Of a stretch of 64,000 bases of DNA, positions 1-64,000 are shown one piece after another (position 1 is the first letter of the stretch; each line of letters starts with the position of its first letter). The position numbers and the translations under genes were made by a program. Source of the DNA: an uncultured Acidimicrobiales bacterium (GTDB taxonomy: Bacteria > Actinomycetota > Acidimicrobiia > Acidimicrobiales > SHLQ01); contig CALHTF010000005.1 of assembly GCA_938038815.1 (NCBI GenBank), positions 1-64,000 of the forward strand. Reading direction: 5' to 3'. The notes beneath the pieces were generated by a model. It searched no databases. It worked only from the letters and a program-made list of their open reading frames with translations, and was not told the origin of the DNA.

Positions 1-122
1 AACGTCGACCCCAAATCGCCAGGCGACAACATCCCCACATAGGTACGCGGGCCAGCCTCAGCAGAAGAAACAGTGTCGAAACTCAGGTCATCAAACCGGA
101 GCCGATCATCGGTAAACGTCAT
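1..122 (-). CDS. Partial hypothetical protein (N-terminal 40 residues)
   Basis: An open frame on the minus strand begins with ATG at 122 and runs off the left edge without a stop. The visible residues start MTFTDDRLRFDDLSF and contain no motif I recognise. No strong Shine-Dalgarno precedes the ATG. It would be divergent from the VOC gene that follows, so the roughly 90 bases between them would hold both promoters. Only 40 codons are visible, so this rests on the open frame and codon plausibility alone. Confidence 0.35.
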   Translation of the reverse strand, partial: MTFTDDRLRFDDLSFDTVSSAEAGPRTYVGMLSPGDLGST

Positions 123-209
123 GAAACAAACCGTACCGAAGGGGTATGACACACACTTTCAGCTCATACGAAACGCCACCCTGGGAGGCGTCACGACTAA
201 ACAGGAACC

Positions 210-566
210 ATGAGTACCGCTCGGGAAATCAATGCCATCACCCTGGTCGTGGTCGACATGGCCGCCTCGGTGCGGTTCTACGAGCGCCTCGGCTTCACGA
301 CCGTGTTCGGCGGCCCCGCCACCGAGTTCACGTCGCTGTCGATCGGCGACAATTTTGTGAACCTGCAACACACCGGTGAGGCGCCAGGAACAGGATGGGG
401 GAGGGTCATCTTCCATGTCGAGAGCCCCGACGATATTCATGCCACCGCCACCAACCACGGCTATCCGGCGGAGACCGAACCGGCCGACGCGCCATGGGGT
501 GAGCGGTACTTTCACATCCTCGACCCCGACGGCCACGAGCTGAGTTTTGCCCGGCGTCTGAACTGA
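210..566 (+). CDS. VOC-family (glyoxalase/bleomycin-resistance fold) protein
   Basis: A 118-residue protein of the size of a single VOC unit (two beta-alpha-beta-beta-beta modules). Seen directly: an N-terminal module (ITLVVVDMAASVRFYERLGF) in which a beta strand leads into the helix typical of the fold, and a C-terminal module ending FHILDPDGHELSFARR, the usual DPDGH-E-L-F signature of glyoxalase-like and dioxygenase-like members. VOC proteins are usually metal-dependent and cytoplasmic, with substrates from methylglyoxal adducts to antibiotics. The sequence does not define a substrate here. The gene stands alone, 42 bases before the PRPP-synthase-like gene on the same strand. A second VOC protein lies at 4624-5028 but is not closely similar. 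Confidence 0.8.
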   Translation: MSTAREINAITLVVVDMAASVRFYERLGFTTVFGGPATEFTSLSIGDNFVNLQHTGEAPGTGWGRVIFHVESPDDIHATATNHGYPAETEPADAPWGERYFHILDPDGHELSFARRLN

Positions 567-608
567 ATCATCGGCCCATGTCATGTCGCTGCTCGGTCGC
601 GATTAAAC

Positions 609-1844
609 ATGAGAGTCATGACGCCCCCCGCCCTTCATCCTGACGATGTGGTCGTTGTCGGCAACTTCTCCGACGACCCGTTTGCCATCGACGTGGCGTT
701 TGCCTTTGGTCAGTCCGAAGACATCGCCGACCTGATCAGCATCAAGACCTTCGCCAACACCGAGTTCTGCCCCCGGTTCATCAACGACGAAACCGACATG
801 AGCGCTATCGGCGATCAGTTGCATGGCAAAACCGTCGTGATCGTCAGCACCACCAACCGGATCATGAGTCGCAACAATCTGGCGATGCGCAACCTGCTCA
901 TCGCCCGAGCAGCGAAAGATAACGGCGCCTACAACGTGGTGCTGGTCGAGCCCGACCTGTTCTACAGCGCCCAGGACCGCGGGCCACGAGCCGACCAAGG
1001 TGTCACCCAGTTCGAGCGCGACGACGCCGACCTCAAGAAGTTCGATGGTCAACCATTTTCGGCCCGCTTGTATGCCGAGATGTTGCACCTTGCCGGGGTC
1101 GACCGGGTCGTTACGGTGCACAACCACTCAACCTCGGTGCAGGCCGAGTTCACCCGGGTGTTCGACGGGGCGTTCCACAACCTGATCCCGTACGACGTGT
1201 ACGCCGACTACCTGCGCGAATCGAACATTCTCGACTACGGGCCAAACGGCGAAGGTCTCGCGTTGTGTGCGCCCGACAAGGGTGCCCGCGACTTCGTAAA
1301 AGAGATGTACAAACGCCTCGAGCTGCCCGAAGCGAAGTTCATCATGCTCGACAAGGAACGCTCGGGCGAGCGCGAGGTCGAGATCACGCTCCATCCGGAC
1401 TCCGACATGACCTTCGAGGAGATCCGTGGCCACGACATCGTGTTGTTCGACGACATGGTTCGCACCGGTTCGACGGTGGTCAGCTCGTGTGAGTTCATCC
1501 AGCAGGTCGCCCCGAAGCGGGTTGTCTTCGCCGTCACCCACTTCTACGCCAGCGATGAGGGGCGCCAGAAGATGGCCAACCCGGCCATCAACGAAATTCT
1601 CACCCTCAACACCTTGCCCACCGTGCTGAACCGCGATGTGCAGGGGCGCCTTCGTAAGAAGATGGTTGTGCTCAAGATCGAGATCTGGCTCGCTCGTCGC
1701 CTGTGCGAGATCATCGGGCTGCCTCATCCTGAAGATACCGGCGGCTACAAGATCGATATGTCGTCGAAGAACCCGCGCTTTAAGCGCAAGATCCACACCA
1801 ACGACGAACTCGCCGACCTGCGTTCGGAGCCCGTCAGCAGTTAG
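609..1844 (+). CDS. Ribose-phosphate pyrophosphokinase-like (PRPP synthase family) protein
   Basis: A 411-residue protein built like PRPP synthase, which transfers diphosphate from ATP to ribose-5-phosphate. The N-terminal half contains YSAQDRG (compare YxRQDR at the ATP site of Prs). The C-terminal half has a DKERS stretch where Prs has its catalytic basic residues, and a clear PRPP-binding loop, VLFDDMVRTGST, at about residues 279-289. Classical Prs is about 310-320 residues, so this is roughly 90 longer. The extra length includes a basic C-terminal tail (KIDMSSKNPRFKRK). The family call is solid. Whether it is the housekeeping Prs or a divergent paralogue cannot be told here. ATG 609 was chosen; an in-frame ATG at 618 is equally possible. 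It stands alone, 93 bases before the fur-family gene. Confidence 0.75.
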   Translation: MRVMTPPALHPDDVVVVGNFSDDPFAIDVAFAFGQSEDIADLISIKTFANTEFCPRFINDETDMSAIGDQLHGKTVVIVSTTNRIMSRNNLAMRNLLIARAAKDNGAYNVVLVEPDLFYSAQDRGPRADQGVTQFERDDADLKKFDGQPFSARLYAEMLHLAGVDRVVTVHNHSTSVQAEFTRVFDGAFHNLIPYDVYADYLRESNILDYGPNGEGLALCAPDKGARDFVKEMYKRLELPEAKFIMLDKERSGEREVEITLHPDSDMTFEEIRGHDIVLFDDMVRTGSTVVSSCEFIQQVAPKRVVFAVTHFYASDEGRQKMANPAINEILTLNTLPTVLNRDVQGRLRKKMVVLKIEIWLARRLCEIIGLPHPEDTGGYKIDMSSKNPRFKRKIHTNDELADLRSEPVSS

Positions 1845-1871
1845 CGGACGAGGGGTTTTGCCAGCGAGCAA

Positions 1872-1928
1872 CATCGGTCAGAAATTTCTAATTTGCAACC
1901 CTTGTTATTTGCCATTGGGTGACATAGG
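1872..1928. promoter_or_regulatory. AT-rich putative promoter/Fur-type operator before furA-katG
   Basis: The stretch between the PRPP-synthase-like gene and the fur gene is far more AT-rich than its surroundings. It contains an imperfect inverted repeat centred on CAACCCTTG (about 1894-1902), with TTTCTAATTTG on one side and TTATTTGCC on the other. In mycobacteria FurA represses its own furA-katG promoter through an AT-rich site just upstream, so the position fits. The match to any consensus is weak and the assignment is inference. Confidence 0.35.
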
Positions 1929-1937
1929 TTGTCGGCC

Positions 1938-2354
1938 ATGCGATCGCCGGGGGAGCTTACGACACTGTTTCGCGACAGAGGTCTCAAGGTCACGCCCCAG
2001 CGCCAAGCGGTCTTCGAAGCCTTGTACGGCGACGAATCTCACCCAACGGCCGACGTGGTTCACGACCGCGTCCGCGAGCACATGCCCACCGTTTCGCTGC
2101 GCACCGTCTACCAAGCGCTGAACGACTTGGTAGAGCTTGGCGAAGTGCAGGCGGTGTCGGTCGGGACCGGCGCAGCTCGATTCGATCCGAACGTGTCGGG
2201 GCATCACCACTTTGTGTGCCGCGACTGCGAACGTATCGACGACGTTGTGGCTTCGCCGCCGCGGCTCAAGGGCTACACCGTCGACGCTGCGGAGATCGTG
2301 TTCCGTGGCCTTTGTGCGTCCTGCACGGCGAAGCAACCAACCACATCCATCTAG
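1938..2354 (+). CDS. furA: Fur-family metalloregulator (FurA/PerR-like), katG partner
   Basis: A 138-residue Fur-family repressor. The winged-helix region ([11 protein letters not shown], then [16 protein letters not shown]) is followed by a metal-binding dimerisation domain. That domain has [10 protein letters not shown] (His 89-91, Cys94, Cys97) and a second CASC pair (Cys126, Cys129). The four cysteines form the structural zinc site seen in PerR and mycobacterial FurA. Proteins of this group sense iron or peroxide and derepress catalase genes. katG starts 36 bases downstream, as in mycobacterial furA-katG, so co-transcription and control of katG are likely. ATG 1938 was preferred over an in-frame TTG at 1929 because the protein then begins at the usual distance before the first helix. 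Confidence 0.88.
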
Positions 2355-2379
2355 CAATCAACCCACAAATACCCTCCCC

Positions 2380-2386
2380 AAGGAGA
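2380..2386 (+). promoter_or_regulatory. Strong Shine-Dalgarno of katG
   Basis: AAGGAGA sits four bases before the katG ATG at 2390. It is the clearest ribosome-binding site near this gene. It fixes the start and excludes the 58-codon upstream extension of the same open frame, which overlaps fur. Confidence 0.8.
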
Positions 2387-2389
2387 AAT

Positions 2390-4543
2390 ATGTCCGAACA
2401 AGACAAGTGCCCAGTGCTGCACAACGACCACTCCGCTCGTGGCAGCCAGGCCAACCAGCACTGGTGGCCAAACCAGCTAAACCTCAACATCCTTCATCAG
2501 AGCTCAGCCAAAGCTGATCCGATGGACGAGGACTTCGACTACGCCGCCGAGTTCAAGACGCTCGACCTCGCGGCGGTCAAGGCTGACCTCAACGACCTGA
2601 TGACCGACTCCCAGGAGTGGTGGCCGGCCGACTACGGGCACTACGGACCGTTTTTCATCCGCATGGCGTGGCACGCCGCCGGTACCTACCGCACCCACGA
2701 CGGCCGCGGTGGCGGCAACTCAGGAACCCAGCGCTTTGCTCCGCTCAACAGCTGGCCCGACAACGTCAACCTCGACAAGGCTCGTCTGCTGCTCGAGCCG
2801 ATCAAGCGCAAGTACGGTCGCAAGCTCTCGTGGGCCGACCTGCTGATCCTCACCGGTAACGTCGCCCTCGAATCGATGGGCTTCAAGACCTTCGGCTTCG
2901 CCGGCGGCCGCCCCGACGTGTGGGCTCCCGAAGAGGACATCTACTGGGGACCCGAAAACGTATGGCTCGACGATCAGCGTTACAGCGGCGATCGCGACCT
3001 CATGGAGCCGCTCGGCGCCGTGCAGATGGGCCTCATCTACGTCAACCCCGAGGGCCCCAACGCCAACCCCGACCCGGTTGCTTCGGGCCGCGACATTCGC
3101 GAAACCTTCGGCCGTATGGCCATGAACGACGAAGAGACCGTTGCGTTGGTCGTCGGCGGTCACGCCTTCGGCAAGATGCACGGTGCGGGCCCCGAAGACG
3201 CCGTCGAGGCTGAGCCCGAGGGTGCCCCGATGGAGCAACAGCTCATTGGTTGGAACAACACCTGGGAGTCCGGCAAGGGCGTTCACACCACCTCGAGTGG
3301 TTTCGAAGGTGCGTGGAACTCCACGCCCACCAAGTGGGACAACAACTACCTCGAGACCCTTATGGACAACGAGTGGGAGCTCACCGAGAGCCCGGCCGGT
3401 CACAAGCAGTGGACCGCCCCGGCTCTGGCCGGAACCGTGCCCGACGCGCACGACGACAGCATCACCCACGCACCCATGATGACCACCGCCGACATGGCGA
3501 TGAAGATGGACCCGATCTACAACGAGATCAGCCAGCGTTTCCGCGACGACCAGTCGTTGCTCGACGATGCGTTTGCTCGTGCGTGGTACAAGCTGACCCA
3601 CCGCGACATGGGTCCGGCTGTCCGTTACCTCGGCCCTGAGGTTCCCGACGAAGTACTCATCTGGCAAGACCCGGTTCCGGCTGGCACCGCCCTCAGCGAT
3701 GGCGATGTCGCCACCGTGAAGGCCGCCATCATGGACGCTGGTCTCAGCATCACCGATCTGGTCAGCACGGCCTGGGCGTCGGCCTCGACCTATCGCCAGT
3801 CCGACATGCGAGGCGGCGCCAACGGTGCGCGTGTGCGTCTCGAACCACAGGTCAGCTGGGAAGCAAACAACCCGGCCGAGCTTGGCCGAGTGCTCAGCGC
3901 CCTCGAAGGTGTGCAGGCGAGCGTTGGTGTCGATGTATCGATGGCCGACCTCATCGTCCTCGGTGGTGCCGCAGCTGTTGAGGCCGCCGGCAAGGCCGCT
4001 GGTTTCGACATCTCGTGCCCGGTTTCGACCGGTCGGGGCGATGCCACCCAGGAACAGACCGACGTCGAGTCGTTCGCCTGGCTCGAGCCGAAGGCCGATG
4101 GCTTCCGCAACATCTTGGGCAAGGGCAGCAGCCACGTCGCCGAGCACCTGCTCGTCGACAAGGCTCACCTGCTCGACCTCGGTGCACCGCAGATGACCGC
4201 CCTCGTCGGTGGTCTTCGGGTGCTCGGTGTCTCGACCGACAACCACGGTGTGTTCACCGACAACGTCGGTTCGCTCAGCAACGACTTTTTCGTGAACCTG
4301 CTCGACGCAGGTACCGAGTGGTCGGCTGCATCGGGCGCCGAAGACGTGTTCGAAGGCCGCGCTCGCGGCACCGACGACGTCAAGTGGACCGGTACCCGCA
4401 ACGACCTCGTGTTCGGCTCGAACTCGATCCTGCGGGCCATCGCCGATGTGTACGCATCGAGCGACGGTGGCGAGAAGTTCGCCAAGGACTTCGCCGCTGC
4501 ATGGACCAAGGTCATGGACAACGATCGCTTCGATCTGGCCTAG
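2390..4543 (+). CDS. katG: Bifunctional catalase-peroxidase KatG
   Basis: A 717-residue haem catalase-peroxidase that disproportionates hydrogen peroxide and oxidises small substrates. The distal pocket Arg91, Trp94, His95 lies in [14 protein letters not shown]. The Met-Tyr-Trp crosslink residues are Trp94, Tyr217 ([10 protein letters not shown]) and Met243 ([10 protein letters not shown]). The proximal haem ligand is His258 in [14 protein letters not shown]. The loop equivalent to the isoniazid-resistance site of M. tuberculosis KatG (Ser315) reads [10 protein letters not shown], so serine is kept. The C-terminal, catalytically silent duplicated domain is also present, giving the normal family length. 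The gene follows fur by 36 bases with a strong ribosome-binding site, and a stem-loop terminator lies just downstream. Peroxide or metal control through the upstream regulator is inferred from context. Confidence 0.97.
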
Positions 4544-4570
4544 CCATTTCGGCAATCACGACCGCCAATT

Positions 4571-4602
4571 CCGCCGGGTTGCTCTTCGGAGTGACCCGGC
4601 GG
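4571..4602. terminator. Stem-loop terminator between katG and the convergent VOC gene
   Basis: CCGCCGGGT and ACCCGGCGG form a perfect 9-bp stem around a 14-base loop, followed by TTTAGGTT. It lies 27 bases after katG and 21 bases before the end of the convergent VOC gene, so it could serve both. Confidence 0.7.
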
Positions 4603-4623
4603 TTTAGGTTATCGGCGAGTGGA

Positions 4624-5028
4624 TTAGCTCAGGCTGTCGATGAACTCTTGGGACGGCTGGCCTTCCGATGAGATGTCGACCAGCGTGCCTTGCGGGTCGG
4701 CGACAATCATGCGCCGCTGGCCGTAGAACAGATCGGTCGGTGGTTCGACCACCGTCTCGCCTCGTTCGACAGCACGTTGATGGGTGGCGTCGACGTCGGG
4801 CACTACGAACGTGAGCATTGTGCCACCGCCGCCCGCCGTGAGTCCGGCCGGAACGATCTCGTGGCCGGCGGCGATGATGCCCAGTTCCACGCCCTCGGCC
4901 TGGGGTGCTCGCAGGTGCACAAACCAATCGCTATCGAACTCGACCGCCATGCCCAACATGTCCTGATACCACTGGCTGACGCCGGGCAGGTCGGTGCTGA
5001 TGATGTTCGGAAAGCCACGACTAATCAT
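4624..5028 (-). CDS. VOC-family (glyoxalase-like) protein
   Basis: A 134-residue single-domain VOC protein. It begins with a strand leading into the family helix (DLPGVSQWYQDMLGMAVEFDS). It ends with MIVADPQGTLVDIS, the usual closing strand, where DPQGT replaces the common DPDGN. A glycine-rich turn (TAGGGGTM) separates the two modules. The family call rests on overall pattern, and no substrate can be named. The DUF1963 gene lies 24 bases upstream on the same strand, so the two may be co-transcribed. It is convergent with katG and shares its terminator. Confidence 0.72.
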   Translation of the reverse strand: MISRGFPNIISTDLPGVSQWYQDMLGMAVEFDSDWFVHLRAPQAEGVELGIIAAGHEIVPAGLTAGGGGTMLTFVVPDVDATHQRAVERGETVVEPPTDLFYGQRRMIVADPQGTLVDISSEGQPSQEFIDSLS

Positions 5029-5052
5029 GAACCAGACCGTAGCAACGACTGC

Positions 5053-6114
5053 TTAGTGGCTGGCCCAGTCCTGACGGATATTGCTGAAGTCGCCTTCGAT
5101 CAACCGGTCGTGTTGGCCCATCATCCAAAAGAACCCGGCGTCACCGAACATCGAATCACCGGGCGCTGTCGTGAGTTGTAGTAGCAGTCGCCATTGCTCG
5201 TCGTCTGTCTTCGCGGCGAACGATTCGACTCGTCGCTGTCGGAAGGCGTCACGTTCAGCGTCGGTGGGGTTGTCGGGCAGGCCTTCAACGTCGCCAAACA
5301 CGTCGCCGAATTCGAGCCCTGATTCCTTGGTGGCGATGCTGTACACCGGGTCGTTCTGAAACTCGTACGCCCACCCGCCAATCTGGTCGACGTAGGTCGG
5401 GTCGCCGGTGGCGCGCCAGTAGGCCTCCCATTCCGCTCCGCTCCAATGGGCGAACACTCGGTCGCCGTTTTGGGGAATGCTCAAGATTGGGCGGAAGTTT
5501 CGGTAGAGCGGGATCCGTTCGTCGGCGAAGGGGGTGTGGACGTCGTTGCGGACCTCGAGACCGTCGGTCGACTCGAACCACAAGACGATCCCGTGATCGT
5601 TCCAGTTGCCCTCGTCGGAATAGAACTGGAGGATGCCGTGGTCGGGAAACAACGGGCCCGCGGCACCGTCGAGCGCATCGAGGTCGAGTTGTAGGTGCAG
5701 GATCAGCGGCTGGCCGTCGATTTCGGGCCACGGATAGTCGGGTGGCAACAGCGGGAGGCCACCGATGTGCGTGCGTCCGCCGGGTATGTCGCCGGTTGCT
5801 GGCGACCGAAGTAGCCGCAGTTCCAGAGCAACGTTGTCGGCCTCGCCTGGTCCCGGGGTCGGCGCAGCGTCGGCGGGGACGAGGAGATGGGCCGGCACAG
5901 CAAGGTCGACGACCTCGTCTATGCGCTCGGCCGAGAGTCCACTGTCGGCAAGCATCGCCCGAATACCCGCCGGGCTTCTTGGCTGCTCGACCCGCCAGTT
6001 GGGTGTTGCGACACTCGCAGGCGAAGTGGATGAGGGGGAGGGGGAAGGGGAAGCCGAATCGTCGACGGCCGGTACCGCACACGATGCGCACAAAGCGTCA
6101 GTACAACCAGCCAT
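5053..6114 (-). CDS. DUF1963 (YwqG-like) protein
   Basis: A 353-residue protein of the DUF1963/YwqG family, whose function is not established. Family features: HIGGLPLLPPDYPWPEIDG (the G-L-P-x-L-P-x-x-x-x-W-P signature) at about residues 116-134, followed by a strand with QLDLDAL and HGILQFYSDEG. The C-terminal stretch GDSMFGDAGFFWMM is typical for the family. The first 45 residues are Ser/Pro-rich and contain a CTDALCASC cysteine cluster, perhaps a flexible tail or small metal site. No signal peptide was recognised. It lies between a VOC gene and a hydrolase gene on the same strand. Confidence 0.75.
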   Translation of the reverse strand: MAGCTDALCASCAVPAVDDSASPSPSPSSTSPASVATPNWRVEQPRSPAGIRAMLADSGLSAERIDEVVDLAVPAHLLVPADAAPTPGPGEADNVALELRLLRSPATGDIPGGRTHIGGLPLLPPDYPWPEIDGQPLILHLQLDLDALDGAAGPLFPDHGILQFYSDEGNWNDHGIVLWFESTDGLEVRNDVHTPFADERIPLYRNFRPILSIPQNGDRVFAHWSGAEWEAYWRATGDPTYVDQIGGWAYEFQNDPVYSIATKESGLEFGDVFGDVEGLPDNPTDAERDAFRQRRVESFAAKTDDEQWRLLLQLTTAPGDSMFGDAGFFWMMGQHDRLIEGDFSNIRQDWASH

Positions 6115-6160
6115 CGATGCATGCCCTCGTTATCGACGAATTCGGCGATTTGGTTTACCG

Positions 6161-6850
6161 CTACTGCGAATTCGTGGGGCCGGCCAGCGTTTCTGGCAGC
6201 CAATCGACTAGCCGTTCGACGATCTGGTCGCTCGCCCCTTTGAGCAAGTGGTCTTCGCCCGGGAGAAGAACCAGCTCCCCGTGACCGGCCATTACCCGAA
6301 CCATTTCCGACGATTGAGCCGGAAGTATCTGGTCGTTGGTGCCGTGAAAGAACAACAGCTGTCGGTCGCTCAGCGTGGACACCGGTTCGCAGTCGGCCGA
6401 TTGGGTGGCCAAGGTGACGACCCCGGGCACCAGTTCGGCGTGCATAGCGGCGGCGGCACGAATCGCCACCGCACCGCCAAAGGAGTGGCCGATCGTCACG
6501 AACCGGCGAGCCCCTCGTCGGGCGAGTACTTGCATGGTGGCCAAAAGGTCGAGCACGCAATGGTCGATTCGGTTGGGTTGGCGGTAGCTCACCCGAGCGG
6601 CGGCGATATTCTGCGCAGCCAATTTCGTGCCGAGTTCGTGATACAGCCCGCCACCACCGAGGAGTCCACCCATGGCACCCCCGCACATGATGACCGCCCG
6701 CTCGTCACCGTCGGCCGGATGCCACAGAACGGTCAGCAAGCCGCCCATCGTGTAGAGCTCGTGGTGTTCGAGCCCATCGGCCAGCGTCACTGAATCCTGG
6801 GCCAGAACGCCAAGGTCGCCGAGGGGCGACGACGGGTCGGTGTCAGACAT
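6161..6850 (-). CDS. Alpha/beta hydrolase
   Basis: A 229-residue compact alpha/beta hydrolase with a complete apparent triad: nucleophile Ser123 in GHSFGG, Asp173 in FHGTNDQILP, and His201 in GEDHLLKG. The region around residues 55-67 (MCGGAMGGLLGGGG) is a glycine-rich loop near the expected oxyanion hole. It resembles the small dienelactone-hydrolase or BAAT-like proteins. Substrate unknown. It carries no signal peptide and is probably cytoplasmic. It starts 196 bases from the divergent dnaE2 gene, with a strong hairpin and a LexA box in between. Confidence 0.8.
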   Translation of the reverse strand: MSDTDPSSPLGDLGVLAQDSVTLADGLEHHELYTMGGLLTVLWHPADGDERAVIMCGGAMGGLLGGGGLYHELGTKLAAQNIAAARVSYRQPNRIDHCVLDLLATMQVLARRGARRFVTIGHSFGGAVAIRAAAAMHAELVPGVVTLATQSADCEPVSTLSDRQLLFFHGTNDQILPAQSSEMVRVMAGHGELVLLPGEDHLLKGASDQIVERLVDWLPETLAGPTNSQ

Positions 6851-6941
6851 GGGTCCGGTCTAGGCGCAGGCCGGGCGGGTGGTCAAACACCTTGTGGCAG
6901 ATCGCACGTCGTTGCCAGCTAGATCGCTCGCTGTCGGTTTC

Positions 6942-6982
6942 TTTTTGCAGTTGAGCCGCGCTGGGCGGCTCAACTGCAAAAA
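6942..6982. terminator. Perfect 17-bp stem-loop in a divergent intergenic region
   Basis: The arms 6942-6958 and 6966-6982 are perfectly complementary over 17 bp around a 7-base loop (CGCTGGG). One arm starts with five T and the other ends with five A, so on either strand it looks like an intrinsic terminator. On the minus strand it is preceded by the CCCCGAAA box (6983-6990) shared with the 52-nt repeats elsewhere in the window. It sits between two divergent genes, where a terminator would not be expected. Confidence 0.7.
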
Positions 6983-7012
6983 TTTCGGGGGTGGGGGCTC
7001 GCTCTTTGCGCA

Positions 7013-7028
7013 TCGAACAGGTGTTCGA
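7013..7028. promoter_or_regulatory. LexA (SOS) box upstream of dnaE2
   Basis: TCGAACAGGTGTTCGA is a perfect palindromic match to the actinobacterial/Gram-positive LexA operator CGAAC-N4-GTTCG. It ends 17 bases before the dnaE2 start codon. dnaE2 is a known LexA-regulated, damage-inducible gene in mycobacteria. DNA-damage induction is therefore strongly supported by the sequence, though not shown. Confidence 0.9.
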
Positions 7029-7045
7029 CTAGCTTCGTTCGTCCG

Positions 7046-10000
7046 ATGGGTTTCAACAATCCGCCGATGCCGTGGTCCGAGATCGAACGCAGGCTCTCCG
7101 ACCGCCCGGCCGGCCCCCGAAACAAGGACGAGGAGTTCCCCGGCGACGGCGGCGATAGCCCTGCGTGGACGCGCAAACGCGCCGACTATGAAGCCCCGGC
7201 AGTACCTCGCTACAAAAGTTCGACCCGGTACGCCGAGCTGCATTGTCACTCGAACTTCAGCTTCCTCGACGGGGCGTCAGACCCCGACGAGTTGGTCGAA
7301 GAAGGGGTGGCACTCGGGCTAGAGGCGATGGCCATCACCGATCACAACGGGTTCTACGGCGTGGTGCGCTTTGCCGAAGCAGCCCGGGCGCATGGCATGC
7401 CGACGGTGTTCGGGGCCGAGATGTCGCTCAACATGGACAAACCCCAGATGGGCATGGCCGACCCGGCGGGCGAACACCTCCTCGTCCTGGCCCGCAACCC
7501 GCAGGGGTACGCCCACCTCGGCCGGGCAATTAGCGAAGCGCAGATGGCGGGGGAGAAGGGGGCACCTCGTATCGGGTACGAACGCATGGTCGAGCTCGGC
7601 GCCTCGGGCGACTGGTTGGTGCTAACCGGGTGCCGCAAGGCCGCGGTGCCCGCTGCGCTCGAGCGAGAAGGGCCAGCGGCAGCTCGGCGGGCGCTCGAGA
7701 TGCTGGTCGACGGGTTCGGGCGCAACAACGTGGTGGTCGAGTTGTGGGATCACGGCCAGCCGCTCGATTCGGCTCGTAACGATGCGATGGCCCGTTTGGC
7801 GATGGAGGTCGGGGTCGATGTGGTGGCGACCAACAACGTGCATTACCACGCCCCCAAACGTCGCCGTTTAGCCACGGCGATGGCGGCGGTTCGGGCTCGC
7901 CGATCGCTCGACGATATCGACGCTTGGCTCCCCGCTGCGGCGTCGGCGCACCTGCGGTCGGGCGATGAGCAGGCCCGACGCTTCGCTCGGTATCCCGGCG
8001 TGGTCGAACGAGCAGCCGAGCTAGCCCTCGACTGTGCGTTCGATCTTCAGCTGGTGGCCCCCGAACTGCCGCCCTACCCCTGCCCCGACGGGCACGACGA
8101 GATGTCGTGGCTACGCGAGCTCACCGAACGAGGTGCCGCCCACCGGTATGGCCCTCGGGGTTCGGAGCGGGTGCCCGGGGCGTACGAACAGATCGACCAC
8201 GAACTCGACCTCATCGAACAGCTCGGGTTCCCCGGCTACTTCTTGGTGGTGTGGGACATCGTCGAGTTTGCCCGGGTCAACAACATCTACTGCCAAGGCC
8301 GTGGGTCGGCGGCCAACTCGGCGGTTTGTTACGCCCTCGGTATCACCAAGGCCGATGCGGTGTCGCTCGGGTTGTTGTTCGAGCGGTTCTTATCGCCCGA
8401 GCGCGACGGACCACCCGATATCGATATCGATTTCGAGAGCGGTCGGCGTGAAGAGGTCATCCAGTACGTATACGAGCGGTACGGGCGCGAGTACACGGCC
8501 CAGGTGGCCAACGTCATTACCTACCGCAGCAAGTCGGCGGTGCGCGACGTGGCCAAGGCGCTTGGCTACAGCACCGGCCAACAAGATGCGTTCAGCAAGA
8601 GCCTCGACCGATGGAGTTCGTTGTCGACCCAGGACGCCCACGAAGAAGGATTACCTAGTCAGGTGTTCGAGCTGGCGGCCGAGCTCGAACACGCGCCCCG
8701 ACACCTGGGCATTCACTCGGGCGGCATGGTGATCTGCGATCGGCCGATCGTCGAGGTGTGCCCGGTCGAGTGGGGTCGGATGGAGAACCGCAGTGTGCTC
8801 CAGTGGGACAAAGAGGATTGTGCCCGGACCGGATTGGTGAAGTTCGACCTGTTGGGGCTCGGCATGTTGAGCGCCCTGCACCTGTCGGTCGACCTGATCG
8901 CCGAGTTCTACCAAGACGACGCCGGCAACCCGCTCGAACTCGACCTGGCGCTGCTGCCCCAAGAGGCCGAGGTGTACGACATGATCTGCGCCGCCGACAC
9001 GATTGGGGTGTTCCAGATCGAGAGCCGAGCCCAGATGGCCACTCTGCCTCGCCTGCGGCCTCGGTGTTTCTACGACCTGGTGGTCGAGATCGCGCTAATT
9101 CGCCCCGGCCCGATCCAGGGCGGTTCGGTGCATCCGTACATTCGGCGCCGCAACGGCGAAGAGCCGGTTACCTACTTACATCCGCTGCTCGAAAAGTCAT
9201 TGGCCAAAACGCTCGGGATTCCGTTGTTCCAAGAGCAGTTGATGCAGATGGCGATCGACGTGGGCGGCTTCACCCCCGGCCAGGCCGACGAGTTGCGTCA
9301 GGCGATGGGGTCAAAGCGCAGTCGCGAACGGATGGAAGCCCTACGAGCCCAGATGTATGCCGGAATGGCCGAGCGGGGGATCACCGGCGACATCGCCGAG
9401 ACGTTGTGGGAGAAGCTGGCGGCGTTCGCCAGCTATGGGTTTCCCGAGAGTCATTCGGTGTCGTTTGCCTACCTGGTGTATTCGAGTTCGTGGGTCAAAC
9501 ATCACTACCCGGCGGCCTTCTGTGCCGGGCTACTCAACGCGCAACCGATGGGGTTTTACTCGCCTCATTCGCTGGTGCAAGACGCCCGTCGCCACGGCGT
9601 TGTGGTGCACACGCCCGATATCAATGCATCGGCGGCCGGCGCCACCCTCGAACCGGTCGATGACGGTTCAGACGAGATGGCGGTGCGGTTGGGCCTGAGT
9701 TCGGTGCGTCATGTGGGCGACGACTTGGCCAAAGCGATCGCTGCTGGGCAGCCCTACGAGTCGATGGAAGACGTAGCCCGAGCCCACGACCTGACCTTGC
9801 CGGTACTCGAGTCGATGTCGACCGCCGGGGTTTTCGACTCGGTGCTGGCCGCCGCCGAGTCGCCTCGGGCCGCTCGCCGCCAAGCGTTGTGGTCGGCCGG
9901 TGCGGTGGCCCAAGGTTCGCCTAACAAGCTGGCCGGCATCGTCACCGGGGTCGAGGCGCCAACCTTGCCCGGGATGTCCGACCACGAACTCGCTATGGCC

Positions 10001-10387
10001 GACCTGTGGTCGACCGGCGTGTCGCCCGATGGTCACCCCACCAAGTTTGTTCGCCCCCAGCTCGACGAGATGGGGGTCATCACGGCGATTGGCCTGCGCG
10101 ACGCCCCAGCCAACACGAAGGTGGTGGTGGCAGGTGTGGTCACCCACCGGCAACGGCCTCAGACCGCGGGTGGCACCACGTTCATCAACCTCGAAGACGA
10201 AACCGGGCTGATCAACATCGTTTGCTCGAAAGGCTGCTGGACGCATCACGCCAAGGTCGCAAAGTCGGCCCCGGCCATGTTGGTGAAAGGCCGCCTCGAA
10301 AAGAACGAGGGGGTTATCAACGTCATCGCCGAAAAGCTCGAAGCCCTACCGGTCCGCACCCCAATCCCGTCGCGAGACTTTCGTTAA
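7046..10387 (+). CDS. dnaE2: Error-prone DNA polymerase III alpha subunit DnaE2 (ImuC)
   Basis: A 1113-residue C-family polymerase of the DnaE2/ImuC type, the translesion enzyme of the mycobacterial-type SOS mutasome. The start MGFNNPPMPWSEIERRL resembles mycobacterial DnaE2. A PHP domain follows (ELHCHSNFSFLDGAS with His66 and His68, and ITDHNGFYG). The palm aspartates are Asp458 and Asp460 in PPDIDIDFES and Asp601 in VKFDLLGLG. The C-terminal OB fold is at about 1020-1060 (VVVAGVVTHRQRP, FINLEDETG). It lacks the long C-terminal tail of replicative DnaE1. The perfect LexA box just upstream predicts SOS control. imuA and imuB, its usual partners, are not in this window. Confidence 0.95.
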   Translation: MGFNNPPMPWSEIERRLSDRPAGPRNKDEEFPGDGGDSPAWTRKRADYEAPAVPRYKSSTRYAELHCHSNFSFLDGASDPDELVEEGVALGLEAMAITDHNGFYGVVRFAEAARAHGMPTVFGAEMSLNMDKPQMGMADPAGEHLLVLARNPQGYAHLGRAISEAQMAGEKGAPRIGYERMVELGASGDWLVLTGCRKAAVPAALEREGPAAARRALEMLVDGFGRNNVVVELWDHGQPLDSARNDAMARLAMEVGVDVVATNNVHYHAPKRRRLATAMAAVRARRSLDDIDAWLPAAASAHLRSGDEQARRFARYPGVVERAAELALDCAFDLQLVAPELPPYPCPDGHDEMSWLRELTERGAAHRYGPRGSERVPGAYEQIDHELDLIEQLGFPGYFLVVWDIVEFARVNNIYCQGRGSAANSAVCYALGITKADAVSLGLLFERFLSPERDGPPDIDIDFESGRREEVIQYVYERYGREYTAQVANVITYRSKSAVRDVAKALGYSTGQQDAFSKSLDRWSSLSTQDAHEEGLPSQVFELAAELEHAPRHLGIHSGGMVICDRPIVEVCPVEWGRMENRSVLQWDKEDCARTGLVKFDLLGLGMLSALHLSVDLIAEFYQDDAGNPLELDLALLPQEAEVYDMICAADTIGVFQIESRAQMATLPRLRPRCFYDLVVEIALIRPGPIQGGSVHPYIRRRNGEEPVTYLHPLLEKSLAKTLGIPLFQEQLMQMAIDVGGFTPGQADELRQAMGSKRSRERMEALRAQMYAGMAERGITGDIAETLWEKLAAFASYGFPESHSVSFAYLVYSSSWVKHHYPAAFCAGLLNAQPMGFYSPHSLVQDARRHGVVVHTPDINASAAGATLEPVDDGSDEMAVRLGLSSVRHVGDDLAKAIAAGQPYESMEDVARAHDLTLPVLESMSTAGVFDSVLAAAESPRAARRQALWSAGAVAQGSPNKLAGIVTGVEAPTLPGMSDHELAMADLWSTGVSPDGHPTKFVRPQLDEMGVITAIGLRDAPANTKVVVAGVVTHRQRPQTAGGTTFINLEDETGLINIVCSKGCWTHHAKVAKSAPAMLVKGRLEKNEGVINVIAEKLEALPVRTPIPSRDFR

Positions 10388-10388
10388 C

Positions 10389-10432
10389 CAGTGTCTCGTG
10401 AGGCAGTGTCTCCTCAGGCAGTGACTAGGTAA
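10389..10432. repeat. Three tandem copies of a 15-base unit between convergent genes
   Basis: CAGTGTCTCGTGAGG, CAGTGTCTCCTCAGG and a shorter, diverged CAGTGACTAGGTAA follow one another directly after the dnaE2 stop. The third copy overlaps the end of the coiled-coil gene on the other strand and contains its stop codon. Role unknown. Confidence 0.6.
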
Positions 10433-10931
10433 CAAGGGCGGTGATTACGGCGACCGCGTTGGCGATCGTGCCGCCGATTACCAGCCGCTCAAGATGCACC
10501 CGCATCTTGTTCATCTCGGTGCGTAGGCCACTGTCGAGTTCGGCCATATTGCCTTTGAGTTCGGTTCGGAGTTCGGCCATGTCGCCTTTGAGTTCGGTTC
10601 GGAGTTCGGCCATGTCGCCCGTGAGTTCGGTTCGGAGTTCGGCCATGTCGCCTTTAAGTTCGGTCCGAAGAGCGGCCATATCGCCTGTGAGTTCGATGCG
10701 CAGTTGGGCCATTTCGGTGCGAAGGTCGCTGCGCAACTCGGCCATCTCACCGCGCAGCTCAGCCATTTCGCCCCGCAGTTCGGTGCCGAATGCATGCATG
10801 TCGGTCCGCAGCACGAGTTGGTCTGCGGGTTGTGCGGGTAAGAGTTCCATCAGGCTGTTCGCTGGTTGAGTGCCGATGGCGACCTCGAGCCGGGTAAAGA
10901 GGTCGCGACGTTCTTTGTCGGTGATCGACAT
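10425..10931 (-). CDS. Coiled-coil protein with 11-residue repeats and C-terminal membrane segment
   Basis: A 168-residue protein beginning MSITDKERRDLFTRLE. Its central part is a long run of 11-residue repeats close to GDMAELRTELK, an 11-mer pattern typical of extended right-handed or straight coiled coils. After HLERLVIGG comes a single hydrophobic segment (TIANAVAVITALV), which should anchor the C-terminus in the membrane. The layout recalls DUF1640/CCDC90-like tail-anchored coiled-coil proteins, but I cannot assign a family. ATG 10931 was preferred over the 97-codon upstream extension, which runs antisense into the PEBP gene. Function unknown; possibly a membrane-tethered spacer or oligomerisation protein. 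Confidence 0.7.
   Translation of the reverse strand: MSITDKERRDLFTRLEVAIGTQPANSLMELLPAQPADQLVLRTDMHAFGTELRGEMAELRGEMAELRSDLRTEMAQLRIELTGDMAALRTELKGDMAELRTELTGDMAELRTELKGDMAELRTELKGNMAELDSGLRTEMNKMRVHLERLVIGGTIANAVAVITALVT
10536..10700. repeat. Five tandem 33-base units inside the coiled-coil gene
   Basis: Units of 33 bases start at 10536, 10569, 10602, 10635 and 10668 with GAGTTCGGCCAT or a close variant; the last is more diverged. Each encodes one 11-residue coiled-coil repeat. Near-identity at DNA level, including synonymous positions, suggests recent tandem duplication and possible length variation between strains. Confidence 0.9.
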
Positions 10932-11031
10932 AGTGATGTTCTCATTTGTTTTCAGGTTTCGTCTAGAGGAATGTCTTGGCGCATTCCTGAAGCCTGAAGG
11001 AGAACGTATCGGCCTGGTCTGACAGCGACCG

Positions 11032-11679
11032 TTACCCGATGAGGATGCCGAGCAACGACGACCGGCTGATGTTTTGGCGGTCGAGGGTGTCGAGGACGGC
11101 CAGGGTTTCGTGGTCGGCGTTGAGGCCGAGCGGGGTGGCCAAAGCGTAGAGCTGGAAGCGGTAGCGGTGGACGGTGCCGAGCGCCTTCGAGGGGGCGAAC
11201 CACCCGTACTGGCCGGCGCCATTGCGGTGCTCGACTACTCCAGGCGGAAGCTCGCCTTCCCCAAAGCCCGGGGTGGTGGCCGGAATCCCCGAAACGATCC
11301 AGTGCACAAAATTGCTGTTGTCGACATCGGTGGCGACCAGAACCAGCTCGACGGCCTCGGGCGGCACGTTGACGAAGGTGAAGGCCGGCCAGAGGCCAAC
11401 ACCCACCGAGGTGAATGCCTCGCTCAGTTCGGCGCCCGCTTCAAACGACGGACTCAGCAGTTCGAAGCCGTCAACCCCAGCCTCGGCAAGGGGAATCACC
11501 GACTGCACTTCGTCGGGTCCGCTTCCGTCGGCGGCCACGAAGGCATCTCGTTGGGTCTCGGGCCCAAGTTCGCGACCGGTCGTGGCCGGCGAACACGCAG
11601 CGGCGCCAACCACGCACACAACGGCGACCGCAACTGGTCGAAGCCACCGGGCAGAAAGGGAAGGGGAGAAGCCAAACAT
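11032..11679 (-). CDS. PEBP/YbhB-YbcL family lipoprotein
   Basis: A 215-residue protein with a lipoprotein signal: basic and hydrophobic N-terminus, then VVGAAAC with Cys29 as lipidation site. The mature part is a phosphatidylethanolamine-binding-protein fold. Family signatures: AFTFVNVPPEAVELVLVATD (the P-x-G/E-V-x-x-L-x-L-x-x-x-D region), FVHWIVSGIP, NGAGQYGWFAP, HRYRFQLYAL and the glycine/leucine-rich end. Bacterial YbhB/YbcL proteins bind small anionic ligands but their roles are poorly known. It should face the cell exterior as a lipoprotein. It lies about 100 bases upstream of the coiled-coil gene on the same strand and is divergent from the MgtE-type transporter. Confidence 0.82.
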   Translation of the reverse strand: MFGFSPSLSARWLRPVAVAVVCVVGAAACSPATTGRELGPETQRDAFVAADGSGPDEVQSVIPLAEAGVDGFELLSPSFEAGAELSEAFTSVGVGLWPAFTFVNVPPEAVELVLVATDVDNSNFVHWIVSGIPATTPGFGEGELPPGVVEHRNGAGQYGWFAPSKALGTVHRYRFQLYALATPLGLNADHETLAVLDTLDRQNISRSSLLGILIG

Positions 11680-11766
11680 CGAACTTTGACCCTATCGGCA
11701 GCCAAACGCCGATTTCACTCACCGATCGGTGGAGATTCAGGTCAGGCAGCGATACTTGTTCTGACC

Positions 11767-13020
11767 ATGTCGTTTCTTCGGACTCTCGTGGCGCGCCTGC
11801 GCGCCTTGACCTTGGATCGCCTTCGCGCGCTTCTGGGGCCCGACGAGACCGGTGTGCGGCAGAGTTTGGCGGCGCTGGTGTTGTCGTCGATCGCCATGAT
11901 CGTGGGTGGGCTCACGCTCGCCGCCTCGACCGACACCCTCGAGGAATTGCCGGGGTTGTTGTTGTTGGTTCCGGCGGCGATTGCCTTGCGGGGCAACGTG
12001 TTTGGTTCGCTCGGGTCGCGGCTCGGCACCGCGATCACTATGGGTACCTTCACCCTCAGCCCCCGACTCGACACGATCTCGGGACAGAACATCGTCGGCT
12101 CGATTGGGTTGTCGCTCGGTCTGTCGGTTTTGGCGGCGTTTCTGGCCAAGCTCGTGGCGATCGTGTTCAGTATCTCGCCCACGATGGGACTCGACGATTT
12201 CATCGTGGTGTCGGTGGTGGGTGGTGTGCTCGCCAGCGTGGTCGTGTTGGCCATCACCCTCGTGCTGGCCGCCGGGTCGGTGAAGTACGGGTGGAACCTC
12301 GACAACGTGACCGCTCCGTTGGTTACCGGCGTCGGCGATGTGGTCACCCTGCCAGCGCTGCTGCTGGCCTCGCTGCTCACCCGTCGGGCCGGGATCACCA
12401 CCACCCTCGCCGTAGCGGTGACGATCATCGGACTCATCGCATCGGTAGCGATGTTGCGCACCGCGCTGCCCGAACTTCGCCGCATCGCCATCGAGTCCTT
12501 CCCCGTGTTGAGCGTGGCGGTGATTCTCGACCTGGTGGCCGGCATCACGGTCGAGAAACGGCTCGACCAATTCTCTGAACATGAGGCGCTGCTGATCTTG
12601 TTGCCGTGTTACTTCGGTGCCGCTGGCTCGTTGGGCGGGATCTTGTCGAGTCGCCTTTCGACCAAGTTTCACCTGGGTGTGATCAGCCCCGGCCCGTGGC
12701 CCGCCCGTGCCGCCCGCGGCGATATCCGCACCATCTTCTTGTTATCGATCCCGGTTTTCGCCATGACCGCCTTCTTCGCTCAGGTAGCGGCTAGTGCGTT
12801 TGGGTTCTCGAGCCCGGGTGTCTTCGAACTGATCAGCGTCGCCGTGGTTGGTGGCTTGTTCGCCACCCTCTTTGTGGTGGCCGTTTCGTACTACGGCACC
12901 CTCGCTGCCGTGCGGCTTGGCTTTGACCCCGATACCTACGGAATCCCGATCGTCACCTCAACGCTCGACTTTGTGGGCGCCTTCACCCTCATCCTCGCCA
13001 TCGTCGTGGTGGGGATCTAG
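11767..13020 (+). CDS. MgtE/SLC41-type divalent cation transporter (membrane domains only)
   Basis: A 417-residue integral membrane protein with about ten hydrophobic segments. It contains two copies of the MgtE membrane domain, visible from repeated elements such as LLLLVPAAIALRGNVFGSLGSRL in the first half and LLILLPCYFGAAGSLGGILSSRL in the second. The cytoplasmic N and CBS domains of classical MgtE are absent, giving the duplicated SLC41-like form also found in archaea. MgtE proteins carry Mg2+ and related ions. The next gene encodes a PhoU/TrkA-type cytoplasmic protein and probably supplies the missing regulation. ATG 11767 was chosen because the protein then starts just before a basic region and the first membrane helix. 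Confidence 0.85.
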   Translation: MSFLRTLVARLRALTLDRLRALLGPDETGVRQSLAALVLSSIAMIVGGLTLAASTDTLEELPGLLLLVPAAIALRGNVFGSLGSRLGTAITMGTFTLSPRLDTISGQNIVGSIGLSLGLSVLAAFLAKLVAIVFSISPTMGLDDFIVVSVVGGVLASVVVLAITLVLAAGSVKYGWNLDNVTAPLVTGVGDVVTLPALLLASLLTRRAGITTTLAVAVTIIGLIASVAMLRTALPELRRIAIESFPVLSVAVILDLVAGITVEKRLDQFSEHEALLILLPCYFGAAGSLGGILSSRLSTKFHLGVISPGPWPARAARGDIRTIFLLSIPVFAMTAFFAQVAASAFGFSSPGVFELISVAVVGGLFATLFVVAVSYYGTLAAVRLGFDPDTYGIPIVTSTLDFVGAFTLILAIVVVGI

Positions 13021-13101
13021 CGCCAGTGAGCAACCAATGAGCAGTGCCGCGTTCTTCTTCTTCAACCCACAAACCCCTACAGTCTGAAAACCGACAGGAT
13101 T

Positions 13102-14334
13102 ATGGACGACAAACCGAGAAACTTACGCACGATGCTGGCGGAGGCGAAAGACACCTCCGAACTCATGGTCGACCTTGCCTATGCCGCCGTGTACTTCGGC
13201 GATCCCGATATGGCCGAAGAGGTAGGCGAGCTTGAGGAGCGCATCACCGACCTGGTGGCCGATATGCGCACGCTGTGCGTGCTTGCGGTGCGTAGCCCGA
13301 AAGAAGCCAAGGCAATGTCGTCGGTGCTGCAAGTGATCTCGGCGATGGAACGGATCGCCAACGACGCGGTCGATGTTGCCCGGGTGGTTACCCACCAGCT
13401 TGGGATTCCGCGTCAGCTGCTGGTCGACCTGGCCGACGCAGAAGAGGTTTCGCACCGCGTGTTGGTGAGCGAAGGCTCGCACATGGCTCACCGGCCGCTG
13501 GCCGCTCTCGAACTTCCGGTCGCCGCCGGTATGCGGGTAATGGCGGTGCGTCGCGAGCGCAGCTGGATCACCAGCTTGTCGGGTGAAAGCGTGCTCGTTC
13601 CTGGCGACGTGTTGTTCCTGCGGGGCTCACCGGCGGGGATCGGCCGGCTCCGTCAGCTTGCCGCCGCACCCGAGTGGCAGCCGCCGGTGGCCGAAGAAGA
13701 AACGATCGTCACCGACCTCGACCGGGCGGTCGACGTGTTGGTCGAGATGAAGAACCTGTCGGAGGTCGCGGTGGGACTTGCGTACTCGGCGATCGTGCTG
13801 AACGACCGTGGGTTGGTGGCCGAGGTCCGTCACCTGCAAGACCGGCTCGACGAAATGAAGGACCGCCTCGAGTTGTGGGTGTTGCGGGCCGCGTCGGACA
13901 ACATCGACCCGTCGCCGCTGCGAGGGTTGTTGCATCTGGCCGAAGCCGCCGAAGACATTGGCGACCAGGCCCAGCAGATGGTGGCGCTCGTCGACGCCCA
14001 GACCGATGTGCATCCGGTGCTCGGGCTTGCGCTCGGCGAATCCGACGAAGTGGTCATGCAGGTGCCCGTCGCGGCGGGCAGTAACTGCGAGAACCGTACG
14101 CTCGCCGAGCTCCAGCTCGACATCGAACCCGGATTCGACGTGCTCGCTATCCGCCGCGGCGGCGGGTACCTCTACCGACCCGGCGGCCGAGCGCAGCTGG
14201 TGGTGAATGACGAGCTGATCACCGTCGGACCCGACGAAGGCCGCAGCTTGCTGGCTTCGTTGTGCGGGTGGGATCTCATCGACGACGACGACACCGGCGA
14301 AAGCGAGCTCGTGCCTCAGGGCGGGCGCAACTAG
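13102..14334 (+). CDS. PhoU-like / TrkA-C (RCK_C) tandem domain protein, likely MgtE partner
   Basis: A 410-residue soluble protein with an internal duplication. Each half has a PhoU-like helical domain (first: KDTSELMVDLAYAAVYFGD; second: KNLSEVAVGLAYSAIVLND), followed by a TrkA-C domain (first: ALELPVAAGMRVMAVRRERSW with VPGDVLFLRG; second: ELQLDIEPGFDVLAIRRGGGY with NDELITVGPDEG). TrkA-C domains bind small ligands and gate cation transporters. PhoU-TrkA proteins are commonly encoded beside MgtE-like transporters, notably in archaea. It lies 81 bases after the transporter gene on the same strand. Cytoplasmic regulation of that transporter is therefore a good inference, not demonstrated. Confidence 0.83.
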   Translation: MDDKPRNLRTMLAEAKDTSELMVDLAYAAVYFGDPDMAEEVGELEERITDLVADMRTLCVLAVRSPKEAKAMSSVLQVISAMERIANDAVDVARVVTHQLGIPRQLLVDLADAEEVSHRVLVSEGSHMAHRPLAALELPVAAGMRVMAVRRERSWITSLSGESVLVPGDVLFLRGSPAGIGRLRQLAAAPEWQPPVAEEETIVTDLDRAVDVLVEMKNLSEVAVGLAYSAIVLNDRGLVAEVRHLQDRLDEMKDRLELWVLRAASDNIDPSPLRGLLHLAEAAEDIGDQAQQMVALVDAQTDVHPVLGLALGESDEVVMQVPVAAGSNCENRTLAELQLDIEPGFDVLAIRRGGGYLYRPGGRAQLVVNDELITVGPDEGRSLLASLCGWDLIDDDDTGESELVPQGGRN

Positions 14335-14371
14335 GTCGCAAGCCAACAAACCTCACTAGTATCGCGCCGAC

Positions 14372-15301
14372 ATGAGTTCCGCACCTGAACCTTCGGCCCC
14401 CAGCTACGAGGGCTATCGAATCCTCACCCTGCACGCTCATCCCGACGATGAGTCGAGCAAGGGTGCAGCCAGCATCGCCAAGTACAAGGCCGGCGGAGCG
14501 ACCACGGTGTTGGTGTGCGCGACCGGTGGGGAAGAGGGCGACATCTTGAACCCCGCGCTCGACCGCGACGAGGTGCGCGACAACCTGAAGTTGGTGCGCG
14601 AGGCCGAACTCGCCGACGCGGCCAAGATCATCGGCTACGACACCGTCATCATGCTCGGTTACCGAGATTCCGGAATGGAAGATTCCGAGGCCAACAAGAA
14701 CCCCGAGTGTTTCTGGCAGGCTCCGGTCGACGAAGCGGTCGACAAGCTGGTCGAGATTCTGCGTATCCATCGTCCGCATGTCTTTGTGACCTACAGCGAC
14801 GACCAGCAGGGATACCGCCACCCCGATCATCTGCGGGTTCACGACATCAGCGTGCCGGCCTTCGAACTGGCCGCCGACGCCAGCTATCGCCCCGACCTCG
14901 GCCCAGCCTGGTCGGTGTCGAAGATGTACTACACCACCTGGGCTCGGTCGCGGCTGGTTGCGTTGCACGAGAAGTACGCCGAACTCGGGCTCGAGTCGCC
15001 GTACACCGAGGACTGGTTTAAGCGCCCCGACCAAGATCACCGAGTGACCACGCGGATCGAGATCGGCGACTATTTCCATGTGCGAGGCGCGGCCCTGAAA
15101 GCCCACGCCACCCAGGTCGACCCCGAGTCGCCGTTTTGGTTCGGGTTGCCCGACGACGCCGCCCGCGACGCCTACCCGTACGACGACTACATCATGGGTC
15201 GCGCCCTCGTGCCGATCGAGACCCCCGAAACCGACATGTTCGCCGGAATCGTCCTGGGCGAGGCCGACGCGATCGTGCTGACCGACTCGGCGAGCGAGTA
15301 A
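14372..15301 (+). CDS. mca: Mycothiol S-conjugate amidase
   Basis: A 309-residue LmbE-family zinc amidase. It cleaves the amide bond of mycothiol S-conjugates, releasing mercapturic acids for export during detoxification. Zinc motifs are seen: LTLHAHPDDESSKG at about 19-31 (His23, Asp26) and GYRHPDHLRVHD at about 148-158. The opening is the form typical of Mca rather than its paralogue MshB, which normally reads FVHAHPDDE. Length agrees with Mca. Its presence implies that the organism makes mycothiol, a trait of actinobacteria. The SCP2-like gene begins two bases after the stop codon, so the two are co-translated or coupled. Confidence 0.88.
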   Translation: MSSAPEPSAPSYEGYRILTLHAHPDDESSKGAASIAKYKAGGATTVLVCATGGEEGDILNPALDRDEVRDNLKLVREAELADAAKIIGYDTVIMLGYRDSGMEDSEANKNPECFWQAPVDEAVDKLVEILRIHRPHVFVTYSDDQQGYRHPDHLRVHDISVPAFELAADASYRPDLGPAWSVSKMYYTTWARSRLVALHEKYAELGLESPYTEDWFKRPDQDHRVTTRIEIGDYFHVRGAALKAHATQVDPESPFWFGLPDDAARDAYPYDDYIMGRALVPIETPETDMFAGIVLGEADAIVLTDSASE

Positions 15302-15303
15302 CC

Positions 15304-15699
15304 ATGGCCCAGTACCTTTCCGAACAATGGTGTGCTCGTTACCAAGAGCTTGGCGCCCAGCTGCCCAAGCGCGACGGCCTGAACGTCATCACGCAGTACG
15401 TGGTCGAGAAGACCCCCGACGGCAACATCCGCTACTACGACGTGGTGACCGACGGCCAGATCACCGAGGTATCGCTCGGCAAACACAAAGAAGCGACCAT
15501 CAAGGTCACCTGGCGCTACGACTACGCGATGAAAATGCTGGCCGGCGAACTCGGTCACGACGCGGCCTACATGCAAGGCCGGATCAAGGTCGAAGATGAC
15601 TACCGCACGTGGCTGTTCGAGTTGGGCGAGCTCCTTCGCAGCCCCGAATACGACCAGTTCCGCGCTGCCCTCCACGCCGACACCGAATTCCAGCCCTAA
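15304..15699 (+). CDS. SCP2-like sterol/lipid-binding domain protein
   Basis: A 131-residue protein with the outline of a small bacterial SCP2 domain. It has an N-terminal helix (SEQWCARYQELGAQL), central strands (YYDVVTDGQITEVSLG, EATIKVTWRYDYAMKML), and the G-x-x-x-A-x-M-x-G-R-x-K-V-x-x-D stretch (GHDAAYMQGRIKVEDD) typical of the family. SCP2 proteins bind hydrophobic ligands in a pocket. The ligand here is unknown. It starts two bases after mca, so it is probably produced with it. The ATG at 15304 was chosen over an upstream extension that lies inside mca. A 52-nt hairpin element begins directly after its stop. Confidence 0.65.
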   Translation: MAQYLSEQWCARYQELGAQLPKRDGLNVITQYVVEKTPDGNIRYYDVVTDGQITEVSLGKHKEATIKVTWRYDYAMKMLAGELGHDAAYMQGRIKVEDDYRTWLFELGELLRSPEYDQFRAALHADTEFQP

Positions 15700-15751
15700 C
15701 CCCGAAATTTTCGGGTGGAACCCGCCCAGAGCGGGTCAAGCGCGATCAGAA
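15700..15751 (+). repeat. 52-nt gene-end hairpin element, copy A
   Basis: It begins with CCCCGAAATTTTCG one base after the stop of the SCP2-like gene. It contains the stem ACCCGC/GCGGGT and ends with CGCGATCAGAA. It matches copy B (61500-61551) at 45 of 52 positions with no gaps, and the same design is found as copy C at 31358-31409. It lies between two convergent genes and probably terminates transcription. Confidence 0.8.
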
Positions 15752-15758
15752 GTTGGGT

Positions 15759-16589
15759 TTAGCCGAGGCGTTGCAGTGCGCAGATTTCTCGGTAGCTAAC
15801 CGCTTCGATGAGGTTGCGATCCATCGCCTGTAGCAGGCCCGAATCGCCGACCAACAGATCGAGATCGCTCACTCGAGCGGTCCAGTCCGGATCGGCGGCT
15901 CGTAGCTCGGGCGAATCGATCGCCGGTTCGAGCACAAGTTCGGTGACCCCGGGCTCAAGCGAAGACAACAGCTCTTCGAATGCGTCGCGCTCGAGACCTC
16001 GGGCAAAGACAACCTGGTCGGGCAACAAGATGTTCTCTTCGACGGCCAGCCCGCGGAACGGGAAGCCGGTTTGGGCCTCGGTGGTCGCGCCACCCAGTCG
16101 CAACGGCAGCCGGTATTCGCAGCTGAGGTCGAGCAACACATCGAAGAACTCGGGGCGCTGCTGAAGCGCACCACGCATCGTGGCGAGGTGCGTCACGCGA
16201 AATCCCCAGAGAACAGCCCGCTCGACCTGGGCTCGGCACTCTCGACGGACCTCTTCGAGGTCGGCGTGGTCCCAGAGGTCGTCGAGGGTTCGCGGGAATC
16301 CGCCTTCGCCGTCGAACAACGAGGGCGACGACGTGATGGGCCCCCACCGAAGCGTTTCGAGTTCGGCGTTGAGGGTCAACAACACACCGGTGTTCTCGCC
16401 CCGGTAGTTCGCTGCCGCGTGACGGGCCCAGGGGCCGGGGATCGAAACGGTGGCACCGGTGGCGATGCCCGAACGGACTGCCGAATACACGCCTTCGGTC
16501 GCGGCGTGGCTAGTGCCGAGTTGGTCGGCGGTGATCAGCAGCGCTCGGGTCGATGCGGAATACCCGAGACGTTCGGCGAGGGCGCTCAT
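15759..16589 (-). CDS. ChbG/YdjC-like protein lacking metal ligands (probable pseudoenzyme)
   Basis: A 276-residue protein with the overall pattern of ChbG/HpnK-type carbohydrate deacetylases: LLITADQLGTSHAATEGV near the N-terminus, IPGPWARHAAANY, GVLLTLNAE, VTHLATMRGALQQRPEF and a helical C-terminus. In active members metal is bound by the second Asp of ADDFG, a His in G-x-H-L-x-L, and a His in S-H-Q-H. Here these positions read ADQLG, GVLLTL and ATMRGAL, so all three ligands appear replaced. Loss of catalysis with retention of the fold is inferred; a changed metal site is the alternative. It is convergent with the SCP2-like gene and shares the hairpin element between them. Confidence 0.65.
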   Translation of the reverse strand: MSALAERLGYSASTRALLITADQLGTSHAATEGVYSAVRSGIATGATVSIPGPWARHAAANYRGENTGVLLTLNAELETLRWGPITSSPSLFDGEGGFPRTLDDLWDHADLEEVRRECRAQVERAVLWGFRVTHLATMRGALQQRPEFFDVLLDLSCEYRLPLRLGGATTEAQTGFPFRGLAVEENILLPDQVVFARGLERDAFEELLSSLEPGVTELVLEPAIDSPELRAADPDWTARVSDLDLLVGDSGLLQAMDRNLIEAVSYREICALQRLG

Positions 16590-16685
16590 CTCTCGAACTT
16601 ACCGAATCGCACACAGTCGACCACGAGCGGGCCAGTTCGGTCGTCAACTTTTCCCTGCGGTCGTGGGTCACTACCTTCGTGAGCG

Positions 16686-17141
16686 ATGGAAAGTCGGGAC
16701 GGCGGGAGCGCGGGCTACAACGCGCAGGAATGGGCAGCGGCGGGAATCGTCGCTGCCGGGGCGGTTGTGGTGGGCACCGCAGCAAGTCTGGGGTCGCGGG
16801 CGACGCTGGTTGTCGCGGTCTGCGCACTGGCCGCCATTTCGGCCGGTCGTGCGGGCTGGCGGAGCAAGAACGTGATTTGGGCGCTGGCGTCGATCATCGC
16901 TGTGTTGATGATGTCGAGCACGATTATTCATCACGCGGTCGGCGATCTCGACGCGGCGCATCCGGCGTGGCGAGCGGTTCAGCTCGCCCAATTCTGGTCG
17001 GTTGCGATCCTGGTCACCGTTGGATTCTGGATCGGGAGTCGCCCGTTTCTCTCCTGGCGATCCGGTCGTCGGGCCGCCCACGCTACGGCTGTCGGAATCG
17101 TCGCCGGATCGGTGGGCGTTGTGCTGCTCGACGCTCGATGA
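16686..17141 (+). CDS. Small polytopic membrane protein
   Basis: A 151-residue protein with about four hydrophobic segments (IVAAGAVVVGTAASLG, LVVAVCALAAISAG, ASIIAVLMMSSTIIHHAV, FWSVAILVTVGFWIG, plus a last stretch AVGIVAGSVGVVLL). No enzymatic motif seen. Its TGA stop overlaps the ATG of the next gene (ATGA), which predicts translational coupling. The next protein is also membrane-embedded at its N-terminus. The two may be subunits of one complex, or a split form of a single longer membrane sensor. No family recognised. Confidence 0.6.
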   Translation: MESRDGGSAGYNAQEWAAAGIVAAGAVVVGTAASLGSRATLVVAVCALAAISAGRAGWRSKNVIWALASIIAVLMMSSTIIHHAVGDLDAAHPAWRAVQLAQFWSVAILVTVGFWIGSRPFLSWRSGRRAAHATAVGIVAGSVGVVLLDAR

Positions 17142-18412
17142 ACGGGCAGGTGCCGTGGGTTGGGTTCGAGCGGATCAGCCTCGGCCTCATCGTTGCCGGC
17201 TTAGCGACCGTCGGTGTCGCGGTATTGGTGCTCGGCCGGGCGATGCGATCGTTGCATCGCCGCCTCGAGCTCACGATCGTCGCCGGATCTATTGGTCACC
17301 TGCTGTTGCAGTCGTTGGCCCTGGCCCGAGACGATGCAACGCTCATCGACTGGGCCGTAGTGGTGAGTATGTCGTCGCTGCTGATTGCGGCGAACCGGGG
17401 CGATTCCGCCCAGCTCGGACAGCCGGTCTCGGAACATCAGACGGTCGTGCAGGCGCGGTTGTGGTCACCGTTGGTCGCTATTGGTGGCGTGTTGGGTGTG
17501 GCACTGGTGTTTCGGCTGGGTGTCCGGCTGGAGGTTGCGGCGGCCTGCGTTGTTGGGTCGCTGGCGTTTGCCGGGTTCGCCGCCCGAGAGATGTTCGGGC
17601 CTCACAAGCCGCCTGTTCTGCCCTTTGGGCGCCGCGACCGGGCGCTCCAGCGATTGGCGAACGACTTGGTTGAGGGCGATATTCGCCTTATTGGCAGGCC
17701 AGTGGTCCGGGCCGCCGACGGCGTGACCGTCGGGATCGAATCCGAGCCAGACTGGTGCGACGCCACCTGGGACGCCTTCCCGATACAAGGGCTGGCGGGC
17801 GAGGCCCGCCTTACCGAACTTCTCGACCAGCAGACCCTGCAGGCGGCACGTACGCATTTGCCCGGACTGCTGAATGCGCTGGGTGGCGACGAACCATGGC
17901 TGAGCGTGCCGGTGACGGGGCGGGTTCCCCATACGTTTGGCAAGCGGACCGACGACAACGACCTCGACGGGTTGGTGCTGCGCCTCCACCGGGCTCCGAC
18001 GCTGAATGAAGCTGACCAGCTCGACCAGTGGCGCGACCTCGGGGTGTGGCTCCAGCTCAACGATGCGAGCGCTCAGGCCTTTGAAGCGAGCGGCGACTGG
18101 CTGAGCCCCGAGATTGTGTCGATGGCGATCGGGGAGCGGTCGGACTTTGGGAAGTCGGCGATGATGCTCGTGCGGGTTGATCAACCTGGCGTTCCGGTTG
18201 CCGACATTCATCGAGGCGGTGCATATTTCACCGTGAACCAAGCACAGTCGCCGTCGCAGTCTCGCGACTGCTGTCGCCCGCTTCGCCGGCTGCCTCCACG
18301 AGCGACGAATCGGTCCGGCCACTTCCGCCCAGCGGCACCGGCGACAGTTAGTTCGACCGGTTGTCGTTTCCTAGAGTGCGGGGATGAGCCGAATCGATCC
18401 CTTGCCGCGTGA
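17138..18412 (+). CDS. Membrane protein with degenerate EAL domain; probable 3' frameshift
   Basis: The frame encodes about six hydrophobic segments followed by a domain laid out like an EAL phosphodiesterase: LVEGDIRLIGRPVVRAADG, FPIQGLAGEARLTELLDQ, GLVLRLHR and LGVWLQLND can each be aligned to EAL blocks. The residues needed to bind metal and c-di-GMP are gone: EAL is replaced by IESEPDW, VNxS by VPVT, LEITE by LRLHR, and DDFGTG by NDASAQ. It may therefore sense or scaffold rather than hydrolyse. The last 55 or so codons look unnatural (many Arg, Pro, Cys) and overlap the next gene by 29 bases. Around 18242 another frame gives a more plausible tail ending at 18351, so a single-base indel is suspected. 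It overlaps the preceding gene by four bases. Confidence 0.6.
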   Translation: MNGQVPWVGFERISLGLIVAGLATVGVAVLVLGRAMRSLHRRLELTIVAGSIGHLLLQSLALARDDATLIDWAVVVSMSSLLIAANRGDSAQLGQPVSEHQTVVQARLWSPLVAIGGVLGVALVFRLGVRLEVAAACVVGSLAFAGFAAREMFGPHKPPVLPFGRRDRALQRLANDLVEGDIRLIGRPVVRAADGVTVGIESEPDWCDATWDAFPIQGLAGEARLTELLDQQTLQAARTHLPGLLNALGGDEPWLSVPVTGRVPHTFGKRTDDNDLDGLVLRLHRAPTLNEADQLDQWRDLGVWLQLNDASAQAFEASGDWLSPEIVSMAIGERSDFGKSAMMLVRVDQPGVPVADIHRGGAYFTVNQAQSPSQSRDCCRPLRRLPPRATNRSGHFRPAAPATVSSTGCRFLECGDEPNRSLAA

Positions 18413-18980
18413 AGACCTCGCCGACTACGAACCGTTCTTTGCGATGGTTGAGGAGTCGATGGGGTTTGTACCGACCTCGATGCAGGTGATGGCCAAGATC
18501 CCGTCGCTGTTCGATGCGTTTAGCGGGTTGGCGGGCAGTATCACCATGATGGGCAAGATCGATCGGGGCCTTGGCCAACTGATCGCCAACGTCGCCAGCC
18601 ACAGCGCAGGGTGTCGGTATTGCCAGGCCCACACCAGTGCCCATGCCGCCCATGCCGGAGTCGATACCGACAAGGTGGCCCAGGTTTGGGAGTTTGAAAC
18701 GAGCGACCTGTTTTCCGAAGCCGAACGGGTCGCGTTACGGGTTGCACGCGACGCCGCCCAGGTTCCCAACGGTGTCACCGACGAATCCTTTGCCGCCTTG
18801 GGCGAGCACTACGACGAAGAACAGATCATCCAGATCGTGGCGACGATCAGTTTGTTTGGTTTCTTGAACCGCTGGAACGACACGATGGCGACCACGCTGG
18901 AGTCCGAGCCGATGAGCTTTGCGGCCGAGCACCTGGGTCCGGCAGGTTGGGAAGCAGGAAAACACTCGCCAGGGCAGTAA
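18384..18980 (+). CDS. Carboxymuconolactone decarboxylase / AhpD-like protein
   Basis: A 198-residue all-helical protein of the CMD/AhpD superfamily. The redox motif CRYCQAH (Cys77, Cys80, His83) is intact. The preceding helix (LGQLIANVASHSAG) is typical of members acting as alkylhydroperoxidases or peroxidase-related proteins. The second, helical half (FSEAERVALRVARDAAQVPNGV, IIQIVATISLFGFLNRWND) also fits the family. A peroxide-reducing role is likely but the electron donor is unknown. It follows the EAL-like gene on the same strand. The 29-base overlap disappears if the frameshift proposed there is correct. Confidence 0.82.
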   Translation: MSRIDPLPREDLADYEPFFAMVEESMGFVPTSMQVMAKIPSLFDAFSGLAGSITMMGKIDRGLGQLIANVASHSAGCRYCQAHTSAHAAHAGVDTDKVAQVWEFETSDLFSEAERVALRVARDAAQVPNGVTDESFAALGEHYDEEQIIQIVATISLFGFLNRWNDTMATTLESEPMSFAAEHLGPAGWEAGKHSPGQ

Positions 18981-19050
18981 TTGCAACGATCTTGGCGGGA
19001 GAACGGGTGGTTTGGGCGAGTGTGTCACACCCCATCTGCATACTGGGTTT

Positions 19051-19416
19051 ATGAGTACGCAGCTCCACCTCGCAGACACCGAACCCCGCCTCTTTGCCTT
19101 GGGTGCCCCAACCCCCAAGCCCACCGCAAAGGCCAAGCCAACAACGCCCTCCGCCGCCACGTCATCTACGCGCCGCAAGGCCCAAACGGCCCCGTCGGCC
19201 CCTCGGACGGCTCTTCAGGATCGCAACCTCGCCGCCGTGCGTGAAGCAAAGGCGGCCAAGGCCGCAGCGGCAACGTCACGTCGCAACCGCACCGCAGCGT
19301 CGTGGCAGCTCGACGAGACCACCCGCCAGACGGGTCGGGCTGGTCTGGCCGCCGCTCGTGAAGCGTTGCTCGCCGCCCGCAAAGCCCAGTTTGAGGTGCT
19401 CGATTCCGCGGCCTAG
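19051..19416 (+). CDS. Hypothetical Ala/Arg/Lys-rich protein
   Basis: A 121-residue protein not matched to any family. The first 50 residues are Pro/Thr/Lys-rich and probably disordered (PKPTAKAKPTTPSAATSS). The rest is rich in Ala and Arg and looks helical (AAVREAKAAKAAAATSRRNR, LAAAREALLAARKAQFEVL). The basic composition would allow nucleic-acid binding, but that is only a compositional hint. ATG 19051 was chosen because the upstream in-frame extension reaches into the AhpD-like gene. No Shine-Dalgarno is evident before this ATG. The gene stands alone, 71 bases after the AhpD-like gene. Confidence 0.5.
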   Translation: MSTQLHLADTEPRLFALGAPTPKPTAKAKPTTPSAATSSTRRKAQTAPSAPRTALQDRNLAAVREAKAAKAAAATSRRNRTAASWQLDETTRQTGRAGLAAAREALLAARKAQFEVLDSAA

Positions 19417-19491
19417 CCCGATGGTCTAGAGTGAGGCCGCCCTCACCCCCTGGTCACTTCCCCCGATCACGGTTTGGTTTTCGAGGTCACT

Positions 19492-20034
19492 ATGAGGTTG
19501 TCCCAACTCGGTCGGGTGCTGGCGCTTGCCTGTATGGCGTTTGCGACGAGCTGTGCTGCACCAGACTTCGTCGCGCCGGTCGGGCCCGACGATGTGGCGG
19601 TGGCCAATGGGGTCGTGTTGGAAATCGCCGATGGCGACACGCTACGAATCGACTTGGCCTCGGGTCCCGAACTGGTGCGCCTATTGGGCATCGACACTCC
19701 CGAAACCGTCGACCCGAATCGCCCCGCCCAGTGTTACGGCGCGCAAGCATCGGCCTACCTCCACGCCGCACTTCCACCAGGAACCGCGGTGCGAGTTGTT
19801 CGCGACCAGCAGTCCCGCGACCGGTTTGGTCGCCTGTTGGCCTATGTGCAGCGGGCGAGCGACGGGGCGTTCATCAACCTCGAGATCCTGGCCGGTGGCT
19901 TTGGCGAGACCTTGTCGATCGCTCCGAATACCACCTACCGGGAAGTGTTTCGCTCGGCCCGCGACGCCGCGGCAGCCGACGGTCGTGGCCTGTGGGGCAG
20001 CTGTGATGGTCCCGACCAACCGTTGGCCGGGTAA
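19492..20034 (+). CDS. Staphylococcal-nuclease-like (thermonuclease) lipoprotein
   Basis: A 180-residue exported SNase-fold protein. The N-terminus is a signal sequence ending AFATSC, with Cys21 as possible lipidation site. The catalytic set of micrococcal nuclease is present: Asp48 in IADGDTLRI; Arg63, Asp68 and Glu71 in VRLLGIDTPE; and Arg114 in RDRFGRLLAYV. The closing AAAADGRGLWGSC is also typical. Such enzymes are Ca2+-dependent and cleave DNA and RNA outside the cytoplasm. ATG 19492 was chosen over a TTG six codons upstream, because GAGG lies five bases before it and the signal sequence then starts normally. No operon partner is evident. Confidence 0.85.
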   Translation: MRLSQLGRVLALACMAFATSCAAPDFVAPVGPDDVAVANGVVLEIADGDTLRIDLASGPELVRLLGIDTPETVDPNRPAQCYGAQASAYLHAALPPGTAVRVVRDQQSRDRFGRLLAYVQRASDGAFINLEILAGGFGETLSIAPNTTYREVFRSARDAAAADGRGLWGSCDGPDQPLAG

Positions 20035-20069
20035 TTCCAGGTCGCTGCTCCACGCCTAAACTTTGCCCG

Positions 20070-20885
20070 ATGCACTCCGGTGATTTCTTAGGATTGGTTC
20101 CAGGCGAGGGCGACCTTTCGTGGACGTTGCCCGTGGTCGATGAGATTTGTTCGGGCATGGGTTCGTTGTTTGGCGGTGCGGCGCTGGGCGGTGCTATCTC
20201 GGCGCTCGAGCAAGCCGCTGATCGACCCGTTGCGTGGGCGACCGGGCAATTCATCTCTTTTTCAAAACCGCCGGAGGTGCTTACCGTCGATGTCACCATT
20301 CGAGCCGCCGGCCGTCGCACCACCCAGGCGTTTTGTCTCGCCCATGTCGATGGTCGCCCGGTGATCGAGGTGATGGCGGCGCTCGGAAATCGCCCGAGCG
20401 AAGTACACGAAGTCTGGGCCGAGCGAATCGATGTTCCGCCGCCGCTCGAGTGCCCGATTACCGTCTACCAGTCAGACAAGCCCACCATCTCGCACAGCTT
20501 CGAGCGCCGACTCGCTCGGGGGAAGCTCGATCGTTCGGCCGATGCCCCGATGACCGACGGTAGGTCGGCGTTGTGGTTCAAACTTCCGGCCGAACTCGAT
20601 GTCGACGCCGGCCTGCTGGCGATCCTCGGCGATTTCGTCCCGTTCGGGACCCACATGGTGGTCGACGATGGGGTTATCGCTGGTTTGACCAGCCTCGACA
20701 ACACGATTCGGGTCGTGAACCTGGTGCCGACCAGCTGGGTGTTGCTCGATGTGCAGATTTACTCGATTGCCAACGGGTTCAGTCAGGGGATCGTGCACCT
20801 GTGGGCCGAAGACGGCACCTTGTTGGCAACCGCCAGCCAGACATGCCAGGTCCGCAATCCAAAACCGGCCAAAACACTGGGGTAA
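20070..20885 (+). CDS. Acyl-CoA thioesterase family protein (double hotdog)
   Basis: A 271-residue protein with the length and duplicated layout of TesB-like double-hotdog thioesterases. The first hotdog contains LFGGAALGGAISALEQAAD, in which the long hotdog helix follows a glycine-rich turn, and ATGQFISFSKPPE. The second starts around SALWFKLPAELDVDAGLLAIL and closes with SWVLLDVQIYSIANGFSQGIVHLWAEDGTLLATASQTCQVR, the Asp-Gly-x-L-hydrophobic-A-x-x-x-Q ending typical of the family. Such enzymes hydrolyse acyl-CoA esters in the cytoplasm. The chain length is not predictable. It lies 35 bases after the nuclease gene and 40 bases before the zincin gene. Confidence 0.72.
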   Translation: MHSGDFLGLVPGEGDLSWTLPVVDEICSGMGSLFGGAALGGAISALEQAADRPVAWATGQFISFSKPPEVLTVDVTIRAAGRRTTQAFCLAHVDGRPVIEVMAALGNRPSEVHEVWAERIDVPPPLECPITVYQSDKPTISHSFERRLARGKLDRSADAPMTDGRSALWFKLPAELDVDAGLLAILGDFVPFGTHMVVDDGVIAGLTSLDNTIRVVNLVPTSWVLLDVQIYSIANGFSQGIVHLWAEDGTLLATASQTCQVRNPKPAKTLG

Positions 20886-20925
20886 CTACTCCAGATTTTG
20901 GCCCAATTGGTCGAAAACATCATCG

Positions 20926-22137
20926 ATGTCTTCTCCATCGGCCACCGCCGATCTCATTCCGGCTCACCGGTTCGGGCCCCTGCTCGCCGAGGCACGGCTG
21001 CGCAAGGGGGTCGACCTGGCGGCTATCGCCGAGCAATCTTCGGGACAATTCACCGTTGGTGAGTTGGCCGAGATTGAGGTAGGTCGCAACGCACTGCGAG
21101 AAGACCTACTCCCGGTCGTGAGCGCCCTCTACGGCGTCGATTGTGGTCGGATCGTGCCGCACCGGGCGAAACTGTTTCTCGACGTCACCGCCAGGCACCT
21201 TCGGGTTGGCACCGAGGTTGTCCAGCTCAAAAAGACCGACGAGCAACACATCCTCGATCGGTACTTATCGCTGGTCTACATGTTGCGCAACATTACGCCG
21301 GGCACCGAGATTCCGCTCCGGGGTGCCGACCTAGCAATCCTCGAAGCGTCGTTGCATGAACGGGCCGAGCTCATCGAGGAGCGACTTCTCGCAGCGATGG
21401 CCGCCAACGATCCGGTGCTGGCCACCATGTTGGCCCGGTTCAAGAACAAGCTGTGGGTCCCCGGCGCTGGCCTGTTGGTGGGCGCAGTCGGTCTTGGCGC
21501 CTTGGTGTTTGCTTCCCAAGCCGAAGCCGAAGAGGATTCCCAAGCGGTAGGCGGCGGCGACGTCGCGCCGAACGAGCTGGTCGTCGATGCTCTGGTCCAA
21601 CAACCGGCACCGGTGGTGAACATCGGCCTCACCGAGCAGAACGTCGTCGAGCACGATGGGGTTGAGGCGGCGGCACCTGAGGTCGCGGCGGTCGACGTAA
21701 AAGCCGAGGCGTTGGCCCTTGTCGGCCTTGATCTTGAGGCGACCTTTCCTGGGTGGTCGGTCGAGTTTCGCAACGGGGTCGACGGCTTCCACGGCATGAC
21801 CTTCGCCCTCGACAAGCGCATCGAAATCTACGTGCAGCCGGGCGACACGGCCGACGAACTCGCAGGCGTGATCGCCCACGAGTTAGGGCATGCGTTTGAT
21901 CTGACCTATCTCGACGACACCCAACGGATCGACTGGATGAACCAGCGAGGCATCACCACCCAGTGGTGGGTCGGCAACGGGGTCAACGACTTCGCCGCCG
22001 GCCAAGGCGATTTCGCCGAGACGTTCGCCGCGCACCTCACCGGCGATCATGTGCACCACGACTCGGCAGGCGAATTGAGCGCCGCCGACGCAGCATTGCT
22101 CGATCAGATGCTCGGATCGTTCTTACACGCCTCGTAA
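20926..22137 (+). CDS. HTH - transmembrane - zinc metallopeptidase-like protein
   Basis: A 403-residue protein of unusual composition. Residues about 10-70 resemble an XRE-type helix-turn-helix (FGPLLAEARLRKGVDLAAIA, ELAEIEVGRNAL). A helical region follows. One membrane segment is at about 176-198 (LWVPGAGLLVGAVGLGALVF), then an acidic linker. The C-terminal domain has a zincin motif, HELGH (His318, Glu319, His322) in GVIAHELGHAFD, and FAETFAAHLTG about 45 residues later, whose Glu365 could be the third ligand as in gluzincins. The predicted topology puts the HTH in the cytoplasm and the peptidase outside. It could couple extracellular proteolysis or sensing to gene control; that is inference. 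ATG 20926 follows the thioesterase by 40 bases. Its end overlaps the convergent mug-like gene by 34 bases. Confidence 0.7.
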   Translation: MSSPSATADLIPAHRFGPLLAEARLRKGVDLAAIAEQSSGQFTVGELAEIEVGRNALREDLLPVVSALYGVDCGRIVPHRAKLFLDVTARHLRVGTEVVQLKKTDEQHILDRYLSLVYMLRNITPGTEIPLRGADLAILEASLHERAELIEERLLAAMAANDPVLATMLARFKNKLWVPGAGLLVGAVGLGALVFASQAEAEEDSQAVGGGDVAPNELVVDALVQQPAPVVNIGLTEQNVVEHDGVEAAAPEVAAVDVKAEALALVGLDLEATFPGWSVEFRNGVDGFHGMTFALDKRIEIYVQPGDTADELAGVIAHELGHAFDLTYLDDTQRIDWMNQRGITTQWWVGNGVNDFAAGQGDFAETFAAHLTGDHVHHDSAGELSAADAALLDQMLGSFLHAS

Positions 22138-22619
22138 ACAACTCGTAGGTGGCTGGTGAGGTCGTCGAGCGAGGCATGGGCATTAAGCCCGCTGGTCGAG
22201 GCCATGAGATAGGCCCGTGCCGGACCCACTGGCCGGGCCTGCCAGCCCGCCGTCGCCGTCTTGTCGACGGCGAGCCGCCAACCGGTGAGCCCAACGAAAC
22301 AGACGACCATCGGTCGGTACCGTTCGGCCAGTGCGTCGAGCCGAGGGAGGCCATCGCGGTACTCGTGGGGTTCGAGTTCGCTCGCTTTGCGGGTGGGCCG
22401 CTTCACCAGGTCGGTGAAGCCAACGCCGTGATGTTTGAGGGCGTGCGCGGGGTCGCGGTCGACCGACACGAGTCCGGCGGCCAGGGCGGCAGGCCAGAAC
22501 CGGTTGCCGGGTCGACCGAAACTGATTCCCGACTCGGCCGAGTACACGCTTGGGTTGAGGCCACAGATCAGCACTCGCATGTTCGGGCCAACCGAATCGG
22601 CGAGCCATGGTTCGCTCAT
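22104..22619 (-). CDS. mug: G:T/U mismatch-specific DNA glycosylase (Mug/TDG family)
   Basis: A 171-residue uracil-DNA-glycosylase-superfamily protein. The active-site motif CGLNPSVYSAE (GLNPS at 20-24) corresponds to GINPG of Mug, with Asn as catalytic residue. FGRPGNRFWPAALAAGL is the conserved stretch after it. The late motif STSGLNAH corresponds to the MPSxSxxN region. Such enzymes remove uracil or thymine opposite guanine. NucS, exonuclease III and DnaE2 are encoded elsewhere in the window. The last 34 bases overlap the convergent zincin gene. An SDR gene ends the same transcription direction seven bases upstream boundary-to-boundary (start of this gene at 22619, SDR stop at 22627), so this gene may be the second of a two-gene transcript. 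Confidence 0.86.
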   Translation of the reverse strand: MSEPWLADSVGPNMRVLICGLNPSVYSAESGISFGRPGNRFWPAALAAGLVSVDRDPAHALKHHGVGFTDLVKRPTRKASELEPHEYRDGLPRLDALAERYRPMVVCFVGLTGWRLAVDKTATAGWQARPVGPARAYLMASTSGLNAHASLDDLTSHLRVVYEACKNDPSI

Positions 22620-22626
22620 GGTTGGC

Positions 22627-23394
22627 TCAGCCGAAGAACTTGGCCTGAAGCGCCCGCATGCCTTCCAGCCACTTCTCGTGGGCGTTGCCCTTGGTCGCCA
22701 TGAAGTGCGCCACTTCGGGGTGCGGCAGGATCAACAGTTCCTCGGAGTCGAGGCCGGCGATCACCGCATCGGCCACGACCTCGGGTTCGACCATGCCGTG
22801 GGCCACCACGTTGGCGACGGCTGGGTCGTCGGAGTCGGTCATCGGCGTTCGAACCGCCATTGGGGCAAGGCACGACACCTTGATGCCGTCGGCCTCATGG
22901 GTGATCGACAGCCACTCGGCTAACGCAACCGCTCCGGCCTTGGTTACCGAGTAGGCAGCGTCGCCCAAGTTGGTGAGCAGCCCGGCTGCCGACGCGGTGT
23001 TGAGCAAGTAGCCGCCACCACGTTCGGTCATACGAGGGATCAGGATTCGGGCGGCGTACACGTGCGCCATCACGTTGACGCCCCAGATGGCGGCCCAGGC
23101 ATCGTCGGGCGCGTCGACCCCGGCTCCGGTCCCGATGCCAGCGTTCGAACAAAACAGATCGATCGGGCCGGCATCGGCCTCGACCTGGTCGATGAACGCC
23201 TCGAGTGCTGTCGGATCGCTCACGTCGACCACGGCGCTAAGGCCGCCCAACTCTTCGCCGACCGCAGCCACGTCGGGATTCATGTCGCACACCGCCACGT
23301 GCGCAGCACCTTCGGCCACAAACCGTTTCGCTAGGGCATACCCGATGCCCGATGCGCCGCCGGTTACCACCACGATCTTGCCTTCGAGTTTCAT
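22627..23394 (-). CDS. Short-chain dehydrogenase/reductase (classical SDR)
   Basis: A 255-residue classical SDR. It has the cofactor motif TGGASGIG (11-18), Asp37 at the end of the second strand (AVCDMN, suggesting NAD(H)), the SNAG motif (83-86) and Asn107. The catalytic residues Ser135, Tyr148 and Lys152 lie in NTASAAG and YSVTK. All catalytic residues are intact. Substrate unknown; the family covers 3-hydroxyacyl, sugar and steroid alcohols. ATG 23394 was chosen over an upstream GTG/ATG extension because MKLEGKIVVVTGGASG is the standard SDR opening. It precedes mug by seven bases on the same strand. Confidence 0.87.
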   Translation of the reverse strand: MKLEGKIVVVTGGASGIGYALAKRFVAEGAAHVAVCDMNPDVAAVGEELGGLSAVVDVSDPTALEAFIDQVEADAGPIDLFCSNAGIGTGAGVDAPDDAWAAIWGVNVMAHVYAARILIPRMTERGGGYLLNTASAAGLLTNLGDAAYSVTKAGAVALAEWLSITHEADGIKVSCLAPMAVRTPMTDSDDPAVANVVAHGMVEPEVVADAVIAGLDSEELLILPHPEVAHFMATKGNAHEKWLEGMRALQAKFFG

Positions 23395-23607
23395 GGCTGC
23401 ATTATGGCGAACCGAGCACCGGAACAACGAATGAGGGCTTTGACCCTTCACCCCTCGACGGCGGGACCGTCGCTACTAGGTCATTTGACCATTTTCGCCA
23501 CCCTGCTCGGGGTAGGGGTGGCCCAACATGTACTGTGGTGCGTAGCAGGAACACAGGTTTCTGAACCGGACGAATTGACCCGTCGTCCATCAACAGCGAG
23601 GTGAGCA

Positions 23608-23811
23608 ATGACTGGAACCATCGATTTCGAAACCGTTGCTGAGGCACTCGCGCTCATCGACCAAGGCCTGGGCGATATGCAGCACCGCAACATGGTGACC
23701 ACCGACGAAGTGGCCGATCTGCTGCTCGACGTTCGCATGATCTTGTCGGCCCCATCGGTCGCCTCGGTGATCGAGGACGGAAGCCCCGACCTCGAGCCAG
23801 CGATCAGCTAA
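23608..23811 (+). CDS. Small acidic hypothetical protein
   Basis: A 67-residue acidic protein (MTGTIDFETVAEALALIDQGL and VADLLLDVRMILSAP). It is predicted to be largely helical, with no cysteines and no known motif. GAGGTG ends five bases before the ATG, a good ribosome-binding site, which is the main support together with codon use. The 213-base stretch upstream (23395-23607) shows no other convincing gene. A 66-codon frame from 23404 exists but lacks support. It is convergent with the PAP2 gene, 11 bases away. Function unknown. Confidence 0.6.
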   Translation: MTGTIDFETVAEALALIDQGLGDMQHRNMVTTDEVADLLLDVRMILSAPSVASVIEDGSPDLEPAIS

Positions 23812-23822
23812 TCGATCGCTAA

Positions 23823-24347
23823 CTAGCGAGACGATAACGGCCAATACTTTTTGGCTAGCTTTCCGAGCGCCACGCCGGTAACCACGCCGCCCGCAACATC
23901 GGTTGCGTGGTGGATCTTCACGTGGATGCGGCTGTAGGCCACCACCGCTGCGGTGGCATAAAACACCGGCCGCAACTTCGGTACCTCATCGCTCAGCATG
24001 GCAGCGGCCATAAATGCCGAGCTGGCGTGCCCACTGGGAAAGCTGCTGGTTTTTGGCTGGCGAAGATGTAGCGGTCGGTCGCCCTCGAACTCGGGCCGTT
24101 CGCGTTTGAACAACGACTTCACGAACCCGTTCACAAAGGCCGATTCGGCGCCCATGGCCGCGCTGAGCCGGACCGCAAGTAGTGGATCACGACGGCCAAC
24201 CGCGGTGGCGACACCGAGGACATGCCAGATCTTGCTCCAGTCGCCCCACTCGGAGGCGGCGTAGAACACCTGGTCGGCCACCGAGTTGCCACGGAGCTTT
24301 TCTGCCCATGCCTCGACGGCATTGTCGGCGTCGTCGATAGCGGACAC
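23823..24347 (-). CDS. PAP2-family membrane phosphatase
   Basis: A 174-residue type-2 phosphatidic acid phosphatase. The three family motifs are complete: KSLFKRERP (K-x6-R-P), SSFPSGHASS (PSGH with catalytic-site His), and SRIHVKIHHATDV (S-R-x5-H-x3-D) near the C-terminus. Several hydrophobic segments indicate a membrane enzyme acting at the membrane face. Substrates of the family include phosphatidate, undecaprenyl diphosphate and other lipid phosphates. Lying last in a row with a WS/DGAT gene and an FAD reductase gene, it could supply diacylglycerol for triacylglycerol synthesis. GTG 24347 is the start. It follows the unknown gene at 24377 by 29 bases. Confidence 0.85.
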   Translation of the reverse strand: MSAIDDADNAVEAWAEKLRGNSVADQVFYAASEWGDWSKIWHVLGVATAVGRRDPLLAVRLSAAMGAESAFVNGFVKSLFKRERPEFEGDRPLHLRQPKTSSFPSGHASSAFMAAAMLSDEVPKLRPVFYATAAVVAYSRIHVKIHHATDVAGGVVTGVALGKLAKKYWPLSSR

Positions 24348-24376
24348 CCAACGAGTCTAGATGGGTGGGTCGGTGC

Positions 24377-24829
24377 TTATGCAGCGTGGCCGGCGACGTT
24401 GTTCTCGTCGCGCATCAGTGCGTGGATGGGGCGCCATCCAGGTCCAACTTCGCCAGCTTCGATCATGTTGGCGATGCGGTTGACGCCGAAGTCGTCGAGT
24501 CGCTGACCGGTGGTCATCAGGTCGTCGAGCAGGTAGAGAAACACCACCAGGCTCTCGATCGGCTGGAGCGACTTCTCACGGCTTACGACCACCGATTCGA
24601 TCAACGGGGTTGGCATCATCACGTCGCCGAGGCTGACGCGAGTTGCCCGAGCGAGTTCGGATGCACCGTCAGATGCTCCGACAACGCCACCAACATCGCC
24701 AACCAGCACAAACAACCCTGCCTGAGACACTACGAGTCGTGCGTCGTCGCGGGAGGCGACGAACAGATTCGAGATGGTGGCAAGGCGTTCATCGATCGCC
24801 GCTGCGGTTACGGGTTCGGACATAACCAT
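24377..24829 (-). CDS. Hypothetical protein in lipid cluster
   Basis: A 150-residue protein not recognised. It starts MVMSEPVTAAAIDERLATIS; a second ATG lies two codons later. The middle is hydrophobic and glycine-rich (VSQAGLFVLVGDVGGVVGA), and the rest is helical with a charged C-terminus ending in His-Ala-Ala. It may associate with the membrane through the middle segment, but no clear transmembrane helix is evident. It sits between the FAD reductase gene (64 bases upstream) and the PAP2 gene (29 bases downstream), all on the same strand. A role in lipid metabolism is a guess from context. Confidence 0.55.
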   Translation of the reverse strand: MVMSEPVTAAAIDERLATISNLFVASRDDARLVVSQAGLFVLVGDVGGVVGASDGASELARATRVSLGDVMMPTPLIESVVVSREKSLQPIESLVVFLYLLDDLMTTGQRLDDFGVNRIANMIEAGEVGPGWRPIHALMRDENNVAGHAA

Positions 24830-24893
24830 GATGATCGACTGAAGAACGGTGCGGCTTGAGTACTTTCCCCAAGACCGTCGAGGTTGCCCAAAT

Positions 24894-26117
24894 TTAGGTA
24901 TGTGAGGTCGTTTGGTAGGCGCCAGGAGACGTGAACAGGTCGCGCCGCCATCGCTTGGGTGTCAGCAGCGCCGCACGGGGGTAGTCCTCAAAGAGCCAGC
25001 GGGCAAAGTTTCGCCGCGTCCAGCCGGTTGCGCCTGCGATACGAACTGCGACCTCAGCGGTGGCTGGTTTCGCCAAGACTTTCGACAGCGCAACGGCCAT
25101 CTTGTGATCGGCTACCAGTTCGGTCCGGGTTTCGTTGGCGTAGGCGCTGCCAACATCGGCTGGTGACCCACCGGCGATAATCGCTTCGGCGGCATTGATC
25201 CCGGTGAGTAACGCCTGTCCGATCCCTTCGCCGGTCATCGGGTCGGTGGCGGCCGCCGCATCACCGACGAAAAGGGTTCGACCATGAACCAGCTTGATGG
25301 TGTCGATCCGGGCTGGGATCGGCCACGCTCGATGGGGCGACTCGGCTTGGGCGTCGGGGCCAAGCACCGCCTGGATGTGCGGCCGGGCGAGCAGATCGGG
25401 CCACACGGTCTTCATGTCGCGAACCGCAACCGGGCCACCGCGCAGGATGCCGAACCCGACATTGGCTCGACCGTCGGCCAACGGGAACGACCACGCGTAA
25501 CCCGGCAGAAGATCGGGTTCGAACCAAACGTGAAGGTTGGTGGCCGCGTTGGGACCAACATCTTTGAAGTACTGACGGAACGCATGCCATTCGCCCAGAT
25601 ACCCGGGTGTTGCGGCGCCGACCATCTTGCGGATCGGCGACCACATCCCGTCGGCGGCGATCACATACCGGGCTCGTTGTTCGCCTAGTTCGTCGACCGA
25701 GGCCGCCATGGCGTCGCCGGCGGTCTGGAGATCGGTGCATGCGTGCCCGTCGCGAATGTCGACCCCAACCGACCGGGCGAGGTCGACCAGCGCCATATCG
25801 AGATCGACCCGACGGGCGACCGCTCCGTACGAACCGGGGCCCTCGGGCAGCGGGAACACCACCTGGTTGTCGTTGGGGGAGTGGACCACCACGTCGCGCA
25901 CCGGAGCCCACGAGGCGACGGTCGATCGATCGAGCCCCAGGTCGTCGAGTAGGCGCAGCGCAAGGGTGGTGAGGCCGTCGCCGCAGAACTTGTCGCGGGG
26001 AAACTCGGCCTTGTCGACTACCAAGACTGACTTGCCTGCCCGTTGCAGGGTTATCGCCGCCGCAATTCCGGCTGGCCCAGCGCCAACAACCAGCGCGTCA
26101 TGAATCTCGGAGGTCAT
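24894..26117 (-). CDS. Geranylgeranyl-reductase-family FAD-dependent oxidoreductase
   Basis: A 407-residue flavoprotein. The N-terminal Rossmann motif VVGAGPAGIAAA is followed by KFCGDGLTTLALRLLDDLG, a hallmark of the geranylgeranyl reductase family (C-G-D/G-G-x-x-x-R/L). The second FAD motif is FVGDAAAATDPMTGEGIGQAL. Members reduce isoprenoid double bonds in archaeal-type lipids, menaquinone side chains or carotenoid precursors; some are halogenases. A role in reducing a polyprenyl lipid or quinone is plausible but not proven. ATG 26117 was chosen; a GTG one codon upstream is possible. It lies about 15 bases after the WS/DGAT gene on the same strand and probably shares its transcript. Confidence 0.82.
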   Translation of the reverse strand: MTSEIHDALVVGAGPAGIAAAITLQRAGKSVLVVDKAEFPRDKFCGDGLTTLALRLLDDLGLDRSTVASWAPVRDVVVHSPNDNQVVFPLPEGPGSYGAVARRVDLDMALVDLARSVGVDIRDGHACTDLQTAGDAMAASVDELGEQRARYVIAADGMWSPIRKMVGAATPGYLGEWHAFRQYFKDVGPNAATNLHVWFEPDLLPGYAWSFPLADGRANVGFGILRGGPVAVRDMKTVWPDLLARPHIQAVLGPDAQAESPHRAWPIPARIDTIKLVHGRTLFVGDAAAATDPMTGEGIGQALLTGINAAEAIIAGGSPADVGSAYANETRTELVADHKMAVALSKVLAKPATAEVAVRIAGATGWTRRNFARWLFEDYPRAALLTPKRWRRDLFTSPGAYQTTSHT

Positions 26118-26132
26118 CACTCCACGCTAGGG

Positions 26133-27539
26133 CTAGGCGAGGCCGAGTACCTCGTCAAAGCTCACCTGAAGTGCGTTGTGGAATTCGTCACCATCGGGGA
26201 TGGCGGCCCGGTCCATATTGATACCCAGGAACACCTCGTCGCGGTAACTGAGCAGGGTGATGTTGACCCCCGAACCGCTCAGCGGGCCAAACGGATACTG
26301 GCCGAGCACCAGCGAACCGCTCAGGTAGACCGGAACCGGCACGCCGGGCACGTTGCTCGTAGAGAAGTCGACGCCCTTCATGGCCTGAGCCATCAATTCG
26401 GTAGTCAGACGTTTCGGGAGTAGGCGCAGCACGCCGGCGGCATATTGGGTTGCGCCGACCGATGGATCTTCGCGGGCCTCGGCCACCAGCTCGTCGAGGT
26501 GGCGCATCAGCTCGATCGGATCCTCGATCGTCAACGGTACTTCGAGTCGGGTCGCCGCAAAGCTGTTGCTCGTAGCCGAATCGGCGCTGCTTCGGGTCGA
26601 GATCGGCATTCCCATACGGAGTGCCTCGACCGGAGTTGCGTGGAAGTCGTGGTAGCGGCGCAATCCGCCGATCACGCCAGCGACAAATGCTGCGTTGAGT
26701 TTCGAGCCGGCCAACTTTCCCGCCGCCTTCAAATCCTCAAGGGGCATCGTCAGGGTCCGGAAGTCGACATCGAGCGATCGGCGAGACATCAGCGGGCTCA
26801 GCGGTTGAGGCGTTGGTTTGAGCGCCTTACCGACCGAGGTTGCCGTGCTAGCGATGACCGCTGCACCCTCGCTCGGTGAATCGGGCAGATCCTCGACCAC
26901 CGATTTCAGCTGACGAAGCAGTTCGGACTGGCGGTCGCGTTCGTGGGCGATGGCGTTCTTGACCCGGTCGGCCTGATTGAGCGGATTCGCGGTAGGTGCG
27001 GCTGGTCCGCCAGCCACCTCTTCGGTCGGCTCGAGGTCAAAGATCTCGAGCATGAGTTGGATCGAACCCTCGCCATCGGCGACCGAGTGGTGGGTCTTGG
27101 TTACAAACGCCGCCGATCCATCGTCGACACCGACGATCATCGTGTACTCCCAGAGCGGCCGGGTCTTGTCGAACGGTCGGGCCGCCATCTCCTCGGCGAT
27201 CATCAGGACCTGATCGAAACTCTGGTCGGGTTCGTCGGCTAAATCGACCCAGTGCAGATGGTCGGCCAGGTGGAAGTCGGGGTCGACCTCCCAGCGAGGC
27301 GGGGCGATCGACATGGGGTTGGCCACGACGCGTTGACGCAGCCGCGGAATGGCTCTCGTCGCCCGTTCGATCTTGGCCTCAAACACCTCACGGTCCGGGC
27401 CGGTTTCGAGCACGGTCACGGCGGTGATGGTGCTTTTGAGCAGCGGATTGCGCTCGACAATCCACATGAGGTTGTCGACCTCGGACATGCGTTCGAGATC
27501 GATGTCCGCGTGTTCGGTTGACTCTTCGCCCGCTGCCAT
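26133..27539 (-). CDS. Wax ester synthase/diacylglycerol acyltransferase (WS/DGAT)
   Basis: A 468-residue acyltransferase of the bacterial WS/DGAT family. The active-site motif HHSVADG is seen at residues 150-156 (HHxxxDG). Upstream it has PLWEYTMIVG and near the start DNLMWIVERNP, both conserved in the family. The C-terminal half carries NVPGVPVPVYLSG and SGSGVNITLLSYRD, the N-V-P-G-P and N-I-x-x-x-S-Y elements. It transfers acyl groups from acyl-CoA to diacylglycerol or fatty alcohols, at the membrane or lipid-droplet surface. ATG 27539 was chosen; the longer frame upstream has a non-protein-like Arg-rich composition. A reductase and a PAP2 phosphatase follow, and a thioesterase is divergent. 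Confidence 0.9.
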   Translation of the reverse strand: MAAGEESTEHADIDLERMSEVDNLMWIVERNPLLKSTITAVTVLETGPDREVFEAKIERATRAIPRLRQRVVANPMSIAPPRWEVDPDFHLADHLHWVDLADEPDQSFDQVLMIAEEMAARPFDKTRPLWEYTMIVGVDDGSAAFVTKTHHSVADGEGSIQLMLEIFDLEPTEEVAGGPAAPTANPLNQADRVKNAIAHERDRQSELLRQLKSVVEDLPDSPSEGAAVIASTATSVGKALKPTPQPLSPLMSRRSLDVDFRTLTMPLEDLKAAGKLAGSKLNAAFVAGVIGGLRRYHDFHATPVEALRMGMPISTRSSADSATSNSFAATRLEVPLTIEDPIELMRHLDELVAEAREDPSVGATQYAAGVLRLLPKRLTTELMAQAMKGVDFSTSNVPGVPVPVYLSGSLVLGQYPFGPLSGSGVNITLLSYRDEVFLGINMDRAAIPDGDEFHNALQVSFDEVLGLA

Positions 27540-27640
27540 AGCTTTTATCGTACTTCGATAGTTGATTGTGGTGTCAGGCCGAACGGGTAGCGTACGGCTG
27601 AAGTTAGGCCGCCGGCGACGGCAATCGCTAGCTTCCTTCG

Positions 27641-28516
27641 GTGGCTGAATCGTCCTTCTTCGCTCAATCGTTAGCCCTTGAACCCGTTGGTGACGGTGTT
27701 TTCGAACGCGACCTCGACCGCACCTGGTGGGGATGGAACGGTCAGTTCGGCGGCTACGTTCTGGCGCTCGCACTTGAAGCGTGCAGGGCTGCGGTGCCGA
27801 ACCCGGGTCACACCGAACGATCGCTCTCGCTGAACTTCCTGCGGCGGGTACAAGACGGACGCTGCCGGATCGAGGTGAATGTTGCTCGGAGCGGTCGCAC
27901 CGTTTCGAACCTGACCTTCACCGTCACCGTCGCCGAAAAGTTGGTTGCTACTGGGATCGCCTTGTTTGCCTCGCCTCGCGACGCCGAGGAGTTTCTCACC
28001 GTCGAACCGCCTGACCTGCAGCTACCGACCAGCACGCCAGCCCGGTCGCCTATCCCGGCACCGACCATGGATCGCCTACATATCTGGCCGGTCGACGGTG
28101 CGACCCTGATGGGCGGCACCGAAGTGGTGGAGGGCGGAGGTTGGATGCAGCTGCGAGAGGTCGGGGGTGCCGACGAACGATTTGGGTTCTTCGCCGCCGA
28201 CGGGTGTGTGCCGGTGGCGTACAGCCGGTTCTCCAAACCCCAAGTTGGTGGCAGCCTCGACTTCACGGCCTACTTCCGCGAACCGTTTCCGCAGGCGATC
28301 CGCGACGGCGACGAACCGGTGCGGATCGTGCTCCGCAGTGCGTGCGCCCGCGAGGGGTACATCGACGAAGACGCCGAGCTGTGGTCGGCCGATGGCCGGT
28401 TGCTCATGCAAACCCGCCAGACCCGCTACAGCGAGTTGGTCGATGTCGACGCTCTCGAACAGATGCGGGCCTCGGGCGAACTTCGGCTCATGCCGCCGCT
28501 AACCAGCGAGGGGTAA
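27641..28516 (+). CDS. Acyl-CoA thioesterase (TesB-like, double hotdog)
   Basis: A 291-residue double-hotdog protein. The first domain reads RTWWGWNGQFGGYVLALALEACRAA, the usual long helix of TesB-like enzymes. It is followed by RSLSLNFLRRVQDGRCRIEV (substrate-channel strands) and GRTVSNLTFTV. The second half ends EDAELWSADGRLLMQTRQTRYSE, the family's closing strands. The length fits acyl-CoA thioesterase II. It releases free fatty acids from acyl-CoA in the cytoplasm. GTG 27641 is the start. It is divergent from the WS/DGAT gene with about 100 bases between. It shares little sequence with the thioesterase-family protein at 20070. Confidence 0.78.
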   Translation: MAESSFFAQSLALEPVGDGVFERDLDRTWWGWNGQFGGYVLALALEACRAAVPNPGHTERSLSLNFLRRVQDGRCRIEVNVARSGRTVSNLTFTVTVAEKLVATGIALFASPRDAEEFLTVEPPDLQLPTSTPARSPIPAPTMDRLHIWPVDGATLMGGTEVVEGGGWMQLREVGGADERFGFFAADGCVPVAYSRFSKPQVGGSLDFTAYFREPFPQAIRDGDEPVRIVLRSACAREGYIDEDAELWSADGRLLMQTRQTRYSELVDVDALEQMRASGELRLMPPLTSEG

Positions 28517-28525
28517 CCGCAACCG

Positions 28526-30460
28526 TTATTCGACCGGAGGGTCGGTTGCCGGCGGCTGGGTCGCCGGTGGAGCGGTGGCTGGCGGCTGGGTAGCCGGTGG
28601 CTGGGTTGCGGGAGGCTGCGTTGCTGGAGGTTCGGTAGCCGGAGGGTCGGTTTTGGGCGGCTTCGGCTTCTTGGTCGATGGTGGCGCAGTAGCCGGTGGC
28701 TGGGTGTTCGGCGGGTCCGTCGGCGGCACGACCGGTGGGACGGTTTCGGGCGGCAACGTGGTTTCGGGTGGTTGTTCGTCGGGAGGAAGCGACGACTCGC
28801 CATCGCAGCGCAGTCCCTCGGGCCGGTAGACCGCGAAGACCGAATCCACCACCGGTTCGCGACCGTCTTCGTAGGTGCGAGTCCGTTGGGTCGTAACCCG
28901 GGTGCAGGCCACGTCGAGTTGCGACTTGGATTGGCCGGTCTGCTCGCCGGTCACGAACTTGGTGCTGTACAGCTGCACGGTAATGCTGTTGCTGTCGGTG
29001 GTTGGCCAAAGCAGCACGCCATACGGGGTGTTGTTCGTGATGGCGAGGTCGATCGCTCCGTAGGCCAGCGTCGCCTCGCGTCCGTACGGGTAACGGTTGA
29101 TGTAGATCGAGTGGGCTCGGTATTCCTCGAAGTCGAGGCCGGCAAAGAACGCCGCGTTAAAGACGGTGGTGGCGTACTGCGAAATACCGCCGCCGACATC
29201 TTCTTTGAACACGCCGTCTTGGATCACGCCGGCGGAAACAAACCCTTTGTCGCGGGTGCGGCGGCCGACGAATTCGTTCACCGAGAACGTGTCGCCGGGT
29301 TCGATCAACACTCCCTGGGTGAGCTCGGCGATCCGACGAATGTTGGTGACCCGTGCTTGGCCCGGCGTGTAGCTGGTGGTGAATTCGCCCACCACTTCGA
29401 CGATGCCCAACCCCTCGAGCCACTCGCGGTCACGCTCCAAGCCAGCCTCACCGAGTGCGAGGTTCACCTCAGACTGGCCAGCGATCATGGCGTCGAGAAT
29501 TCGCTCGGGCGAATTTTCGCTGCAGCAGGCGGTGCCCGGAACCGCATCGATAATCTCGGGAACCCCGTCGACAATTTCGACTCGGGCGTCGGCGCCGCCC
29601 CCACCGACCGAAGGAAAGATGAACCGCAGCGTGGTCATCACGTCGGTCTCGTTCATCACGAAGCTGGGCTCGCCAACCCGCGTTTCGAGGTTGAGCCAGG
29701 ATCGAAGTAACGCCGGCGTAAGGGTTTGTTCTTGGTCGTCGATGGTGACGCCCAGCGGGTTCGAGGTGATGCCGTTGGCGATCTGTGCGAACTCGCGCAC
29801 GGTCTCGTTGCTGGTTTCCTGGTCGATCGGGATGGGCTCGATCTCGACCGCCAGCGCCGTTGACCCGACCGATTCGCGAAGCGCTGCTACGGCATCGTCG
29901 ACCCGAAACGCTCGGCCGGGAGTTCCTTCGACGACCACAAACTTGTCGCCGTCGAGTTCCATCCGAGGTTCGACCGGCGGGTCGTCGATCGGGGCGGCAT
30001 CGATCAACGCACTCGATGCGACCGCTTCGTCAAAGTTGAACCGCGACGCAATGTTGACCGACGACAACAAACTTTGGGTCCAACCCACCGGGCCTCGCCG
30101 TTCGACCGCCAGCACGGCATCGACAGTCGCCGCTTGGTCGACCTGTAGGCCAAGCGTGCTGAACGGGACCCCGACCGACACATCGTCGACCGATACGTCG
30201 ACCTCGAGGGCTTCGTACGCAACCGCGAGTTCGGCCACCCGTTGCTCGACACCTTCTCGGTCGAGTCGGGCCACATTGCCGTCGATGCCCGAGATGCCGT
30301 CGGGAACCACCAGGTTGGTGCCACGAGGCACGCCGTCGCCGGCGAGGAGTTCGCCGTCGATGAGCCATCCGCCAAGCCACAACGCGAGCAGTCCAACGAT
30401 TCCACCGATCGTCCATTTCAGCGATCGTGGGAAGCGTGAGGGCCGCCGTCGTTTGCTCAT
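28526..30460 (-). CDS. VanW-family surface protein with Pro/Thr-rich tail
   Basis: A 644-residue exported protein. A basic start and one membrane segment (about 15-33, IGGIVGLLALWLGGWLI) anchor it. The region to about residue 350 holds two repeats of the YoaR-like putative peptidoglycan-binding type. The VanW domain follows from about residue 375: TNIRRIAELTQGVLIEPGDTFSVNEFVG, then GGGISQYATTVFNAAFFAGLD and RAHSIYINRYPYGREA. The last 80 residues are a low-complexity tail of PPATQ/PPATE-like units, likely a cell-wall-spanning linker. The molecular role of VanW is not established; involvement in envelope biology is inferred. The gene starts seven bases after nucS, with GAGG overlapping the nucS stop, so the two are co-transcribed. 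Confidence 0.85.
   Translation of the reverse strand: MSKRRRPSRFPRSLKWTIGGIVGLLALWLGGWLIDGELLAGDGVPRGTNLVVPDGISGIDGNVARLDREGVEQRVAELAVAYEALEVDVSVDDVSVGVPFSTLGLQVDQAATVDAVLAVERRGPVGWTQSLLSSVNIASRFNFDEAVASSALIDAAPIDDPPVEPRMELDGDKFVVVEGTPGRAFRVDDAVAALRESVGSTALAVEIEPIPIDQETSNETVREFAQIANGITSNPLGVTIDDQEQTLTPALLRSWLNLETRVGEPSFVMNETDVMTTLRFIFPSVGGGGADARVEIVDGVPEIIDAVPGTACCSENSPERILDAMIAGQSEVNLALGEAGLERDREWLEGLGIVEVVGEFTTSYTPGQARVTNIRRIAELTQGVLIEPGDTFSVNEFVGRRTRDKGFVSAGVIQDGVFKEDVGGGISQYATTVFNAAFFAGLDFEEYRAHSIYINRYPYGREATLAYGAIDLAITNNTPYGVLLWPTTDSNSITVQLYSTKFVTGEQTGQSKSQLDVACTRVTTQRTRTYEDGREPVVDSVFAVYRPEGLRCDGESSLPPDEQPPETTLPPETVPPVVPPTDPPNTQPPATAPPSTKKPKPPKTDPPATEPPATQPPATQPPATQPPATAPPATQPPATDPPVE
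28533..28650. repeat. 15-base-type repeats encoding the Pro/Thr tail of the VanW protein
   Basis: Degenerate units close to GCCGGTGGCTGGGTA are repeated in tandem on the minus strand. They encode PPATQ, PPATE and PPATA pentapeptides at the C-terminus of the VanW protein. Copies differ mostly at third positions. Confidence 0.75.
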
Positions 30461-30467
30461 GTAATCC

Positions 30468-31127
30468 TCAAAAGAGCTTCAGCTCGTCTGATTCGATGCC
30501 ACGAAGTTCGTCGTAGTCGACGACCTGCCAACCAATGTCGCGGTCGGTTGCCAGCACCTTGGCCTGCGGCTTGATTTCTTGGGCGACGAAGAGCCCCTTC
30601 ACCGGGCGCAGCTGTGGGTCACGGTTCAAAAATTCGAGGTAGCGGGTGAGCTGTTCGACGCCGTCGATTTCGCCCCGGCGCTTGATCTCGACCGCAACCG
30701 CAATGCCGTCGGCGGTGCGGATCAAAAGGTCGACCGGACCAATATCGGTCGGGTACTCGCGGCGAACCAGCCGAGCGCCTTCGCCGAGAACCTCGACGTT
30801 GGCCGCTAACAGCTCCTGAAGGTGCGCCTCGACGCCGTCTTTTTGCAAGCCTGGGTCGACCCCGAGTTCGTGGCTCACGTCGTCGTACAGCTCGTCGATG
30901 GTGATCGTGAGCTTTTCGCCCTTCGGGCTGGTGACGGTCCAGACATCGTCTTCGATAACCAAACGGTTCGGGGCGTTCATCCAGTTGAGAGGCTTATACG
31001 CTCCGCCGTCGGCGTGAATGGCTACACACCCGTCGGCTTTGACCATGATGACCCGTTTGGCGCTCGGAAGATGAGCGGTGAGCCGACCGTCGTAATCGAC
31101 GGTGCACTTCGCAATGACTAGTCGCAC
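30468..31127 (-). CDS. nucS: Mismatch-specific endonuclease NucS/EndoMS
   Basis: A 219-residue NucS. The N-terminal dimerisation domain is followed by a RecB-like nuclease domain with the catalytic set Asp133 (GPVDLLIRT) and Glu147-x-Lys149 (VAVEIKRRG), then Gln159 ([11 protein letters not shown]). NucS cuts both strands at G:T, G:G and T:T mismatches and replaces MutS/MutL in most actinobacteria and many archaea. The C-terminus ends DELKLF, suited to binding the beta clamp, which is known to stimulate this enzyme. GTG 31127 is the start. vanW follows seven bases later on the same strand. The roughly 300-base region upstream carries its promoter. Confidence 0.93.
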
Positions 31128-31422
31128 CGCCTAATAGTACGAAAGCCCCCCAGAAAGTTGCAGTCGGGGCGAGGGCGATCACTTTGGGTCGCTCCGGCTG
31201 CGCCTCCGCTCCCACACTTCGCTATGTCTCTCAACCGGCGCCCCTCGCCCTCCGCGAGCTCCGGGCTCTTTAACCCCTGCCTGTCGGCTTGCCCCTAGCA
31301 CTGGCACTTTCTGTCGGCTTCGTCCCCGCTCAAAACCTCGCTAGCCCTAACCCAGCTTTCTGATCGCGTTTAACCCGATGAGAGCGGGTTCGCCGCAAAA
31401 GTTTCGGGGAAGAGACCCAGAG
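31128..31422. other. Long intergenic region between ubiB-like and nucS genes
   Basis: No gene or RNA could be supported here. It must contain the nucS promoter (minus strand, right end of nucS at 31127) and the 3' end of the UbiB-like transcript. Seen: the 52-nt hairpin element (31358-31409); a GC-rich imperfect inverted repeat pairing about 31164-31175 with 31240-31252; and a short direct repeat CTGTCGGCTT at about 31280 and 31311. A small RNA is possible but unproven. Confidence 0.5.
31358..31409 (-). repeat. 52-nt gene-end hairpin element, copy C
   Basis: On the minus strand it starts CCCCGAAACTTTTGCG 13 bases after the UbiB-like stop. It carries the stem AACCCG/CGGGTT and ends CGCGATCAGAA. 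It has exactly the same length as copies A and B and matches B at 40 of 52 positions. Similarity to A continues a few bases further (GCTGGGTTAGG versus GTTGGGTTTAG). Confidence 0.78.
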
Positions 31423-33051
31423 TTAGTGGCCGAGGCGCTTTTTGATGAGCTCTCGGCGTTCTTGTAGGTCGTTGTAGGTGAGGGAGTCGACGCTTCGGTC
31501 TACGCCGAAGGCATCTCGGATGCCGTCCATGTCGACCTCGAAGCTGGTGTTGTCGAAGTCGATCTCATCGGCGATCCGGTTGCCGTGGGTTGCGGCGAAG
31601 TGCACAGCGATGTGGGCGATCTCGGCGAACAGGTCGATGTCGGGCGCCAAGGTAGCGATCGCTCCGTCGAGGAACACCAGGTTCTTCACAAACAACATCA
31701 GCTCTTTGGGCATACGGGCGCCATAGCCGAGGAGAAGTTTGACGACCCGCTGGAGCTCGGCGACGAGCTGTTCAGCGCTCAGCGTGGTCGGGTCGACCGG
31801 TACGCCGTCGAGTCCAAGGTCGGCAACCACCGCTTCGAGATCGGTGTCGGGTGGGAGGGCACCGAGGTCGCGCAGCGCGGCGAGTTGACCAACCGGGTTT
31901 CCCGAGGTGGCCGACATCATCAGCTTGAGAAAGGCCTTGCGATGGAAATCGGTCATTCGAGCCGTGATGCCGAAGTCGAATAGGGCGGTCCGGCCGTCTT
32001 CCATCACAAAGAGGTTTCCGCCGTGCAGGTCGCCGTGGAAGATGCCGTTGATCATGGCCCCTTCCATGAACCCCACCATGCCGGTCCGGATGATTTCGTG
32101 CGTGTCGATACCCGCTGCGGCAATACCTTCGATGTCGTCGAACTGGTAACCCCGAAGTCGCTCCATCACGAGGACTCGCCGGGTAACCAAGGTGGGGTGG
32201 GGTCGGGGGACCACAAACCCTTTCTGGTCGAGCTGGGCGAACGAGTGGGCAACGTCGATCATGTTCTCGGCTTCGAGTCGGAAGTCGAGTTCCTCGCTGA
32301 TCGTGTGAGCGAACACCTCGACGAGCGCTGGGGGGTTGGCGAGGGCGGCGACGGGGATTCGCCCGATCAGGAACGGGGCCAGCCACGCCATGACGCTGAG
32401 GTCTTTGTGCACGAACTGGGCAACGGTCGGGCGTTGAACCTTGACCACGACCTCTTCGCCAGAGTGCAGCGTGGCCAGGTGGACCTGGGCGATCGACGCT
32501 GCGGCAAGCGGCTCGCGGTCGAAGCTGGCGAAGGCGTCCTCGATGGTTTGGCCGAGATCTTCTTCGACCACCTGGCGAACCACGGAGAATGGCTCGGCCG
32601 GCACCTGGTCGCGGCACTTGGTGAATTCGGCAACCAACTCGTCGGGGAACAAACCCTGGCCGCTAGAGATGATCTGGCCGAGCTTGATGTAGGTCGGCCC
32701 GAGTTCTTCGGCGGCCTTGCGGAGCCGAAGCGAAAGATCGGCTCGCGAGGTGCTTTGGTCCTTGCGGCGAGCCATCAGGCCCCAAACACCGACCGCCGCT
32801 CCGAGTTCCTTCACGACCTTGAACACCCGGGTCCCCGATGGCACCCGACGAGGCTTGATCAGCTCGGGAACCTGGCGGCGCACAACCGAGCGAACCGTGT
32901 CGAGGCCCGCCTTCCAGCGGAGGTTGTCGGGGTCGACGATCCAGGGCGGTTGTTGGCTGAACGAGCCGAACGCGAGGTCGGCTGGCTGATCAGCAGATTC
33001 AGGGGGAGCGAGGGTCACGCCTCCAGTTTGGTGCCCGGTAGGGCAAAACAC
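31423..33051 (-). CDS. UbiB/ABC1 (AarF) atypical kinase-like protein
   Basis: A protein of up to 542 residues of the ABC1/ADCK/UbiB family. It has the family-specific KxGQ motif (YIKLGQIISSGQ, Lys123 to Gln126), the Ala-rich nucleotide loop AAASIAQVH (183-191), the strand lysine VVVKVQRP (Lys204), the catalytic loop HGDLHGGNL and the metal-binding LFDFG. UbiB proteins are ATPases/kinases linked to ubiquinone or, in actinobacteria, probably to other isoprenoid or lipid processes. No transmembrane C-terminus was clear. The GTG at 33051 gives the listed extent; a GTG at 33018 preceded by GGAGG is an alternative. A 52-nt hairpin element follows 13 bases after the stop. The Nudix gene is 41 bases upstream. 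Confidence 0.88.
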   Translation of the reverse strand: MFCPTGHQTGGVTLAPPESADQPADLAFGSFSQQPPWIVDPDNLRWKAGLDTVRSVVRRQVPELIKPRRVPSGTRVFKVVKELGAAVGVWGLMARRKDQSTSRADLSLRLRKAAEELGPTYIKLGQIISSGQGLFPDELVAEFTKCRDQVPAEPFSVVRQVVEEDLGQTIEDAFASFDREPLAAASIAQVHLATLHSGEEVVVKVQRPTVAQFVHKDLSVMAWLAPFLIGRIPVAALANPPALVEVFAHTISEELDFRLEAENMIDVAHSFAQLDQKGFVVPRPHPTLVTRRVLVMERLRGYQFDDIEGIAAAGIDTHEIIRTGMVGFMEGAMINGIFHGDLHGGNLFVMEDGRTALFDFGITARMTDFHRKAFLKLMMSATSGNPVGQLAALRDLGALPPDTDLEAVVADLGLDGVPVDPTTLSAEQLVAELQRVVKLLLGYGARMPKELMLFVKNLVFLDGAIATLAPDIDLFAEIAHIAVHFAATHGNRIADEIDFDNTSFEVDMDGIRDAFGVDRSVDSLTYNDLQERRELIKKRLGH

Positions 33052-33092
33052 GCAGCTAAACCGCAGTAGCGGTCGGCGAAGCGTGGGTCGCC

Positions 33093-33632
33093 CTACAGGC
33101 GCTCGAACGACCAGCTCACCGGGTGGTCGCCGGCGTAGGGCATGGTGCCGTGAAAGGGGCGAGGGTCGTCATCGAAGATCAGCGGCACAAAGTGGCGATC
33201 GCCCTCCCACATGGGGAGCTCGCGCCGCGCATCGGTCGCCGCCTGGCCATCGTCGGAGCAGGCGGCCAGCAGTCGCGTCCGATCGACCCATTCGAGGCTG
33301 CCCTCGTCGTTGCTCGCCGGGGGAGTGCCTGTCCAGCCGTCGACGAGAAACAAGAAGCCGAGCCAGTCTTCGTTTTTGGGTCCGAAGTTGGTCCAGGTGA
33401 TCGTGCCTCGCAGCGAAAGCGAGGTCAGTTCGATTTCGGCTTCCTCGCGGAGCTCGCGGCGCACGTTGGTCACGATGTCCTCGTCGGGTTCGAGTTTGCC
33501 GCCGAGTCCGTTGACCTTGCCGAAGTGATCATCGTCGGGGCGAGCGTCGCGCCGGATCATCAAAACCCGATCGGTGTCGCGGTCCCAGATGTAGGCCAGC
33601 GAGCCAACGATTGGTTGAAAGCGTGCGGTCAT
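33093..33632 (-). CDS. Nudix hydrolase (MutT-like)
   Basis: A 179-residue Nudix protein. The complete Nudix box GGKLEPDEDIVTNVRREL-REEAEI fits G-x5-E-x7-REUxEE-x-G/E-U and would bind Mg2+ for pyrophosphate cleavage. The N-terminal strands (VLMIRRDARPDDDHFGKVNGLGG) and the closing FHGTMPYAGDHPVSWSFERL resemble 8-oxo-dGTP-type enzymes of the MutT/MTH1 kind, but substrate prediction within Nudix is unreliable. Probably cytoplasmic nucleotide sanitation. ATG 33632 was chosen; GTG 33638 is two codons upstream. It lies in a row of minus-strand genes (secreted protein, Nudix, UbiB-like) with 40-60-base gaps. Confidence 0.87.
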   Translation of the reverse strand: MTARFQPIVGSLAYIWDRDTDRVLMIRRDARPDDDHFGKVNGLGGKLEPDEDIVTNVRRELREEAEIELTSLSLRGTITWTNFGPKNEDWLGFLFLVDGWTGTPPASNDEGSLEWVDRTRLLAACSDDGQAATDARRELPMWEGDRHFVPLIFDDDPRPFHGTMPYAGDHPVSWSFERL

Positions 33633-33690
33633 GGCCACGAACCTACCGGCCTTCGATCGGGTGGTGTGCCAGATCGGCTGGTTCGCCCAG

Positions 33691-34575
33691 CTAGCCGGCC
33701 ACCCGGGCGCATTCGTTGCCCGACCACAAAGCGTTCACCGCATCGGTGGCGTCATCGCCACTGGTGCGTCCCCAGACGGGCGAGTTCGACGAATCGTCGG
33801 GCATCTTGAACGACCCCGAACCGTTTTCGGTAAACACGACGATTTCCGAGTTGACGTTGCTGAGGTCGGCCACGGTCATGCCGGTGGTGAGGCCGTCCTC
33901 GGTCTCGATCGGTAGTCCGCCGGTAATCGGGCCGTCGACAAACCACTGCTCGAAGGTAAAGGTCCCTTCGGTTCGCTCGGACAACACGATCTCGAGCCCA
34001 TCGAAGCGCATCTTGCGGGTGGTGAAACCCGCGCAGTCGTCGTCGGCCATCGCTCCGGTGTCCGACGTTGGTTTGCCCAGCACGTTGACCGACGCCTCGA
34101 TGGCTTCGGTGGCGCTGGTTCCGAACCTCACCACTACAGGCGAGCTCGTACCGTCACCCAGCACCATGAGGCCTTCTTGCAGCAAGATCGACCGTCCGCC
34201 GCCGTCGGCGTCGACCACCGGGGGAGGAACGGTGGTGGTCGTGCTGGTGGTTGTTTCGACGGCTGGTGGTGTGGTTTCGCTCGGTGGAGAAACCAGTTCA
34301 GGAGCGGTTGTCTCCTCGCCGACTCCCTCCGGGAGCAAAAACCCTCCGGCCCGATCGTCGTTGCCCTCGTCGCCGTCTTCGTCGGCCGGTGGTTGGTCAG
34401 CCGCGACCGTGTCGCCGCTGATCGTCGTGGGCGTCGCGCCTGTGGCGAGGACCTCTCGGTCAAGATCGACCTCCGGACTCGCCAGACTGTTGCCGCCAAC
34501 GAGCGCGGTAACCGCAACGATCATCAACGCGATGAGCGTTGCGCCGTACAGGGTGAGTCGAGCTTGTTGAGACAT
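33691..34575 (-). CDS. Exported hypothetical protein with Thr/Pro linker
   Basis: A 294-residue protein with an N-terminal membrane anchor or signal (LTLYGATLIALMIVAVTALVG). Next come an acidic disordered stretch (about 60-90) and a Thr/Pro-rich linker (TTTSTTTTVPPP) of the kind common in secreted proteins of Acidimicrobiia. The C-terminal 160 residues look globular, with strands (SSPVVVRFGTSATEAIEASVNVLG, RFDGLEIVLSERTEGTFTFEQWFV, SEIVVFTENGSGSFK) and two cysteines (DDDCAGF, GNECARV) that may form a disulfide. No family recognised. It lies 36 bases after cysQ on the same strand, but a functional link is not evident. Confidence 0.65.
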   Translation of the reverse strand: MSQQARLTLYGATLIALMIVAVTALVGGNSLASPEVDLDREVLATGATPTTISGDTVAADQPPADEDGDEGNDDRAGGFLLPEGVGEETTAPELVSPPSETTPPAVETTTSTTTTVPPPVVDADGGGRSILLQEGLMVLGDGTSSPVVVRFGTSATEAIEASVNVLGKPTSDTGAMADDDCAGFTTRKMRFDGLEIVLSERTEGTFTFEQWFVDGPITGGLPIETEDGLTTGMTVADLSNVNSEIVVFTENGSGSFKMPDDSSNSPVWGRTSGDDATDAVNALWSGNECARVAG

Positions 34576-34611
34576 CGGAGGATCTCTTGGGGGAGGGGTG
34601 GGTAGCTGCGC

Positions 34612-35373
34612 TTAACCCTCGAAACTCGCCAGCGAGGCAAGTGCAGCCTCGGCAAGTTCCTTGCGGCAGATCAACAGATCGGGGAGATACGGGTCTTCGT
34701 TGTTGTAGACCATCGGGCTGCCGTCGATACGCGAAACGTGCAATCCGGCCTTTTCGGCAACGGCAACAGGAGCGCACGAATCCCACTCGTACTGACCGCC
34801 CGAGTGAGCGTAAATGTCGGCGAGACCACGAACGACGGCCATGGCCTTCGCACCGGCCGAACCCATCGGGACAAGTTCAGCCCCGATCGCATCGGCCACG
34901 TGGGTGGCAGCAGCAGGCGGACGAGTGCGGCTAACGAGCATGCGAGGAACCTCGGGCATCGGGCCGAGTTCGGGCAGCGGTTCGCCGGTGTTGAGCGTTA
35001 GGTCGGCGCCGGGCAGCGCAACGGCGCCCACCTCGGCCTTACCGGCAACCACAAGGGCAACGTGTACGGCCCAGTCGTCGCGAGGCGGCTCGCTGAACTC
35101 GCGGGTGCCGTCGAGCGGATCGACGATCCAGGTTCGTTCGGCCGTCAGCCGCGCCGCATCATCTTTCCCCTCTTCTGACAAGATGGCGTCGTCGGGTCGA
35201 CTGGCGGTGAGCTCACTCATGATGAGCTCGTGTGCCTGCCGGTCACCCTCGTCCTTCATCTCTTTGCCGTCAACACCTTTGGCGACAAGATCGGCACGAA
35301 CTTCGAGCAGAAGTTTGCCGGCTAGAGTCGCAATACGCGCCGCTTCGGTGTGGTCTTGGGGAAGAATGGTCAT
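34612..35373 (-). CDS. cysQ: 3'(2'),5'-bisphosphate nucleotidase CysQ
   Basis: A 253-residue inositol-monophosphatase-superfamily enzyme. Metal-binding motifs are intact: LSEEGKDD (Glu67, Glu68), VDPLDGTREF (Asp85, Asp88) and QYEWDSCAPVAVAEKAG (Asp in WDS). CysQ dephosphorylates PAP, the by-product of PAPS use, to AMP, and in mycobacteria it affects sulfate assimilation. Context supports this over an inositol phosphatase: the divergent neighbours are cysD, cysN and cysC. An AGGAG six bases before the ATG is a good ribosome-binding site. The 62 bases between it and cysD must contain both promoters. Confidence 0.9.
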   Translation of the reverse strand: MTILPQDHTEAARIATLAGKLLLEVRADLVAKGVDGKEMKDEGDRQAHELIMSELTASRPDDAILSEEGKDDAARLTAERTWIVDPLDGTREFSEPPRDDWAVHVALVVAGKAEVGAVALPGADLTLNTGEPLPELGPMPEVPRMLVSRTRPPAAATHVADAIGAELVPMGSAGAKAMAVVRGLADIYAHSGGQYEWDSCAPVAVAEKAGLHVSRIDGSPMVYNNEDPYLPDLLICRKELAEAALASLASFEG

Positions 35374-35435
35374 AATCAGCTCCTGTTATTGCTCAGGTTC
35401 TACTATCGACTGCCGAACTAAACCATTGATGCTTT

Positions 35436-36341
35436 ATGGCCTATGAACTTTCACATCTCCGAGAACTCGAAGCAGAGTCGATTCACATCTTCCGTGAAGT
35501 CGCCTCCGAATTCGAGCGTCCTGCCCTTATGTTTAGCGGGGGTAAAGACTCAATCGTCATGCTCCGCTTGGCAGAAAAGGCGTTCCACCCCTGCAAGATT
35601 CCGTTCCCGGTATTGCACGTCGACACCGGGCATAACTTCCCCGAGGTCATCGAATTCCGCGATCGGCGTCTCGCCGAAGTCGGCGCTCGACTGATCGTCG
35701 GCTCGGTTCAAGAACGGATCGACAACGGCTCTTTGAAAGAAGAACCGGGTCTGAACCCGTCACGTAACCAGCTGCAAACGCCGGTACTTCTCGAGTCGAT
35801 CGAAGAGAACGAGTTCGATGCCCTCTTCGGTGGCGCTCGCCGCGACGAAGAGAAGGCTCGTGCGAAAGAGCGCGTGTACAGCTTCCGCGACGACTTTGGT
35901 CAGTGGGATCCCAAGAACCAGCGCCCCGAACTGTGGAGCCTCTACAACGGCCGCATCCGCAAGGGCGAGCACATTCGTGTGTTCCCGATCTCGAACTGGA
36001 CCGAGCTCGACATCTGGCAGTACATCGAAGCCGAAAAGATCGAGATCCCCGAGATCTACTACTCGCACCAGCGTGAGGTCGTCGAACGCGACGGCATGCT
36101 CATCGCAACCGGCCCGTTCAACACCTTGGCCGACGGCGAGAAGGCATACACCGAAACCGTTCGGTACCGCACCATTGGTTGCATGACCGTCACCGGCGCC
36201 GTCGAGTCCGACGCCGACGACATCGCAAAGGTCATCGCCGAGGTTGCCGGTACCCGCATCACCGAACGTGGTGCTACCCGAGCCGACGACCGCGTGTCCG
36301 AAGCAGCAATGGAAGATCGCAAGAAAGAGGGCTACTTCTAA
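35436..36341 (+). CDS. cysD: Sulfate adenylyltransferase subunit 2 (CysD)
   Basis: A 301-residue ATP sulfurylase small subunit of the PP-loop superfamily. The pyrophosphate motif LMFSGGKDSIVML (SGGKDS at 34-39) is followed by LHVDTGHNFPEVIEFRD. Further family blocks are FDALFGGARRDEEKARAKER, FRDDFGQWDPKNQRPELW, and IFPISNWTELDIWQYI-like VFPISNWTELD. With CysN it forms adenosine 5'-phosphosulfate from ATP and sulfate in the cytoplasm. It overlaps cysN by one base (TAATG), so the two are translationally coupled. Divergent to cysQ. Confidence 0.97.
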   Translation: MAYELSHLRELEAESIHIFREVASEFERPALMFSGGKDSIVMLRLAEKAFHPCKIPFPVLHVDTGHNFPEVIEFRDRRLAEVGARLIVGSVQERIDNGSLKEEPGLNPSRNQLQTPVLLESIEENEFDALFGGARRDEEKARAKERVYSFRDDFGQWDPKNQRPELWSLYNGRIRKGEHIRVFPISNWTELDIWQYIEAEKIEIPEIYYSHQREVVERDGMLIATGPFNTLADGEKAYTETVRYRTIGCMTVTGAVESDADDIAKVIAEVAGTRITERGATRADDRVSEAAMEDRKKEGYF

Positions 36342-37600
36342 TGGCCGAGATCCTTAGGTTCGCTACAGCAGGATCGGTCGACGACGGTAAGTCGACCCTG
36401 ATCGGTCGTTTGCTGTACGACACAAAAACCATTTTCCAAGATCAGATGGATGCGGTCGAGAAGGCTTCGGAGAACCTCGGTAGCGAGGGACCGAACCTGG
36501 CGCTACTCACCGATGGTCTGCGCGCCGAGCGCGAACAGGGCATCACCATCGACGTTGCGTACCGATACTTCGCAACGCCGAAGCGCAAGTTCATCATCGC
36601 TGATACCCCGGGTCACATTCAGTACACCCGCAACATGGTCACCGGCGCCTCAACCGCCGACCTGGCGATCGTGCTTCTCGATGCCCGTAAGGGTGTTGTT
36701 GAGCAGTCGAAGCGTCACGCCTTCTTGGCGTCGTTGCTGCGGATCCCGCACCTGGTGCTGGCCGTCAACAAGATGGACCTCGTCGACTACTCCGAAGAGC
36801 AGTTCAACAAGGTGGCCGACGAGTTCCGTGAGTTTGCTACCCGGCTCGATATCTCGGACCTGACCTTCATTCCCGTGTCGGCTCTGATGGGCGACAACGT
36901 CGTCGATCGCAGCGAACACATGGAGTGGTACGACGGACCGACGCTGCTCACCCACCTCGAACAGGTGCACATTGCCTCGGACCGCAACATGATCGATGTG
37001 CGTTTCCCCGTGCAGTACGTGCTGCGTCCCCAGACCGAGGAGTACCACGACTTCCGTGGCTTCGCCGGAACGGTGGCCGGTGGCGTTATGAAGCCGGGCG
37101 ACGAGGTCATGGTGCTGCCTTCAGGCTTCACCTCCCGCATCGCAACGATCGAAACGCTCGATGGTCCAGTGGCTGAGGCGTTCGCGCCGATGGCGGTCAC
37201 GGTGACCCTCGACGACGAGATCGACATCAGCCGAGGCGACATGCTGTGCCGCCCGAACAACCAGCCCGACGTAACCCAGGATCTCGATGCGATGATCTGT
37301 TGGATGACGTCGGACGCCAAGTTCGAGCCCCGCATGAAGCTGGCGATCAAGCACACCACCCGCACCGCTCGTGTCATGGTCAAAGAGGTCAACTACCGCC
37401 TCGACATCAACACGCTGCACCGCGACGAAGAGAGTGAAGTACTCGAGCTCAACGAGATTGGCCGAGTCACCCTTCGAAGCACCCAGCCGTTGTTTATCGA
37501 CGAGTACCGACGCAACCGGACAACCGGGTCGTTCATCCTCATCGACGAGCACACCAACACCACCGTTGGTGCCGGCATGATTCTCGGCGTCGCCGAGTAA
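36341..37600 (+). CDS. cysN: Sulfate adenylyltransferase subunit 1, GTPase (CysN)
   Basis: A 419-residue EF-Tu-like GTPase that drives APS synthesis by CysD. GTP motifs: GSVDDGKST (11-19), DTPGHIQYTRNM and VNKMDLVDYSE. The C-terminal beta-barrel domains follow (RGFAGTVAGGVMKPGDEVMVLPSG). In many actinobacteria CysN is fused to the APS kinase CysC. Here it ends after the GTPase and barrel domains, and CysC is a separate gene 24 bases later. It starts on the last base of the cysD stop codon (TAATG). The start follows MAEILRFATAGSVDDGKST, the standard CysN opening. Confidence 0.97.
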   Translation: MAEILRFATAGSVDDGKSTLIGRLLYDTKTIFQDQMDAVEKASENLGSEGPNLALLTDGLRAEREQGITIDVAYRYFATPKRKFIIADTPGHIQYTRNMVTGASTADLAIVLLDARKGVVEQSKRHAFLASLLRIPHLVLAVNKMDLVDYSEEQFNKVADEFREFATRLDISDLTFIPVSALMGDNVVDRSEHMEWYDGPTLLTHLEQVHIASDRNMIDVRFPVQYVLRPQTEEYHDFRGFAGTVAGGVMKPGDEVMVLPSGFTSRIATIETLDGPVAEAFAPMAVTVTLDDEIDISRGDMLCRPNNQPDVTQDLDAMICWMTSDAKFEPRMKLAIKHTTRTARVMVKEVNYRLDINTLHRDEESEVLELNEIGRVTLRSTQPLFIDEYRRNRTTGSFILIDEHTNTTVGAGMILGVAE

Positions 37601-37624
37601 ATCCAACAACAAGAAAACGAACTA

Positions 37625-38218
37625 GTGGCTGAATCCCCGAACGTCCGATGGCACCCCAGCGATTTCGCTCGCGAAGAACGCTGGGAGAAGATCGGCGCCC
37701 AAGGTGCCACTATCTGGTTCACCGGGTTCTCGGGCTCGGGCAAGTCGACGGTGGCCGTTCAGGTCGAACGTCTCTTGCTCGAGGCCGGGCAACCCACCTA
37801 TCTGCTCGACGGCGACAACCTGCGCATGGGGCTCAACGGCGACCTTGGCTTCTCGGCTGAGGATCGCGACGAGAACGTGCGTCGGGTTTCCGAGGTCGCT
37901 CGGCTGTTCGCCGATGCGGGCGTTGTGAGCCTGGTTCCGCTGGTCAGCCCCTACCTGGCGGCTCGTCAGCGGGCTCGCGAGATCCATCACGCTGCCGACT
38001 TACGCTTTATCGAGTGCTTCATCGACACGCCGCTTGAGGTGTGCGAAAGCCGCGACCCGAAGGGGCTTTACAAGAAGGCCCGGGCCGGCGAGATCAAAGG
38101 CATGACCGGTATCGACGACCCGTACGAACCGCCGGTGAACCCGGAGCTGGTTATCGACACCACCTCGGGTACCCCAGAAGAACTCGCCCAACAGGTCATC
38201 GACTTCCTCAACTCGTAA
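37625..38218 (+). CDS. cysC: Adenylylsulfate kinase (CysC)
   Basis: A 197-residue APS kinase that phosphorylates APS to PAPS. P-loop GFSGSGKST (34-42), then LLDGDNLRMGLNGDLGFS (the LDGDxxR substrate motif), RDENVRRVSEVARLF, LVPLVSPYLAARQRAREI, and FIDTPLEVCESRDPKGLYKKARAGEIKGMTGIDDPYEPP, all conserved in the family. The N-terminal 25 residues extend beyond the minimal kinase. GTG 37625 is the start. It is the third gene of cysD-cysN-cysC. A chain of palindromes (38225-38272) follows immediately and probably ends the transcript. Confidence 0.96.
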   Translation: MAESPNVRWHPSDFAREERWEKIGAQGATIWFTGFSGSGKSTVAVQVERLLLEAGQPTYLLDGDNLRMGLNGDLGFSAEDRDENVRRVSEVARLFADAGVVSLVPLVSPYLAARQRAREIHHAADLRFIECFIDTPLEVCESRDPKGLYKKARAGEIKGMTGIDDPYEPPVNPELVIDTTSGTPEELAQQVIDFLNS

Positions 38219-38224
38219 CTATTT

Positions 38225-38272
38225 CCCCTGACTCTGAGTCAGGGGACATTGTCCCGTGACTCTGAGTCAGGG
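38225..38272. terminator. Three chained palindromes between cysC and the convergent MFS gene
   Basis: Unit 1: CCCCTGACTC-T-GAGTCAGGGG, with 10-bp perfect arms (38225-38245). Unit 2: GGGACA-T-TGTCCC (38243-38255). Unit 3: CCGTGACTC-T-GAGTCAGGG with one mismatch (38254-38272). A T-run follows on the plus strand. TGACTCTGAGTCAGGG is thus present twice as a direct repeat. The stop codon of the MFS gene lies inside unit 3. It can fold as tandem hairpins or as one long alternative stem, and is likely a bidirectional terminator. Confidence 0.65.
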
Positions 38273-39436
38273 TTTTGGTTGGCGGAGGCCGTTGGCGAGG
38301 CTGACTACCGCAGCGATGCCGAGGACGAGCCCGAGCGCGAGGCGCAGGTTTGCTGCCACGGCGATAGCGCCGATCACCGCTGGGGCGCCCAAGAAGCCCA
38401 CTCGCATACCGGCCGACATGACCGCCAGGCCCGTACCGGCACTGTTGTCGCTGCTTTGGGCTGCAGCCTTGTAAAGCAGCGGAAACAACGGTGCTACGCC
38501 GATGCCGATGATGGCGTAGCCGACGAGCGTGGTGACCACATTCGATGCGGCGAGCACCACCACGAGCCCGATGGCCACCATGGCCGACCCGCCGATCATC
38601 GTTCCCCGCAGGCCTGTCGCTTCGATGACCCTGTCGGCGATGAGCCTCGAGGCCAACATGGCGGCCGAGAACACCACGAACCCGAGCCCCGCCTCGTCGG
38701 TTGAGGCGCCTCGCTCGTCGGCCAGCATCAGGGCACTCCAGTCGGCCGAAGAACCCTCGAGCACCGCGGTGGCCAAGCCGACCAGCCCAAGGAGGAGCGC
38801 TCCGGTGGTGATCGACCCCCGGCCGGTCGAAGCCTCCTCGGCGACGGGCGCGTCAAAGGGCAACAAGCGGGGACCCGCCCAGGCCATGATCGCCAGGCCA
38901 ACGGCGGCGAACATCAGCAGTTGGGTCTGCAAGCCAACACCGATGAACGACGCCGCGGTTCCGACCAAACCGCCCACGAGGGTGCCGACGCTCCACATGG
39001 CGTGCACCCGGTTGATGGTCGACCGGCCGAGCAACTCTTGGGCGTGTACGACCTGGGCGTTCATCCCAATGTCGGCGCCAGCGTCGGCGAATCCCAACGC
39101 AAAGAGCGCTCCGAACAGCACCCAGGCATTTACTCCTAGGGCCACCAGCGGCAAGATCAACACCATCAGCGTGCCGGTTGTCGAGGTCATTACCCGGCTG
39201 CCAAACCGGTTGGTGAGCACGCCCGACACGAGGCTGCCAAACAGTCCGCCGAGGCCCATGCCCATCAGCGCCCGGCCTAGGACATCCTCGTCGATAGCGA
39301 GCTGGTCGCGGAGCTCGGCGAGGCGCGGAATCCAGCTTCCTAAAACGAGACCGTTGAGGAAGAAGATCGAGGTAGCGGCGCGCTCAGCGCGTACCGCCTG
39401 TTGATGTTCAGCACCGCCCAGCGCCGTCGATGACAT
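38267..39436 (-). CDS. Major facilitator superfamily transporter
   Basis: A 389-residue polytopic membrane protein with about 12 hydrophobic segments. FFLNGLVLGSWIPRLAELRDQL in the first helix region, GSLVSGVLTNRFGSRVM (the MFS loop 2-3 motif, G-x3-D/N-R-x-G-R/S-R) and FADAGADIGMNAQ place it in the YbjJ/FucP-like branch of MFS. Transported compound unknown; related proteins are assigned to sugars or to efflux. The last codons and the TGA stop lie inside the palindromic terminator shared with cysC, with which it is convergent. No operon partner downstream; the histone-like gene lies 24 bases upstream on the same strand. Confidence 0.82.
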   Translation of the reverse strand: MSSTALGGAEHQQAVRAERAATSIFFLNGLVLGSWIPRLAELRDQLAIDEDVLGRALMGMGLGGLFGSLVSGVLTNRFGSRVMTSTTGTLMVLILPLVALGVNAWVLFGALFALGFADAGADIGMNAQVVHAQELLGRSTINRVHAMWSVGTLVGGLVGTAASFIGVGLQTQLLMFAAVGLAIMAWAGPRLLPFDAPVAEEASTGRGSITTGALLLGLVGLATAVLEGSSADWSALMLADERGASTDEAGLGFVVFSAAMLASRLIADRVIEATGLRGTMIGGSAMVAIGLVVVLAASNVVTTLVGYAIIGIGVAPLFPLLYKAAAQSSDNSAGTGLAVMSAGMRVGFLGAPAVIGAIAVAANLRLALGLVLGIAAVVSLANGLRQPKP

Positions 39437-39460
39437 CGACGCACCCTAGCGGACCGCCGG

Positions 39461-39841
39461 TTAATCCTCTACGGGACCGTAGGGCTCTTTGGCCTCTTGG
39501 TAGCAGGGGTAGTGGTAATGATCTACCCGAACCCACTTGCCTTTTTCGTAGATGTTGCAGATGGCCTGCTGATGGCGCATCTTGGCTTGGAACTTGACCC
39601 GTTCACCGCACAGGGTGCACTCGACCTGGCTGCCTGGTTCGACCATGCGAAGCGCCGCACGGCTCTTCCAGGTGGTCTTCTTCTTCGGCGCTGCCTTCTT
39701 GGCAGTGGTCTTGTTGGCCGCTTTCTTTGCGGGAGCCTTCTTGGCGGGCGACTTCTTGGTCGCCGCCTTGGCCTTGGTCTTGCGAGCCTTAGCCGGGGCT
39801 TTCTTCGCAGCGGTCTTCTTTTTGGTGGTAGTTCCTGCCAT
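39461..39841 (-). CDS. Histone-H1-like Lys/Ala/Pro tail fused to a Cys/His (zinc-type) domain
   Basis: A 126-residue protein with two clear parts. Residues 1-57 are an H1-like tail of TKKKTAAKKAPAKARKTKAK type, with AKKAP/AKKAA units, expected to bind DNA non-specifically. Residues 58-126 contain CTLCGERVKFQAKMRHQQAI with Cys75, Cys78 and His90, then Cys95, His108, His110 and Cys113. That is enough to bind one or two zinc ions in a ribbon-like fold. AKKAP tails are known from actinobacterial nucleoid proteins (HupB, Lsr2-associated proteins), but the Cys/His part is not one I recognise. Role in nucleoid organisation or RNA binding is inference. Confidence 0.7.
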   Translation of the reverse strand: MAGTTTKKKTAAKKAPAKARKTKAKAATKKSPAKKAPAKKAANKTTAKKAAPKKKTTWKSRAALRMVEPGSQVECTLCGERVKFQAKMRHQQAICNIYEKGKWVRVDHYHYPCYQEAKEPYGPVED

Positions 39842-39918
39842 GGGTATCTATCGGCAAGGAAACGGCGTTTCTAAGAACTTTTCTGGTCCAAATGGCCCAG
39901 ATCGGCGCTCAATCGGTT

Positions 39919-40572
39919 CTAACGAGCGCTTTGGGCTGCGGTGTTGAGTAGGGCAGCGAATGCCGCCTCGTCGGGGAGGCCGCCCGCTACCCGCTCGACA
40001 ACCGTGCCGTCGCCGCCCACGACCACGAAGTACGGGAAGCCGGTGAGACCGAACGCTTGGGCGATTTCGCTCTCGTTGGTGTCCGACAGCACATCGAAGG
40101 GCCAACCCTCATCCGCGAACCAGGCGACCGGGGGATAGTTGGGGCGTTCAGCATCAACCGCGGTCGACACGGCGTGGAAGTCGACACCGTCGGGAAGGCC
40201 GTTGGCGTCGATGTAGGAGGTCAGCACCGGCAGTTCGGCCTGGCAGTGCGGGCACCAGTGGGCGAAGAAGCCATACACCTTGCCTCGGCCATCGGCTTGG
40301 TCGATGGTGATCGGGTCGCTGGTGAGCGAAATGATGTTGATATCGGGTGCGGCTGCGCCGACCGATGGGTCGTTGGCCGGGTCAAATGGGGTCAGCCATT
40401 CGCCGTCGACCGCCGGCGCGTCGGCCGCCGGAGCGGAGTCGGACGCGGTTTGCTCAGCGGACGCTGAGGCGTTGGCGTCGCCTTCGGCGACGGTCTCCTC
40501 ACCCGATGAACCACAGGCGGCCGCGAACAGCACCAAGGCAAGGCAAACAAGGACGAGTTTCCGCAAATGCAT
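39919..40572 (-). CDS. Thioredoxin-like (TlpA/DsbE-type) lipoprotein with CPHC
   Basis: A 217-residue exported protein. The signal sequence ends VLFAAAC with Cys20 as the lipid-modified residue. A Ser/Ala/Asp-rich spacer (21-60) leads to a thioredoxin-fold domain with the active site HWCPHCQAELPVL (Cys107, Cys110). The later TGFPYFVVVGGDGTVV holds the cis-proline loop (GFPY). CPHC is the dipeptide typical of oxidising DsbA-like proteins, while the surrounding sequence is TlpA-like. It probably oxidises or isomerises disulfides, or reduces cytochrome-type substrates, outside the membrane. It lies about 77 bases upstream of the H1-like gene on the same strand. Confidence 0.83.
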   Translation of the reverse strand: MHLRKLVLVCLALVLFAAACGSSGEETVAEGDANASASAEQTASDSAPAADAPAVDGEWLTPFDPANDPSVGAAAPDINIISLTSDPITIDQADGRGKVYGFFAHWCPHCQAELPVLTSYIDANGLPDGVDFHAVSTAVDAERPNYPPVAWFADEGWPFDVLSDTNESEIAQAFGLTGFPYFVVVGGDGTVVERVAGGLPDEAAFAALLNTAAQSAR

Positions 40573-40626
40573 AGCTGCCCAATGTATCGGCCGCGCCGTT
40601 GCGATTTTGGTCAGGGCGGCCCCTGA

Positions 40627-42327
<1,701 letters not shown>

Positions 42328-42413
42328 GGCGCCCGAGGCTAATCGCAACTGCGGGACGACCCGACCACCGGCGCGCTGCCAGCCTGAATATGTGGCGAAG
42401 CTAGGCTGCGCCT

Positions 42414-43373
42414 ATGGGATTCCTCGACAAAGTGAAATCGCTCCTCGGGAAAGAGGGCGCCGACATCGGCGAAGCGCTCAACAAGACAAAGGAGCGCCTT
42501 AGCAGCAACCTCGACAAGCGCGAGCGCGATCTCAACGCCACGCCCGAGGAGAAGCTCGATGCGATGACTGCCGAGCTGGAAGACAACGACCCGTTGGCCG
42601 CCGTGCGAAACAAGATCGACAACAAGTCGGCCACCGCCGATGCCAACGCCGAGTTGGCCACCGACGCAGCCGACGCAAACACCGCAAGCGAAGCATCAGC
42701 CACTGCGGCGCCCTCGTCGCCAGCCGAGATGCGAACCTCGACCAAACCCGTCGCTGCGGTCCTGTTCGATTTTGGCGGAGTGGTCACCACCAGTCCGTTC
42801 GATGCCTTCGCCAAGTTCGAGAAAGAACAAGGCCTGCCGGCCGACATCATCCGCAAAATCAACTCGACCAACCCCGACACCAACGCCTGGGCGCTGTTCG
42901 AGCGTAACCAGGTCGACCGCGACCGGTTCATCGAGCTCTTTGGCCTCGAAGCGCAAGCGCTGGGGCACGAGATCGACGGCGGTGCAGTACTCGACCTGTT
43001 GAAGGGCGATATCCGCCCCGAGATGGTCGACGCCATCAAGGCCTGCAAAAGCAAGGGCCTCAAAGTTGCGTGCCTGACCAACAACATCTCGAGCGGCGAA
43101 GCGGGCGCAGGTGCGGCCGAGATGGGTGAGTTTGCCGAGGCGATGGGACTGTTCGACGAGATCGTCGAGTCGTCGAAGATCGGGGTGCGCAAGCCCGAGA
43201 TGCGCTTCTACCAGTTGGCCTGCGAGCAGGTTGGTGTCGAACCCGACGAGTGTGTGTTCCTCGACGACTTGGGTATCAACCTGCGTCCTGCGCGTTCGAT
43301 GGGCATGGCCACCATCAAGGTGGTCGATAGCCGCGAAGCAATCGCCCAGCTTTGGGAAATTATCGACGACTGA
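42414..43373 (+). CDS. HAD-superfamily hydrolase (HAD-IA) with disordered N-terminal extension
   Basis: A 319-residue protein. Residues 1-110 are a charged, probably partly disordered extension (FLDKVKSLLGKEGADIGEAL and Ala/Asp/Thr-rich stretches). The hydrolase domain starts at VAAVLFDFGGVVTTSPFDAF with nucleophile Asp119 in DFGGV, followed by CLTNN, a lysine in KPEMRFY, and FLDDLGINLRPARSMGM. D-F-G-G-V and ending with the acidic pair fit the YihX-like or epoxide-hydrolase-N branch of HAD-IA, often phosphatases. Substrate unknown. The N-terminal extension is unusual for this branch. It is divergent from ettA and convergent with the GH97 gene, 15 bases away. Confidence 0.83.
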   Translation: MGFLDKVKSLLGKEGADIGEALNKTKERLSSNLDKRERDLNATPEEKLDAMTAELEDNDPLAAVRNKIDNKSATADANAELATDAADANTASEASATAAPSSPAEMRTSTKPVAAVLFDFGGVVTTSPFDAFAKFEKEQGLPADIIRKINSTNPDTNAWALFERNQVDRDRFIELFGLEAQALGHEIDGGAVLDLLKGDIRPEMVDAIKACKSKGLKVACLTNNISSGEAGAGAAEMGEFAEAMGLFDEIVESSKIGVRKPEMRFYQLACEQVGVEPDECVFLDDLGINLRPARSMGMATIKVVDSREAIAQLWEIIDD

Positions 43374-43388
43374 GTCGGGTCGGTTTGG

Positions 43389-45452
43389 TTACGACACCCG
43401 GATGAGGCAGCCGCCGAACGGCTGAAGTTCGAGGCTGGCCGGTAGCTTGTCGGTAATGTCGAGCAGTTGTGCTGGCGTGGGATCGGTGAGCTCCTGGTCG
43501 GTAGCGAGGATCGCCGCATCGCACACGACGGTGGCGTCGTCGCCGGGCGCCACGCCGTCGAGGTCGGCGAGGTTCAGCGACACGTTGGTCGATTCGGCGA
43601 TGCCGTTGATCGCCCCAATCCACCACGTGTCGCCGTTGCGGCGCGCGATGGCGGCATGGGTGCCCGGGAAACCGTCGAGCAGCTGCATTTCGTCCCACAC
43701 GCTTGGGACGCTGCCGAGCAACTCGACCACTTCGTCGGGCTGCGCAAAGTAGTCCTCGGGGGTGTCGACGAAGTGCTGAAGCGAGCTCTCGAACACGACC
43801 GCCAGTGCAAGTTCGTGTCCGTTGGTGGTTCGTCGACTCACCGTGTCGCCGACGATGACGGGCGTGTAGTCCATCGAACCGACCACGTTGCGGGTGAACG
43901 GAAGTTGCGTGTTCTGGCGAGGTGCGATGGTTTGATACCCAAGATCGAACGTATAGATCTCGGCGCCGCGCACCGCTTCGACCGTCATCAGGTTGGGGAA
44001 TTCTCGCGACCAGCCCCGCGGCACGGTCGCCCCATGAAAGTTGACCAGTAGTTCATGGTCGGCCGCGTCGGCAAGGATGTCGCGGTACTGCTCGATGGTC
44101 GGCGGCTTGTCCGAGTGAAAGAAGTCGACCTTGATGCCCACGATGCCCAACTCGGCGATCCTGGCCATCTCGGCGCGCCGCACCTCACGGTCGGCCATCC
44201 GGTCGCGGGGCGCTTCGGTAACCGCATTGTTCGGCCCACCCGAGTTGTACCAAAGCATCAGGCCAACGCCGCGCTCGTCGGCATGGTCGATGAGTCCGAG
44301 CAGTGCCTCGTCGCCGAAGGAATCCCAGTTTGCATCGATGAGCGAGTACTCCCAGCCAATGTCGGCGGCCAGGTCGATGAACCGGCGTAACTCGTCGGGT
44401 TGGCGCGAGCTCTCGTGGTCGGACCACCAACTCCACGACACTCGCCCGGGCTGCACCCAGGAGTAGTCGATTGCGGGGTCGCTGGAGGGCGAAAGATGAC
44501 GCACCACGTTGGACTCGGCGACCTTGCCGAGGTCGGGACTCGTGATGATGATGCGCCAGGGTGAGGTGTACGGAAGTTCGCCGGTCGATCCCGGATCCGA
44601 GACGGTGTTGCCTTCGGCCGGGTCGGGTAGGCCGATGATGTACTCGCCGTTGGTTACCGTCGCTCCGAGTCGGCTACCGCTCTGGCCGCTCGTCAACGCC
44701 GATTCGGTCACGAGTGCCCAGTTCTCGCCCACCCGAAACAGCGCCGGGAAGGTCCACCCATATGGGGCGTCGCGTGGTTCGTCGACCGTCCCGATGGTCT
44801 CGTAGGCAGCTTCGTAGGCCGGGGCGAACAGGGTCGGCGCATCGTGGGGTTGCAGGAACGTGGCGGTACCGGCAGGGAAGGCGAAGCTTGTGCGTTCAAT
44901 GTCGATCCTTAGCGACTGTCGCTCGCCCGACGAGTCATCGATCCGGTAGCGGTAGGCGACGGCATGGTCGCTGGCCCACAGGTCGATCGTGGTCGTCAGA
45001 TCGGCAACGGTGTCTGAACCGAAGGTGATCGATCGCTCGTTCGCGGTGATGCTCGCCGAGCGCGCCTTGCCGGTCGGAAGGTCAAACGTGTCGATGGTCG
45101 TGCCCACGTCGGATACGTCGTCGATACGGAGCCCATCGGAGAACGAGAAGTCGGCCGCCTCGTAGCCGAGAGTTGAATCGCCGACGACGGTCGTTGGTTG
45201 GCCGTCGATCGTCCTAATCACGCGGTATCGGGGCCGAGCGAACTCGTCGAGTCCGACTTCGATGCGGAGCGTTTCGTCGGGCGATGCCAACTCGACCTCG
45301 GTCGCAAAGGGTTCGACCGGAACCGAGAGGTCGGCGCCTTGACGGTCCTCGCGAGGTGCCGACGAGCAGCTGACGAGGGCGAAGCCGGCAAGCAACCCGA
45401 ACAACACGGGTAGTACCCAGCGCAGCGGGCGGAAGGGGAGGGGTGTCGTCAT
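43389..45452 (-). CDS. GH97-family glycoside hydrolase lipoprotein
   Basis: A 687-residue exported glycosidase. A signal sequence ends FALVSC (Cys29, lipobox). The three GH97 parts are visible: an N-terminal beta-sandwich (about 45-300), a (beta/alpha)8 barrel from about 320 (RVSWSWWSDHESSRQPDELRR, SLIDANWDSFG, GVGLMLWYNSGG, IVGIKVDFFHSDKPP, LLVNFHGATVPRGWSREFPNLMTVEAVRG), and a C-terminal sandwich. Asp443 in IKVDFF aligns with the nucleophile of retaining GH97 alpha-galactosidases. Glu in MTVEAVRG is also conserved. Its start overlaps the stop of the upstream ABC ATPase gene by four bases (ATGA), so it belongs to the transporter operon. Substrate is unknown. Confidence 0.9.
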   Translation of the reverse strand: MTTPLPFRPLRWVLPVLFGLLAGFALVSCSSAPREDRQGADLSVPVEPFATEVELASPDETLRIEVGLDEFARPRYRVIRTIDGQPTTVVGDSTLGYEAADFSFSDGLRIDDVSDVGTTIDTFDLPTGKARSASITANERSITFGSDTVADLTTTIDLWASDHAVAYRYRIDDSSGERQSLRIDIERTSFAFPAGTATFLQPHDAPTLFAPAYEAAYETIGTVDEPRDAPYGWTFPALFRVGENWALVTESALTSGQSGSRLGATVTNGEYIIGLPDPAEGNTVSDPGSTGELPYTSPWRIIITSPDLGKVAESNVVRHLSPSSDPAIDYSWVQPGRVSWSWWSDHESSRQPDELRRFIDLAADIGWEYSLIDANWDSFGDEALLGLIDHADERGVGLMLWYNSGGPNNAVTEAPRDRMADREVRRAEMARIAELGIVGIKVDFFHSDKPPTIEQYRDILADAADHELLVNFHGATVPRGWSREFPNLMTVEAVRGAEIYTFDLGYQTIAPRQNTQLPFTRNVVGSMDYTPVIVGDTVSRRTTNGHELALAVVFESSLQHFVDTPEDYFAQPDEVVELLGSVPSVWDEMQLLDGFPGTHAAIARRNGDTWWIGAINGIAESTNVSLNLADLDGVAPGDDATVVCDAAILATDQELTDPTPAQLLDITDKLPASLELQPFGGCLIRVS

Positions 45453-46144
45453 TGCGGATCAGCCCCGCCGATTTGTCCGTTGCGCATGGTGACCACCCGA
45501 TCGGCCTCGGTCGCCACGAGTCGGTCGTGGGTCGCGATGAGCAACGTGGTCCCGAGTCGTTCAGACTCCGAGCGCAACACGCCAAGCACGTCCTGTGCGG
45601 TATCGGAGTCGAGTTCGCCGGTTGGCTCATCGGCGACGAGAATCGTGGGTTCGGCCACCAATGCTCGGGCGATGGCGAACCGCTGTCGTTGCCCGCCCGA
45701 CATCTCTTCGGGGAGGTGTTCGGACAGTTCGCCTACCCCGAGGGCGTCGAGGATCTCGGCGACCCGACTTTGCCGTTCTGAGCGATCCATCGCCGCTCGA
45801 ATCCGCAGCACCATGTCGACGTTTTCTTCGCCGGTGAGATGCGGGATAAGGCCGGTGGCCTGAAACACGATCGCTACCTTGGTTCGGCGCCACTCGACCG
45901 CTTGTTCATAGGTGAGCTGGTCGACCGCAGTTCCGGCAACCTCGATCGTGCCCGAGTCGCCCCGATCGAGACCGAGCAGACAGTTGAGCAGGGTCGTTTT
46001 ACCGCTCCCGGAAGGACCAGTGAGCGCCACAAATTCGCCGGGCGTGGCGATGAAGTCGACGCCTCGGAGTGCGTGAACCTGGGCATCGCCCGAGCCGTAG
46101 GTGCGGGTCAGTCCGGCGACGGCAATTGCTGGCTTGGTGCTCAT
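45449..46144 (-). CDS. ABC transporter ATPase 1 (LolD/MacB type)
   Basis: A 231-residue ATPase of the LolD/MacB/FtsE group. Walker A GPSGSGKTT, Q-loop FQATGLIPHLT, signature MSGGQRQRFAIARAL and Walker B ILVADEPTGELDSD are complete, and the switch His is in IATHDRL. Such ATPases power FtsX-like permeases that move or pull lipoproteins, peptides or antibiotics across the envelope. Both ends overlap neighbours by four bases (ATGA): its start overlaps the stop of ATPase 2 and its stop overlaps the start of the GH97 gene. Two ATPase genes for one permease suggest a heterodimeric motor. Confidence 0.93.
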   Translation of the reverse strand: MSTKPAIAVAGLTRTYGSGDAQVHALRGVDFIATPGEFVALTGPSGSGKTTLLNCLLGLDRGDSGTIEVAGTAVDQLTYEQAVEWRRTKVAIVFQATGLIPHLTGEENVDMVLRIRAAMDRSERQSRVAEILDALGVGELSEHLPEEMSGGQRQRFAIARALVAEPTILVADEPTGELDSDTAQDVLGVLRSESERLGTTLLIATHDRLVATEADRVVTMRNGQIGGADPQ

Positions 46145-47019
46145 GCGTCGCCTTCGCTGCGAGGATCGGCTCGTCGGATTTCGATGACGTCGTCGACGAG
46201 TTCGGCGGTAACCCGGTCGGTAATGCCCAGCTCGTCGAGGTGTTCTTGGGGGAGCTGCAAGCGGCCGATGCTGTCGACCATCATCACCGTATCGACGTCG
46301 GCATCGGCGCCGTTATCGTCGGCCGAGACGTGGCGGTGTTCGGTCGAGACCCGGCCATCACGAATACGGACCACCCGGTCGACGAAGCGGGCGAGTTCAG
46401 GATCGTGGCTGACGATCACCTGCGACAGACCGGTGTCGCGCCCGATCTGGCGCATGAGCTCAAACACCTCTTGGGTGGTGGTGCTATCGAGTTCGCCGGT
46501 GGGCTCGTCGGCCAATAGCAAGGTCGGCTTGTTCGCCAATGCGACGGCGAGCGCTACTCGCTGTTGTTCGCCGCCCGACAGTTCGTGGGGACGGTGGTCG
46601 ACCCGGTCGGCGAGCCCTACCTGGTCGAGCAACTCTGCGGCGCGATCGCTAGCGTTTCCGGCACCGAGTAACCGCATTGGCAACGCAACGTTTTCGGCGG
46701 CGCTGAGATACGGGAGTAGATTGCGGGCGGTTTCTTGCCAGAGGAAGCCCAGCTCGTTTCGTCGGTATCGGTCGAGCCGTTTTTCGGAGAAGCCGTTGAG
46801 GTTCTCGCCGCCGACCATGACCTTGCCGCCGGTCGATACCAGCAACCCCGAGAGGACCTTGAGCAGTGTCGACTTGCCGCTTCCGCTCGATCCGACAACG
46901 CCGAGCATTTCCCCTGATTCGACCCGCAAGTCCAGGCCTTGCAGCGCAATGACCTCCGACGAGCCAACCCGGTAGACATGGACGAGTTGGGTGCATTCGA
47001 CAACTGGTTCTGAGGTCAT
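46141..47019 (-). CDS. ABC transporter ATPase 2 with C-terminal AbrB/SpoVT-like domain
   Basis: A 292-residue ATPase. Walker A GSSGSGKST, signature LSGGEQQRVALAVALA, Walker B LLLADEPTGELDST and switch His in VSHDPELA mark an active LolD/MacB-type subunit. After the ATPase core (about residue 235), the chain continues with an acidic spacer (DDNGADADVD). It then has a 45-residue segment, VDSIGRLQLPQEHLDELGI, followed by TDRVTAELVDDVIEIRR. This resembles the AbrB/SpoVT swapped-hairpin domain (V-D-x-x-G-R-I-x-I-P, L-G-I, G-D-x-V-x-L-x-V-x-x-x-x-I-x-I). Such a tail on an ABC ATPase is unusual; a dimerisation or DNA-binding role is inferred. ATG 47019 overlaps the permease stop by four bases. Confidence 0.88.
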   Translation of the reverse strand: MTSEPVVECTQLVHVYRVGSSEVIALQGLDLRVESGEMLGVVGSSGSGKSTLLKVLSGLLVSTGGKVMVGGENLNGFSEKRLDRYRRNELGFLWQETARNLLPYLSAAENVALPMRLLGAGNASDRAAELLDQVGLADRVDHRPHELSGGEQQRVALAVALANKPTLLLADEPTGELDSTTTQEVFELMRQIGRDTGLSQVIVSHDPELARFVDRVVRIRDGRVSTEHRHVSADDNGADADVDTVMMVDSIGRLQLPQEHLDELGITDRVTAELVDDVIEIRRADPRSEGDA

Positions 47020-49859
47020 CGTTGCCCTCCGAGCTTGATGGCTTCGAAGAGTCGTACTCGTCGGAGTCCGGCCAACAACAATATGGCCACCACCGTGAGT
47101 GCAATCGCCAGACCGGCCGTGATTCCGGTAGCCGCCAGCCAGTCGATTTCGGGCAAGAGTCGGGGCGCCGATCCAGCCGGCGTGTCGATGAGCCGGGGCA
47201 GAAACCACCGGCTCATAGCGATACCGGTGCCGATGGCGAGCAGGATTCCCGACGCGGCCACGATGAGCAAGTCGAGCCCAATCAACGTGTTGAGGCCCCG
47301 CGACCGCAGCCCTAGGGCCCGCAGGACGCCGAGTTCGGTTACCTGGTCGCGGAACCCGAAGGCGGCGTAGAACACAAAGCCCAAAACGGTGAGGGCCGCC
47401 GACAGACCGAAGCTCAGCGTTAGGAGCCCGAAGATCCCTTGGCGTTCTGGACGCAGCTGGGCTCGGCCGATGATCTCACGGGGCGCCGTGCTCGCATCGA
47501 CATCGACCCCAAGGGCGCTCAGGTCGCTGCGTAGCTGAGCGGTGTCGCGGGCTCGGTCGTTAGGTTCGAGTAAGACGCTGCTGCCTTCGATGATCCCGAG
47601 TCGGGCCTCGGCGTCGGTGATGTTGCTCACGACCAACGGCAGATCGGTCGCCGGGTACCAGGTGGGGAACTGGTTGAACGATCCAACGATCACCACTCGG
47701 TATGCCGTCTGGGCGCCATCGACCCGGATCGTGAGGGTGGCTGTTTCTCCTACCGTCAGGCCACTCGATTGCAGCAGACTGCGGGGAAACAGCACCGAGT
47801 CAGGTGTCGCTTCGAGATTGGCCATGAGCTGGGCGAGCGGCCCCCTGGCGTAGTCGTCGCGCCAAAATGCCAGTTCGGCGAAGGGTTCCGGGTCGACACC
47901 CGCCACCGTCACGCCAACCTGGTCGCCGCCGGCGAACCCCACCGCACCGGTCATCTTGCTCAGGCGACTGGCCCGTTCGATACCCCACACCTTGTCGAGT
48001 TCGGCTCGGGTCGCACCGCGATTGGTGGCCACGACCGGCCCGGGTCGAGGACTGCCATCTTCGATTCGCCAGCTGCCCGCTATGGGGCGTCCTTCATCGG
48101 TAAGGGCCGACGTGCCGCCGACCTGATGAAACGCCCGGTCGAGCAGCTGAAGGTCGAGGGTTCGAGCGAGCGACCCCGTATAGATCGCCAGGCTGCCGGT
48201 AATGATGATGAGTAGCAGGGGAGCGGCGGCTGCTCCGCGCACCCGTGACGCCCGCCGGAACGCTAGCAGGGCGGCGGTGCTGTTGGTGCGCTCCAGTATC
48301 CGAGCGATGGCCCCCATCACGACGGGGAACAGGCGCAGTGCCAGCAGCCCGACGGCGATGGCGGTGGCGGCCGGAAGAGCGATGACCACCGGGTCGTCGA
48401 CCAGATCGCCGCCCGCCGCGTCGGTGCGGAGTATCCACCAACCGAAAAGCGCAACCATGGCAACGAGTACCAGGTCGAGATAGATCCGCTGCCACCAAGG
48501 CTTGCGTAACGCGCCGGAGTCGCGGGCGGCATCGTCGAGTGCCCGTCGGCTTGCGACCAGCACCGGTGCCACCTGCATCACCACCAGCACCACCAAGGCG
48601 GTGCCGAGCGCTGCCAACGCCCGTGGGGTGAGCCGAGGTTCGATGCCGATGCCATCGCCAAACTGCAAAAAGGTTTGGGTCCTCGCCACCAGGCTGGCCA
48701 CGGCCCGGCCGCCAAAGATGCCTAGTAATCCGGCCACCCCGGCCAGTAGCACGGCCTCAACGAGTGCCGTGATACCGATGCGGGCTCTCGACACGCCGCG
48801 GCCTCGAAGCATCGCTAACTCGGCACGACGGTTGCGAACCGTGCTGCCCACCAACAAGCCAACGACGGCCAATACGACGATCAGGGTCGGCAAGCTATAC
48901 GCCGCTAGGCCGTTCTCGAGATTGTTCACCCGTTGCTCAAACCGGCGCAGGGTTCGTTCGGGGCTTGCCAGTTCTCGGGTACCGGGCACCAACTCGTCGA
49001 CCGTGCGGTTCACCCGGTCGGTTCGCCGAATCAGGTCGTCGACGTCGGAGGTGCGGACGGTGTTTGCGTCGAGCAGCACCAGCCACTGGGCGTTGGCGAA
49101 CTGATTGGGGGAGGCACGATCGAAGGCATCGATCAGCGTTGCTTCGGGTACGACGAGGCTCCGGCGGAGCACGGGCGAAAATCCGAACCGTTCCTCGGGT
49201 CGCTGCGGGTCGTCGGTGACGTCTCGCTGAACCCACAGCCCAGTGACCGTGATGTCGAGCGTGCGTTGGTCACTATCGAGCGGCACTCGCGGGTTCACCG
49301 CAAGGATTTGTTGTCCGGCCACGACCCCGAGTTCGGCGGCAATCGACGCCTCAAGGTTGGCCTCGATCCCGGCTGCGGTATCGGCGACCGGTTCAGCAAG
49401 GCGGCCATCGACGATGCGCACCGTGTCGGCGAACACCGATGCCGAGGTGAGCGGGTATCCCTCGAGTCGGGCGTCGGCGATATCGGACTGCGGGTCGAGA
49501 ACCAAGGTGTGTGGCAGCGTCACCAACCGTCGGCCGTTTGCCAGTATCGCCGAGCCGAACGGTGCATCGTCGCCGCGCAGAAAGTCGTCGGCTGGTTTAA
49601 GTTCGGCCCACGACTTTGGACCCCCACTCAGCCGGTTGTAGCCGAACAAGTAGCCGAAGGGCACACTGTCGGTTGCGGTCTCGTCGACCTCGATGCTCAG
49701 TAACTGGCGGCTCGCCGATTCGGCGTACATCGGCAAGCCAACCCAAACCGAAATCAGCGCCGCCATCGCAAGCAATACGGCGAGCGAGGACGCCCATCGG
49801 TTACGGATTCGACGAACCGAAAGCGCCAAAGTGGCGCCGAATTGGCGCAGCCGAGCCAT
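47016..49859 (-). CDS. FtsX-like ABC permease (MacB-type, two FtsX modules)
   Basis: A 947-residue permease. A membrane segment near the N-terminus (SLAVLLAMAALISVWVGL) is followed by a large extracytoplasmic domain (about 45-310). A first FtsX-type cluster of helices follows (SLPTLIVVLAVVGLLVGSTVRNRRAELAMLRGRGVSRARI and beyond). Next come further membrane segments, a second extracytoplasmic domain (about 540-780), and a final FtsX module (GFRDQVTELGVLRALGLRSRG, then helices). R-x-x-E-L-x-x-L-R-x-x-G before each cluster is the FtsX coupling signature. It would work with the two ATPases and the lipoprotein adaptor. Its start overlaps the adaptor stop by one base, and its stop overlaps ATPase 2 by four. 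Confidence 0.88.
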   Translation of the reverse strand: MARLRQFGATLALSVRRIRNRWASSLAVLLAMAALISVWVGLPMYAESASRQLLSIEVDETATDSVPFGYLFGYNRLSGGPKSWAELKPADDFLRGDDAPFGSAILANGRRLVTLPHTLVLDPQSDIADARLEGYPLTSASVFADTVRIVDGRLAEPVADTAAGIEANLEASIAAELGVVAGQQILAVNPRVPLDSDQRTLDITVTGLWVQRDVTDDPQRPEERFGFSPVLRRSLVVPEATLIDAFDRASPNQFANAQWLVLLDANTVRTSDVDDLIRRTDRVNRTVDELVPGTRELASPERTLRRFEQRVNNLENGLAAYSLPTLIVVLAVVGLLVGSTVRNRRAELAMLRGRGVSRARIGITALVEAVLLAGVAGLLGIFGGRAVASLVARTQTFLQFGDGIGIEPRLTPRALAALGTALVVLVVMQVAPVLVASRRALDDAARDSGALRKPWWQRIYLDLVLVAMVALFGWWILRTDAAGGDLVDDPVVIALPAATAIAVGLLALRLFPVVMGAIARILERTNSTAALLAFRRASRVRGAAAAPLLLIIITGSLAIYTGSLARTLDLQLLDRAFHQVGGTSALTDEGRPIAGSWRIEDGSPRPGPVVATNRGATRAELDKVWGIERASRLSKMTGAVGFAGGDQVGVTVAGVDPEPFAELAFWRDDYARGPLAQLMANLEATPDSVLFPRSLLQSSGLTVGETATLTIRVDGAQTAYRVVIVGSFNQFPTWYPATDLPLVVSNITDAEARLGIIEGSSVLLEPNDRARDTAQLRSDLSALGVDVDASTAPREIIGRAQLRPERQGIFGLLTLSFGLSAALTVLGFVFYAAFGFRDQVTELGVLRALGLRSRGLNTLIGLDLLIVAASGILLAIGTGIAMSRWFLPRLIDTPAGSAPRLLPEIDWLAATGITAGLAIALTVVAILLLAGLRRVRLFEAIKLGGQR

Positions 49860-50824
49860 CAGAGCGGCACCACGATGGTCGAGCCGAGCGCCGGCCCCTC
49901 GAGCAGCTCGACGTAGCCGCCAGCTCGGCGTCCGACGACCACGGGTACCCGTTCGAGTCTGGTCTCGCCGCTCACCAGCACCGAGCTAGCTCCGTTGCGC
50001 CGCGTCACTGCACTCGCCGGCAGCCAAGCACCATCGGGGGTGGTCGAGATTTCGGCGATGACCTCGACCGCCTCGCCGAGCGACACCGCATCACCCGTTA
50101 CGGGGATCGAGGCAATCGCTGGATCGGAAGGGTCGTCGGGTTCGATGATCCGTTCGATGACCGAGCTCTCAACCTGCGAGTCGGCGCCGCTTGCTGCGGC
50201 CACCGTTACGCGGGCGCCAACATCGATGCCGCTGCGTCGTTCGGCATCGAGCGGTACCTCGACAACCAGGCTGGTCGGGTCGGCGATCAACACCACGGGC
50301 TCACCAGCGACGAGGTCGCGCCCGGACGAATCGGGCAGACCGAGCATGCCGGCGACGGGCGCCTCGATAGTGAACGGGACCGGTGCGAGTGCGGCTCGCG
50401 CCGCCTCCAGCTCTTGTTGTGCAGCGTCGACCTCCTCGTTGGGCCGTCCTTCGGCAATGGCGAGCTCAGCCTCAAGTTGGAGAATTTCTACGGCGAGCAG
50501 CTCGGCTTCTGACGGCACGGTTTCGGCCTCCACCAGTACCTGCCCCGCTTCAACGAACGACCCTCGGTCGAAGACCAGGTCGACCAATACGCCATCGTTG
50601 GGTGCCACAACCTCGGTGAAGGATCGAGCCCTCACCCGCCCGTTGAACTCCACCGCGGCGTCGCCCGGACTGGCCACCACGAGCACGGTCGATCGAGGCG
50701 ATGCGAAATCCTGCGGTGCAACGTCGCGGGTCGCGTCGGTCGAGCTCCATCGCGGCTGGTCCACCGATCCACAGCCCGAAACGGCGAGTAACGCGACAAA
50801 AACCGCAGCGACTTTGGCGGCCAT
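49859..50824 (-). CDS. HlyD/MacA-like adaptor lipoprotein
   Basis: A 321-residue exported protein. Signal sequence with lipobox LLAVSGC (Cys18). The mature part follows membrane-fusion-protein layout: a split lipoyl-like half (RARSFTEVVAPNDGVLVDLVFDRGSFVEAGQVLVEAE), a helical hairpin (EAELLAVEILQLEAELAIAEG, EVDAAQQELEAARAALAP), the second half (PFTIEAPVAGMLGLPDSSGRDLVAGEPVVLIADP), and a beta-barrel. MacA proteins couple MacB-like permeases to partner proteins; in a Gram-positive-type cell it would sit on the outer face of the membrane. ATG 50824 was chosen because the signal sequence starts there. It is the first gene of the five-gene operon, overlapping the permease start by one base. Confidence 0.87.
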   Translation of the reverse strand: MAAKVAAVFVALLAVSGCGSVDQPRWSSTDATRDVAPQDFASPRSTVLVVASPGDAAVEFNGRVRARSFTEVVAPNDGVLVDLVFDRGSFVEAGQVLVEAETVPSEAELLAVEILQLEAELAIAEGRPNEEVDAAQQELEAARAALAPVPFTIEAPVAGMLGLPDSSGRDLVAGEPVVLIADPTSLVVEVPLDAERRSGIDVGARVTVAAASGADSQVESSVIERIIEPDDPSDPAIASIPVTGDAVSLGEAVEVIAEISTTPDGAWLPASAVTRRNGASSVLVSGETRLERVPVVVGRRAGGYVELLEGPALGSTIVVPL

Positions 50825-51026
50825 GCTCCGATATCCCGCAGTGCCCGAAACGGGCAGTCTCAATCGTTTCAAGATTCCTAAACTAGCGCTGCCATGGAGT
50901 CCGACCCGCCTCAAGGGCCATGCCCGATAGACGGGGAGAACAGCACGGAAAGGTGATCGCGTCGGGCAACCGTGGCAAGCTGGCCGATGAGGACTACCCA
51001 GAAGTAACCACCAGACAGGAAAAGCT

Positions 51027-52802
51027 GTGGCGTTTATCGATCGTTTGAAACAAGCCGGAAGCAAGTTCGATGTCGACGCGATCGTCGAGAAAGTCAACGC
51101 CGACGGCCGCGTGAACAAGGTCAAGCCAGGCGGCCCGGTCACCATGACGACCAAGGGGCAGGTTCGCGGCAAGTTCGAAGCCAACAAGCGAATCGCCAGC
51201 TACTCGGGTGTTCCCTACGCTGCGCCACCGGTTGGCAGCCTTCGGTGGCGCCCACCAGCGCCCGCCGAGCGCTGGGATGGCGTGAAGTCATGCACCCGCC
51301 CAGGAGCCATGGCGTTTCAGCGAGCCGCCAACATGGAACTGTTCGTCGAGCGGCTGGTCGAAGGTCTGGGCCTCCCGCCAACCAAGGCAAAAGCGATCCA
51401 GGCGGCCACCAAGATTCCTCGCAAACAAAGCGAAGACTGCCTGACCCTGAACGTTCGGACCCTCGTCGGTGCGACCAATTTGCCGGTGATGGTCTGGATC
51501 CACGGCGGCGACCACACCGACGGCTCGTCGACCGACCCGTTCTACCTTTCGAATGCCCTGCCGCAGCGAGGCTGCGTGTTGGTCACGATCAACTACCGAC
51601 TCGGGATGTTTGGCTTCCTTGCCCACCCTGAACTGGCGGTCGAATCCGACGACAACGTGTCGGGCAACTACGGGCTCCTCGATCAGATAGCGGCGCTCGA
51701 ATGGGTACGCGACAACATCGAAGCATTCGGCGGCGACGCCAACAACGTGACCATCTTTGGCGAGTCGGCCGGTGGGGAAGCGACCCTCAACCTGATGACC
51801 ACTCCCAAAGCGCGCGGATTGTTCCACAAGGTCATCTCCCAGAGCCCCAGCGACTCCGGGCGTTGGCTACATTTGCTCAAGCCGGTGCTCGATTTCTCGA
51901 GCGCCGAGGATGCGGGAAAGTCCTTCGCTACCAAGGTGGTGGGGCCCGAGGTTGGCCAGATCGAGCGGATGCGAGCGATGGACGCCAAGGAGCTCACCGA
52001 GCACTACGTGGCATCGCCCGAACACGGTCGACACTTCTACCCAGCGGTCGATGGGGTTGTGCTGCCCACCACGCCGATGACCGCCTTCGCCAACCAGACC
52101 CAAGCACAGGTTCCGCTCATGATCGGCTACAACGCCGACGAAGGGTCCTTGTTTGCCGACCTGATGCATCCGGCGGGGGCCGAGTTCTTCACCACCCCCG
52201 ATGCGCCTCGGCCCAACCACGATGAGGTGTGGGCGGCGCTCGAAATGTCGCACGGTTCAAGCGCAAAGGCCGACGCAGTACTCGCCGCGTACCCGGGTCT
52301 GGGCGACGGGGACCTCGAGGCGATTGCGGCCCATTGCCGCGACCACATGTTTGGCGTGCACGTCGACTACGCGTCGCGACATCATGGCGCGGCGGGCAAC
52401 CCCGTGTACCGCTACTACTTCCAAGCGGTGCCCGCGTCGCCGACTCAAACCGCCGGTGCCTATCACGCAGCGGAGATCTTCAACGTCTTCGACACCAGCT
52501 TCCCGATGGTGCCCGATGCGCACGACAACCATCTACTCACCGCCGAGATGGGTACCCGCTGGCACGCCTTCGCGGCGGTCGGGGACCCGAACGCCCCCGG
52601 ACGCGACGAGTGGCCGGCCTTCGACGAAGCCGACCCGAAGCACATGGTGTTCGACCGCCCGATCAGCAAGACGATGGTGTGCCCCGATCAAGAGGGACTC
52701 AAACTTATGCGTGAACGAGTCGACTTCCTGAACCAAAAGGTCGCAAGCGCGTCGAACCCCATCGATCTGCGCGACGGCACAAACGCGCCAGCCGACAACT
52801 AA
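51027..52802 (+). CDS. Type B carboxylesterase / alpha-beta hydrolase
   Basis: A 591-residue type-B carboxylesterase. The family opening KRIASYSGVPYAAPPVGSLRW is followed by the disulfide-region signature SEDCLTLNV. The oxyanion motif is HGG (159-161) in VMVWIHGGDHTDG. The nucleophile elbow FGESAGG has Ser247. A glutamate in GYNADEGSLF and a His in GAYHAAEIFNVF fit the rest of the triad. An about 40-residue N-terminal extension precedes the core, with no signal peptide. GTG 51027 follows AGGA by six bases. It is divergent from the ABC operon (202 bases apart). Cytoplasmic ester hydrolysis is likely; the substrate is unknown. Confidence 0.88.
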   Translation: MAFIDRLKQAGSKFDVDAIVEKVNADGRVNKVKPGGPVTMTTKGQVRGKFEANKRIASYSGVPYAAPPVGSLRWRPPAPAERWDGVKSCTRPGAMAFQRAANMELFVERLVEGLGLPPTKAKAIQAATKIPRKQSEDCLTLNVRTLVGATNLPVMVWIHGGDHTDGSSTDPFYLSNALPQRGCVLVTINYRLGMFGFLAHPELAVESDDNVSGNYGLLDQIAALEWVRDNIEAFGGDANNVTIFGESAGGEATLNLMTTPKARGLFHKVISQSPSDSGRWLHLLKPVLDFSSAEDAGKSFATKVVGPEVGQIERMRAMDAKELTEHYVASPEHGRHFYPAVDGVVLPTTPMTAFANQTQAQVPLMIGYNADEGSLFADLMHPAGAEFFTTPDAPRPNHDEVWAALEMSHGSSAKADAVLAAYPGLGDGDLEAIAAHCRDHMFGVHVDYASRHHGAAGNPVYRYYFQAVPASPTQTAGAYHAAEIFNVFDTSFPMVPDAHDNHLLTAEMGTRWHAFAAVGDPNAPGRDEWPAFDEADPKHMVFDRPISKTMVCPDQEGLKLMRERVDFLNQKVASASNPIDLRDGTNAPADN

Positions 52803-52822
52803 GCGAACGTTCGAGGCCGATT

Positions 52823-52837
52823 CGGGGCCTGGCCCCG
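52823..52837. terminator. Short GC hairpin between convergent carboxylesterase and kgd genes
   Basis: CGGGGCC-T-GGCCCCG is a near-perfect 7-bp palindrome in the 42 bases separating the two gene ends. No T-run follows, so its role as terminator is only possible. Confidence 0.4.
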
Positions 52838-52844
52838 CACGCCG

Positions 52845-55800
52845 CTAGGCGAGTGGAGCGAAGGCCTTTTCGAGCAGTTGGGCTTGTTCTTGCTTGTGAA
52901 TCGTTGACGACCCAGTCGCTGGACTGCCGGACTCGAAGCGGCTGACCCGACGAATCGTGTGGGTGGTCTCGTGCTCTTCGTACAGCCGACCCTTGGCGAA
53001 GTTCCAGGCACCCATGTTCTCGGGCTCCTCCTGGAGCCAGACGAGTTCTTTGGCGTTCGGGTACTTGGCGATGATCTCGTGACTGCGGGCGGCCGGCCAC
53101 GGGTAGATCTGTTCGATCCGAATGATCGCCGCGTTGGCGCCCAGTTCGTCGCGCTTGGCCATGGCGTCGTAGGCCACCTTGCCCGAGCAGTACACCAGAC
53201 GGGTGACCGCAGCTGGGTCGGCAACACCGGGGTCGTCGAGCAACTCGTGGAAGCTTCCTTCGAGCAGCTCAGAAACGCCCGAGCGCGATTGCTTGGCCCG
53301 CAGCAACGACTTCGGGGTGAAGACGATCAGCGGCTTGCGGATATCGCGAACCATCTGGCGGCGCAGCAGGTGGAAGAACTGGGCTGCGGTGGTTGCGTTG
53401 GCGACCTGGATGTTGTCTTCCGCGGCGAGCAACAAGAAGCGCTCCATGCGGCCCGAGGAATGCTCGGGGCCTTGGCCTTCAAGGCCGTGGGGCAACAACA
53501 TCACCAGGCCGGTGGTCTCGTGCCACTTGTCTTCGGCGGCCACGATGAATTGGTCGATGATGATCTGGGCGCCGTTGACGAAGTCGCCGAACTGGGCTTC
53601 CCAGACCGTCAGGACGTCTTTGTTGGCCAGCGAGTAGCCGTACTCAAAGCCGAGGGCGGCGTACTCCGAGAGCAATGAGTCGTAGATCCAGAACTCGGTG
53701 CCTGGCTTGCGGACCGAGTCGAGTGGAACGTGTTCGCTTCCGTTCTCGTAGTCGACCAGGGTTGCGTGGCGATGCGAGAAGGTGCCTCGGCGCGAGTCCT
53801 GACCCGAGATCCGTACCGAGGTTCCCTCGTGAAGCAAGGTGCCGATGGCGAATGCCTCAGCCAAGGCCCAGTCGACCTCGCCACCGTTGTACATCTCGGT
53901 CCGCTGCGCGAACTGCTTGGCCAGCTTGGGGTGAACAGTGAAGCCTTCGGGCACGGCGCTGAGTCCGGCGTACACCGCATCGAGCGCCCCTTGGGTGGTG
54001 CCCGTCTCGACGTGGGGCAGGACCCCTATGGGAGCGGGAGGCGCAACGGCAACCGCTGGCTGCTCGGGAGCAGCTTCGCGGGTTTCGGTAAGGGCCTCTT
54101 GCAGTTGGCTCTGGAAGTCGTCGAGGCCTGCTTCGGCCTGTTCGATCGTGAAGTCGCCGCGCTTTACCAGCGACTCGACGTAGAGCTTGCGAACCGAACG
54201 GCGAGCTTCGATGATGCGGTACATCAAGGGCTGGGTGTAGCTCGGATCGTCGCCTTCGTTGTGGCCGTGACGGCGGTAGCAGATCATGTCGATAACGACG
54301 TCTTTGTTGAACTGTTGGCGATAGGCAAAGGCCAATCGAGCAACCCGTACACACGCCTCGGGGTCGTCGCCGTTCACATGGAAGATCGGCGCTTGGACCA
54401 TCTTGGCAACGTCGGTTGGGTACTCCGACGAACGGGCGGCGTGAGGCGCGGTGGTGAAGCCCAACTGGTTGTTGATGATCACATGGATCGTTCCGCCGAC
54501 CTTGTAGCCGTGCACCTGCGAAAGGTTGAGCGTTTCGGCCACGACGCCCTGGCCAGCAAAGGCCGCATCGCCGTGAATGAGCACGGGAAGCACCGGATAA
54601 TCGCCGGGCGGGTCGATCTGGTCCATCTTGGCGCGAGCCATGCCGAGCACGACAGGGTCGACCGCTTCGAGGTGGCTGGGGTTGGCGGCCAACTCGATCG
54701 GCAAGGTGGCGCCGGTAGTACTGGTAAAGGTGCCGAGCTGGCCGAGGTGATACTTCACGTCGCCCGAACCCTGGACCGAACCTTCGTGGACGGTGTCTTC
54801 GAATTCGTCGAAGAGTTCTTCGTAGTCCTTGCCGGCAATGTTGACCAGCACGTTGAGGCGGCCACGGTGAGCCATACCGATCACCGCTTCGTCGATCGAA
54901 TCGTTGGCGGCTCGGTCGAGGAGCGCATCGAGGAGCGGAATCGTACTCTCGGCGCCTTCGAGGCCGAATCGTTTCTGGCCTACGTACTTGGTCGCGAGGA
55001 ACCGCTCAAGGGCTTCGGCAGCGTTGAGGCGGCCAAGAATGTGGAGCTGTTCGTCGGCCGCAAGGGGCTCGGACTTTTGCTCGACGTTGTTTTGGATCCA
55101 GAGCTTCTCTTCGTGGCTCGAGATGTGGCGATACTCGATACCGATCGTGCGGCAGTAGGCATCGCGCAGCAGGCCCAGCAGGTCGCCGAGCTTCATGCTG
55201 CGGCCCTTTTCTCCGACCTCCACGCCCATCAGGCCGTGGGCGATGAACTCGCGCTCGAGATCCCAGATCGTCAGGCCGTAGCTGGCCGGATCGAGCTCGG
55301 GGTGCATGGCAGGTTCTTTGGCCGACAGCGGATCAAGGTCGGCGATGAGGTGGCCGCGGCTTCGGTAGGCGTTGACGAGCGAGTCGACCTGACTCTGCTT
55401 CTCGATCATCGCCCCTTCGCGATCGACCAAACTCGAGTCTTTGCGCCACTTGACGGCTTCGTACGGAACACCGAGGCCGCGGAACAGATCGACATAGAAG
55501 TCGTCTTCGCCGAGCAGTAGCTCGTGGACCTTCTTCAGGAACAGCCCCGACTCGGCGCCCTGAATGATTCGGTGGTCATAGGTCGAGCTGATGGTGGTGA
55601 TCTTGGAGATACCGAGTTCGGCGAGCGTGGCCGGATCCGACGCCTGAAACTCGGTCGGGTAACCAATCGAGCCGAGGCCAACGATCAGGCCTTGGCCGGG
55701 CATAAGGCGTGGCACCGACTGGATGGTGCCGATGGTCCCGGGGTTGGTGAGGCTGACCGTTATGCCCGCAAAGTCGTCGGGGGTGAGTTTGTTTTCGCGG

Positions 55801-56483
55801 ACCTTGCGGATCGCTTCCTCGTAGCGGTCGACGAACGCGCCAAAGTCGAGCGTGTCGGCGTCGCGAACGTTAACCACCATGAGCGTGCGCGACCCGTCGG
55901 ACTTGGGAACATCGACGGCGATGCCAAGGCCGATGTGCTCGTGGCGCATGATGCGCGGCTTGCCGTCCTTGTCGGGCACATAGCTGGCGTTCATGGCCGG
56001 CACGGTCGAGGCGATAGCGCGCACGATGGCGTACCCGATGATGTGGGTGTAGCTGACCTTGCCGCCGTTGATGCGGCCGAGGTAGCCGTTCATGACCTTG
56101 CGGTTCACCTCGAGGAGCCGGGCCGGCACCTCGCGATAACTCGTGGCGGTCGGAACGGCGAGGCTGGCCTCCATGTTGGCAACGATGCGGGCACCGGCGC
56201 CTCGGATTGGGTCGCCCAGTGGCTCGGCGGCCGCTTCGTCTTTGGGCGGTGCTGGGGGAGCTGTGGGGTTGGCGGCTGGGGCGGCCGCCGCCGCTTCTGG
56301 AATTGGTTCGGCGGGCGCAATGCGTGGTGCGCCAAGGGCTCCGTTCGAAGCGTTGCCGTAGTCGGCAAAGAACTCTTGCCAAGACGGGCTAACCGACGCC
56401 GGGTCGACGAGGTACTGCTGGTACATCTCGTCGACGAGCCATGCGTTCTGGCCAACTGCTGAGGGACGTTGTACGTCTGTCAC
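52845..56483 (-). CDS. kgd: Multifunctional 2-oxoglutarate metabolism enzyme (Kgd/OdhA, E2-E1 fusion)
   Basis: A 1212-residue fusion of the actinobacterial Kgd/OdhA type. Residues 1-40 are the E1 N-terminal motif (NAWLVDEMYQQYLVDPASVSPSWQEFF), followed by an Ala/Pro-rich linker (55-90). The E2-type acyltransferase domain follows (about 100-345), with TYDHRIIQGAESG (His304). The E1 thiamine diphosphate domains take up the rest (FGLEGAESTIPLLDALLDRA, GMAHRGRLNVLVNI, GDAAFAGQGVVAETL, RRHGHNEGDDPSYTQPLMY). There is no lipoyl domain, as in mycobacteria, where the E2 partner supplies it. It connects 2-oxoglutarate to succinyl-CoA or succinic semialdehyde in the TCA cycle. GTG 56483 was chosen because the family motif begins there. 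Confidence 0.95.
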   Translation of the reverse strand: MTDVQRPSAVGQNAWLVDEMYQQYLVDPASVSPSWQEFFADYGNASNGALGAPRIAPAEPIPEAAAAAPAANPTAPPAPPKDEAAAEPLGDPIRGAGARIVANMEASLAVPTATSYREVPARLLEVNRKVMNGYLGRINGGKVSYTHIIGYAIVRAIASTVPAMNASYVPDKDGKPRIMRHEHIGLGIAVDVPKSDGSRTLMVVNVRDADTLDFGAFVDRYEEAIRKVRENKLTPDDFAGITVSLTNPGTIGTIQSVPRLMPGQGLIVGLGSIGYPTEFQASDPATLAELGISKITTISSTYDHRIIQGAESGLFLKKVHELLLGEDDFYVDLFRGLGVPYEAVKWRKDSSLVDREGAMIEKQSQVDSLVNAYRSRGHLIADLDPLSAKEPAMHPELDPASYGLTIWDLEREFIAHGLMGVEVGEKGRSMKLGDLLGLLRDAYCRTIGIEYRHISSHEEKLWIQNNVEQKSEPLAADEQLHILGRLNAAEALERFLATKYVGQKRFGLEGAESTIPLLDALLDRAANDSIDEAVIGMAHRGRLNVLVNIAGKDYEELFDEFEDTVHEGSVQGSGDVKYHLGQLGTFTSTTGATLPIELAANPSHLEAVDPVVLGMARAKMDQIDPPGDYPVLPVLIHGDAAFAGQGVVAETLNLSQVHGYKVGGTIHVIINNQLGFTTAPHAARSSEYPTDVAKMVQAPIFHVNGDDPEACVRVARLAFAYRQQFNKDVVIDMICYRRHGHNEGDDPSYTQPLMYRIIEARRSVRKLYVESLVKRGDFTIEQAEAGLDDFQSQLQEALTETREAAPEQPAVAVAPPAPIGVLPHVETGTTQGALDAVYAGLSAVPEGFTVHPKLAKQFAQRTEMYNGGEVDWALAEAFAIGTLLHEGTSVRISGQDSRRGTFSHRHATLVDYENGSEHVPLDSVRKPGTEFWIYDSLLSEYAALGFEYGYSLANKDVLTVWEAQFGDFVNGAQIIIDQFIVAAEDKWHETTGLVMLLPHGLEGQGPEHSSGRMERFLLLAAEDNIQVANATTAAQFFHLLRRQMVRDIRKPLIVFTPKSLLRAKQSRSGVSELLEGSFHELLDDPGVADPAAVTRLVYCSGKVAYDAMAKRDELGANAAIIRIEQIYPWPAARSHEIIAKYPNAKELVWLQEEPENMGAWNFAKGRLYEEHETTHTIRRVSRFESGSPATGSSTIHKQEQAQLLEKAFAPLA

Positions 56484-56775
56484 GGGCGTAACTCTATGCG
56501 TGTTGAGGGACCAAGGTCTGGACTTGCTCGGGCTTTGTTTCCCTCGGCGCAAGCGCAAGGAGTGTTGGGCAAGCTCCGAGAGGGCTTCCTATCGGCCAAA
56601 GTCGGTCGAACTCGCGGGTTGGCTCGACTCGGGTAGCGCCGAAAGGTGGTGCAGGCACCCCCGGTTGAACGCCCCCTAGCCCCATCGAATCGGCGCCCCC
56701 GACAGCGAAGACTGCACCTAGGCGCCTCGCTGGCCAATCGGCAGGTGCAGCAACCAAACCGAGACGGGGAATCAG

Positions 56776-58557
56776 ATGAGCGGACCAGTGGGCATAGGGA
56801 CTACCTCAACACGAGTGTTACTTCGGGCAGCGATGGTGGTGGTCTTGTTATTAACGATGATGGTGGCGCCCGCCAGCGCTGAACCGTGGACTCGAGACCC
56901 CGACTTCGGGTTCGGCGGCATCGTCGAACTCGAGCTCGGCTTTGAGCCGCGGGTCAACGACCTGGTGGTTCAGCCCGATGGCAAGATTCTGGTGGTCGGT
57001 TTCTCCAAGCGGACCGAGAATGCCGATGTCTTCCAAAGCTTTCTGCTGCGGGTCGGTAACGACGGCGCCCCCGACCCACGCTTTGGGACCAAGGGAGTCG
57101 TTTTCTTCGCCGAGTCGGAGAGCGGTTCGCTCGCAACGCAGGTGGCCTTGCAAAGCGACGGGATGATCGTGGTGGCGGGCAGTGCCCCGCCTCCGACGTT
57201 TCGGCGACTGATTTATCGGTTCGGCCCCGATGGCCAGCGCGACATGTCCTATGGCCTCGATGGGCTTGCCGGGTTCGGCGACGATCTTCAAATCCGAGAT
57301 ATGCACGTGTTGGATGGCGACAAACTCCTGACGGTTGCCTACAACGGCCGGCTCGAAGCTTCGATGAACCGGTACCTGCCAAACGGAGCCCCCGACGTCA
57401 CCTTCGGCGTGAACGGCAAGCTCCAGTGGGGGATGGAATCGATGGCAATGTCGCCGGGCCGGATGACGGTGTGGCCAGACGGCAGCGCGGCGATTGGTGG
57501 CCGTTCCTACCCGGCGACGATTCTCGACGGCGGGCGAATCGAGGAGGACTTCTTCAACGGCGATGTTTTCATCACCAAGGTGACGAGCGGTGGGAAACTT
57601 GATGACTCGTTCGGCGAAGGCGGAACGCAGTTCGTTGGCGATCTCTATAACGATGTCCTGGGGAACATTCATGCGATGCCAGACGGGGGAGTCGCCGTCA
57701 GCGGCACCGGTCACAGCGACCGCGACGCCGAGGTAACCGAGAAGTCCTACTTCGTTGCCCGGCTCGACAGCACGGGGGCTCCGGCAACGAGCTTCGGCGA
57801 AGGCGGGGTAGTCCGCGAAGACGCCGACCCCAACGGCCCATCGCTTCGCGATTCGGTGCTGCAGGAAAACGGCCGGATTGCCGCATTGCTCGAACACGGT
57901 CCACGGCTGCTTCGACTGAACGCTGACGGCAGCCGGGATACCACGGTGGGGGCCGACGGCGTTTCGCCCGCCTTGGTCAACAACGGCTACGGAGCAAACA
58001 ACATTGCCCTCTCGCCCGATGGGTCACTGGTGGTGGCGTACAAGATCGGAACGTCGGAGTTTGCGCTGCTACGGGTCGAGGGCGACCCGGTCGAGGTCGA
58101 TGAACCGCCGGCGCCGTCGGCGCTGCAATGCAACGGCCTCGACGTCACGGTCGATCTGGCCCTTGGGGAGCAACCGACCAACGGCGACGACGTCATTCTG
58201 GGCACCAACGGCCGTGACCGCATCAAGGCGTTGGGTGGCGACGACGTGATCTGTGGCCTGGGTGGCAACGACATCATCAAGGCCGGCGCCGGTAGCGACT
58301 GGGTCGACGCCGGAGCCGGAAACGACAAGGTCATCGGCGGCGGTGGAGTCGACGAACTCCGCGGCGGGGCGGGCAAGGACTTCCTGAAGGGCGGCGGTGG
58401 GAAGGACGTGCTCGTCGGCGGCGACGATAACGACAAGCTCGACGGCGGCCCGGGAGTCGATCAACTCGACGGCGGCAAGGGCACCGACTCGTGCAAAGCG
58501 AGCTCGGCCAAGAAGGTCAAAGCCGGCAAGGGCGACAAGCTCCGGCGGTGCGATTAG
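56776..58557 (+). CDS. Secreted delta-60-repeat protein with C-terminal RTX-like calcium repeats
   Basis: A 593-residue exported protein. A signal peptide (residues about 15-36) ends VAPASA before EP. The body is made of delta-60-type repeats, each with DPDFGFGG or DxxFGxxG followed by QPDGKILVVG or QSDGMIVVAG. At least five are seen to about residue 430, which would give a beta-propeller-like array. A short spacer leads to about ten RTX-like nonapeptide repeats (GGDDVICGLGGNDIIKAGAG, GGGGKDVLVGGDDNDKLDGG), which fold around Ca2+. Such proteins are secreted or surface-bound; function unknown. Divergent from kgd with 292 bases between, in which no other gene was seen. Convergent with the response regulator gene. 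Confidence 0.87.
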   Translation: MSGPVGIGTTSTRVLLRAAMVVVLLLTMMVAPASAEPWTRDPDFGFGGIVELELGFEPRVNDLVVQPDGKILVVGFSKRTENADVFQSFLLRVGNDGAPDPRFGTKGVVFFAESESGSLATQVALQSDGMIVVAGSAPPPTFRRLIYRFGPDGQRDMSYGLDGLAGFGDDLQIRDMHVLDGDKLLTVAYNGRLEASMNRYLPNGAPDVTFGVNGKLQWGMESMAMSPGRMTVWPDGSAAIGGRSYPATILDGGRIEEDFFNGDVFITKVTSGGKLDDSFGEGGTQFVGDLYNDVLGNIHAMPDGGVAVSGTGHSDRDAEVTEKSYFVARLDSTGAPATSFGEGGVVREDADPNGPSLRDSVLQENGRIAALLEHGPRLLRLNADGSRDTTVGADGVSPALVNNGYGANNIALSPDGSLVVAYKIGTSEFALLRVEGDPVEVDEPPAPSALQCNGLDVTVDLALGEQPTNGDDVILGTNGRDRIKALGGDDVICGLGGNDIIKAGAGSDWVDAGAGNDKVIGGGGVDELRGGAGKDFLKGGGGKDVLVGGDDNDKLDGGPGVDQLDGGKGTDSCKASSAKKVKAGKGDKLRRCD

Positions 58558-58579
58558 GCCAACCCAGGTGGCGGGTCCC

Positions 58580-58621
58580 GCTCCTTTGGCCGGCGTGGTC
58601 TACACGCTGAGCCAAAGGAGC
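58580..58621. terminator. Inverted repeat reaching into the response-regulator 3' end
   Basis: GCTCCTTTGGC (58580-58590) and GCCAAAGGAGC (58611-58621) are perfectly complementary over 11 bp with a 20-base loop. The second arm lies within the last codons of the response-regulator gene and the stop codon is in the loop. A convergent terminator is likely. Confidence 0.55.
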
Positions 58622-59280
58622 ACTGCCTTCACCCGGCGGTGAATGTCGGTCTCTCCGCCCAGATCCAGCTTGGAGAAAATGGAGTTGATGTGTTTCGCAA
58701 CGGCTTTTTCGGAAATGACAAGTGCCTCGGCAATCGCCGCATTGTTCTTCCCCTGGGCGATCTCGGACAGCACTTCGCCCTCCCGGGGGGTGAGTCGTTC
58801 GATCGCCGAACCTTGCTGGCGTCTCGAGGTGACGAGCACATCGACGATGGCCGGATCGACGGCCGAACCGCCATCGGCGACCGAATGGATCGCCCGGCGA
58901 AAGTCGCCGACATCGCCGACCCGGTTCTTCAACAGGTACCCGAGCCGGTCCGAACCGTTGGCGAACAACTCGAGCACGTATTCGGGCTCGGAGAACTGCG
59001 ACAGGACCACGATGCCCATCTCGGGGTAGAGCTCTCGAAACTTCAGGGCGGCGACGATGCCCTCGTCGGTGTGGCTCGGTGGCATCCGAATATCGGTGAC
59101 CACCACGTCGGGGCGATGAGTCCCGACCGCCGCCTCGAGGCTCGCCAAGTCGTCGCACTCGGCGACGAGGGTAAAGCCCTCGGCCGCTTCGATGACCGCC
59201 ACCAACCCTTGACGAATAAACACGTTGTCGTCCGCGACAACGATTCGAATTTCGGCTTCTTTTCCGCTGAGTTCCCGCAC
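58600..59280 (-). CDS. NarL/FixJ-type response regulator (REC-LuxR HTH)
   Basis: A 226-residue two-component regulator. The receiver domain has the acidic pair Asp17-Asp18 (VVADDNV), phospho-acceptor Asp63 (VVTDIRMP) and Lys118 (YLLKNRVGD). A LuxR-type HTH follows (LTPREGEVLSEIAQGKNNAA, ISEKAVAKHINSIFSKL), so it is a DNA-binding output. Its divergent neighbour is a matching histidine kinase of the NarX/DesK type, 77 bases away, a frequent arrangement. GTG 59280, with AGGAG just upstream, was chosen; an ATG at 59331 would add 17 residues. Target genes unknown. The 3' end carries one arm of an inverted repeat. Confidence 0.9.
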   Translation of the reverse strand: MRELSGKEAEIRIVVADDNVFIRQGLVAVIEAAEGFTLVAECDDLASLEAAVGTHRPDVVVTDIRMPPSHTDEGIVAALKFRELYPEMGIVVLSQFSEPEYVLELFANGSDRLGYLLKNRVGDVGDFRRAIHSVADGGSAVDPAIVDVLVTSRRQQGSAIERLTPREGEVLSEIAQGKNNAAIAEALVISEKAVAKHINSIFSKLDLGGETDIHRRVKAVLLWLSV

Positions 59281-59357
59281 ATCTCCTACCGTACCGGTCC
59301 TAACCTCGATGCGCCTGTCTCGGCAGGTCATCGGCGTTTGGACAGCCCCCTGGCAAC

Positions 59358-60701
59358 GTGGCCTACATTGGCAGTGCGGGGCGGTACGAGCGGGATCAAG
59401 GACGGGGCGGGTTGGCCACAACAAGCGGGGGACTCACGGCGGAGAGTCCGAGACAAAACGTCGGTGAGCGCCGGATCGACCTGCTCGACCGGTTTGTTCG
59501 CGTCGATCGGGCCGGTGCGGTGCTCGGTGCGTTGGCGGCGACGATCTATAACGCGTTCTGGCTCAACAGTGCGCAGCTGTATCTTCTGGCCCCGCTCCTC
59601 GGCGGCCTGGTCATGATGTTGACCATCGGGCGCCGCGCCCTTCATCGAGGCGAAGTGTTTCGCTGCCTGTTGTTGCTGGCGTCCGGCAACTGGTTTATCG
59701 CCATCGCGGTCGCTTGGGTGGTGCCGTTCATCGGGGCGACGATGGTGCTCACCGCACTGATTCCGGTGGTGCTCGCCACCCCCCACCTGCGAGTCCGCAG
59801 ACTCATTCCCTTTATCGTCGGCGCGACCATCGTCGGAGCGATGTGCGTCGGGTTAGGCGTGGTGCGCGACGACGATGGCGTCATCGCCGACGTCGACGAT
59901 GAGTTCGAGCTCGTGGTGGTCATGGGTGCCTTGGTCGCCCAAATTGTGCCCGTCGGGTTGCTGATCTGGCAGAACAACGACCTGCTGCGTCGGGCGTTCG
60001 ATGAAGCGCTCGCTCTCAATGCCGACCTCGAAGAGAGCCAACAAAGTTTGGCCGCCGAGGGACGACGGCTGGCGGAATCTCGCCGGCGGGTCGTCGAAGC
60101 AAGTACCGCCGAACGCAGTCGGATCGAGCGCGATATTCACGATGGTGCGCAGCAGCGCCTGGCGGCCATCGGGGTCCGATTGCGGCTGCTTCAGTCGACG
60201 GCGAGCGAGGAGTCGCCACTCGGCGGAGCGCTCCCACCGATTGTGGGCGAACTCGAAGAAGCGATGGAGGAACTGCGCGAACTCGCTCACGGGATCTACC
60301 CGCCGCTACTCGAGAGTCAAGGTTTGGGAGCGGCGCTCACGGCGGTCGTGCGAAGGTCTCCGGCACGAATCACCTCGGCCATCGGCGGATCCGATGGTGT
60401 GCCGCGATTCGAGCGGGCCGTAGAAGAGGCCATGTACTTCAGCTTCTTGGAGGCGTTGGCCAACATTCATAAGTATTGCCCCCAGGCCAACGTGGAAGTT
60501 TCGCTGAAACACCGAGCAGCGCCAGGGGTTCTGCAACTCAAGGTGATCGACGATGGTCCGGGTTTCGATGCCGACCAAACCGCCCTCGGGCATGGCCACC
60601 AGAACATGGCCGACCGGCTCGCCGCCGTTGGCGGGGAACTATCGATTCATTCCCGACCGGGGAAAGGCACGGCCATTCGAGCCGACATCCCTGTTGGGTA
60701 G
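59358..60701 (+). CDS. Membrane histidine kinase (HisKA_3, NarX/DesK type)
   Basis: A sensor kinase of up to 447 residues. About six hydrophobic segments lie between residues 50 and 210 (for example LYLLAPLLGGLVMMLTI, WFIAIAVAWVVPFIGATMVL, RLIPFIVGATIVGAMCVGLGV). There is no large extracellular domain, so the signal may be sensed in or at the membrane. A coiled coil (210-250) leads to the HisKA_3 dimerisation/phosphotransfer motif ERSRIERDIHDGAQQRL (His261). The HATPase region has EALANIHKYCPQANVEV (N-box), VIDDGPGFD (G1) and GHGHQNMADRLAAVGGEL (G2). The GTG at 59358 gives the listed extent; a later start is possible. It is divergent from its likely partner regulator. Confidence 0.88.
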   Translation: MAYIGSAGRYERDQGRGGLATTSGGLTAESPRQNVGERRIDLLDRFVRVDRAGAVLGALAATIYNAFWLNSAQLYLLAPLLGGLVMMLTIGRRALHRGEVFRCLLLLASGNWFIAIAVAWVVPFIGATMVLTALIPVVLATPHLRVRRLIPFIVGATIVGAMCVGLGVVRDDDGVIADVDDEFELVVVMGALVAQIVPVGLLIWQNNDLLRRAFDEALALNADLEESQQSLAAEGRRLAESRRRVVEASTAERSRIERDIHDGAQQRLAAIGVRLRLLQSTASEESPLGGALPPIVGELEEAMEELRELAHGIYPPLLESQGLGAALTAVVRRSPARITSAIGGSDGVPRFERAVEEAMYFSFLEALANIHKYCPQANVEVSLKHRAAPGVLQLKVIDDGPGFDADQTALGHGHQNMADRLAAVGGELSIHSRPGKGTAIRADIPVG

Positions 60702-60724
60702 CGATCAGGACTAAGTTCACCGAC

Positions 60725-61498
60725 GTGCGAATTGCGACCTGGAACGTCAACTCTCTCAACGCTCGTATGGAGCGGGTCACCGAGTGGCTCGAGCTCTTTG
60801 CGCCCGATGTGTTGTGCTTGCAAGAGACCAAGATGGCGGACGACACCTTTCCGGCCGCCGAGTTCACCGAGCTTGGCTACGAGTCGGTTCACCATGGCCA
60901 AGGGCAATGGAATGGCGTGGCGATTCTGAGCAAGGTGGGCATCGAGGACCCGGTGTCGGGGTTCGGCGATGGCATCGAGGAAGACCCCGACGCCCGGTTG
61001 GTCTGGGCCACGTGTGGGGGAGTGCGGGTTGCGAGTTGTTACGTGCCCAACGGTCGATCGCTCGACGACGATCACTACCAGTACAAGTTGAGCTGGCTCG
61101 ACCGTTTGCTGGCGCACCTACAAGCCAATGCAACCCCGAGCGACGACCTGTGTGTCACCGGCGACTTCAACATTGCCCCCGACGATCGCGACGTTTGGGA
61201 CCCCAAGGTGCTCGTGGGGGCTACCCACGGCAGTGCCGCGGAACGTGAGCGGCTTCAGGCGTTGATCGATTGGGGCCTGGTCGATGTGTTTCGCGAACAC
61301 CACGACGAAGCGGGATTGTTCTCGTGGTGGGATTACCGCGGCGGCAACTTCCATAAGCGGCTCGGCATGAGGATCGACCTGCTGCTCACCAGTGACTCGG
61401 TGACCCAAAAAACCGAACGGGTCCTGATCGAACGCAACGCCCGCAAAGGTAAAGACCCCAGCGACCACACACCAGTCTTCGTCGACCTCACCCCCTAA
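60725..61498 (+). CDS. xth: Exodeoxyribonuclease III (Xth/ExoA)
   Basis: A 257-residue AP endonuclease/3'-5' exonuclease. All family motifs are seen: IATWNVNSLNARM (metal-site Asn), CLQETK with Glu34, WNGVAILS, CVTGDFNIAPDDRDVWDP (Asp/Asn of the active site), RIDLLLTS and SDHTPVFVDL with the catalytic His. It acts in base-excision repair, which fits mug and nucS elsewhere in the window. GTG 60725 was chosen; the longer open frame upstream overlaps the kinase gene. It lies 23 bases after the kinase on the same strand. A 52-nt hairpin element begins two bases after the stop. Confidence 0.93.
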   Translation: MRIATWNVNSLNARMERVTEWLELFAPDVLCLQETKMADDTFPAAEFTELGYESVHHGQGQWNGVAILSKVGIEDPVSGFGDGIEEDPDARLVWATCGGVRVASCYVPNGRSLDDDHYQYKLSWLDRLLAHLQANATPSDDLCVTGDFNIAPDDRDVWDPKVLVGATHGSAAERERLQALIDWGLVDVFREHHDEAGLFSWWDYRGGNFHKRLGMRIDLLLTSDSVTQKTERVLIERNARKGKDPSDHTPVFVDLTP

Positions 61499-61499
61499 A

Positions 61500-61551
61500 C
61501 CCCGAAATTTTCGCGCTCGACCCGCTCAGAGCGGGTCAGGCGCGATCAGAA
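61500..61551 (+). repeat. 52-nt gene-end hairpin element, copy B
   Basis: It begins CCCCGAAATTTTCGCG two bases after the xth stop. It contains the best stem of the three (ACCCGCT/AGCGGGT, loop CAG) and ends CGCGATCAGAA. The last part overlaps the end of the convergent uvrD2-like gene: the TGA stop (61536-61538) and the final codons (Ser-Asp-Arg-Ala) are read from the element itself. Confidence 0.8.
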
Positions 61552-63659
61552 CTGGCGATGGTGGTGACGATGGCCGGGCCGAAGCGCCGGGCTCGAACCT
61601 CGGGCATCCCGAGTTCGATGAGGTCGTCGATCGAAGCGGGGGCCGCCGACGCGATTTCGTCGAGCAACCGGTCGCCGATAATCGCCGCCGGTGCAACCGC
61701 CGAGGCGCGCGCCATCGTCGAGCGCCACTCGGTGAGGGCCTCTCGACGGGCGACCAGGTCGGGGGCAACCGAGTCGCGCAGGTCGATCACCTCGCCGGTG
61801 AGCACGTTTCGTACGTTGGCGAGCGAGGCCTTGGCTTCGGGCGCGGCTTGAGAGTTGCGTTGGTCGACGGTGGCTGCATCGGTCATCGCCGGTAGGTAAG
61901 GCGACGGACCACGCTCGATGGTGGTGGCCCCAAACGAGCGCAACATCGCCCACGTGCAATGAACCTGGCGCTCGGCCCGGGTTATCGCCACATGCAACAG
62001 ATTGCGTTCCTCTCGCCGGGCTTGCGCCGAGCGGGCGAACGCGAGCGGCACGAACCCTTCCTCGAGCCCCGCCAAGTGCACCACCGGCCACTCGAGGCCT
62101 TTGGCTCCGTGGAAGGTCGACAGCTCGACCGCGTCGGTGATGCTGCCGCTTCGATCACTGCCGATCGCGGTATGTAGCCATCCGGCAAACCGCGACCCAG
62201 GGCCATCGGGATCGAGTTGTAGAAACTCGCGCCCCAGGTCGATGAGGGCGCCGATGTTCATCTGGCGATTCAACTCCGCCGTGCGAAGCGCAGCCTGTTG
62301 CTCGGACGGAACATCGAACTCATCGGAGTACTCGTCGGTGCCGATCTCAAGTTCGATCGCCGCCGCGGCCAAGTCGGCTTCGAGGTCGGCGATCGCCGAG
62401 CGAAGATCGCGAGAATGGGCAAGGTCGTCGAACGCTCGCTTCACGTCGGGTAATTCGAGAAAGTCGTTTCCCGAGCGGGCGCGAAATGGCACGTTGGCGG
62501 CCCGGAGGGCTGCTTCGATGCCGGCCAATTGGCCATTCGTGCGGGTGAGGATCGCTTGGTCGCTCCAGCGTCCGCCGGGAGTGTGGGCGTCGCGCACCGC
62601 CCGGGCGATAGCGGCACTTTCCAGGTCGTCGGTTTCGTAGCCGGTGACGGTGGGCGCCGGGCCCGGGTTGCGGGTGGCGATCAGCGGTTCGAGGTTGGCG
62701 AGATCGGTATCGAGCACCGCATTAGCGGCGGCGAGAATTTGGGGAGTCGATCGGTGATTTCGGCGCAAGGTGAGGGTTTGCGCCCCACCAAAGTGCGACC
62801 CGAAGTCGGTGATGTACCCCGAGTCGGCACCATTCCAGCCGTAGATCGCCTGCCGAGGGTCGCCCACCACACACAGGTCAGCCTCGGAACCAAGCCATGA
62901 CTTGAGCAGCGAGAATTGCAGCGGGTTGACATCTTGGAACTCGTCGACGAACAGGTGCCGGAAACGCCAACGTTGGGCATCTCCCCAGCGCTTATCGCGT
63001 CGCATCTCGTGGGCGGTGATGCCGAGGAGGTCGTCAAAGTCGACCAAGCCCATCTTGGCCTTGCGATCTTCGTAGTCGCGAAACAGTGCGGCGATTCGGC
63101 CGGGCTCGACCGGAGCCTCACGACCGGCCGCCTTCACTGCCGCCTCGTAGCGCTCGGGGGTGATCAACCGAGCCTTGGCCCACTCGATCTCGGTGACCAC
63201 ATCGATTGGTTTGGTTCGTTCGTCGCTGCGAGAGACCAGCTTGGCGACAAAGCCTGTCTTGCGGTCGAGAAGCTTGGGTTCCTTGCCGCCCCGTTCGGCG
63301 GCCCGGGCCCGCAGCTGGGCGTAGGCGACACCGTGGAAGGTTCCGGCCGACACATCGTCGCGCAGGCCAAGCTGACGCAACCGCTTCGTGAGTTCAGATG
63401 CCGCCTTACGGGTGAAGGTGAGGGCGAGCACCCGACGAGGGTCGATCGCTCCGATGTTCGAGCGGTAGGCGATACGCCGAGTCAGCACTCGGGTCTTGCC
63501 CGAACCGGCGCCGGCGAGAATGCAGAGCCGATCGGATTCGGCGGTGACCGCGGCGACCTGCTCGGGGTTCAGTCCGCGCAACAGCGGCGACGCTGAGGCC
63601 GAGGTTGGACTGGTTGTCGAGCCAGCAGGGCTGGACTCGCCGAAGTCGAGCGATTCCAC
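61536..63659 (-). CDS. UvrD/PcrA-like superfamily 1 helicase with C-terminal HRDC-like domain (UvrD2 type)
   Basis: A 707-residue SF1A helicase. Walker A ILAGAGSGKTRVLTRRIAY (about 47-65), motif Ia LALTFTRKAASE, motif II LFVDEFQDVNPLQ, motif III VVGDPRQAIYGWNGA, motif IV TLRRNHRSTPQIL, motif V STFHGAKGLEWPVVHLAG and motif VI VAITRAERQVH are all intact. The C-terminus (about 640-705) has an HRDC-like segment (LTEWRSTMARASAVAPAAIIGDRLL, LIELGMPEVRARRFG), as in mycobacterial UvrD2. That makes this the likely orthologue. It unwinds DNA in repair. The last four residues and stop are encoded within the 52-nt hairpin element. GTG 63659 is the start. Confidence 0.9.
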   Translation of the reverse strand: MESLDFGESSPAGSTTSPTSASASPLLRGLNPEQVAAVTAESDRLCILAGAGSGKTRVLTRRIAYRSNIGAIDPRRVLALTFTRKAASELTKRLRQLGLRDDVSAGTFHGVAYAQLRARAAERGGKEPKLLDRKTGFVAKLVSRSDERTKPIDVVTEIEWAKARLITPERYEAAVKAAGREAPVEPGRIAALFRDYEDRKAKMGLVDFDDLLGITAHEMRRDKRWGDAQRWRFRHLFVDEFQDVNPLQFSLLKSWLGSEADLCVVGDPRQAIYGWNGADSGYITDFGSHFGGAQTLTLRRNHRSTPQILAAANAVLDTDLANLEPLIATRNPGPAPTVTGYETDDLESAAIARAVRDAHTPGGRWSDQAILTRTNGQLAGIEAALRAANVPFRARSGNDFLELPDVKRAFDDLAHSRDLRSAIADLEADLAAAAIELEIGTDEYSDEFDVPSEQQAALRTAELNRQMNIGALIDLGREFLQLDPDGPGSRFAGWLHTAIGSDRSGSITDAVELSTFHGAKGLEWPVVHLAGLEEGFVPLAFARSAQARREERNLLHVAITRAERQVHCTWAMLRSFGATTIERGPSPYLPAMTDAATVDQRNSQAAPEAKASLANVRNVLTGEVIDLRDSVAPDLVARREALTEWRSTMARASAVAPAAIIGDRLLDEIASAAPASIDDLIELGMPEVRARRFGPAIVTTIASSDRA

Positions 63660-63734
63660 GACGGGACCTTACTTGGTAGGCGAGACACCGAAGTCAGCCG
63701 GAGCACCCCGGCCGGCCGGAGCTAACCTAGGCGG

Positions 63735-64000
63735 GTGATCGAGGTGTCCGAAACCGACTTTGAGGCCCTGGTGGCCGACGCGCTCGACACGTTACCCGAC
63801 GAGCTGCTGGCGGTGGCCAACAACGTGGTCGTGGTGGTCGAGGACGAACACCCAACCGAGGATCTCTTCGGCCTTTACGAAGGAGTCCCGCTCACCGAGC
63901 GCGGCATGTACGGCGTGTTCGACCTGCCCGATCGGGTCACCATTTACCGGCTGCCGTTACTCGACCACTGCCGCAGTCACGAAGAAATCGTGCACGAGGT
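63735..64000 (+). CDS. Zincin-like metallopeptidase family protein, partial (PF06262/DUF1025 type)
   Basis: Begins with GTG at 63735 and runs off the right edge after 88 codons. Visible residues include FEALVADALDTLPDELLAV, VVVVVEDEHPTEDLFGLYEG and VPLTERGMYGVFDLPDRVTI, followed by YRLPLLDHCRSHEEIVHEV. These match the opening of the small zincin-like peptidase family (usually about 120-150 residues), in which YEGVPLTERG-x-x-Y and LPDRITIYR are characteristic. The HExxH motif expected some ten residues later is beyond the window. It is divergent from the uvrD2-like gene, with 75 bases between. Confidence 0.8.
   Translation, partial: MIEVSETDFEALVADALDTLPDELLAVANNVVVVVEDEHPTEDLFGLYEGVPLTERGMYGVFDLPDRVTIYRLPLLDHCRSHEEIVHE

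Follow-up and report, generated by a model that had tools for sequence, protein, structure and literature searches.

A membrane-anchored BldD paralogue fused to a gluzincin-like outer domain in Acidimicrobiales

A 403-residue protein from an uncultured Acidimicrobiales metagenome-assembled genome (MAG) is best read as a membrane-anchored paralogue of BldD fused to a gluzincin-like domain, and it was not classed as BldD itself. It is encoded in a DNA stretch of 64,000 nt, the whole of which is called the window here. BldD is the c-di-GMP-sensing master regulator of Streptomyces, a soluble repressor that depends on c-di-GMP. The domain order, the BldD homology of both cytoplasmic domains, the invariance of two arginines and an aspartate (R/R/D) and the conserved peptidase residues were read from sequences and structural models. 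The best explanation, which we put forward tentatively, is a membrane-anchored external gluzincin whose cytoplasmic BldD-derived module binds c-di-GMP or a related ligand and controls surface proteolysis from the inside out. The first-pass annotation had described a helix-turn-helix (HTH), one transmembrane (TM) helix and HELGH (residues 318-322) in a single 403-residue chain; all three are present and their order is conserved. That architecture held, its guess about reporting to transcription was left unsupported as worded, and it had overlooked a BldD C-terminal domain (CTD) with most of the c-di-GMP signature. The gene and its parts are as follows.

20926..22137, + strand: whole gene, 403 aa, ATG start, TAA stop
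20962..21141, + strand: XRE/BldD-type helix-turn-helix domain, residues 13-72 (PDB profile match, AlphaFold model, HHalign)
21163..21402, + strand: BldD CTD-like domain, residues 80-159 (profile-profile comparison, BldD CTD structures, NF050110, PF21179)
21286..21330, + strand: residues 121-135, RNITPGTEIPLRGAD, counterpart of the BldD signature RXD-X8-RXXD; R121, R132 and D135 kept, I123 in place of Asp116
21451..21519, + strand: transmembrane helix, residues 176-198 (hydropathy, charge; invariant G182-x3-G186 and G191)
21520..21690, + strand: acidic, low-complexity outer linker, residues ~199-255, length varying among homologues
21691..22134, + strand: gluzincin-like peptidase domain, residues 256-403 (invariant residues, AlphaFold model, Foldseek)
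21877-21891, + strand: HELGH, residues 318-322, within the peptidase domain
22006-22020, + strand: GDFAE, residues 361-365, within the peptidase domain

The stop-to-stop frame of this gene is 472 aa long, and its part before 20926 overlaps the preceding gene (20070-20885, acyl-CoA thioesterase-like) and is not conserved. Since conservation among homologues begins at about residue 10 of the 403-aa protein and the ATG at 20926 lies 41 bases past the stop of the preceding gene, this start was preferred and the longer reading of 462 aa is not needed. In a related genus (L037-L043, L051, L052), the fused gene lies between a MacB/FtsX-type ABC transporter gene and mshC/cysS-like genes, but one locus has the transporter gene in inverted orientation and another lacks it. 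The neighbours differ in the window's genus, and a fixed partner gene was rejected because none is conserved across genera. The mshC/cysS-like genes of the related genus are two in number and resemble those of class I cysteinyl-tRNA synthetases; a further neighbour encodes a protein of 256 aa with one TM helix that belongs to no known family.

Judged from sequence, the whole cytoplasmic half is BldD-like, with both the DNA-binding domain and the CTD related to those of BldD. Pfam HTH_31 matched all 17 homologues (best 3.9e-6; the window protein alone gave 0.0098, below cut-off). A cytoplasmic profile of 15 sequences, built without any soluble BldD, was searched against the PDB, and its best match was 2ewt, the BldD DNA-binding domain (5.6e-6); the BldD CTD structures 5tzf, 2mc4, 4oay, 4oaz and 5khd aligned at profile positions 100-147 (E 0.14-0.22). 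HHalign of the HTH domain against the soluble BldD DNA-binding domain gave 97.4%, and the CTD alone matched the CTD of soluble BldD orthologues of the same order over 73 columns (profile-profile, 94.6% probability, E 7e-8). The first-pass annotation had considered that the N-terminus might be a non-HTH bundle. In the AlphaFold model of residues 1-174 (pLDDT 80.5, pTM 0.54) this did not occur, and the closest solved structure was again the BldD DNA-binding domain (4ob4/2ewt, rmsd 1.9/1.7 A, 61 columns). The NCBIfam BldD model NF050110 covered both domains in 13 of the 17 members (best 7.4e-10, window protein 2.3e-4), and Pfam PF21179 (BldD-like_C) matched one of the 17 (1.8e-4). The window protein scores 20.9 bits against the curated NF050110 cut-off of 250 bits, which is not discriminating because the canonical orthologue of the same genome (L059) also misses it (138 bits). 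Thus both cytoplasmic domains are homologous to those of BldD and stand in the same order (NF050110, PF21179, PDB 2ewt/4ob4/4oaz/5tzf). However, none of 34 distinct membrane members carries the complete four-residue RXD-X8-RXXD signature, and instead of being soluble as BldD is, every one of them has one TM helix; on these two grounds the gene was not classed as BldD. Unlike BldD, the window protein adds a membrane anchor and an outer peptidase, and it lacks Asp116, the recognition helix and the positive charge.

The RXD-X8-RXXD signature of BldD binds tetrameric c-di-GMP, and its four residues are conserved in BldD homologues (PMC4151990). Arg114 anchors two intercalated c-di-GMP dimers, one of which is contacted by Asp116 and the other by Arg125 and Asp128, and both motifs are required for binding (PMC4151990). 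The counterpart in the window protein is R121-NITPGTEIPL-R132-GA-D135, with I123 at the Asp116 position. Arg121, Arg132 and Asp135 (BldD Arg114, Arg125 and Asp128) are invariant in the 34 membrane members, while the Asp116 position holds V, I, N, L, R, S, T, H, Q or E and never Asp. The soluble BldD orthologues from this order have the complete set of four signature residues, with Asp at position 116 in 31 of 31. Only R121, G126, R132 and D135 are invariant across both the 34 membrane and the 31 soluble CTDs, and Arg114, Gly119, Arg125 and Asp128 of BldD are thus kept at identical positions in the membrane forms. Given 8 invariant columns in 95, the chance that at least three of the four signature positions would be invariant is 0.0016, a figure that ignores relatedness and possible structural roles. 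Binding of a full BldD-type c-di-GMP tetramer by the membrane forms is unlikely, since the equivalents of Asn118 and Arg130 are missing and the position of Lys84, which contacts phosphate in BldD, is mixed. The kept R/R/D pattern fits a half site, because motif 2 and Arg114 of BldD contact one dimer and Asp116 the other (PMC4151990), and the natural reading would be half-site or different-ligand binding. Because contacts are lost and BldD needs both motifs, the site may also bind another ligand or nothing. As the same genome encodes a canonical soluble BldD (L059, RQD...RRDD) and 26 GGDEF domains (PF00990 search), c-di-GMP is very probably present in the organism. The presence of a BldD CTD with most of the c-di-GMP signature points to a ligand inside the cell and to signalling from the inside out.

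The hydropathy maximum of the window protein is at residue 178. The N-terminal flank of the TM helix has 3 K/R, and the C-terminal flank has 7 D/E and no K/R, and thus the computed topology is N-in/C-out. In the 17 full-length homologues, the TM glycines G182, G186 and G191 are invariant with GxxxG-type spacing. Between the TM helix and the peptidase lies a low-complexity linker of about 37 to 158 residues, often rich in Thr/Ser or Pro, a composition like that of exported tethers. Such a variable low-complexity linker is a poor transmitter of conformational signals. Two homologues carry a DHDHDHDHDHE run in the outer linker beside the zinc peptidase (L047:2328-3539, L049:6340-7545), possibly a metal-gathering tether.

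In the soluble orthologues the recognition helix is nearly fixed, mostly FKASVLGAYERGER, whereas those of the membrane forms are varied and often acidic (FTVGELSDLEAGHR), and the BldD helix is kept in 0 of 34. The net charge of the DNA-binding domain is -8 to 0 in the membrane forms and +2 to +8 in the soluble orthologues. HTH_3 domains from this genome, taken as a control, carry net charges of -6 to +5; since they reach -6, charge alone settles nothing about DNA binding. For this reason we dropped the acidity of the HTH as proof that it does not bind DNA, as other XRE domains of this genome have -6 and -4. The domain with -6 resembles ClgR, a DNA-binding activator (L128, G000:C59:55675-55833). 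From the sequences it is fair to state that the membrane forms have not retained the operator reading of BldD itself, and BldD-type transcription control by them is doubtful because the recognition helix and the positive charge are lost. BldD-box autoregulation was also considered and rejected: the window scan gave no box near the 403-aa gene, and its two perfect matches, at 38229 and 38257, are terminator hairpins. At 38220-38275, two perfect TGACTCTGAGTCA palindromes, which fit a BldD-box consensus, form CCCTGACTCTGAGTCAGGG hairpins with T-runs between convergent genes and are most likely a bidirectional terminator.

These results bear on the possibility that the protein is a membrane-tethered regulator working from the outside in, where the peptidase binds or cuts a substrate, or proteolytic release occurs, and DNA binding by the HTH is altered. 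The HTH fold is intact and nearest to the DNA-binding domains of BldD and ClgR, some branches of the family have XRE-like recognition helices such as FTPQFLSIVEKGR, and the ClgR-like protein of the same genome also has a negative HTH. However, the BldD recognition helix is found in none of the membrane members and the net charge is never above 0; moreover, the linker varies from 37 to 158 residues and short forms keep the cytoplasmic half without any outer domain. We consider this regulator unlikely. The guess that the state of the peptidase is reported to transcription is unsupported in the form in which it was made, given the recognition helices and the variable low-complexity linker.

The outer domain has a HExxH motif and a downstream glutamate as third ligand. 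H318, E319, H322, D325, W347, W348, D355, F356 and G361-E365 are invariant in 17/17 full-length homologues and in 33/33 aligned peptidase domains, and the catalytic residues are invariant in fused and stand-alone forms alike. Loss of HExxH in homologues, which the first-pass annotation had allowed for, was thus not seen; its possible third ligand Glu365 proved invariant together with H318, E319 and H322 (33/33), and its active-looking outer peptidase agrees with these residues and with the N-in/C-out topology. The AlphaFold model of the domain (pLDDT 89.5, pTM 0.85) has HExxH...E zincins as Foldseek neighbours, including selecase, anthrax lethal factor (1pwv), CapP, Acel_2062 and IrrE. The top match was selecase 4qhi (probability 1.0, E 0.036); the others had E values of at least 0.036, and TM-scores were below 0.52. 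No Pfam or NCBIfam family matched the outer domain above cut-off. Similar to minigluzincins (selecase, abylysin), Acel_2062-type zincins and ATLF/PPEP-like gluzincins, it has HExxH and a downstream Glu, but with a best E value of 0.036 and TM-scores <0.52 it is separate from them. We regard it as a gluzincin-like family not yet described, set apart by its sub-cut-off scores, and it is predicted from its residues to be proteolytic. XRE-M78 (ImmA/IrrE-type) proteins likewise combine an XRE HTH and a HExxH peptidase in one chain or system, but they are cytoplasmic, whereas a TM helix separates the two domains in the window protein. Peptidase_M78 matched only 2 of the 17 members (best E 0.19), and the domain was not placed in ImmA/IrrE (M78).

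A search for homologues with the same domain order, as the first-pass annotation had suggested, found HTH-CTD-TM-peptidase in 28 distinct proteins. A single-protein query against genome contigs gave no match, while an alignment query gave 26 loci in GTDB representative genomes, each of which bears the title of an Acidimicrobiales MAG; a match is present in 29 of 59 related genomes. A search for a phage origin gave no match. The window's own genome has matches at two further places. One (L002, G000:C43:57319-57903) has the HTH, the BldD-like second domain and the TM helix without an outer domain, and the other (L003, G000:C30:25093-25560) is an exported stand-alone peptidase of the same family with a long Thr/Ser-rich repeat linker and no Pfam match. 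Thus, both modules also occur separately in this genome, and several genomes of the window's family carry them solely as separate genes. The short paralogue L002 follows a GT2 glycosyltransferase gene (L002:666-1457) at a distance of 37 bases, a hint that the cytoplasmic module on its own may have a role related to the envelope. In the tree, all 34 membrane members form one clade apart from 30 soluble BldD sequences (SH-aLRT 100). Six zincin-less forms sit among the fused forms, which requires one fusion and one loss or two fusions, and the peptidase tree likewise requires two changes. The short forms were therefore not upheld as the ancestor. In genomes G001-G003 of the genus the fused gene forms a tandem pair, against a single copy in the window genome. 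Such pairs (L033, L034, L035, L046, L047, L049) are present in several genomes, in two family branches, and their linkers have diverged.

That the cytoplasmic half is idle, a passive anchor or relic of expression on what is merely a membrane-anchored peptidase, would be in keeping with the stand-alone exported paralogues (L003 and 22 others). We consider it very unlikely, as 14 cytoplasmic positions, ligand residues included, are invariant over 34 members and the cytoplasmic half exists alone with its TM helix (L002). Versions that lack the zincin are found both in this genome and in the tree, so the cytoplasmic half has a function that does not depend on a peptidase.

The order of cytoplasmic HTH, single TM helix and outer domain is also that of RodZ. 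The HTH and CTD could accordingly be protein interaction modules that place the peptidase at an envelope site, with the ligand residues being structural. The shared order, the acidic HTH and the lack of a RodZ-type HTH_25 protein above cut-off in this genome agree with such a scaffold, which we nevertheless regard as quite unlikely: the HTH is nearest to BldD and not to HTH_25, and a BldD CTD is present in which R/R/D is invariant where most else varies. HTH_25 is not among the Pfam matches of any member, and the HTH_25 search of the own genome did not return this gene. Unlike RodZ, the window protein has an enzyme-like outer domain and an extra BldD CTD.

In the inside-out mechanism that we favour, the HTH and the BldD-type CTD would be cytoplasmic, a single TM helix of the GxxxG type would cross the membrane, and a flexible linker would present the gluzincin outside. 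The cytoplasmic half would most likely no longer be a BldD-type transcription regulator. It would bind c-di-GMP (probably a single intercalated dimer, held by Arg121 and the RxxD residues) or a similar ligand, and would thereby pair two chains already joined by their TM helices. The pairing might gather, activate or restrain the outer peptidases, or their access to substrate, and TM pairing could substitute for Asp116 and the second c-di-GMP dimer of soluble BldD. Ligand binding, dimerisation, peptidase activity, coupling and signalling direction are thus what we infer. Against inside-out coupling, the flexible linker gives no obvious transmission of a switch to the peptidase. The lost ligand contacts, the lack of a gene partner common to the genera, the zincin-less versions and the fact that a negative HTH may still bind DNA also weigh against this mechanism.

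LapD is built of a HAMP domain and degenerate GGDEF-EAL domains, and its partner LapG, a cysteine protease, is a protein of its own. Unlike LapD-LapG, the window protein has everything in one chain and its enzyme is a zincin; a Pfam scan and the PF00990 genome search found no GGDEF-EAL or LapG-type domains in it. LapD-LapG demonstrates that c-di-GMP can control external proteolysis from the inside out (PMC3032553, PMC3032545). It shares the logic proposed here, internal c-di-GMP governing external proteolysis across the membrane, as an analogue and not a homologue. The narrower proposal of a single-chain, c-di-GMP-gated external peptidase in Acidimicrobiales, in which a BldD descendant left transcription, swapped the second dimer for TM-assisted dimerisation and converged on LapD-LapG, is somewhat unlikely.

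In the literature searched, we found no paper describing membrane BldD-like proteins. The widespread membrane branch in Acidimicrobiales would show that a transcription-factor module was redeployed as a transmembrane receptor. Its natural variants also allow a test of what Asp116 does (one c-di-GMP dimer versus two). If the inside-out reading is true, proteolysis at the cell surface might be under the direct control of an intracellular second messenger, and the fusion would be a candidate for such a c-di-GMP route in Actinomycetota.
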